Origin: a virus
Direction: 5' to 3' (one strand)
DNA length: 27,172 nt
Virus record (IMG/VR): IMGVR_UViG_3300030117_006216
Location: 1 to 27,172 of that record
Numbering within the stretch: the first letter of the stretch is position 1; the number at the start of each line of letters is the position of its first letter. The notes under the pieces were generated by a model, which was given only the letters and a program-made list of their open reading frames with translations, was not told the DNA's origin and ran no database searches. The position numbers and the translations under genes are program-made. Below are positions 1 to 27,172 of the stretch, one piece after another.

Positions 1-265
1 TTACCAATTTAATTAATTCATTTAATGCATTAATTGTATACAATGTATTTGTGTGCTTTTTTCTATGTAATGATATTGTATTATCTAATATAGTCGGATT
101 TTCTGAAGACTCAATATTATACGTGCACATTAACTCTCTATCATCATTAACATCTTTTAATACAAATATTTTATTAAAAATTATATCATAAGTGTCGATA
201 ATAATATCCGTTGTTTTATTTAATGATTTTTTGGGAGTAAATGTACATAATAATTGAGTATTCAT
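1..265 (-). CDS. Partial gene, conserved-looking phage protein of unknown function (C-terminus outside window)
   Basis: Reading the minus strand from the ATG at 265 gives an open frame of 88 codons that runs off the left edge. It begins MNTQLLCTFTPKKSL and ends near NTLYTINALNELIKLV. The ATG overlaps the stop of the upstream 765-residue gene in a TAATG junction, which suggests translational coupling in the same operon. The visible part is mixed Lys/Asn/Ile/Thr, with no signal peptide or membrane segment. The stretch around HRKKHTNTLYTINALNELI looks like a compact conserved core, but I cannot name its family. That it is a real gene is supported by uninterrupted frame, strand agreement and the stop/start overlap. 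Confidence 0.75.
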   Translation of the reverse strand, partial: MNTQLLCTFTPKKSLNKTTDIIIDTYDIIFNKIFVLKDVNDDRELMCTYNIESSENPTILDNTISLHRKKHTNTLYTINALNELIKLV

Positions 266-2562
266 TATTCAGTCTCCGAATTAGATATTTCTACCAAAAG
301 TGTTTGCAGTTGTTTACCTAATTGACCAGCTACCTTTGATGTCCTACCACCAGTCCTATGTGTGTCTGTTCCGATTACTATACGTTCATTATTTTTATTG
401 ACATACACCAATTCCTGCGATCCTGTAGATGGGATTATAATTTCTAATAAATGATTCTGTAGGGCTTTGTGGTCATTTATATCACCATCAAATTCTGTTA
501 GTTTTGCAAGTGCTTTTCTAAAATGGGTTGGTGTTACGGAATTATTACCATATTCTCCAACAACCCTGCCATCTACATCACCACTAACATAATCACTTAA
601 ATGGACTCTATCTAAAAACCCATTAACATAGCTTTTTACGTGAGGTCCATTTTTAGGTGGTACTCCATCTATACCCATTTCACTATCCTCTTTAGCCAGT
701 TGTTTAGTTGTTCCGGAATACATGCCTTCAATATCGGCTCCACGCTGTCTTTCAGCAGATTCCAATTTTTCCAAACCTTTACTTGCCATAATCTGTTGGA
801 CATCCTCATTATTAAATACGCCACCAAATAAAGGTTCTCCATCCTTATTGGTTTGTCCCAGCACAGTATTTATAGCCTCATCCATATTTCCACCATTTTT
901 TTCCAATACCGAATTTACCTTTGTTCTTATTGCCAATGTTACTTGCGTAGCTTTTATTAAGGAATAGGTTGCTGATGTTGCTTTTCCGGAACCAACTGAT
1001 GTCAGGTTTCCTGTTCCAGTAGCGTCTATTGTTGCTTGGGCTATTTCTTCAGGTGTAAAATCACTTTCATTATTTTGCCATTCATTACTGACTAATTTTT
1101 TCCACTCATTATATTCAGGATCCCCTGAATATGGATCTAATCCCAACAGTGCTGCTTGCACTTCAGGTGCACCCATTGCTTCGTTTGAATATTTTAATGC
1201 TCTATCTTCATCACGCTTTTGATATTCCTTTTTACCCGAACTTCCCCAATCAACAGAAAAAGCTTTACCAATTACATTAGATATACCCCGCAATTCCTCT
1301 CTCGATTCAGGTTCGGATGCTACCGCATTTATATTGTTGGCATATGTTTCATTATATGTTTCTGCCTTTTTGTGCTGTTCAGTTGCTATCCTCATAACCC
1401 TTTCAGCTCCAGCAGCTGCATCTTGTTCATCAAAATGTTTTCCTGCGTGCCTTTCAATCGATTTTAGAGTTCCATTAATAGTTGAACTTGACATTTGGTC
1501 TGCTGTACTTTGCTTATTCGTTATATAAAGTATACGCTCCCTACCTTCAGTATCATGGTAAATAACCATAGTATCAGCATCACCCTCTTTTCCTGTTACA
1601 GATTTATCTGTGGCTTTTTTCTGATAGAAATATAGTTCACTTCTATAATGTGATGCTGATTCTGAATCCCCACTAGCTTCAGCTTCTTTTAATTTTGTTA
1701 TAAGTAAATCCCTAACTACAATATTATCAGTTGTATTTATAGGGTACCCACTTGGTTGAGTTTCGTTAAATCTAATCTTTTCATTTCTTTTCATATTAGC
1801 CATGGTTCTTGAACCTGCAGATGATTTTTTTGCTAATGATGGAAACTTTTTAGAGAATGGACTATTAGGATATTTTTCACTTACATATGCATTTAATTGT
1901 TCTGATAGTGATGGGGGTTCTTCAAAATTTGGAGAATTGGCTATCTCCCTACTTATATTTGCCATTTCCTCCTGAACAGTAGTTGTTGTCCCTCCCTTTC
2001 CAACTATTTCACCGGAAAATACACCCTCTCTATATTCCATTATCCTATTATTAACATCAACAGGATCAGAAATGGGTGATACCTCAGGTGCTTCCAATAC
2101 AGATACCTTTATCGCTATATCATCAGGAGTGTCCCCAGTCCATTGTTTATCTTGAGCTGTCTTAGGAAATTTCTTATTTACTTGTTTTGGCTTTTCTACT
2201 GGTGGTTCAGTAGCAGGCTGTTCCTGTTCTTCTTCCCCAGCTTCTGCTTTCTCTATTTCTGCAGCCGAAGCATCTTTAGTAACTAATGTTTGAGTGTCGG
2301 GGTTGTGGTTTTGCACAACATATTGATTTCCTGATTTTTTATTTTTTACAATATCATCTTCAGAAAGATTATTCATATATTCTTGTACAAATTCTGGTGG
2401 ATATCCTTGCTCTGTTAATACCTGTCGTAATACTAACAAATCATATCTACTGCCCATATTAGGCGTACCATTTGATAAACGATATGCCCATTCGGTAATA
2501 ACCTTGCTTATGTTAAATGTGTGTTTCATATTATATAAATATTCAGATTTTATCTGAAACAT
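265..2562 (-). CDS. Large hypothetical phage protein, probably virion-associated
   Basis: 765 residues from the first ATG; function not recognised. The first about 55 residues after M12 (MKHTFNISKVITEWAYRL, then a Leu-rich helix and EFVQEYMNNL) look like a small helical domain, followed by an acidic Glu/Pro-rich linker (about 85-140) and a long hydrophilic, mostly helical body. No membrane segment or signal peptide is seen. A stretch near residues 315-345 (DADTMVIYHD, then ILYITNKQS) has an alternating beta pattern ending in Lys, but is too weak to call a nuclease. The ORF start at 2562 overlaps the end of the polymerase-like gene by 20 bases and has only a weak AAAG before it. M12 (ATG at 2529) fits the apparent domain boundary better, but has no SD and sits 4 bases after a promoter-like element. 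Membership of the late operon suggests a structural or injected protein; this is inference. Confidence 0.8.
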   Translation of the reverse strand: MFQIKSEYLYNMKHTFNISKVITEWAYRLSNGTPNMGSRYDLLVLRQVLTEQGYPPEFVQEYMNNLSEDDIVKNKKSGNQYVVQNHNPDTQTLVTKDASAAEIEKAEAGEEEQEQPATEPPVEKPKQVNKKFPKTAQDKQWTGDTPDDIAIKVSVLEAPEVSPISDPVDVNNRIMEYREGVFSGEIVGKGGTTTTVQEEMANISREIANSPNFEEPPSLSEQLNAYVSEKYPNSPFSKKFPSLAKKSSAGSRTMANMKRNEKIRFNETQPSGYPINTTDNIVVRDLLITKLKEAEASGDSESASHYRSELYFYQKKATDKSVTGKEGDADTMVIYHDTEGRERILYITNKQSTADQMSSSTINGTLKSIERHAGKHFDEQDAAAGAERVMRIATEQHKKAETYNETYANNINAVASEPESREELRGISNVIGKAFSVDWGSSGKKEYQKRDEDRALKYSNEAMGAPEVQAALLGLDPYSGDPEYNEWKKLVSNEWQNNESDFTPEEIAQATIDATGTGNLTSVGSGKATSATYSLIKATQVTLAIRTKVNSVLEKNGGNMDEAINTVLGQTNKDGEPLFGGVFNNEDVQQIMASKGLEKLESAERQRGADIEGMYSGTTKQLAKEDSEMGIDGVPPKNGPHVKSYVNGFLDRVHLSDYVSGDVDGRVVGEYGNNSVTPTHFRKALAKLTEFDGDINDHKALQNHLLEIIIPSTGSQELVYVNKNNERIVIGTDTHRTGGRTSKVAGQLGKQLQTLLVEISNSETE
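2534..2542 (-). promoter_or_regulatory. Copy of the ATATTTATA late-gene element
   Basis: The minus strand reads ATATTTATA here, preceded by CTGA, like the copies upstream of the capsid, neck and tail genes. It lies across the end of the polymerase-like gene, 4 bases before the alternative start (2529) of the 765-residue gene. A 7-bp stem (TTCAGAT / ATCTGAA, AAA loop, 2542-2558) directly precedes it. The proximity to the ATG makes a promoter role for that start doubtful. Confidence 0.35.
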
Positions 2563-3829
2563 CTTTCATATCATCATAATTAGCTCCAAATTGGGCTTTT
2601 ATGGGATATTTCATAGCTTTCTTAATGTCTTTCATAAAGTTAGTTCCATCCTTCATGTTAAAGTCGAATAAAAATGAATCGTATGTATACAAAACCAATT
2701 TCGAATTATATCCTTCTAAAACCTTAAATATATCATTCATTATTATGATATTTTGTTCCGTTTCATATGCCTGAATATAATAATTAAATAATTTTTGTTT
2801 ATTCATCTCTATATGATTTTTAGCATATATCGGTCTTTTTAATAAATATGTGTGGATACATTTTTTTGAACTCCATTTGAGCCATAAATCATTTATAAAA
2901 GAAATAGTTTTTCTAAAAAATTCTATATTCATAAATTCTTTTGGTATACCACCATATAATACCTTAAATGATATCTCTTTTGCATTTCCATATTCCTCTT
3001 TTGTTAAAGTATCCTTTCCAAAATATTGCTTACCTAAATATTCATGCACAGATGTTTCTGGTAATTTATAGTCTATTAAATTTGCTATCAATCTCAAATG
3101 GTATGCATCAAAATCAAATTCCAACATCCCGCCCATTTTGAATCTACTCCAATATTGTCTCCTAGATCCATCATCCTTATTTAATGCAGCATAATTTGTT
3201 CCACCATATCTATTTGATGGTCTTCCGGCCGCAGTATATAAATTATATTCCGTATGTTTTATTATATCTGCCTGATTAATTCCTGATTTTTCAATTCTAT
3301 ATAAATTATATAAGACAGCATTGCAATATGTCTTAAATGAATTCGTGACCTTTAACTCCCGCGATTTAAGCGCGATTTCCGCGAGTCTACTGCATTTTTC
3401 CTGGTGTTTTAGAATTGGTATAACCCTGTTTATCTTTGAAAAATTCCTATATTTGTTTTCGTAAAAACTATGTGCAGGAGTTGTTATATTATCGATATCC
3501 AGAGCTTCATTATTGTCAAAATAATTTAACATATTAATATCATAAATATCTAATGAATATAATTCGGGTAAACAATGAAGAAAAATCTTTTTATCCAATA
3601 CCCAAATACTTTGAGCCTTTAATATAAAAAATTCTATAATTTCGGATAAGATTATTTGATGAGATGATTCTGGGTGGTTAATAGGTATCATATACTCATT
3701 AGATCCATTCTTAACGAATAATAAACATAATTCATCTTTTGCTGGATGTAATTTATTACTAGATAATATAGGTATAACAATACTATTATCATCTACTAAA
3801 GATATTTCATTTACCTTTGTAATTAACAT
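2543..3829 (-). CDS. Family A DNA polymerase-like protein (PolA-like, divergent)
   Basis: 428 residues matching the Klenow core of DNA polymerase I in order. Residues about 30-105 resemble a shortened 3'-5' exonuclease fold, but the DxE catalytic motif is not seen. A short thumb follows (about 120-190), then YTAAGRPSNRYGGTNYAAL (198-216, counterpart of TTGRLSS..NLQNIP). Motif A is D239-F-D-A-Y-H-L-R246, keeping the catalytic Asp and the Arg but with His244 where E. coli Pol I has steric-gate Glu710. Motif B is K284-E-I-S-F288-K-V-L-Y292-G, keeping Lys758, Phe762 and Tyr766 equivalents but with Tyr280 in place of Arg754. Motif C is Y383-D384-S385 instead of HDE. Both metal-binding Asp residues are therefore present. 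No 5' nuclease domain exists. Upstream of the start is AAAAAAAAGG. The position among virion genes rather than replication genes is odd; polymerase activity is plausible but unproven. Confidence 0.8.
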   Translation of the reverse strand: MLITKVNEISLVDDNSIVIPILSSNKLHPAKDELCLLFVKNGSNEYMIPINHPESSHQIILSEIIEFFILKAQSIWVLDKKIFLHCLPELYSLDIYDINMLNYFDNNEALDIDNITTPAHSFYENKYRNFSKINRVIPILKHQEKCSRLAEIALKSRELKVTNSFKTYCNAVLYNLYRIEKSGINQADIIKHTEYNLYTAAGRPSNRYGGTNYAALNKDDGSRRQYWSRFKMGGMLEFDFDAYHLRLIANLIDYKLPETSVHEYLGKQYFGKDTLTKEEYGNAKEISFKVLYGGIPKEFMNIEFFRKTISFINDLWLKWSSKKCIHTYLLKRPIYAKNHIEMNKQKLFNYYIQAYETEQNIIIMNDIFKVLEGYNSKLVLYTYDSFLFDFNMKDGTNFMKDIKKAMKYPIKAQFGANYDDMKDVSDKI

Positions 3830-3851
3830 AACCTTTTTTTTCTTTTTTATA

Positions 3852-3880
3852 ATTATACTAAATTTTTATCAATTATCCAA
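3852..3880 (-). promoter_or_regulatory. Possible sigma70-type promoter for the polymerase-like gene
   Basis: On the minus strand TTGGAT (3880-3875) is followed after 17 bases by a perfect TATAAT (3857-3852), 22 bases before the ATG of the PolA-like gene. The -35 box matches TTGACA at only three positions, and such AT-rich DNA yields TATAAT by chance. It is the one place in block E where a gap of over 50 bases separates two genes, which makes an internal promoter reasonable. Confidence 0.25.
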
Positions 3881-3882
3881 AT

Positions 3883-4524
3883 TTATTGAATGATTTCGTG
3901 GGAATGTAGTCCTAATCCAGCATAACCATACATTACAAAACAATTAGGGTAACATCCATCTTGCGACTCTTGAATTATCCAGTTTCTAATTTCATGATAA
4001 TGTTTTATATTAGGATTTTTAGGATTAATATGCTCTGAAGTATGGCCATTACCCATATCATCAACATAAACAAAATGAAAATGATCTTCCACATTAGTGG
4101 TTAATATTTGGGAGTTGTTTGTAGTATCTATAATTGCATACTCTAGCTTATCTGATAATATAGATGCCAGCTGAGGATATTTCTTAAGATGATGTTCTAT
4201 ATTCCTTTCATTGGATTCAAATACCCCGGGATACATTCGAATACCATTTTTATATTCATCATTTTTTCTACCCTTTATTCTCCAATCAACCTCAACTCCG
4301 TCATATAACGCCGCATTTAGACCCTTTCCTTTAAGTTGTAAAGTATCAAATTGTTTTTTATCAATTTCTTTGATATAAGCCCGATCATTATTTTTTGTTA
4401 CAAAATACCTTTTATAGCTACCCACGGAATAATCTGAATTTGTAGGTCTTGGTTTCATAGGTATCGGTGGATATTCACCGTCCAAATAGTCTCTCTTTAT
4501 TTTTCTATATCTTCTTCTAGCCAT
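3883..4524 (-). CDS. Hypothetical late protein with a His-rich C-terminal domain
   Basis: 213 residues. The N-terminus is very basic (MARRRYRKIKRDYLDGEYPP). Residues about 32-65 (SVGSYKRYFVTKNNDRAYIKE) look like a small beta-rich structural segment. The C-terminal half holds HFHFVYVDDMGNGHTSEHI, then KHYHEIRNWIIQESQDGCYP and GLGLHSHE, so five His-containing clusters that could bind a metal, as in trimeric tail spikes or fibre tips. There are no membrane or signal sequences. SD AGGGAT precedes the ATG. It follows the 1555-residue baseplate gene by 10 bases, so a baseplate or tail-tip role is the natural guess, but I do not recognise the family with certainty. Confidence 0.8.
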   Translation of the reverse strand: MARRRYRKIKRDYLDGEYPPIPMKPRPTNSDYSVGSYKRYFVTKNNDRAYIKEIDKKQFDTLQLKGKGLNAALYDGVEVDWRIKGRKNDEYKNGIRMYPGVFESNERNIEHHLKKYPQLASILSDKLEYAIIDTTNNSQILTTNVEDHFHFVYVDDMGNGHTSEHINPKNPNIKHYHEIRNWIIQESQDGCYPNCFVMYGYAGLGLHSHEIIQ

Positions 4525-4534
4525 AAATTAATCC

Positions 4535-7500
4535 CTAATCTGTAAGTCCCGGATATAGTAGTTCTACTGTGGTGTTCATTGCTGTTTGATATGCCTGATT
4601 TTCATTGATAGCGCTCACATCATTAGAATCGAATGATACTATTTGTCTTTTAGGATCTATATTATTAGGTATTGGTCTCATTAAGGCATCTATAGATGTT
4701 TGCCAACCGTTTGAATCTATCTGATGATTAACTTTTGTTATTTGAAATGCTGTTTTATCTTCATATCTTTTAGGTAACCCACCCAATGCAAAACTATTTC
4801 CAAATTGTAGTCCAGAGATGCCATCAAATGTTAGAGCACATGATAGTGGAATTTGGGTATTAAAATAATTAGGATTTTCAGCTGTTACTTTTTCCTTACT
4901 GAATTTTTTAATAAATGCTTCCTGAGTGTATGGTTCATCTCCTTCCGCTATGGCATCTTCCATCATTCTTTCTAATTCCACATTTTGAACAGGAAATGGG
5001 TGGTGTAACATTGCATATAAACATTTTTCGGCATATCTAGCCGGTTTTCCTCCGTCCGCGCCTGCGCCATTATCATGAACAAATGTTAAATTACTGTAAA
5101 AGCTTTCTCTTTGGTCTTGATATGAGGCCGGGATCTTATCCTCGGATTCTAAAGCCTTTGCTTCTTTATTTAAAACCTCATTAAAGGATTTATCATTTAC
5201 TTCTGTTGCGGTCTCAAAAATTCTAGATGCTCTAGATGCTTTTAACTCATCTACCGTCATAAGGGAATTATCTTGATTAGTAAACCCACTATTTAAATTT
5301 CTAACCATTTTATTCGATTTTGCATCATAGAAAAAATTGTCATTATCATATTTTATGCCCTCAAGTGAAACATCCGACCAGTTAATATTTTCATGCATAT
5401 TTAGCATTGTAAATTCATTTCCATCCTGTTTGGTTTGTTCTATAAATGATGAATTGGATCCATACATTGCTAAAGCTTTCATACTATCCGGAATTTGACT
5501 TTGAATAGAGAAATCCCTTATTACAAATCCACCACGATTGCCTTTGTCGTCATCCTTCCCATACAGTGGAAATTTCCATATAGTATCTTTAGTTACCGTA
5601 ATATTTTTAGTATATCTTTCATCAACTATTCGGCATAAATAGTCCTTACTACCATCTATCTGTAATCCTAAATCCCACCATTTTCCACATGCAGCTTCTA
5701 CTTCCGATAGAATCATTTGATAATACTCATATACACTTTTTGGATATTCACCACCACTTGCTCCACCACTTCCATCATCGGATGTAGCTAGAGCTATATG
5801 TTTTTTAACAACATCTGTATGAACTAATATATTACTAATATATCCTCCCCTATATTGATCACTTATATTTACATCAGAATTTGACGTTAGCTTAAACTCA
5901 TTAGGCCATAACATTGCGGGGTTTTTTAATTTTCCCGCATTCTTTCCAGAATCATGTACTTCTAAAGCTGTTTCAAGATCAGCGGCTTGGGGTGGTTTCG
6001 GACTTAAACCTACCCATAGATCGGGATCAGGTAAATTAGGTGGATCTAATTTTTTCTTTTCATATGTCAAGACGGTCATTTCATCCGTATTCCAAGTATT
6101 ATCTGGACCGGGTTCCCTCCCTTTAGGTGTTGCCAAACCAGCAGCATTGGGCTTAACATCCTCTTGACCCGGTAACAAACAAACCATCGGATTTGTACTT
6201 TTTAATTGTTTATGATTTGATATTTTTACAGGTAAACTACGGATGGGGGTCCATGATTGTGTTGATAAAATTTCTTTTGTTTGCTTGTCGCCTTCCATTT
6301 CTGATACTTTGAAAAATTTCTTAAATATTTTGAATCCTTCCGGTGTAAATGGGGGGTCATCCGGGGTTTCTGTATTATGTATTCCTCCGGATATATATTC
6401 GAATAATAATTTATATTCATTAAGTATTTGATCCTTTTCATATGGATCGGTAATTGGGGGTGGCATATGATCTATACCCTCTTTATATTCTAAAAATCCA
6501 CTATCAAATCTAAATACCCTTTTTCCTTTTACACTAAAATTTACTGTATTATTTAATATATGTTCAAGTGCCCATATAGGTATATATTCACCTGTAGATT
6601 TATCTAGATTAGTAAGATATTTTTCCTCCAACTTAATTTGATCATCAAGGCCCGCTGCATAATCCTCTAGTTCCTTTAATGCAGCTTTTGCATCATCATC
6701 CATTTGCTTTCTATTGGTTTCCAATTCCTTTAAAAATTTAAAGTCCCCATTCTCATCTATTTCCTGAAAATCTACAAACGCATACCATACGTGGGCCGAA
6801 TAAAATTTTAATCCTTCAGGGCTTGTGTATTCATTTGACTGTGGGTGGGTGTCACCAGATTTTTTATACTTAAATCCATCAGATCCTCCATAATAAACAG
6901 ATTGTATTACTATAGGTACTCTTGGCAATTTCGCCATATAATGTTGGACAGGGCTTTTATCTGCATCCCAGCTTTTACTGGTCCCCTTATCGCTTACATT
7001 ATCCTGAACCTTAACATAGAGAGCTTCCACATTTTCTCTGGCGTTTTCCAATTCAGTAAAATTATTTATCGTATTCCACCATTGCGCGTCTAGATATATA
7101 TCTTCATCAATAGATCCATCTCCTTTAGGAGTTGACCAGAGTTTAGCATCCTGTTTAACATCTATTCTATCCTTAGTATCACCTAATTCCAAACCCGAAG
7201 CTAATCCGTATCCATTTTGAGCTCTATATGGAAACATGTTTACCATTTCCGCTTTTGATGCATCTGAAAATTTTGCTCCGGTTTGTTTTGGATGTGCTCC
7301 CGTTTGGCCCCATTTTCCTAAATATCCCTTTTTCCAAACTCCTTCAGTTGTCCCAAGAGTACTATCTTGTATTCGGTCAGATGATTTATAATTATCTTTT
7401 GCGTCAGGATGGCCTCCTATACCTTGTGGCACAAAATGGCCCGATGAAAATCGTCGATCGAATATATCAGTGTGCTGCACTTTGCCATCTAGTACCCCTA

Positions 7501-9202
7501 ACACGGGACATTTAGCACCATCATAATACATTTGACTCATAAATACCGGTCTATATTTTTTTCTTTCATTGACAGAATTATTGTCCCAACCAAATATAGC
7601 GGCCTTTTTTTCGTCAGGAAATTTACCATCTCTGTGCTTATTATTAATATGATCAAATATCTTAGCATTATCGGTTTCGATAGAACCTACACCATGTGTC
7701 CAACTGTAATAATGACCATAACCTGCCCATGCATATGCTTGTGCTTTTTTACCAGCACTAAAATCTTTTTGTGCATGGCCGAAGTACCCGACATTTGCAA
7801 TTCTTGCTTTATTATTATTAAAATTTTGAAAAATTGAAAAAATACCCCTACCAGATGCCGGATTTCTTTTTGCATTATCAATTTCATCACCGCCCACCGT
7901 GCTTTTCTTAATAGAAGAATCCCCATCAGCCCATGCCTTGGGATTTGAATTCATTATTGAAAGATTTTGCATATTTAGTCTAGCTGATTGTGGATCCCAT
8001 TCACCATCAGCGTCCAAATCTATAGGGGTTGCTGAAACAGCATTTCCACCTAATTGCATATGTTGCATTCTGTATTTATTTAATGTTTCCATCAATGCTT
8101 GAAAATGTTTTTGTTTTTGAAGTTCCTTTTGATTTGCTTTTTGATTGATTATCTCATTTTTAGCCTTATCTGAATTCTTTTTTGCTTCTTTAATTGATTT
8201 ATTTAATTTTTCTCTAGCTTTATTTAATTTTTGTTGGCCAAAATCATATGACCAAACAGGAACTCGTAAAAGATTAATTCTTTTACCCATCTCCGCACGC
8301 CTATCCTCATTATATCTAGTTAGACCCTCTGCGCCAACTTTGGGGTCACTTTTTTCCGTCATTTCTTGTTCAGTTTGAACCCTTTTATATACATCCTCAT
8401 CATAGGATAATCTAGCTATATAATCTACCAATACACTATTAGATCTATTAACAGGCATATTTAACATTGTTTCACCCCTAGACACCGCATCCACCTGAAC
8501 ATTATAAGAACCGTCTTTATCAACGTTCCAGTTAAATCCTGTAACCGTTGCTATACATGCATCATAGTCTCCGAAGGAATTTTTTATTTTTCTATTTAAA
8601 TTTTCTTGCAGTAGGTCTTTATCCTTAAATGCATTTTCACTTATATCATCATAAAATTGAGGAGTCCATCCTTTATATGACCAACCCCACTCAGCCAATA
8701 CTCCAACTCCCGGGGTCATATATAAAACCTCTAGGGTTTCCAATTGTGCCAAATCAAAACATTTTATTTGAAAATTTAAACCCCTTAATGATCCATAACT
8801 ACCTTTATTAGTTGATGATAATGATATTATACCAGGTGTTGGTGCTCCTTTCCTAGCTGCTGCATATTGTCTGTTACCTTCAGAATCATATGCCCAAACA
8901 CTAGTTGGATCTGCTGGGTTTTGATTATCATAATTATCCGATCTATATGAATTATTGGCATAATTATAATCTTGATTAAACCCATACCCAGAAGAATCCA
9001 TAGTATTACCATTCTGCAATACAAAATTTTCTCTTAATTTTCTAAGCCCCGATAAGTCTTTTGTATCATTTTTCGGGACAGCAAAAGATACTAATCTCAC
9101 AAATGGAGTTTTTGTCATCCATTGTGCCTGATTCGCTAATTGCGATCTCCACTTTAATTTTTTAATTATTCCTGGTCTTATACTTTCAAATGCTAAAGCC
9201 AT
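4535..9202 (-). CDS. Very large baseplate/hub-type structural protein
   Basis: 1555 residues. Residues about 1-270 include PGIISLSSTNKGSYGSLRG and LETLEVLYMTPGVGVLAEWG, a pattern seen in large marine myovirus baseplate proteins. Two coiled coils follow (about 320-380, Lys/Gln-rich; and about 820-870, Glu/Asp-rich). Between them lies a Gly/aromatic-rich stretch (about 440-780) that I cannot assign. The C-terminal part (about 1440-1510: IPLSCALTFDGISGLQFG, then FQITKVNHQIDSNGWQTSID) resembles the closing beta domain of gpD/gp27-like hub proteins, which normally ends with a statement of the tail-axis position. SD GGGAGA lies within the end of the LysM gene, 2 bases upstream of which that gene stops. 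It probably forms the baseplate centre or its connection to the wedges. The overall structural role is quite sure, the exact T4 equivalence is not. Confidence 0.8.
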   Translation of the reverse strand: MALAFESIRPGIIKKLKWRSQLANQAQWMTKTPFVRLVSFAVPKNDTKDLSGLRKLRENFVLQNGNTMDSSGYGFNQDYNYANNSYRSDNYDNQNPADPTSVWAYDSEGNRQYAAARKGAPTPGIISLSSTNKGSYGSLRGLNFQIKCFDLAQLETLEVLYMTPGVGVLAEWGWSYKGWTPQFYDDISENAFKDKDLLQENLNRKIKNSFGDYDACIATVTGFNWNVDKDGSYNVQVDAVSRGETMLNMPVNRSNSVLVDYIARLSYDEDVYKRVQTEQEMTEKSDPKVGAEGLTRYNEDRRAEMGKRINLLRVPVWSYDFGQQKLNKAREKLNKSIKEAKKNSDKAKNEIINQKANQKELQKQKHFQALMETLNKYRMQHMQLGGNAVSATPIDLDADGEWDPQSARLNMQNLSIMNSNPKAWADGDSSIKKSTVGGDEIDNAKRNPASGRGIFSIFQNFNNNKARIANVGYFGHAQKDFSAGKKAQAYAWAGYGHYYSWTHGVGSIETDNAKIFDHINNKHRDGKFPDEKKAAIFGWDNNSVNERKKYRPVFMSQMYYDGAKCPVLGVLDGKVQHTDIFDRRFSSGHFVPQGIGGHPDAKDNYKSSDRIQDSTLGTTEGVWKKGYLGKWGQTGAHPKQTGAKFSDASKAEMVNMFPYRAQNGYGLASGLELGDTKDRIDVKQDAKLWSTPKGDGSIDEDIYLDAQWWNTINNFTELENARENVEALYVKVQDNVSDKGTSKSWDADKSPVQHYMAKLPRVPIVIQSVYYGGSDGFKYKKSGDTHPQSNEYTSPEGLKFYSAHVWYAFVDFQEIDENGDFKFLKELETNRKQMDDDAKAALKELEDYAAGLDDQIKLEEKYLTNLDKSTGEYIPIWALEHILNNTVNFSVKGKRVFRFDSGFLEYKEGIDHMPPPITDPYEKDQILNEYKLLFEYISGGIHNTETPDDPPFTPEGFKIFKKFFKVSEMEGDKQTKEILSTQSWTPIRSLPVKISNHKQLKSTNPMVCLLPGQEDVKPNAAGLATPKGREPGPDNTWNTDEMTVLTYEKKKLDPPNLPDPDLWVGLSPKPPQAADLETALEVHDSGKNAGKLKNPAMLWPNEFKLTSNSDVNISDQYRGGYISNILVHTDVVKKHIALATSDDGSGGASGGEYPKSVYEYYQMILSEVEAACGKWWDLGLQIDGSKDYLCRIVDERYTKNITVTKDTIWKFPLYGKDDDKGNRGGFVIRDFSIQSQIPDSMKALAMYGSNSSFIEQTKQDGNEFTMLNMHENINWSDVSLEGIKYDNDNFFYDAKSNKMVRNLNSGFTNQDNSLMTVDELKASRASRIFETATEVNDKSFNEVLNKEAKALESEDKIPASYQDQRESFYSNLTFVHDNGAGADGGKPARYAEKCLYAMLHHPFPVQNVELERMMEDAIAEGDEPYTQEAFIKKFSKEKVTAENPNYFNTQIPLSCALTFDGISGLQFGNSFALGGLPKRYEDKTAFQITKVNHQIDSNGWQTSIDALMRPIPNNIDPKRQIVSFDSNDVSAINENQAYQTAMNTTVELLYPGLTD

Positions 9203-9204
9203 AA

Positions 9205-9507
9205 CTATCTCCCATTAGAGAATTTATCCATTTTTTCTGATACCTTACTTAAATTTTTTGGTATTCTAATTTGCATTCCCGGTGGTATATGCAAAGATCC
9301 TTTTCCTAATCCATTTGCTTCTGCTATGATCCACCAATATGAATCTAAGCCATAATACTGGTTTGCAAGCAGATCCAATCTGTCACCATATTTACTAATT
9401 ATTAATATATCACTTACATCTACGGGTATACTAGGATTAATTGTTGTTTTTAGAGCCTTCTTACCGTTCTTTAGTGCTATATTTGTATTTTTATATCTAT
9501 TTGGCAT
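9205..9507 (-). CDS. gp53: LysM-domain baseplate wedge protein (gp53-like)
   Basis: 100 residues. After a basic N-terminal stretch, residues about 36-86 form one LysM-type fold: ILIISKYGDRLDLLANQYYG, then YWWIIAEANGL and LHIPPGMQIRIP. In contractile tails a short LysM-like protein (T4 gp53 and its relatives) clamps baseplate wedges rather than binding peptidoglycan; no signal peptide or lytic domain is present here, which fits that use. The gene sits 4 bases after the 1435-residue gene and 2 bases before the 1555-residue gene, with SD AGGAT. T4 gp53 is longer (about 196 residues), so this is a minimal LysM version; the exact gp53 name is an inference from domain and context. Confidence 0.8.
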   Translation of the reverse strand: MPNRYKNTNIALKNGKKALKTTINPSIPVDVSDILIISKYGDRLDLLANQYYGLDSYWWIIAEANGLGKGSLHIPPGMQIRIPKNLSKVSEKMDKFSNGR

Positions 9508-9511
9508 ATTA

Positions 9512-12500
9512 TTATAATCCTATAAAATCAAGTATTTGTTGACCTGTTCCACCAGCCTCACCTTCCTTATTAGTAACCGCACTATCCCAACCCTGAAAGA
9601 ATTCACGCTTAAATGGATTCTGTGCAGTAGCAGGCCCAAAGTGAGTTCCAAGTGCACTTTTATTATTACCCCCTAATACGGTATATCCTAAACTTAAATC
9701 AACTATATGTGGTAATTGTGCTAGTAAATCACCCCTAGTATCTGGATTTTCCGGGTCAAATTCATTAACCATATAACTCTTATCATTTTTTCTTGCTGCC
9801 GGATATGGACTTTCCTGTTTTGTTGGGATGAATCCTGATGCTGCTCCTAGAGGATCATTTATTACATTAGTTACAGTAGATATACTGTTACCTAAATTAC
9901 TAAATGGTCCACCCGCTCCTTCCTGTTGATTTATTTCCCAAGGAGAATCATCCGGTATAGTAATTGTTAATGCATTTAAAAATCCAGGTGCTTGAATTAT
10001 ATAATCACCTATTGTCATTTCCATCATAGGTCCTGTCATAAATCTTCCCGATTCATATCCTGCAGGATAACACATTCCAATCAATTTATTTATTTTTTTC
10101 CACATCCAATACATATCTTGAGCCGCTAACGCAGCTACTTTTAAATTAAATGATATTGTTCTAGCAGAAGCACCATTGTATTGAAATACCGGGTCAGGGC
10201 GTCCTATATAATTATATTGAGCCCAATTTGGTTGTACAGAATCTGTTAATCCAGAAATATATGCTCTAAACCTCCAAGCTTGGTCATTTACAACATCTTT
10301 CATTTGGAAATTTATAAAATCCTTTTTAGCTTCATCGGCTAGTTGTTCTCCTGTATAAAAATCTTCCATAGTGATATCATCACCTGTTCCAGGAATATGT
10401 TTATAATATAATTTTCTATCAAGACCTGGTTTACCCGATTCAGGATAACCATATCTTTTATGCATATTATTTTCTATATAATTTGCCGCACCTGATAATC
10501 CTACATGGATAGCACCCATATCTGATATAAACATTCTGAAGTCATTAAATCTAATCATTCCAGTGTCTACTATTTCAGATGCCATTTGAATAGCTGGATA
10601 ATGTAGTACAGACCAATATTTTCTAGCACTTAAACCTGTGATCGTTGATAGTAGATCGCCTCCGCCCGGTGAAAATTGATTTACCATACCGCCAAATCTT
10701 CCTACAGCGCCGGTTGCCGAATCTCCAGGCAATCCCCTATGAGTTCCTTTTGGTGGATTATTACTTAACTGTACTGCAAATCTATTGTGTTGCATCCACC
10801 ATCTTTTTATAGTATCATCTATACCTGAAGCATCTAGCTGATCTTTTATGTTTGCAATGTTATCTAAAGGATTTAGGTTATTAAGAATATTTCCAACAGT
10901 AGAACGTTGTTTAGTATTTTGGGTAAATATATCCATCATCCTTTCTTCATAGGTTTTACCACCCATTGAACTTAGACCAGCTCCTACAGAATCAAATAAT
11001 TGGTTATCTTCATCGTAAGGATTAAGAAATAAATTACCAGAATCAGGACCAAAAAATGCATCTTGAAGTGCTGATCCTAAGGATGGGTTAACACCAGTAA
11101 CTTGTTGGAAAGATGAACCTAAACCTCCTGCTGTTCCTGCTTTTGGACCATACATTTTTGGACCATACTTATAACCATCTGACCATCTATAATATTTTTC
11201 TACAAATAATTGATCTCCATCTAACCAAGATATATGTTTTTTACCCATTGGTTTTCTAAAGGATATTAAAGTTGCATTTTTTCCTGAGCCTGCTGTAGTG
11301 CCTGTTTCCCACCAATCAAAAATATTAGTTCTTCCCAATCCATATCCATATGTAGCTATATCAGCTTCTGGTTGATATCCTGGGTGGTTATATACTAAAT
11401 TTTCTTCAATGCTTTCATATTCATCGGCGCCTAATTCAGTGGCTGATAATATCCAAGATGACATTCCATTTGTTAGATATCTATATGGATTAACAAATCC
11501 AGGTGTTCCACCACCTACTGCTGAAAATGAAGCAATTCCTGAACCCCAATTAGAATTTGGATTGCCCATCATAGTATAATATGACCATGGGTTATTCTGA
11601 TTAAATTCATGTTTATAATCTTGCGATTCATCCAGATACTGTGAGAATGAATTATTTACAGACATATCAGGATTAGGATGCAATCCGCCCGGTCTATAGA
11701 AATCTAAAGGTGAAGATTTAACATCTCCTAGGCTTAAAATATCATCACCAAATCTATTTAATCCCTCATATAAATCAGAATCCATCCAATATTGTAATTG
11801 ATTATTAAATAAAGAACTAAAGGAATAATCACTATTAATAGAAGTAATAGTTATTGAATTATATACACCATTTGCAATACTTACATAATCTGTATTTTCT
11901 AAGCCACCATTATAAGCTGATTTATTTCTAGTAAACTGATCGGTGTATTTAGCAGATGTATCAAAATAATTTGTTGAATTATTTTCATCAAAGTATATAC
12001 TAGGATTATCATATGAAGAACCATCAATTCCTGTATATCGTGATACTGTTGCTAATGAGTGCTGCCAATTGTTCCAACCACCGGTCATAGCAAAGTATGA
12101 ACCATTATTATTATAATTTATATACCCTTGATAGTAATCATTATTTACATCAAAATAATTTACTGTAGGGTCATTTTGTGCAATACTAAATATACTTGGA
12201 TTATCATCTCCATTTTGGATCCATTCATATTCTGATAATTCTGTATTTCCTAATGACCAATTCCATGAAGGGCCTGTTAGTACTAATTGCTTACCATTAA
12301 ATTGTGGATTAAATCCAACAGTCATTATCGGATTATCTAAATTAAAGAAATTTTGAGTATCTTCAAATAGTCTATATGTATTATTTATTGAATTTATTTT
12401 ACCTTTGACTGTCATTTTTTCATTAGTCAATGAAACCATATTTAAAAAATTATAATCTGTCTCTAATGGGACTGGTCTTACTGTTATACCAACATTAGGA

Positions 12501-13819
12501 TTTGTTCTTGGGATAAATCCTAATTTAAGACCTGCTAGGCCAACACTTCTTGCTAAAACCTGGAATGCATTTGAAATTGTTGGCTGTGTTACTGCTTCAT
12601 TATCACCCATTGCGTCAAAGAAATTTATACCACCTATACGTTGATCTGACCAACCTATATTCATCGTCCCATTACCATACTGATCTCCTTGTGGATCGTG
12701 ATTTAGAAAACCAGCTATTGCTTTTTGATGATCTGAAAAGAAATTAGTAATATCTCCAAATTGCATTTGATATGACGGCATTCCTGTCCATCCCGGTGGA
12801 TGAATCATAGTTGGTGATGGGAGATTTGTCTCTAATACTCCAGCAGGATTTTCTATAACTTTATTAGCATCCGTGAAAAACCTAAGACCATCTGTATCGG
12901 GATAAGCCGCTTTTACATCAGACTCTGTAAATATAGAATCAGATTCTAGAATAGAATCTAAATCCAATTCATAAGGTATAGATATATTTGAACCGTGAAC
13001 TCTAATTTTTGGGTTATGGCTATCATATCCTATTATTGCCATATTATCCGATTTTTCTGTTCCTATTTCATTATCTAAATTTACTGTATCTCTCAGTGGA
13101 GTAAAATATCTAGATATTCTATCAATTGTATAACCAATAGGGGCATATGCTACTGTATTATCAGGATCAAATTTAGATACAATTTTAGAAACATTATTAG
13201 AAGTTTCCAAATATCTGGTTGTAAATGATCCTGCCGAATGGTATGGCTGAGATAATTTATCGATATCAAATTTTGATGCACCTCCTAATTCTGCCAATGC
13301 TCCTTCACCAATATCTAAAGAATATAAACTATTATTTATATTAGGTGATTGATTATTAGTGTATCCTGATATAGCAATTTTTGTTGGAGTTATTCCAACC
13401 TTTGTAGCAGTTGGTTCCATAAGTTTTGGCGTGACCCCTTGCTTAACTGGTGTCGCGGACATTGCAATCGGTTCAACAGCAGTTTTCGCTGGGGTCGGTG
13501 CCAATTCATTTAATTTTATATCTACATTTTCATGTCTTCCTGTTGCTATTGATTTAACAGGTTCTATATTACTACTATGTCTTCCTGATATTTTAGAAGT
13601 ATTTTGTATTTCGCCCAATCTTGAATTAGGTTTATATCCACCAGTCGATGGATCATATACGGAACCTACCCCCCTACCATCATTTGGAATTTTATATTGT
13701 TTCGGCTTAGCACTATAATTTGAGGCCTGTGGTCCGCTAACTCTTTTTTCTAGTTTCCCACCAGCTGGTTGCTTTTTGAAAGCCTTCGTTAAGTCTGATT
13801 TTAGATCCAATAATCCCAT
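9512..13819 (-). CDS. Large baseplate or tail structural protein with conserved C-terminal domain
   Basis: 1435 residues. The N-terminus (1-150) is low-complexity Thr/Pro/Lys with loose repeats of the form TPVKxGVTP. A long middle part (about 500-900) is extraordinarily rich in Asn, Tyr, Ser and Gly, suggesting repeated beta structure. Residues about 1184-1299 are the best-conserved part: FRAYISGLTDSVQPNW, YIGRPDPVFQYNGASARTIS, MWKKINKLIGMCYPAGY and GFLNALTITIPDDSPWEI. That pattern recurs in T4-like phage tail proteins that sit at the tube end of the baseplate. No signal peptide or membrane span is seen. SD GAGGA is 9-10 bases before the ATG. Its place between tape measure and LysM gene fits a tube-initiator or baseplate role (T4 gp48/gp54 position), but homology to those was not established. 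Confidence 0.8.
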   Translation of the reverse strand: MGLLDLKSDLTKAFKKQPAGGKLEKRVSGPQASNYSAKPKQYKIPNDGRGVGSVYDPSTGGYKPNSRLGEIQNTSKISGRHSSNIEPVKSIATGRHENVDIKLNELAPTPAKTAVEPIAMSATPVKQGVTPKLMEPTATKVGITPTKIAISGYTNNQSPNINNSLYSLDIGEGALAELGGASKFDIDKLSQPYHSAGSFTTRYLETSNNVSKIVSKFDPDNTVAYAPIGYTIDRISRYFTPLRDTVNLDNEIGTEKSDNMAIIGYDSHNPKIRVHGSNISIPYELDLDSILESDSIFTESDVKAAYPDTDGLRFFTDANKVIENPAGVLETNLPSPTMIHPPGWTGMPSYQMQFGDITNFFSDHQKAIAGFLNHDPQGDQYGNGTMNIGWSDQRIGGINFFDAMGDNEAVTQPTISNAFQVLARSVGLAGLKLGFIPRTNPNVGITVRPVPLETDYNFLNMVSLTNEKMTVKGKINSINNTYRLFEDTQNFFNLDNPIMTVGFNPQFNGKQLVLTGPSWNWSLGNTELSEYEWIQNGDDNPSIFSIAQNDPTVNYFDVNNDYYQGYINYNNNGSYFAMTGGWNNWQHSLATVSRYTGIDGSSYDNPSIYFDENNSTNYFDTSAKYTDQFTRNKSAYNGGLENTDYVSIANGVYNSITITSINSDYSFSSLFNNQLQYWMDSDLYEGLNRFGDDILSLGDVKSSPLDFYRPGGLHPNPDMSVNNSFSQYLDESQDYKHEFNQNNPWSYYTMMGNPNSNWGSGIASFSAVGGGTPGFVNPYRYLTNGMSSWILSATELGADEYESIEENLVYNHPGYQPEADIATYGYGLGRTNIFDWWETGTTAGSGKNATLISFRKPMGKKHISWLDGDQLFVEKYYRWSDGYKYGPKMYGPKAGTAGGLGSSFQQVTGVNPSLGSALQDAFFGPDSGNLFLNPYDEDNQLFDSVGAGLSSMGGKTYEERMMDIFTQNTKQRSTVGNILNNLNPLDNIANIKDQLDASGIDDTIKRWWMQHNRFAVQLSNNPPKGTHRGLPGDSATGAVGRFGGMVNQFSPGGGDLLSTITGLSARKYWSVLHYPAIQMASEIVDTGMIRFNDFRMFISDMGAIHVGLSGAANYIENNMHKRYGYPESGKPGLDRKLYYKHIPGTGDDITMEDFYTGEQLADEAKKDFINFQMKDVVNDQAWRFRAYISGLTDSVQPNWAQYNYIGRPDPVFQYNGASARTISFNLKVAALAAQDMYWMWKKINKLIGMCYPAGYESGRFMTGPMMEMTIGDYIIQAPGFLNALTITIPDDSPWEINQQEGAGGPFSNLGNSISTVTNVINDPLGAASGFIPTKQESPYPAARKNDKSYMVNEFDPENPDTRGDLLAQLPHIVDLSLGYTVLGGNNKSALGTHFGPATAQNPFKREFFQGWDSAVTNKEGEAGGTGQQILDFIGL

Positions 13820-13839
13820 TTATTTATATCCTCAAATTA

Positions 13840-15861
13840 TTATCGTGCTTGTGTTGCTGCCATAGCTTGAGCTCTACCAACAGCATGTCCGTCTAAGTAT
13901 ACTTTTCCACCCTGTAATATAGCACTAGTAAGTGCATCTAATCTAGCGACAACAGGTCCTAGATCAAAATTATAAGTTATAGGTTGTGGGGCTGTTTTAC
14001 CCATTAACCCTTCACCTCTATGTGAAATATATGAAGCTCCACCTGCGGCCTCTTTTACTGCTATTAATGTATCTGATGGATGTATATGTATCGGTGGTGC
14101 ACCTGGTCTAATAATAGCATCACCAACAGATATTCCTCTACCAATCTGTCCACCTACCATAGCTCCCATAGGGCCTCCTAACATTCCACCGATTGCCATT
14201 CCTGCCATTCCTCCCCATCCTCTACCACTTTGACCGCCTGATATATCTTTAACATTTTGATATGCTGTATATACACTACCTAAGACACCTAGCAATCCGC
14301 CCATAGAAGATCTTGCCCCCATTGCCGCAGAAGATACACTACCTAATCCTGTAACAACCTGGGCTATACCAGAAATCATTCCGCCAAATTTTACAGCCGC
14401 AATAGCTCCTAATACTATTTGCCAATTTTTCATTCTTCCCTGACCTTGACCTAACCACTGAATAATTTGTTGAAGGGTAGAAGCTACGCTAGTAAGTGCC
14501 TCTCTTAACATAGCCATTCTGTTTCCAGATGTTGCAAAATCACCAACCCATGTTACTGCTTGCTGAAGCCACTGTGCAATTTGCATGGCAGCTGATTTGA
14601 TTTTATCCAATCCAGATCGACCTGATGAATCTACTTGAGTCATCCAAGCCCTAAATGCCTGAACAGGGCCTGACATAACACCAGAAAATGCTACACTAAT
14701 ATCCCTAATAACCCTATTCATCTGTTCCATAAATGTAGTAGATACCTGAACCATTCTATCATTAGCGTCTTGTCTTTTCCTAGCTTGAATTTCTGCCTGA
14801 GATTCAAATCCAGCCATTTTTTGTAGTTCAGATACACTCATACCCAATGCCTGTGCATATGCCTGACGTTGCATTGGTAATAATTTTTCAAATTCAGCTT
14901 GCGTTCCTACCAAACTTTTTAATTCACGCATCACTGCAGCTTGGTCACCTAAAAACGATGCTGAACGTAATCTTTCTAAATTTAGATTTTTACCTAATAA
15001 TACAGATGCTTCCATTTCACTTGCAATGGATTGTTCTATATTCATCATATTATTCATGATAGAAGCTACACCTTCTAATGTAGTTCCTAATTGTGAAGCT
15101 TGTACTACTGCTTGAGATAAAGCTTGTGGATTTGCCCCCATCGTTGATGCTACTGCGTCAGATATATTTGATAACTGTTGCATCATTACATTAATAGGGA
15201 CCCCATTAGCCTGTGCTAAATTTGTAGCATATCTTAAAGTGCTCATAGCTAATTTGTTTGCCTCTTCTTTTGAAGTAGCTAAACCTTGGCTCATTTGCAA
15301 TATAGAAGTATATGCACTCGTAAACTCGTCTTTTGATGCACCACCGTGTAATGATAGTTGCGTAATCTGACCAACAGCTTCAGTGGATACTTGTGAAAAA
15401 CTACCCATAGACTGTCCCATTTGGGTAATAATACTTGTAATTTGATCGCCTCTAACACCCATATGATGCCATTTATCAGTAAGCGAACCAACTGCTGCAT
15501 CAAATCCTTGGAGGTTAGAAACTCCTGAACCTATAGCTCGTTGAACATTCATAGAACGATTTTCTACTTCAGTCATACGAGAAACTGCAGTGGCTAATAA
15601 TCCAACTATAAGGGTAAGTGGATTAAACATAAATCGCAAAAAGTTTGCACCTATATTTCCTAAGATTCCACCAAACCCACCAAGACTTTGACCAATTTCA
15701 TCTATTTTATCAGCTGTATTACTTACCGGATTCATCACGTTAGCGGCCCATGCGCCACCAAAAGCAGCTGCCATAGAACGCATAGAGTTCATAAAGCTTC
15801 TACCCTGTGAATCCGCTTGCCCTAAATCATTTACTATTTTTCCTGACCAGTCTTGTGACAT
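13840..15861 (-). CDS. Tail tape measure protein (gp29-like)
   Basis: 673 residues, mostly Ala/Gln/Met/Ser-rich helix, with a hydrophobic span at 73-93 (FLRFMFNPLTLIVGLLATAV) and a Gly/Met-rich hydrophobic stretch at about 548-576. These are features of tape measure proteins, which set tail length and leave the tube at ejection. The segment near 577-600 (GDAIIRPGAPPIHIHPSDTL) matches the short beta motif common near tape measure C-termini. If about 1.5 angstrom per residue applies, the tail would be roughly 100 nm, near T4 (gp29 has 590 residues). It directly follows the two-ORF chaperone-like locus, the canonical position. Start at 15861 has SD AGGAG 7 bases upstream, partly inside a hairpin. 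T4 equivalence is by role. Confidence 0.85.
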   Translation of the reverse strand: MSQDWSGKIVNDLGQADSQGRSFMNSMRSMAAAFGGAWAANVMNPVSNTADKIDEIGQSLGGFGGILGNIGANFLRFMFNPLTLIVGLLATAVSRMTEVENRSMNVQRAIGSGVSNLQGFDAAVGSLTDKWHHMGVRGDQITSIITQMGQSMGSFSQVSTEAVGQITQLSLHGGASKDEFTSAYTSILQMSQGLATSKEEANKLAMSTLRYATNLAQANGVPINVMMQQLSNISDAVASTMGANPQALSQAVVQASQLGTTLEGVASIMNNMMNIEQSIASEMEASVLLGKNLNLERLRSASFLGDQAAVMRELKSLVGTQAEFEKLLPMQRQAYAQALGMSVSELQKMAGFESQAEIQARKRQDANDRMVQVSTTFMEQMNRVIRDISVAFSGVMSGPVQAFRAWMTQVDSSGRSGLDKIKSAAMQIAQWLQQAVTWVGDFATSGNRMAMLREALTSVASTLQQIIQWLGQGQGRMKNWQIVLGAIAAVKFGGMISGIAQVVTGLGSVSSAAMGARSSMGGLLGVLGSVYTAYQNVKDISGGQSGRGWGGMAGMAIGGMLGGPMGAMVGGQIGRGISVGDAIIRPGAPPIHIHPSDTLIAVKEAAGGASYISHRGEGLMGKTAPQPITYNFDLGPVVARLDALTSAILQGGKVYLDGHAVGRAQAMAATQAR

Positions 15862-15868
15862 AAGTATA

Positions 15869-15898
15869 CTCCTATCTGATAATAAATATCAGGATAGG
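15869..15898 (-). promoter_or_regulatory. Leader hairpin overlapping the ribosome-binding site of the tape measure gene
   Basis: On the minus strand CCTATC-C-TGATA pairs with TATCA-GATAGG around a five-base loop, an 11-bp stem with one bulged C. The last three stem bases are the AGG of the AGGAG SD (15869-15873). The loop region contains ATATTTAT, the core of the late-gene element. The fold could lower translation of the tape measure, or the stem could be a regulator-binding site; only the pairing itself is seen. Confidence 0.5.
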
Positions 15899-15907
15899 TG
15901 AATTCTA

Positions 15908-16171
15908 TTAAGATTTAGGGCTTATATTAGGTCTAAACACATCCTTAGGATTATTTGAGATATCCTTATTTTGCATCTGCCTTTTGTCTATTTCCTTTTG
16001 CTGTAGTTCGTTATAATTATTTATATAATTAATATAAGCTCTTCGCATCCAAACAGGCATATTATATACCTCGGAATGTGGAAATCCACCCTTTCCATGA
16101 TAAGTTAAATCGAATACTTCCTGAAATACTTTTTTTCTATTGGTTTGATTTAGGCCAAAAAAACCCGGCAT
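15908..16171 (-). CDS. Overlapping ORF, probable frameshift extension of the gp26-type protein (tail assembly chaperone-like)
   Basis: 87 codons, of which residues about 6-55 (GLNQTNRKKVFQEVFDLTYH, then GGFPHSEVYNMPVWMRRAY and NYINNYNE) look like a small helical chaperone-type domain with a hydrophilic tail. It overlaps the end of the 285-residue gene by 35 bases in the +1 frame. Its only ATG lies inside that overlap and has no SD (upstream reads TTGGCATTGCCAATAG). A GGG-TTT-TTT-T run lies within the overlap, so it is more likely reached by frameshifting than by new initiation. The fused product would be about 361 residues. This copies the G/GT arrangement placed just before tape measure genes in many long-tailed phages. 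Independent translation remains possible. Confidence 0.8.
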   Translation of the reverse strand: MPGFFGLNQTNRKKVFQEVFDLTYHGKGGFPHSEVYNMPVWMRRAYINYINNYNELQQKEIDKRQMQNKDISNNPKDVFRPNISPKS

Positions 16172-16994
16172 CTATTGGCAATGCCAACGTCGCAGTATGA
16201 TCACACTCTGAACATTCAAAGTCTATATTGAAGTTTACATCAGGTTGAACAGTATTAATATATTCTCTTAGTGCGTAGGAGTCTCTAGATAGAAATTCAT
16301 TATCTACAAAATTTGTGATATATTTTTTATCCTCATTATCATCTACTGATACAATCATATGTTTTAATCTAGTAGTTATTTCTGGATTTACACCACTTTT
16401 ATTAATCTTACGTCTTGCGTCTAATTCTCTTTGAACGGCTTTTTCAATTTTATGGGTGGCTAAAATAAATTTAATTTTTCTTTTAGATGCAGGTAATTCC
16501 CAATCAATAAATCCGTCAGTTCCCATTTTTGATAAAGTATCCTCATCAAATTTATTTTCTCCCAAATCAGATAGGTTTACATTCATTTGGTTTTTAGCAC
16601 CACAGTTTGGACAAGTAACCTCGAATCTATAATCTGCACCATATCCTAGAATACGTGAAGCTATCATAATAGCATTTTTATCACCAACTATAAGATCGTT
16701 ATAATTAATAGGAGATATAATTAAAGATTTAAATAGTTCATCTAAAACAGTTCCCTTTTTAATTAAATTAACAGATGTAAGTATATCTTCCTCCTTGGCT
16801 GTCATATACTTCATTTGTATTTTACCCGATGATAGTGGGTTATCCTTAGGATATGCTAACCCCTTACTAGGTAATTCCACGACTTCAGTTGGAAATTGAT
16901 ACTTTTCCTCAGTAATAGATTGTTGTATTGCTTGCTTTTTTAATTGTTCATCCGTCAATTGACCCGGATATGAATCATCATAATTCTTGCTCAT
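16137..16994 (-). CDS. gp26: T4 gp26-type baseplate/tail assembly protein with zinc-ribbon cysteines
   Basis: 285 residues. The N-terminal part holds VVELPSKGLAYPKDNPLSSG and IQMKYMTAKEEDILTS, typical of the T4 baseplate protein family that includes gp26. A first cysteine pair C128-P-N-C131 and a second C261-S-E-C264 frame the central domain and probably bind one zinc. The protein ends DAGFFWPKSNQ, a common ending of the family. T4 gp26 has 208 residues, so this is longer. It begins a new transcription unit after the tube terminator, with the SD AAGGAGA 9 bases before the ATG. In T4, gp26 and its neighbour gp51 help hub assembly; here the following overlapping ORF and the tape measure suggest tail assembly chaperone work. 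Confidence 0.85.
   Translation of the reverse strand: MSKNYDDSYPGQLTDEQLKKQAIQQSITEEKYQFPTEVVELPSKGLAYPKDNPLSSGKIQMKYMTAKEEDILTSVNLIKKGTVLDELFKSLIISPINYNDLIVGDKNAIMIASRILGYGADYRFEVTCPNCGAKNQMNVNLSDLGENKFDEDTLSKMGTDGFIDWELPASKRKIKFILATHKIEKAVQRELDARRKINKSGVNPEITTRLKHMIVSVDDNEDKKYITNFVDNEFLSRDSYALREYINTVQPDVNFNIDFECSECDHTATLALPIDAGFFWPKSNQ
16157..16166 (-). other. Candidate +1 (or -2) ribosomal frameshift site
   Basis: In the 285-residue gene the codons read GCC GGG TTT TTT TGG, a run of seven T. Slipping forward one base re-pairs both Phe codons perfectly (TTT TTT) and continues GGC CTA in the 87-codon frame. A -1 slip would not enter that ORF. The zero-frame stop TAG follows 17 bases later. 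A homopolymer of seven is also a place where sequencing could lose or gain a base. Confidence 0.55.
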
Positions 16995-17026
16995 AACATT
17001 ATCTCCTTATTATATAACTTATCATA

Positions 17027-17035
17027 TATAAATAT
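17027..17035 (-). promoter_or_regulatory. ATATTTATA late-gene element upstream of gp26-type gene
   Basis: The minus strand reads ATATTTATA, followed by TATGATAAG. It lies 32 bases upstream of the ATG and just after the gp19 terminator, where a promoter for the next unit is needed. On the plus strand it is TATAAATAT, so relative to the gene it is the reverse complement of the T4 late -10 box. Confidence 0.5.
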
Positions 17036-17057
17036 ATATGTCCTTAAAAAAGAGGTC

Positions 17058-17089
17058 AAAAAAAACCCTACTTTTAGTAAGGTTTTTTT
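17058..17089 (-). terminator. Rho-independent terminator after the tail tube gene
   Basis: The minus-strand RNA folds AAAACC-U-UACU / AGUA-G-GGUUUU with an AAA loop and a run of eight U. The U-G pair in the stem exists only in the minus-strand RNA (it is a C-A mismatch on the plus strand), which supports leftward use. It lies about 20 bases after the gp19 stop. Confidence 0.85.
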
Positions 17090-17108
17090 CTTTATAGCGA
17101 TGCGTATA

Positions 17109-17600
17109 TTAGTATTGTAATATTGCGTAATCGTAAGCTACACCAATACCTACTGTAAGAGCTTGGTCAGCTGAAGCCCAATCCAAATCACCAAATGACA
17201 CGTTAGTAGCAAATGCACCTTTAAGGGTCCATTCCTCTACCTTATCACCTACAGGTCCTAGTACATTAATCGTAATATCCTTTTTATAAAAATCAGAATA
17301 TCCATCTCTACCTGTAACAGATTCATGTCCTAATCTTACCCACTCCATAGCTGCTTGAGCTGCAGATGGTACGATTGGGTCATATAATTCAATTTGTATA
17401 TCTTGCCACGTTGCTTTACCCTTCACTTTATGTGATACATTAATGTGCGGCATCTCAACAGTTCCCATCGCAATAGATGGTCTACTAGCTTTTCTTATCA
17501 AATATGCTGGAACACCTTCCAAATATAGAATAAATCTATTTGCCTGTTTGGGTTCAAACGGTGTAAAAAACATTTCATTTGGGTCTATTATTTGAGCCAT
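17109..17600 (-). CDS. gp19: Tail tube protein gp19
   Basis: 163 residues, the same length as T4 gp19. It carries the tube protein pattern: an N-terminal stretch ANRFILYLEGVPAYLIRKAS, then MPHINVSHKVKGKATWQDI, IELYDPIVPSAAQAAMEWV and a C-terminal beta part ending GVAYDYAILQY. It forms the hexameric inner tube through which DNA passes, built on the baseplate and inside the sheath. No signal peptide or cysteine is seen. SD AAGGAGA is 9 bases before the ATG, with an ATATTTATA element 19 bases upstream, so it may have its own promoter besides read-through from the sheath gene. It is followed by a strong terminator, fitting the end of a high-expression unit. Confidence 0.95.
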   Translation of the reverse strand: MAQIIDPNEMFFTPFEPKQANRFILYLEGVPAYLIRKASRPSIAMGTVEMPHINVSHKVKGKATWQDIQIELYDPIVPSAAQAAMEWVRLGHESVTGRDGYSDFYKKDITINVLGPVGDKVEEWTLKGAFATNVSFGDLDWASADQALTVGIGVAYDYAILQY

Positions 17601-17619
17601 TTATTATCTCCTTATCAAT

Positions 17620-17628
17620 TATAAATAT
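17620..17628 (-). promoter_or_regulatory. ATATTTATA late-gene element upstream of gp19
   Basis: The minus strand reads TAGATATTTATAATTGATAA, the element preceded by G and followed by a TGAT block. It fills the short gap between sheath and tube genes, 19 bases before the tube ATG. Confidence 0.5.
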
Positions 17629-17644
17629 CTACTTCCACACATTT

Positions 17645-20164
17645 TTATTCAGGAAACTCTGCGCCTGTTGGTAAAATGTTGAAATCAAGAACAATAAATT
17701 CTGCCGTTTTTGTTGGTTGCAAGAATATTTGTCCTCTTAATTCATTCCTATCTATTACATCAGGTGTATTATTAGTTTCATCCATAACAACCTTAAATGC
17801 ATATAATCCTGAATTTGATTGTACATTTTCTAAGTATGGATTAGCTATTCCTAAGAATCTATTTCTAGTAGCTGCAGTATTTTGTTCAAACACTAAGAAT
17901 TTAGTAGATGATGCAATAAATTTCTTAACAGTAATCATTAATCTTCTAACGTTTATTCTATCTAAAGCTGATGCTTTTTTCTGTAGTGTTTTTTGTCCCC
18001 ATACTGTAACATTTTGTCCCGGGAATGAAGCAATTGGATTAACTCTAGAATCATATAAATCATCTCTCTCTGAATGTGTTAATCTCGTTGCTGGTTCTAA
18101 TACAGATGTTAATCCTCCTCTAGTTAACCCAGCAGGTGCATACCAAGGATGTGATAATGCGTCCGTTTGAGCTATTACTCCTGCTACAACAACTGATGGT
18201 GGAACCCAAACATGTTTATTATTGTCTGAATCCACTAATTTTACCCATGGGTAATAAGTTGCTGCATATGATGAATCAAAATTGCCTGCGTCAGAAATTG
18301 CGTCAGTAATTTGTGTGCTTACAACTGGAGAAGCTGCATATTTAGCTACATCTAGTAAATAGAATGCATCCGCTCTAGCTTCAACCTTTCTTAATGCATA
18401 ATTTTGAATATCACTACCGTGAGTATAAATTATCCCAGGTGTTACTAGTAAATTAATATCCCACTCATCAGGGTTAGATATAGCGTCTATAGCTCTTTTA
18501 TATGCTACAGTTCCTTCAGATGTTGATGTGCTAATATCATGACCCATAACATTTGTAGTAGTCATATTAGCTCCAGTTAATTTATGCTTAGATGGGTGTA
18601 TTCCATCAAAACCGCCCTGGAATGGTACTGCAAATTTTCTTTGATTTACTGAACCTGTTGTGGTTGTTAATAATGTAAATCCATGAGCTGCTCCTGGTTC
18701 TTGAACTGCTGCATCAGCATGTCCATACATGTTACTTAAATTAAAGTCTACATTTCCACCAGTATGCGAACTAGCATTTGGGGTAACATTAAGATAATTT
18801 AAGTTATCAAATGCTGCAGGGTTACCGTTAGAATCTTCAGAATCCTTAAAGTTAAAATTAAATCCATAATATTGATCACTATACCAAACTGCTGATTTAC
18901 CTTGTCTTGTTGCAAAAGAACAAGAAGGCGAAGTACCTATAGTAGATGGTATAGGATCCACTACAGCCTTAAATCCAAATGGTAATTGATTTTTAGCTAT
19001 AGTTCCTGCTTTTAATGAGTTAGTCCCGTCAATTCTAATAAATTGAGATTTTGCTGGATAATCATTATATCCAATCAATTTACCCTCATCATTAATTTTA
19101 TAATATCTATCACCAATTCGTCTTAATACGAAATTAGCATCGTCAGGATCCAGAGTACAACCTGAAAAAGATTCTACTACTGTATCTTGAGTATATGTAT
19201 ATGGATTTCTATCACCCTTTGTTGCATTAATTTCTGTCTGATCTTGTCTAATAACATTAACAGTAAATGTTCCATATCCTTTATCTGTTAAAGTAGAATA
19301 TTGAATATTTGAAATACCTATCTTGAATCTCCAGTTTTCTGAAGTTCCATGTGACAGTGTGTGAAATCTAAATAAATTTTGTGTAGTTAAGTTAACTGAA
19401 TCTTTTTGTGTAGTAATCCATGGAGTGGTTGCATGTGTATATGCTGGAAAATCTATAGTTCCATGTGATCCTGAAACACTACCATTTAATCCTTTACCAG
19501 TTCCAGGTGCTAATTGTTGATGAACCTTAAAGTTAGTCCATAAAAATCCTCTTTTTGTAGAATTAGGATTATATCCAAATAATTTATCTATATAATTATC
19601 TGCTGTTTTTGTAAATGAAGCAGAATATGCTGTTCCACTAGTATCCTTATTATCCAGTTCTGCAAACCCAGAAGTTGTTCCAGTTGAACCTGATAGTTTT
19701 ACAACAAATGCCGAAGCTGATACATATCCTCCCGGTTGAGCACCTGTAAGAGCTGGAGTTGTTTCAACAGTACAAGCTGTGTTATGAGCTCCCTCAAAAG
19801 CCGTTGGAATAAATGTAGCTACAGTTTTATCAACAGCTGTATTATTTGCGTCGGATGATCCTGAGTATGTTAGTGCATACATTGGAACACCAGTAACTGT
19901 GCTTCTTCCTAATGTTCTTACTATTGTTACTCGACCAGCTTGTCTTAAATATTCTTTAGCCGTGTAAGGAACATAAGTTTCGGTTGACAAGTCACCGAAT
20001 ATATTTTTAAATTCTTCAAAATTATTTACCACTGTTGGCCAAAATGCAGGTCCTGTTTTTGTTGGTCCTATAATACAACCACCAATTTCCCCCACACCTT
20101 GAGGTAAAAACGAAAGGTCCTTTTCACGTGTAAATACACCAGGACTTACTATTCTTTCCGCCAT
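17645..20164 (-). CDS. gp18: Contractile tail sheath protein gp18
   Basis: 839 residues. The N-terminus (MAERIVSPGVFTREKDLSFL, then GGCIIGPTKTGPAF, VTIVRTLG) and the C-terminal domain (about 690-839: VLEPATRLTHSERDDLYDSR, RINVRRLMITVKKFIASST, FEQNTAATRNRFLG, TAEFIVLDFNILPTGAEFPE) are the sheath signatures that form the inner contractile core. T4 gp18 has 659 residues; the extra about 180 lie in the middle (about 110-560), probably surface-exposed domains facing the medium. It polymerises around gp19 and contracts at infection. SD TAGGAGA is 8 bases before the ATG, with an ATATTTATA element 59 bases upstream. Stop is followed by a 44-base gap to gp19. The middle is Ser/Thr/Gly/Asn-rich, as expected for a variable exposed part. 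Confidence 0.95.
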   Translation of the reverse strand: MAERIVSPGVFTREKDLSFLPQGVGEIGGCIIGPTKTGPAFWPTVVNNFEEFKNIFGDLSTETYVPYTAKEYLRQAGRVTIVRTLGRSTVTGVPMYALTYSGSSDANNTAVDKTVATFIPTAFEGAHNTACTVETTPALTGAQPGGYVSASAFVVKLSGSTGTTSGFAELDNKDTSGTAYSASFTKTADNYIDKLFGYNPNSTKRGFLWTNFKVHQQLAPGTGKGLNGSVSGSHGTIDFPAYTHATTPWITTQKDSVNLTTQNLFRFHTLSHGTSENWRFKIGISNIQYSTLTDKGYGTFTVNVIRQDQTEINATKGDRNPYTYTQDTVVESFSGCTLDPDDANFVLRRIGDRYYKINDEGKLIGYNDYPAKSQFIRIDGTNSLKAGTIAKNQLPFGFKAVVDPIPSTIGTSPSCSFATRQGKSAVWYSDQYYGFNFNFKDSEDSNGNPAAFDNLNYLNVTPNASSHTGGNVDFNLSNMYGHADAAVQEPGAAHGFTLLTTTTGSVNQRKFAVPFQGGFDGIHPSKHKLTGANMTTTNVMGHDISTSTSEGTVAYKRAIDAISNPDEWDINLLVTPGIIYTHGSDIQNYALRKVEARADAFYLLDVAKYAASPVVSTQITDAISDAGNFDSSYAATYYPWVKLVDSDNNKHVWVPPSVVVAGVIAQTDALSHPWYAPAGLTRGGLTSVLEPATRLTHSERDDLYDSRVNPIASFPGQNVTVWGQKTLQKKASALDRINVRRLMITVKKFIASSTKFLVFEQNTAATRNRFLGIANPYLENVQSNSGLYAFKVVMDETNNTPDVIDRNELRGQIFLQPTKTAEFIVLDFNILPTGAEFPE

Positions 20165-20223
20165 TTATTTTCTCCTATAATATTATCTAATAAATCTTGC
20201 AGTTTGCAGGTAATTCAATCATA

Positions 20224-20232
20224 TATAAATAT
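20224..20232 (-). promoter_or_regulatory. ATATTTATA late-gene element upstream of the sheath gene
   Basis: The minus strand reads TTGATATTTATATATGATTG, the most complete form of the element. It lies 59 bases before the sheath ATG, in the only real gap between the coiled-coil gene and the sheath gene. Confidence 0.55.
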
Positions 20233-20255
20233 CAAGTAATTAATCAAAACATCAT

Positions 20256-20567
20256 TTATTTTGATTTAACTGCGGTAAATGTGCCATTATCTAAATTTAA
20301 TTGGCCAATTCCATATTTATCTTGTAATTCCTTTACTAATTTTTGCTCTCTTTCCTGTAAATCAGTATATGCCTTTTCCTCATCTGCTATTGCTATATTT
20401 AATCTGTCAACAGCCTGGTTCATTAAAATTCTTTCTACATTTAATTGACCTATTTTTACTGTCTGAGTTTTGTAAGCATCTCTTAATTCTTTAATTTGAT
20501 CTAAATCAGATGCTTCTACTTTTTGTTGGTTTTCATTTAATTTTTCTACTAATCTTGACTCTGCCAT
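20256..20567 (-). CDS. Small coiled-coil protein, tail region
   Basis: 103 residues, nearly all charged helix: residues about 3-85 (LVEKLNENQQKVEASDLDQI, ERILMNQAVDRLNIAIADEE, LQEREQKLVKELQDKYG) show heptads of Leu/Ile/Val suited to a coiled coil, followed by a short tail LDNGTFTAVKS. There is no signal peptide, membrane span or Cys. SD AAAGGAGA is 9 bases before the ATG, the strong class used by major virion genes, and a degenerate ATATTATA version of the late-gene element lies 28 bases upstream. It sits between gp15-like and gp18 genes, where T4 has terminase genes 16 and 17. A structural or assembly-chaperone role is likely but no family is recognised. Confidence 0.8.
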   Translation of the reverse strand: MAESRLVEKLNENQQKVEASDLDQIKELRDAYKTQTVKIGQLNVERILMNQAVDRLNIAIADEEKAYTDLQEREQKLVKELQDKYGIGQLNLDNGTFTAVKSK

Positions 20568-20626
20568 AACTTATTCTCCTTTATTGTTAGTTATATATAA
20601 TATATATGTATATACAATCCCAAACA

Positions 20627-21454
20627 TTAATTTTTTCTTGGTATATTTGTAATATTATCTATTTCCTTCATTTCCATTACAATTTTTGTTTTACTAAATG
20701 ATTTTATGCTAGATTGTGATAGTTCCTTATTTAATGCATCTGGTATTATATACCCATTCATCTGGATATTAAATGCTGCTCTAACCATTCTATCGGCGCC
20801 CTGAGGTGTATCCGTTGTGAGTGAATAATCGCTTATCGTCGCCTTAAATTTATACTTTTCAGGATCTCCCCAATATGAATCACTAGCATAATTAATAGAT
20901 TCTATTAATTTATTCATATGCTCTACATAATCTGTCCATATAATACAATCATAGCTAATAGTAACATAATCAGGGACAACTATATTATATGATTCTACTG
21001 ATGGAGTTCTTCCATGCAAAACATTAAATTTGTCGTATCTATTATTTTTATTATATTTCTTTTTGAATATATCATAAAAAAGCTGCGGATTATTGGCGTC
21101 TATTTTACTTGCAAATTCCCTGTTTTTAGCTACTGACGATCTTCTATACATAATTAATGGTATAACTGTTTTGCCCTTTACATCTCTAGAAAATCCATTT
21201 TTTTGAACAGATTTCCACCTCTCAGGACTTCCATATAATACGGGCACTTTAATTAATTCCTCGCCTTCCGTCACTGTGGGTTTTATAACATTATCAAAAT
21301 AATATTGTATTGATTCATCAATATCATAAAGGCCCATATAAAAATTAGGAGCCGTATCATTTCTTTTTATCTGTTCAGCACGATTTACCGTTTTTTCTTT
21401 CCCAGTAATAATTTCCTGCTGTGTTTTTGGTATAGGTTTTCTTCTTTGTGCCAT
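20627..21454 (-). CDS. gp15: Tail completion / sheath terminator protein gp15
   Basis: 275 residues, close to T4 gp15 (272). Shared features are the early IKVPVLYGSPERWKSVQ (T4 FIRVPITYASKEHF), the central VPDYVTISYDCIIWTDYVEH followed by NKLIESINYASDSYW (T4 IYELSIFTRYED then a helix) and the late FNIQMNGYIIPD (T4 LTFEVNGWMYPP). gp15 caps the last tube and sheath ring and docks the tail to the head. The start is 5 bases after the gp14-like gene, preceded by only a weak ACGAG, so translation is probably coupled. The N-terminal 35 residues are basic and flexible. Identification is by motif pattern, without a computed alignment. Confidence 0.85.
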   Translation of the reverse strand: MAQRRKPIPKTQQEIITGKEKTVNRAEQIKRNDTAPNFYMGLYDIDESIQYYFDNVIKPTVTEGEELIKVPVLYGSPERWKSVQKNGFSRDVKGKTVIPLIMYRRSSVAKNREFASKIDANNPQLFYDIFKKKYNKNNRYDKFNVLHGRTPSVESYNIVVPDYVTISYDCIIWTDYVEHMNKLIESINYASDSYWGDPEKYKFKATISDYSLTTDTPQGADRMVRAAFNIQMNGYIIPDALNKELSQSSIKSFSKTKIVMEMKEIDNITNIPRKN

Positions 21455-21459
21455 AATTA

Positions 21460-21969
21460 TTACTCGTTATACATTGAGAATCCAGTTCGTATTTTTTCTA
21501 ATTGGGGTATGCTTCTTCTAGTCTGATGTGTTGTAGCTACTATCGAGTGGCTAGAACCAAAATCACTTCCTAAATTAGTTGTTTTTTCATTTTCACCCCT
21601 AATATATTGGTTTTCGACAATCTGATCTATTTCCCAATAAGCATTATCCCAATAAATTATATCTCCGCCCTCTAGAACTAAATTCAAATCATGTTCCATT
21701 ATATCCTTTAGAAAAGAAAATGTTGCGGTTTGGTTTATATCTGTTCCAAATTCATCCGAATCAGTCATTTGATCATCGTGACTAATTAATGCTGCTACTC
21801 TTACACCAGGAAAATATTGTTTATTTATAGCTTCTCCGTATAAATTTTCTTTGATGTGAAGTATGGCTGGTTTGAATATATCTACGGTGGTATCTATAAT
21901 ATCTTTTAATAGTTCCCTATTAATAGTATTAAATAATCTAATATCTCTCTGTCCACCAAATAATGCCAT
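21460..21969 (-). CDS. gp14: Neck protein gp14-like
   Basis: 169 residues, shorter than T4 gp14 (256). Recognisable parts are the N-terminal helix RLFNTINRELLKDIIDTTVD, the metal-free beta segment VRVAALISHDD, FSFLKDIMEHDLNLVLEGGD and IIYWDNAYWEIDQIVENQY, which corresponds to the EGDLIYFPMDNSLFEI part of T4 gp14. It joins gp13 and gp15 to seal the packaged head. It begins 3 bases after the gp13 stop and ends 5 bases before gp15, so the three neck genes are tightly coupled; the SD is weak (TTGGAT). Order 13-14-15 agrees with T4 and is the best support for the name. Confidence 0.8.
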   Translation of the reverse strand: MALFGGQRDIRLFNTINRELLKDIIDTTVDIFKPAILHIKENLYGEAINKQYFPGVRVAALISHDDQMTDSDEFGTDINQTATFSFLKDIMEHDLNLVLEGGDIIYWDNAYWEIDQIVENQYIRGENEKTTNLGSDFGSSHSIVATTHQTRRSIPQLEKIRTGFSMYNE

Positions 21970-21972
21970 AAT

Positions 21973-23127
21973 TTATCCAATATATATAGGTAATGGTAAT
22001 TTACCCATTTTATTTTGCATCGCTTCCGCCTCTTCAGCATCGCTAGCTATCATCATTTTACGAGACGTAGCTTCTAAATTCTCTCTTAATTCTGTAATTA
22101 ATCTGTCCTTTTCTGATGCTCCTTCCGAACGTAAAGTATCTCCATCAAGATTAATTTCCGCCCCAGGAATAGGAACTGATGAATATTTGCTTCTGATTGC
22201 CCCTAATAATTCCTTAGCTAATGCTAAAGTGTATTTTTTAATCCACTGTTTACCTGGATCATTTATATTTCCATACGACATATTATTATATGTGATATTT
22301 GAAAAATCAGTTACCACATTTGTAGGTCCCAATGATGCTTCTTGCCTAGCATTTGTTGTTATGTATCTTAAATGTACCTTAAATGCAGAATCAGGTCTAG
22401 GGAATAATTTAATTTTGTTATTAATAATTTCAAAACTATATGCCGATTTTCTAATCATATCATTTAGTTCTATAGCCTGTGTTCTTAATACATCATGGAA
22501 CATTGGCATCATTAAGAAATTAACAGCTGGTGAATAGTCTCCCCAACCAAAACTATCTAATAATTGTGCACTTCCTGCTCCTGTTCCGATATATGGATCA
22601 AAATATCTTGTTATAGCCGGTTTAGCCTGATGATATACTTGTTTAATTTCTATTCTATCATTATTAGAAGCTGAGGCTACAGATAGAACACTATTTAGAT
22701 CATAATCCTGAACATCTGCGGTTGTTGTAAATGAACTGGATATCCAATCTACTCTCCCACCAGCGCCTACTTCCTGACCATATGATTGAGCTAATCTTAT
22801 ATATCTATCATATGAAGGAGTATATTCTCTATGAGTTAAATTTGAACCGGTTGTAGAACCTTTAGCGGATAGTAAATTTTCTCTTATATTAAACTGATTG
22901 ACTTGGGTGCTATATTCTGTAATAGCTTCTTCAAAACAAGCGTAAAATTGTTTATCTTGCAATTCTATATCTACTATAGGATATCCCATTCTTCTAGCAC
23001 ACCAAACAGTAACCTTATCAACATCAGATACAAATGATGTTTCCGAATCATAATATCCGAATGGTGTTAAGCTAGCGCTAAATGATGATGATCCTGGCCA
23101 TGTTGCTACAGTTTTACTATGTGACAT
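21973..23127 (-). CDS. gp13: Neck protein gp13
   Basis: 384 residues (T4 gp13 has 309). The N-terminal half contains CARRMGYPIVDIELQDKQFY and ACFEEAITEYSTQVNQFN, matching the [20 protein letters not shown] / CIQRALELYGEY signature of T4 gp13. Later parts (about 150-300: SVLSVASASNNDRIEIKQVY, FEIINNKIKLFPRP, KYTLALAKELLGAIRSKY) form the usual neck core; the Ala/Glu-rich helix near 320-365 is the C-terminal arm. It forms a ring below the portal for tail attachment. SD AAGGAGA is 6 bases before the ATG, and an ATATTTATA element lies 22 bases upstream, after the capsid terminator, so it opens a new transcription unit. Confidence 0.9.
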   Translation of the reverse strand: MSHSKTVATWPGSSSFSASLTPFGYYDSETSFVSDVDKVTVWCARRMGYPIVDIELQDKQFYACFEEAITEYSTQVNQFNIRENLLSAKGSTTGSNLTHREYTPSYDRYIRLAQSYGQEVGAGGRVDWISSSFTTTADVQDYDLNSVLSVASASNNDRIEIKQVYHQAKPAITRYFDPYIGTGAGSAQLLDSFGWGDYSPAVNFLMMPMFHDVLRTQAIELNDMIRKSAYSFEIINNKIKLFPRPDSAFKVHLRYITTNARQEASLGPTNVVTDFSNITYNNMSYGNINDPGKQWIKKYTLALAKELLGAIRSKYSSVPIPGAEINLDGDTLRSEGASEKDRLITELRENLEATSRKMMIASDAEEAEAMQNKMGKLPLPIYIG

Positions 23128-23149
23128 ATTATTCTCCTTGCTATTCTAA

Positions 23150-23158
23150 TATAAATAT
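23150..23158 (-). promoter_or_regulatory. ATATTTATA late-gene element upstream of gp13
   Basis: The minus strand reads GTTGATATTTATATTAGAAT. It lies between the capsid gene terminator and the gp13 gene, 22 bases before the ATG, where a new transcription unit must start unless the terminator leaks. Confidence 0.55.
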
Positions 23159-23177
23159 CAACTAACACAAATAAAAC

Positions 23178-23206
23178 AAAAAAAGGACTACCGAAGTAGT
23201 CCTTTT
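23178..23206 (-). terminator. UUCG-tetraloop terminator after the major capsid gene
   Basis: Minus-strand RNA gives GGACUAC-UUCG-GUAGUCC followed by UUUUUUU GUUUU. The C(UUCG)G loop is the classic extra-stable tetraloop and the stem is a perfect 7 bp, extended by A-U pairs. It lies just upstream of gp13 in the 105-base gap; note that in transcription order it comes before the gp13 ATG only for transcripts entering from the right, and it lies to the left-hand side of nothing in the capsid gene. It therefore terminates leftward transcripts... see position: it is left of the capsid stop at 23233. Confidence 0.9.
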
Positions 23207-23232
23207 AGTGCTAAAAAACTTATATTATACTA

Positions 23233-24939
23233 TTATAGTAAATTTAAGTCTTTAATGATTAACTTACCATAGAATTCTGGTCTAACGATTTTCTTCGCGT
23301 AACGCGTCATTACACCTTTTCTAGGAGTGAAGTTAGTTGGATCATAAATAAGTGGAGTCATGATCAATGGAACATATGGAGCGTATACCGCACCTGTTTC
23401 AAGGAACTGTGATCCTCTGTATCCAACAAGAACTTGATTCTCTAGCATGTATGGGTTTTTGTAAACTTGGAATCTGCTGTTAAGCATACCTAGTTTTTGA
23501 ACACCCATTGCGAAAGACTTAGTTCCCCAAGCTTCACCGTCAGTTTGAGTTGCAAATCCTGGGATTGACTCAAGAACTGTAGCTACTTTTGGTGAGCATA
23601 CTAAGAAGTTTGCACCACCTCTCATAGTTTTTTGGTGAATCACATTCGATAGCTTAACAATCTTAGTACCAATAGTTTGGAACCATGTTTGTTGGTTATA
23701 AGCTGCAGCAGATGCACCTCCTGATTTCCATAGGTTAGCAGATGGGTCAAATACTTCATCGATTGTTACCGACCAATACTCAGTTGATTGAGCGTTAGAA
23801 ACTAACATATCTAAAATTTCTAAATCAATTTCCATTGAAATGTATTCAGATAACATAGATGTTAATTCTGCTTCTGCGTCAATTGAGTGATAAGCATTTA
23901 AGTCTTGAGCGAACTCAGGTGACCAAACTGCTTTCAACTTACGAGTCTTAGCAACGATAGCCTCAGATCTTAACTGAACGTCAATTTCTGGAATACCAAT
24001 ATCGCCCGTAGCCGACTTGTCAGGGTTTCCACCTGTTGTATCTTCGAAATCACCTCTAGTAATATCTGTTGGTTGTTTATGATAATTAATGTTTAATTGA
24101 CCTCCTGCAGCTGCTGTTCCAGCAGAACCTGATACTACGAAAGTAATAGTATTTGCAGTTTTGTCAACTTTAGTAAATTGTGGGAACCAGCTTACAATTG
24201 TAGATCCTGATGGTTCGAAAGCTCTTACACCTTCTAAATCTTCATTAGTAAATGGTGAGTCTGAACTGTCGTCGCAATCTACTGTTAATGAAAATAATGA
24301 TCCATCTTTTAATCCTGCAGCGTTAGAGCTTGAGAATGCTGAATCGTAATTATAAGTTGCACCTTTTGCAGAAATAGTTCCGTTTAATGATGCTGTAGTA
24401 TACGCAGTCGTAGAAGTTGCTGCTGCACATGATAGTGCTACAGTAGTTGCTTCATTGATTGAGTATCCAAATCTACCAGCTCCATAAAGACCATCACTTG
24501 CGTCAGTATCTTTAGCAGCTGTTCCTGTGATACCGTGAACGGTACCTGTTTGATTCTGTCCTGTGTCAACAGTGAATCCTGGTTGTGAAGTTCCATATTT
24601 GAAATCTAGGAAGAACACAAGACCAGATGGTAAATTCATCGGTTGTACAGAAACGAAATCTTTTGCAGCAATCTCAGCGAAGATTCTTCTAACAAGAGGT
24701 AATGCAACACCTGACCATTCTTCAGATCCAGCTGTAGTTCCACTTTTTGAGTTTTCATCAATAAGTTGTCTAGCTTGGTTTTCTAAAAGAACTGCCATTC
24801 CGTGCTTGTCATATTCTTGATCGATACCTTCTAAAAGACCAGTTCTGTCCCACTTGTAAACTAAGTTTCTAGTAGTATCTAACTGTCTTTGGTATGAGTT
24901 GCCTGCATCTGTCAATAAATTGTTTAATGTTGATGCCAT
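23233..24939 (-). CDS. gp23: Major capsid protein gp23
   Basis: 568 residues (T4 gp23 has 521). The gp23 signature is clear: KHGMAVLLENQARQLIDENS, WSGVALPLVRRIFAEIAAKD, FVSVQPMNLPSGLVFFLDFK, and the C-terminal MTPLIYDPTNFTPRKGVMTR, YAKKIVRPEFYGKLIIKDL. The HK97-type fold carries a Thr/Ser/Gly-rich insertion domain at about 125-290. A prohead-protease consensus site LLE|G (L35-L36-E37|G38) would remove a 37-residue N-terminal arm, as gp21 does in T4. SD AAGGAGA is 8 bases before the ATG; the scaffold stop lies 30 bases upstream, so both are on one transcript. The codons look richer in C-ending and less AT-biased than neighbours, consistent with very high expression. A terminator follows the stop. 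Confidence 0.97.
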   Translation of the reverse strand: MASTLNNLLTDAGNSYQRQLDTTRNLVYKWDRTGLLEGIDQEYDKHGMAVLLENQARQLIDENSKSGTTAGSEEWSGVALPLVRRIFAEIAAKDFVSVQPMNLPSGLVFFLDFKYGTSQPGFTVDTGQNQTGTVHGITGTAAKDTDASDGLYGAGRFGYSINEATTVALSCAAATSTTAYTTASLNGTISAKGATYNYDSAFSSSNAAGLKDGSLFSLTVDCDDSSDSPFTNEDLEGVRAFEPSGSTIVSWFPQFTKVDKTANTITFVVSGSAGTAAAGGQLNINYHKQPTDITRGDFEDTTGGNPDKSATGDIGIPEIDVQLRSEAIVAKTRKLKAVWSPEFAQDLNAYHSIDAEAELTSMLSEYISMEIDLEILDMLVSNAQSTEYWSVTIDEVFDPSANLWKSGGASAAAYNQQTWFQTIGTKIVKLSNVIHQKTMRGGANFLVCSPKVATVLESIPGFATQTDGEAWGTKSFAMGVQKLGMLNSRFQVYKNPYMLENQVLVGYRGSQFLETGAVYAPYVPLIMTPLIYDPTNFTPRKGVMTRYAKKIVRPEFYGKLIIKDLNLL

Positions 24940-24969
24940 TTTAGCGTCTCCTTATTCTTTTTAAAATTT

Positions 24970-25989
24970 TTACTTTAAACCTGCAAGTTTTTGGAATCTT
25001 GCAGCTTGTACTTGACCTTCTGTAATTACGTTTCTTGGTTTTGTACTTGCTACTGATTTAGATGCCAAACCTTCGGTTATTGGTCTTTTAGCAACTGATT
25101 TGCTTCCGCCTTTGAAAGACTCAGCTAATGTAGAGTAAACTAATTTAATTTCTCTTAAATTATTAGCTCTATCAAACGTTTCAATTACTCTTAATTTTTG
25201 ATTTTCATTAAGATTACCAGCTCTGAACAATTTGTTCGAGAATAAAAGTTTAGCATTTAATAAATTAACCTCGTTAATTTTGTTTTTCATAAATGCTAAT
25301 GCAGAGTAAGCTTCTCTTAACTTATTTTCATAAGCATGAGCAACGTATCTTGCTTCCGCTACTGCTTCAGCTGAATCGTCTTCTTCCTCTTCATCTTCAT
25401 CTTCTTCATCTTGTTCTCTCAGTGATCTTAGAACTTCATCAATAGTAACATCTTCATCTTCGTCGTCTTCATCTTCTTCACCATCCTCTAGTTGTTCAAG
25501 TAAATCTGAACCTGTAATAGCTGAATCGCCATTAGCTCCAGTTTCTTTTCCACTAGGATCTGGTGTAGCGCCTGAATTATCGTCGAAAGATGTTCCGCTA
25601 CCAATTTTAGAACTGCTTTCAATGGATCCTTCTTCTAACTCTTCTTCATCTTCGTCGTCTTCATCACCATCTTCTAGTTCTCTAATAATTGATTCTAATT
25701 CTAAGTCCTCCTCGCCGGCATCTTCATCTTCATCTTCCACTTCTTCATCACCTAGTTCAATAGATTCTGCATCATCAATAGCAGCGTCTACTTCTGGAGA
25801 TGTTTCCATTTCTGTACCTTCCTCTTCTTCTTCATCATCCATCATGTCTTCTTGCTCGTTAATTCTAGCAGCTAACATAGATTGAAGTTTTGGAGTGAAA
25901 GCTTCCTCAAGAGCTAATTTAGCGTTTGCAATAGCAGTTTGTCTTACAGCTTTAGCATCAGCAATTGCTTCTTTTAATAAATCGGCCAT
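24970..25989 (-). CDS. gp22: Prohead core scaffold protein gp22-like
   Basis: 339 residues. A helical N-terminus (1-48) is followed by a Glu/Asp-rich stretch (about 48-215, with runs such as EDEDEDAGEED) and a helical C-terminal half (about 215-300). T4 gp22 is a similarly acidic core protein that is degraded by gp21. Four matches to the (L/I)xE|(A/G) protease site occur: LEE|A at 29, LEE|G at 120, ITE|G at 306 and ITE|G at 324. The position directly before gp23 supports the call. SD AAGGAGA is 8 bases before the ATG and a structured leader of about 110 bases lies upstream. The function is to shape the head during assembly; length exceeds T4 gp22 (269) mainly because of the acidic part. Confidence 0.88.
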   Translation of the reverse strand: MADLLKEAIADAKAVRQTAIANAKLALEEAFTPKLQSMLAARINEQEDMMDDEEEEEGTEMETSPEVDAAIDDAESIELGDEEVEDEDEDAGEEDLELESIIRELEDGDEDDEDEEELEEGSIESSSKIGSGTSFDDNSGATPDPSGKETGANGDSAITGSDLLEQLEDGEEDEDDEDEDVTIDEVLRSLREQDEEDEDEEEEDDSAEAVAEARYVAHAYENKLREAYSALAFMKNKINEVNLLNAKLLFSNKLFRAGNLNENQKLRVIETFDRANNLREIKLVYSTLAESFKGGSKSVAKRPITEGLASKSVASTKPRNVITEGQVQAARFQKLAGLK

Positions 25990-26022
25990 TCGATTTCTCC
26001 TTATATTATTTAATTAGGAAAT

Positions 26023-26086
26023 ATAGTTATTATAGAACTATAATAGGGATTTGTTTTAATTCCTTACATCATATAGAGATGATGTA
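26023..26086 (-). promoter_or_regulatory. Structured 5' leader of the scaffold/capsid transcript
   Basis: Between the 26102-26110 element and the scaffold ATG the leader can form an 8-bp hairpin (TACATCAT / ATGATGTA, six-base loop, 26065-26086) and one of two mutually exclusive stems: TTATAG / CTATAA at 26030-26043 or ATAGTT / AACTAT at 26023-26041. Other gaps in the window are too short for this. The role (stability, translation control) is unknown. Confidence 0.4.
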
Positions 26087-26101
26087 TTTCGGACATTCGA
26101 A

Positions 26102-26110
26102 TATAAATAT
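26102..26110 (-). promoter_or_regulatory. ATATTTATA late-gene element upstream of gp22
   Basis: The minus strand reads ACATATATTTATATTCGAAT, between the bS21 terminator and the scaffold gene, 112 bases before the ATG. It is the first element of the scaffold-capsid unit and matches the copies before gp13, gp18, gp19 and gp26. Confidence 0.5.
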
Positions 26111-26132
26111 ATGTGTATATAAAAAAACATAC

Positions 26133-26163
26133 AAAAAAATCCCCTAAAAGTGGGGATTTTTTT
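26133..26163 (-). terminator. Rho-independent terminator after the bS21 gene
   Basis: The minus strand reads AATCCCC, loop ACTTTTA, GGGGATT followed by a T run, with an A run before it. It lies 3 bases after the bS21 stop. The symmetrical A/T tracts would allow termination in both directions. Confidence 0.9.
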
Positions 26164-26166
26164 AAT

Positions 26167-26508
26167 TTATCTTGAAAAAGAACGAGGTTTTCTCTTAGGC
26201 CTACTTGGTCTAACATAATTAGGATCCTTAAATCCTAACACCCATGCTTTATCATGAGCTATCCTTCGCTTAGTTTCCTTTTTCTGCATATTAATAGCTC
26301 TATCTTTTTCTACTCTTTTCTTTGCAGATTTCTTCTCGAAATATCTTCTATCTCGTAATTCTTGTAATTTGCCTTCTTCTTTTAATTGCCTTTTGAATAT
26401 CCTCATTGCAATTTCTAATTCTTCCTTTCTAGGAACTTTTACACCGCCAGGAATGAAATATTCGTCCTTCCTTCGCGGTAATCTCTTAAAATAATTTTCT
26501 TTTGCCAT
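26167..26508 (-). CDS. rpsU: Phage-encoded ribosomal protein bS21
   Basis: 113 residues (E. coli bS21 has 71). Residues about 23-80 match the bS21 core: EELEIAMRIFKRQLKEEGKL, QELRDRRYFEKKSAKKRVEK, then a basic helix, equivalent to [20 protein letters not shown] and RRREFYEKPTTERKRAKA of E. coli. An N-terminal extension of about 20 residues and a C-terminal tail of about 30 (AWVLGFKDPNYVRPSRP, then a Lys/Arg-rich end) are extra. bS21 sits on the 30S platform near the anti-SD and helps initiation. The gene is alone between two terminators, so it needs its own promoter. No SD is visible before the ATG (upstream ATTAAAAATACTATAGT), unlike the strong AAGGAGA sites of its neighbours. Phage bS21 genes are known from several aquatic phages; here replacement or supplementing of the host protein late in infection is the likely role. 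Confidence 0.9.
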   Translation of the reverse strand: MAKENYFKRLPRRKDEYFIPGGVKVPRKEELEIAMRIFKRQLKEEGKLQELRDRRYFEKKSAKKRVEKDRAINMQKKETKRRIAHDKAWVLGFKDPNYVRPSRPKRKPRSFSR

Positions 26509-26518
26509 ACTATAGTAT
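26507..26518. promoter_or_regulatory. 12-bp perfect palindrome at the bS21 start codon
   Basis: ATACTATAGTAT reads the same on both strands and includes the first two bases of the ATG. It replaces the place where an SD would be. It could be an operator or a short hairpin affecting initiation, but in AT-rich DNA it may be chance. Confidence 0.3.
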
Positions 26519-26543
26519 TTTTAATTAAACGTTATATTAATAT

Positions 26544-26575
26544 AAAAAAAAAGGTTGGAAAATCCAACCTTTTTC
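26544..26575 (-). terminator. Rho-independent terminator between the Ala/Lys-rich gene and bS21
   Basis: The minus strand reads AAAAAGGTTGGA, loop TTT, TCCAACC followed by nine T. The stem is perfect and can act in both directions because of A and T tracts on both sides. It lies about 20 bases after the stop of the rightmost gene and about 36 bases before the bS21 ATG. Confidence 0.92.
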
Positions 26576-26595
26576 TCAATTATTTTTAATAATTA

Positions 26596-27172
26596 TTATC
26601 TTCCATCATCAAACTTTCTAACTCTTTCCTTATCGTCTGTATAGAATACTGTTTTTTCAGTCATTTTGCCCAACCGTTTTCCTAATTTGCCTGCTTTCTT
26701 AGCTATATTTTTAGCTCCTCTCATCACACTTTTTATTCCTTGCTCGTTAGCCATTGCTTTTTTAATAGCCTTATCTCTAGAACCTAAATATTCTTGAGAT
26801 CCAGTTTCTACTTTACCATCACCATCATAATCTTTTTCCTGCATTAATGATTCTTTCATTTTTGATGTCCAATCTCTTAATGCTGTGTGATTTTTTTCTG
26901 GCGACATTTCCTCATTTTTAGATAAAGCTTTTGCTGCTGCTCCTGCTGCTGCTCCTGCTGCACTTGCTGGGTTTGTTATCTTCTTTGCTGCTTGGCCTAC
27001 TTTTTTTCCTATTGCACTTGCTGCTCGGCCTACTGCTGAAAGTTGCTCACCCATTGGTCTTAATGGTGTAGGTCGAGGTCCTGGAGGTGTTGGAACCTGA
27101 GTTTGTGGTGTTATTTCTGCAGGTGGTACAACTGTTTGTGGATCTATTTGCATTGGTGGTACAACTGTTTGT
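26596..27172 (-). CDS. Partial gene: Ala/Lys-rich phage protein with a calcium-loop-like motif
   Basis: The frame is open to the right edge. An ATG at 27153 exists, but the six codons before it read QTVVPP and repeat the QTVVPP that follows the ATG, so the true start is probably outside the window. From that ATG the protein has 185 residues: a Pro/Thr/Gln-rich N-terminus, a basic Ala/Gly-rich helix (about 40-80, with AAGAAAGAAAKA), an EF-hand-like loop D108-Y-D-G-D-G-K-V with following EYLGSRDKAIKKAM, and a Lys-rich tail. The DYDGDGK..EYLGSRDKAIKKAM combination recurs in marine T4-like phage structural genes by my recollection. Function unknown; its place before the scaffold fits a head-core or internal protein. 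A terminator follows the stop. Confidence 0.8.
   Translation of the reverse strand, partial: QTVVPPMQIDPQTVVPPAEITPQTQVPTPPGPRPTPLRPMGEQLSAVGRAASAIGKKVGQAAKKITNPASAAGAAAGAAAKALSKNEEMSPEKNHTALRDWTSKMKESLMQEKDYDGDGKVETGSQEYLGSRDKAIKKAMANEQGIKSVMRGAKNIAKKAGKLGKRLGKMTEKTVFYTDDKERVRKFDDGR
27122..27172 (-). repeat. 18-bp direct repeat with 33-bp period in the partial gene
   Basis: GGTGGTACAACTGTTTGT occurs at 27122-27139 and again at 27155-27172 on the plus strand. The period of 33 bases is 11 codons, giving QTVVPP repeated in frame. More units may lie beyond the edge. Confidence 0.85.

Follow-up and report, generated by a model that had tools for sequence, protein, structure and literature searches.

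A phage divPolA1-type family A DNA polymerase placed in relatives between tail and replication genes

The 27,172-nucleotide viral DNA analyzed here (IMG/VR record IMGVR_UViG_3300030117_006216, hereafter the window) encodes a 428-residue DNA polymerase which almost certainly belongs to divPolA1, a family of divergent family A enzymes described by Yutin et al. (2024, Virol J 21:200, PMC11348598) in 14 phages including immuto. In relatives of the window phage this protein is an extra polymerase beside a regular replicative enzyme. The best explanation for the findings as a whole, to which we assign a probability of about 0.55, is that divPolA1 acts in addition to the replicative polymerase, filling gaps distributively with a 5′-3′ exonuclease (FEN) and with the assistance of a small, strictly linked partner protein. 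Such a pared-down second polymerase, whose active site is unusual and invariant, is retained by many large aquatic phages. Literature searches found no experiment on any divPolA1-type polymerase; immuto is in culture, on its laboratory host Flavobacterium sp. LMO8, and together with the strictly linked partner this makes it directly testable why a phage should keep two polymerases.

A 428-residue family A polymerase

An initial reading of the window made without database searches (the sequence-only reading) had placed a family A polymerase core of 428 residues at 2543-3829. The open reading frame, which begins with ATG, matches this interval exactly and lies on the minus strand, a detail which that reading had not given. 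Pol I motifs A, B and C occur in order, as had been read, and both profile and fold matches agree with their assignment. The polymerase and its principal elements are as follows:

2543..3829, minus: divPolA1-type family A DNA polymerase, 428 aa (ORF, motifs, relatives, predicted fold)
3350..3829, minus: vestigial 3′-5′ exonuclease domain, residues 1-160 (model and profile alignment)
3212..3235, minus: TAAGRPSN, the TGR motif of Pol I, residues 199-206 (alignment)
3092..3115, minus: motif A, DFDAYHLR, residues 239-246, with catalytic D239 and His244 at the Glu710 steric-gate site (alignment)
2951..2992, minus: motif B (O helix), residues 280-YGNAKEISFKVLYG-293 (alignment)
2675..2683, minus: motif C, YDS, from residue 383, with catalytic D384 (alignment)

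Pfam DNA_pol_A matched the protein at E = 1.5e-5 (24.6 bits, below the gathering score of 34.3) and was the sole Pfam match counted; the DNA_pol_B domain of the T4 gp43 type was absent. Among 37 relatives, DNA_pol_A matched 25 at E ≤ 0.01, the lowest value being 1.8e-12, and two PHROG DNA polymerase families matched 21 and nine. Searching the PDB with the single polymerase sequence returned a chance match only, and a profile was required: the family profile matched Bst and E. coli Pol I over positions 190-424. The motif similarity of this ORF to the family A core far exceeds chance. IMG/VR holds 385 relatives of the protein. Matches in bacterial genomes fell on short MAG contigs, apparently co-binned phage DNA rather than host genes, and weak Pfam matches (barstar, RAMP, intein and similar) in the polymerase, its relatives and its neighbors were regarded as chance.

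The window polymerase aligns with immuto divPolA1 at 30.7% identity over 87% coverage (E = 6e-51). In a catalytic-core tree, 11 family members including immuto grouped together on a long stem (support 100/100), the phylogeny with phage PolA that had been suggested as a check; the tree is small and five panel enzymes lacking the trimming motif were left out, so that deeper placement is unsure. As described in the text of PMC11348598, divPolA1 keeps the palm, has a truncated thumb and an inactivated exonuclease with all three Asp replaced, is followed by replication genes, and occurs in genomes which also encode a regular polymerase of family A, B or C. Our analysis, begun from the window, independently reproduces this description point by point; the protein shares the retained palm, the truncated thumb and the inactivated exonuclease with the divPolA1 of immuto, the replication genes and the regular polymerase are seen in relatives of the window, and nothing was found in that text to exclude it from membership. 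The earlier reader was unaware of this publication, and in the literature searched the name divPolA1 appears only there and in its preprint. Term searches of the paper's text found neither the invariant His/Tyr swap nor the linked ~130-aa partner that we describe below. Barbaviruses have divPolA2, which is likewise a divergent extra member of family A that lacks a normal thumb; according to the same text its N-terminal domain is unrelated and its neighborhood varies. In contrast, the window protein has an exonuclease-like N-terminus and a fixed neighborhood.

Nearest by profile score among the reference phage enzymes are the PolAs of Herelleviridae (54 and 33 bits), in which PolA serves as the DNA polymerase. 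These SPO1- and Twort-like enzymes resemble the window polymerase in the RxFxSRFxxG stretch ahead of motif A and have an HDS-type motif C, but their steric gate is still Glu.

An unusual active site conserved in all members examined

In an alignment of 52 diverse members, some of them ~30% identical to the window polymerase, D239, H244, Y280, K284, F288, Y292, G293, Q353, Y383 and D384 are identical in every member, and N349, R203 and N212 are also invariant. Retention of both catalytic aspartates, one of the features first noticed in the window, therefore holds throughout these 52, and their loss in close relatives, named as a refuting result, did not occur. In motif B, Y280, K284, F288 and Y292 correspond to R754, K758, F762 and Y766 of Pol I. 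The placement of His244 at Glu710 and Tyr280 at Arg754 was likewise borne out, as was YDS as motif C. Since both substitutions are invariant across the 52 members, they are real family hallmarks and not decay in a single phage. The change from HDE to YDS is less odd than it appears because HDS is found in the phage PolA panel. At residue 201 (window 3227-3229) the window phage has Ala, where 51 of the 52 relatives carry the Thr of the TGR motif.

The steric gate of Pol I is known to be Glu710, which Phe762 assists (PMC13228545). Replacement of the gate by an invariant His, together with Tyr for Arg754, could point to relaxed sugar selection and the making of RNA or mixed primers. We consider this very unlikely: the assistant Phe762 is retained as F288, His is itself bulky, and immuto and every tested record of at least 170 kb encode a primase of their own (an immuto-related primase in four of four such IMG/VR records, plus Mel-JY01), so that a primase role for divPolA1 is not needed.

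A Klenow-like fold with a vestigial exonuclease and almost no thumb

The AlphaFold2 model of the polymerase, built with 37 relatives, reached a pLDDT of 90.6 and a pTM of 0.87. As had been proposed for a comparison with Klenow, the palm fold is predicted: Foldseek matched the model to Klenow 1d8y with a TM score of 0.75, and also to Bst Pol I, the Plasmodium apicoplast polymerase and Pol theta. With the Klenow fragment the protein has in common the fold, the domain order, the catalytic Asp residues, Lys758, Phe762, Tyr766 and Gln849. It differs in the His, Tyr and YDS changes above, in a thumb that is nearly absent and in the predicted lack of an active exonuclease; of the canonical Klenow-type features of full thumb, Glu steric gate and Arg754 it has none. 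Whereas bacterial Pol I carries its own 5′ nuclease, at divPolA1 loci this is a separate gene nearby.

Exonuclease motif I had gone unseen in the window. That motif is indeed lost, with P20 at D355 and L22 at E357 in the profile alignment, yet residues 1 to ~160 still form a degenerate exonuclease domain, with a DnaQ-like strand-helix order in the model (fold judged by eye). This N-terminal domain scored 21.1 against the Pol I exonuclease profile and the maximum among 60 column shuffles was 13.6, a domain-level comparison which replaced a single-sequence global hhalign to Klenow that misplaced the polymerase N-terminus. Motifs II and III also appear lost by an eye reading of the alignment, with F83 at D424 and K141 at D501. 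The interval from IExxG to TGR, which in Pol I holds the thumb, spans 23 residues in the window protein versus 112 in E. coli, and 23-41 across the family (median 33, n = 48); model residues 182 to 222 are without thumb helices. Because TGR follows IExxG after so short an interval, the thumb must be nearly absent. Most of the thumb is missing, and the N-terminus is an exonuclease remnant without its acidic residues.

A protein of this construction might be a translesion or mutagenic polymerase which tolerates damaged templates in a role comparable to that of Pol theta or Pol nu. The absent proofreading, reduced thumb, altered nucleotide pocket and linkage to a recombinase (below) are in line with such a function, and the fold search also returned Pol theta. 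However, that match is no better than the one to Klenow, and the insert loops of Pol theta would not be expected in a protein of 428 residues, leaving this in our judgment a quite unlikely role.

In relatives the polymerase opens the replication module

The genes flanking the polymerase in the window are:

3883..4524, minus: ~210-aa gene upstream, no assigned function; ends the tail cassette in many relatives
265..2562, minus: 765-aa ORF between polymerase and partner, no assigned function; optional and variable in relatives
2..265, minus: ~130-aa partner gene, 5′ part, cut by the window end (ORF list, partner search)

Across 83 loci, many of them cut by contig ends, baseplate genes are followed by the ~210-aa gene, the polymerase, usually one variable ORF and the ~130-aa gene, past which lie a gp32-like SSB, RecA/UvsX, the FEN 5′-3′ exonuclease and a DnaB-type helicase, all in a single direction. 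Mel-JY01 has the same gene order, and the immuto record begins with the polymerase, continues with the replication block and has the tail genes at its end. The polymerase is thus the first gene past the tail cassette and opens a gp32-UvsX/RecA-FEN-helicase module in relatives. The sequence-only reading had it among tail genes, which is true within the window, but relatives place it at the junction; its apparent location arises because the window stops inside the ~130-aa gene, hiding the replication side. For this 27-kb fragment, the second polymerase, SSB, RecA, FEN and helicase are seen in relatives only.

The tail-gene setting had also led to the suggestion of an enzyme carried in the virion and active immediately upon injection, and in the window the polymerase does directly follow baseplate genes on the same strand. 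This suggestion is not supported and we regard it as highly improbable, since its tail-gene neighbors reflect a boundary effect and in relatives it stands at the head of the SSB-RecA-FEN-helicase operon. Moreover, unlike many structural genes in the window, the polymerase gene has no AAGGAG-type ribosome-binding site: AAGGAG-like sites precede several minus-strand structural genes and an A-rich stretch only precedes the polymerase ATG. This may reflect different expression.

If the 765-aa ORF does not start at an internal ATG, it shares 20 nt with the 3′ end of the polymerase gene. ORFs in this position share across relatives (loci L001, L007, L022, L032, L058 and others) an N-terminal stretch of ~50 aa (EWxYRVxDGxPxPxNxxH); their remainders are variable and fall into many unrelated clusters, and the ORF is missing in five of 67 loci. 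In one subgroup (L058:7024-7935 and related loci) a RimK-like ATP-grasp ligase (Pfam E = 2.8e-50) precedes the polymerase in place of the ~210-aa gene, and locus L012 has an additional 182-aa ORF past the polymerase with, by eye, a ferritin-type appearance.

Regular polymerases accompany divPolA1 in long relatives

Of the 18 records examined that reach 57 kb, 17 encode a regular PolB or PolA alongside the mini polymerase, as do all 11 that reach 100 kb; these counts are not fully independent because some records are near-duplicates (e.g. L058 and L067). Sixteen of the 18 have PolB, immuto has a full-size PolA of 777 aa, and the sole record without a regular polymerase, G008, is a 63-kb fragment. 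The 428-aa protein is, in relatives, an extra polymerase beside the regular replicative enzyme. The earlier idea of a specialized second polymerase next to a T4-like family B enzyme accordingly holds up, with nearly all long relatives carrying a standard polymerase. One 484-kb record, LR756508.1, has three polymerase families, PolC, PolB and the mini PolA; matches lie at 47415-48068 and 260623-266900, and the PolB match is split across two frames.

Conversely, divPolA1 could be the enzyme that chiefly replicates the genome, or one of its strands, leaving the regular polymerase as an accessory. It is divPolA1, unlike the regular polymerase, that lies within the conserved SSB-RecA-FEN-helicase block, and the text of Yutin et al. 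(PMC11348598) notes the less conserved gene context of the regular polymerases and infers from context a role for divPolA1 in replication itself. Set against this are the lack of proofreading, the scant thumb and the full-size PolB (816-855 aa) of relatives. In phmmer searches with T4 proteins, relative G002 had homologs of gp43, gp41, uvsX and also gp44 and gp62, the latter two being the clamp loader; G001 had gp43, gp41 and uvsX only, and T4 gp61 and gp45 matched in neither. We hold a replicase role for divPolA1 to be doubtful.

A strictly linked ~130-aa partner

The ~130-aa protein has 22 invariant columns in 26 rows, with the core HRKKxTNTLYTINALN. Among 50,697 phage records it occurs in the same six as the mini polymerase and in none other. 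From IMG/VR, 32 further partner loci were retrieved with 3.5 kb or more of upstream sequence, and each of them carries the polymerase in that stretch, in the same orientation. The protein is strictly linked to the divPolA1 polymerase and without known relatives. Its model is of high confidence (pLDDT 92.3) and had no match in the PDB (best E 0.04); in BFVD it matched its own family only. With no solved structure matching, its function is not readable from the fold. Speculatively, polymerase and partner might be two obligate parts of one enzyme, the partner replacing the thumb or serving as a dedicated clamp and the invariant His/Tyr pocket altering nucleotide selection, an arrangement that we think unlikely.

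A proposed role in gap filling

The active site of palm and fingers is intact, and divPolA1 is very probably an active templated DNA polymerase. For a gap-filling or repair role we see about an even chance. It is the best explanation because an extra, proofreading-free and thumb-poor polymerase heads an operon of SSB, recombinase, flap nuclease and helicase. Lacking proofreading and having hardly any thumb to grip duplex DNA, the enzyme would add nucleotides distributively. It would most likely fill short gaps at Okazaki junctions, excision tracts and recombination intermediates, acting with the adjoining FEN as a split Pol I, and a separate PolB or PolA would copy the genome. The ~130-aa partner would probably supply grip or recruitment. 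Counting against this role are the replication function inferred from the same context in the text of Yutin et al. (PMC11348598) and the absence of a functional clue in the partner fold.

Elsewhere in the window, near the capsid genes, 26167-26508 (minus strand) encodes ribosomal protein S21 (PHROG S21, E = 1.7e-9); phage-encoded S21 genes are already known, for example in phages of Bacteroidetes (PMC9723584).

Follow-up and report, generated by a model that had tools for sequence, protein, structure and literature searches.

Among the relatives of a T4-like myovirus, carriage of a gene for ribosomal protein bS21 and the use of Shine-Dalgarno (SD) sequences by virion genes show correlated evolution, as judged by sequence comparison. 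An SD (dG <= -5) leads the major capsid gene, gp23, at 84 of 97 bS21 loci and at 0 of 66 loci lacking bS21, in a pool drawn from the best 80 of about 600 matches per search. On the gp23 tree, SD use parallels bS21 in 5.6 of 6 independent pairs and is opposite in none (sign test, median p 0.031; the cut for SD use, a locus mean of <= -2.5, was chosen after the data were seen). The original prediction that bS21 and SD-led virion messages go together is thus upheld by comparison, and the sequences suggest that phage bS21 may re-tune host ribosomes late in infection.

The bS21 gene of the window and its surroundings

The window, i.e. the whole stretch of DNA analysed, is a 27,172-base IMG/VR virus fragment with its main genes on the minus strand (Table 1). 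It contains the virion cluster of a T4-like myovirus, in which gp23-type capsid, sheath, gp19 tube and neck are recognised by family matches (PF07068, PF04984 and PF06841 for gp23-type capsid, sheath and gp19 tube), and no recognised replication gene in its 27,172 bases. The bS21 gene is real: its product scores above the family cut-offs of Pfam (PF01165, E 1.9e-9, 37.5 bits, cut-off 27) and NCBIfam (TIGR00030, 34.1 bits over residues 23-78, cut-off 28.95) and also matches phrog_21469 (E 1.7e-9). That the ORF is more than a chance one follows moreover from a dN/dS of 0.04 between the window and its nearest relative, L002, and from 62 relatives in which bS21 is readable and likewise has the orientation of gp23. 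The span 26133-26575, first given as the bS21 unit, comprises the gene together with its terminators.

Table 1. Features of the window discussed in the text
Feature	Position	Strand	Basis	Signal or content
bS21 gene	26167..26508	minus	ORF, 113 aa, ATG start, profile matches	
Intrinsic terminator 3' of bS21	26132..26164	minus	fold -15.4 kcal/mol, z -3.6; also in pattern scan	
Intrinsic terminator 5' of bS21 (end of upstream unit)	26545..26577, within 26540-26580	minus	fold -17.2 kcal/mol, z -5.2	
SD-less bS21 leader	26509..26545	minus	anti-SD score	TTATATTA at 26538-26545
Conserved RNA element (covarying hairpin) in scaffold leader	26015..26091 (77 nt)	minus	covariation and model search	
Scaffold-like gene	24970..25989	minus	position	SD AAGGAGA 25996-26002
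Major capsid protein gp23	23233..24939	minus	family	SD AAGGAGA 24947-24953
Neck / head-tail adaptor	21973..23127	minus	family	SD AAGGAGA 23133-23139
Tail sheath	17645..20164	minus	family	SD TAGGAGA 20171-20177
Tail tube gp19	17109..17600	minus	family	SD AAGGAGA 17607-17613
gp26-type baseplate gene	16137..16994	minus	name from original prediction	SD AAGGAGA 17002-17008

The bS21 core comprises approximately residues 23-78, with 22 residues before it and about 35 after it, and the protein has an N-terminal extension (residues 1-22) with an IPG motif and a C-terminal one (about 84-113), in agreement with the predicted 113-residue homologue extended at both ends. Its AlphaFold model (pLDDT 79, pTM 0.43) consists of helices 28-45, 47-53 and 60-90, and a Foldseek search with this model gave four matches, the first two being weak ones to bS21 chains (E 1.1 and 3.3). 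A search with the window bS21 sequence alone yielded no relatives in viral contigs and one weak phage match. With the bS21 sequences of two relatives as queries, matches came only from Vibrio, Pelagibacter and Methylophilales phages and one further phage, so that searches by bS21 sequence brought up none from a cultured phage with a Bacteroidota host.

The surroundings of the gene are largely as predicted. Both proposed terminators fold well, the pattern scan of the window listing the hairpin 3' of bS21 and not the one 5' of it, and bS21 lies upstream of scaffold and capsid; in relatives it is found 1.3-2.8 kb before gp23 in the lowest-scoring 45 of 144 loci. At +2.0 kcal/mol, the bS21 leader has the weakest pairing with the anti-SD among 19 scored genes of the window, which do not include the one truncated at the window end, and the ATG indeed lacks a visible SD. 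The leaders of the scaffold-like gene (for which family searches gave no match), gp23, neck, tube and the gp26-type gene reach -8.2 or -8.3 and that of the sheath -7.3, i.e. all carry the expected AAGGAGA or the close variant TAGGAGA. SDs are not found on every gene, as the genes starting at 2562, 3829, 16171, 21454 and 21969 score -3.1 or weaker. An SD-less gene for 87 aa (15908-16171, minus strand) shares 35 bases with the 3' terminus of the gp26-type gene; translational coupling of the two is therefore likely.

The scaffold leader harbours a conserved hairpin with two-sided changes in 6 of 7 pairs over 25 sequences. The model of this element finds one place each in 22 of 31 sources, comprising phages with and without bS21, seven of these 22 having contributed sequences to the model; a search of the whole window against Rfam gave no match at gathering thresholds. 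Between the window and L002 the bS21-scaffold intergenic region is identical in 172 of 180 columns, despite a dS of 1.9 in bS21.

bS21 and SD use across relatives

Among the records of a phage collection, the gp23 closest to that of the window belongs to Mel-JY01 (56.8%), recorded from Microcystis elabens, followed by Flavobacterium phage immuto (NC_055915, 53.7%). Next come an uncultured phage of 484 kb (51.8%) and RM378, a Rhodothermus phage (42.7%). Immuto shares the scaffold-leader RNA element with the window, but has no bS21 in its whole record, and none of the 15 genes scored around its gp23 has an SD. A small gene after its prohead protease was considered as a hidden bS21 and gave no bS21 match.

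The relatives were collected by four IMG/VR searches with gp23, each contributing its best 80 of about 600 matches, and supplemented with five phage-collection records, resulting in a pool of at least 288 loci with at least 234 distinct gp23 sequences. As two of the four queries came from phages without bS21 and only the best 80 of about 600 were taken, the share of bS21 carriers is no estimate for nature. In the first search, bS21 was present in 64 of the best 80 of about 600 (43/50 and 21/30), four of them below the family cut-off, and lies on the gp23 strand in all 62 of these that are fully readable. The main contrast is between 97 loci with bS21 upstream of gp23 and 66 in which at least 4 kb of upstream sequence lacks it; five loci with fewer than five scored genes and 66 loci ending early upstream lie outside it. 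The class 'without' denotes absence of bS21 within the locus, and among 31 such or unclassed contigs checked over their whole records bS21 was found elsewhere in one, G095. SD strength was scored as the pairing between the anti-SD UCACCUCCUUU and leader positions -20 to -4, a stretch further upstream serving as control, an SD being called at the same dG limit as for gp23 above; gene starts are the 5'-most ATG unless set by homology.

The contrast extends well beyond gp23. In the same best-80 pool, 722 of 1297 nearby genes have an SD at bS21 loci versus 57 of 827 at loci without bS21, and the median locus mean SD energy is -4.59 with bS21 (control -1.83) and -0.42 without (control -1.71), a difference of U = 16 of 6402 and p 5e-27 by a statistic that ignores kinship. 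By a plain motif count, GGAG precedes 28% of the genes in the median locus with bS21 versus 0% in that without. Where starts are supported by homology, SDs are found with and without bS21, respectively, on 57/76 versus 3/29 scaffold, 21/43 versus 0/40 neck, 8/8 versus 0/5 tube, 8/8 versus 0/1 sheath and 5/5 versus 0/1 gp26-type genes. GTDB contigs have SDs on 23 of 51 genes in four with bS21 versus 4 of 92 in seven without; one contig with bS21 (L441) has none on its 6 genes, and L445, which ends early upstream and is unclassed (SD on 4/7 genes), was left out.

Virion SDs might reflect high expression only, and bS21 might just travel along in a conserved late cluster, with no bearing on them. 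The strongest SDs of the window include those of gp23, neck, tube and scaffold, i.e. of proteins expected to be abundant; however, in phages without bS21 these genes are mostly SD-less, and the bS21 and SD traits change together on the gp23 tree, so that we regard this explanation as very improbable. On this tree (FastTree, 162 loci; some long branches meet), bS21 presence changed 8 times, 6 of these changes being forced by supported branches, and gp23's own SD parallels bS21 in 5.1 of 6 independent pairs (median p 0.0625).

There are contrary cases. L136 carries bS21 upstream of gp23 and has an SD on 1 of 12 genes, and G095, with its bS21 elsewhere in the contig, has SDs on 0 of 14 genes near gp23. 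L225, L227 and L137 have locus means of -2.7 to -3.2 despite the absence of bS21 from the locus, the L137 record containing a bS21 far from the gp23 locus. L344 and L275, both ending early upstream, have an SD on gp23 and none on average. With 66 aa, no extension and a position far from gp23, the bS21 of G095 (locus L432; about 11260-11461) is of a second kind.

Types of bS21 phage and the question of the host

By author-chosen sequence signatures, those bS21 genes whose start is readable (96) were divided into a Mel-JY01-type (27) and a window-type (69). Mel-JY01-type genes mostly have their own SD (24/27), lie in a tight context (median gaps of 15 and 14 nt) and encode Lys or Arg at position 54, whereas window-type genes rarely have one (3/69) and are set apart by median gaps of 58 nt before and 177 nt after. 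A PG or GG motif within the first 45 residues occurs in 55/69 window-type and 4/27 Mel-JY01-type proteins. The claim that the bS21 message is SD-less hence applies to 66 of 69 window-type genes and is not universal. By their sequences, window-type phages appear to fit the pattern of an SD-less bS21 message accompanied by SD-led virion messages. The SD-less start may allow self-limiting expression, as originally proposed, but would be explained just as well by a simpler requirement, i.e. readability by unmodified host ribosomes.

Of the 69 window-type loci, 41 have the element TTATATTA 5' of bS21, compared with 3.5 expected by a first-order random model, and TATATTA is found 12-47 nt before the bS21 ATG in window-type loci and before 73 of 930 other genes. 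TTATATTA may be a putative promoter or leader element, and its recurrence could be explained by shared descent; as a separate bS21 promoter class it was rejected, as it marked no wider gene class across 13 genomes. Another sequence, TATTTATA, which may be a late-promoter-like motif, precedes 165 of 991 genes in window-type loci at a distance of up to 90 nt, but only 5 of 69 bS21 genes.

In ten window-type genomes, a count that sets aside Mel-JY01, G002 and G121 (the last unclassed for bS21), SDs lead 67 of 142 virion versus 8 of 54 replication homologues. Tested singly, as is possible in the 7 of 10 whose replication genes are numerous enough, the difference has p < 0.05 in G082 and G083 and p of 0.06-0.31 in the others. 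Three genomes without bS21 have SDs on 3 of 44 virion and 0 of 16 replication homologues. In G081 (188 kb), the 10-kb block with bS21 and gp23 has a mean of -4.29, the other 18 blocks ranging from +0.45 to -2.80. Coverage was partial for some contigs (G047, 100 of 103 kb; G084, 60 of 62; G092, 160 of 162; G093, 180 of 183). Mel-JY01 and G002 have SDs throughout their genomes; virion and replication genes do not differ in G002 (p 0.51) and differ weakly in Mel-JY01 (p 0.07).

These distributions bear on the idea that the hosts differ, i.e. that bS21 phages infect SD-using bacteria and the others SD-blind ones, bS21 being kept for another reason. The genome-wide SDs of the Mel-JY01-type, the recording of Mel-JY01 from M. 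elabens, the SDs in several stretches away from gp23 in G047, G082 and G083, and the fact that the surveyed IMG/VR contigs come without host assignment all speak for it. In G042, G058, G067 and G081, however, most stretches away from gp23 score at or near control, as in immuto, and an SD-using host would not explain why SDs are concentrated on virion genes; a host difference thus seems unlikely to us, although it deserves to be taken seriously. The cultured kin were recorded from Flavobacterium (immuto), Microcystis (Mel-JY01) and Rhodothermus (RM378), and binned GTDB contigs were set aside as a guide to the host, their labels being mixed: of three contigs in one Flavobacteriales MAG, two carry bS21 and the third does not. 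Mel-JY01 (PP395634), recorded as a Microcystis phage, groups with the window clade by gp23; its real host may be Microcystis or a companion bacterium.

Likewise, bS21 might be packaged in the virion, as proposed by Chen 2022 (PMC9723584), and act from the start of infection. This would fit the Mel-JY01-type, which has SDs in both gene classes, but window-type replication genes are SD-poor, as would be expected with a later switch, and we hardly believe that packaging accounts for the pattern.

Virion SDs in the window and its relatives read AAGGAGA, seldom GGAGG: at window-type sites the base following AGGAG is A in 116 of 160 cases and G in 4. The scarcity of GGAGG could point to limited pairing or to a changed 16S tail.

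A possible switch of the start signal by phage bS21

In Bacteroidia, including Flavobacterium, the anti-SD is hidden in a pocket formed by bS21, bS18 and bS6, where Tyr54 of bS21 stacks on A1534 (McNutt 2023, PMC9976891). According to the same study, Y54A substitution and loss of the C-terminus of F. johnsoniae bS21 increase translation of a strong-SD message in vitro three- and five-fold, respectively, the mutants stimulating a message with AGGAGGU and not one with the weak SD AGGA. As Flavobacterium phages are among the nearest cultured kin of the window and the Flavobacterium anti-SD is hidden, these data provide a concrete mechanism for the earlier idea that the phage changes ribosomes late in favour of strong-SD virion messages. 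The host would be a bacterium of the Bacteroidota kind with a hidden anti-SD, and early phage genes would be written in its SD-less style. The SD-less, separately transcribed bS21 message would be read by unmodified host ribosomes, phage bS21 would then replace host bS21 in 30S subunits and leave the anti-SD able to pair, and AAGGAGA-type virion messages would from then on be favoured over host and early messages. On balance, we incline to this scheme as a whole, i.e. that phage bS21 may swap in, free the anti-SD and favour SD-led virion messages. More tentatively, and with somewhat more doubt than belief, we propose that phage bS21 may be a switch of the start signal, turning SD-blind into SD-reading Bacteroidota ribosomes, with two classes of message per genome and with bS21 and SDs gained and lost as a pair several times. 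If so, the bS21 message must be readable before the switch, i.e. without an SD.

How the anti-SD might be released is a separate question. Asn73 of the window protein corresponds to Tyr54 of F. johnsoniae bS21, and the top two PDB matches of the phage bS21 profile, one of them F. johnsoniae 7jil, both have Tyr there. Loss of Tyr54 was rejected as a general cause, as 55 of 96 phage bS21 proteins in the pool keep Tyr or another aromatic residue with nearly equal SD richness of virion genes (median -4.32 in aromatic-54 phages versus -4.72); position 54 therefore does not settle the route of release. The N-terminal extension is a possible candidate for freeing the anti-SD. SD strength poses a difficulty for the scheme, since the phage sites lie between AGGA and AGGAGGU and many relatives have AGGA-type sites alone.

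Phage bS21 might also simply sustain translation when host bS21 becomes short or is destroyed late in infection, the choice of messages being unchanged. bS21 is loosely held and exchangeable (PMC6375957), and phage-driven loss of host bS21 has been suggested by McNutt 2023 (PMC9976891), but such a supply role predicts neither virion SDs mainly in the company of bS21 nor SD-less bS21 messages, and we deem it improbable.

The switch proposed here can be compared with known systems. In the bS21-encoding Bacteroidetes phages of Chen 2022 (PMC9723584), bS21 lies near capsid genes, is expressed late and was proposed to swap into ribosomes. The window likewise has bS21 near capsid-assembly genes, but on the same strand as its neighbours, as in 62 of 62 relatives, whereas the Chen phages have it on the opposite strand; in these, position 54 is also aromatic in 61 of 61 cases, as opposed to Asn in the window and 55 of 96 aromatic residues in the pool. 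The abstract, Results and Discussion of that paper do not describe phage genes being surveyed for SDs. F. johnsoniae rpsU resembles the phage case in that bS21 bears on SD use by Bacteroidota ribosomes, but it is autoregulated by ribosomes lacking bS21 via an extended SD (PMC9976891), which the bS21 gene of the window lacks (dG +2.0), and the virion SDs are shorter. Entry of a phage bS21 into E. coli ribosomes was proven for Pelagibacter phage HTVC008M (Mizuno 2019, PMC6375957), a phage of another host group than that of the window phage, the ribosomes bearing its bS21 having approximately 5% activity in the E. coli system; the term 'Shine-Dalgarno' is absent from the main text of that report. 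rpS21 proteins of huge phages share N-terminal extensions with the window protein, theirs being basic and aromatic and predicted to aid binding or initiation, but in that work it is rpS1, not rpS21, that is tied to SD use (Al-Shayeb 2020, PMC7162821).

Thus, phage carriage of bS21, its proximity to capsid genes, late expression and possible replacement of host bS21 are already published (Chen 2022; parts in Mizuno 2019 and Al-Shayeb 2020). The coupling of phage bS21 to SD use is new within the literature covered: in full texts, mostly excluding subscription papers and preprints, we found no report of phage bS21 tracking SD use.

bS21 has been described as by far the commonest phage ribosomal protein (PMC9976891). 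The existing proposals for its role, as set out in the sources cited, name no message feature that is selected, whereas the coupling names one, the SD, and predicts that the window bS21 raises translation of an AAGGAGA reporter in Flavobacterium. If this holds true, these phages would make a natural specialised ribosome, and their bS21 may become a tool to turn on SD use in Bacteroidota.
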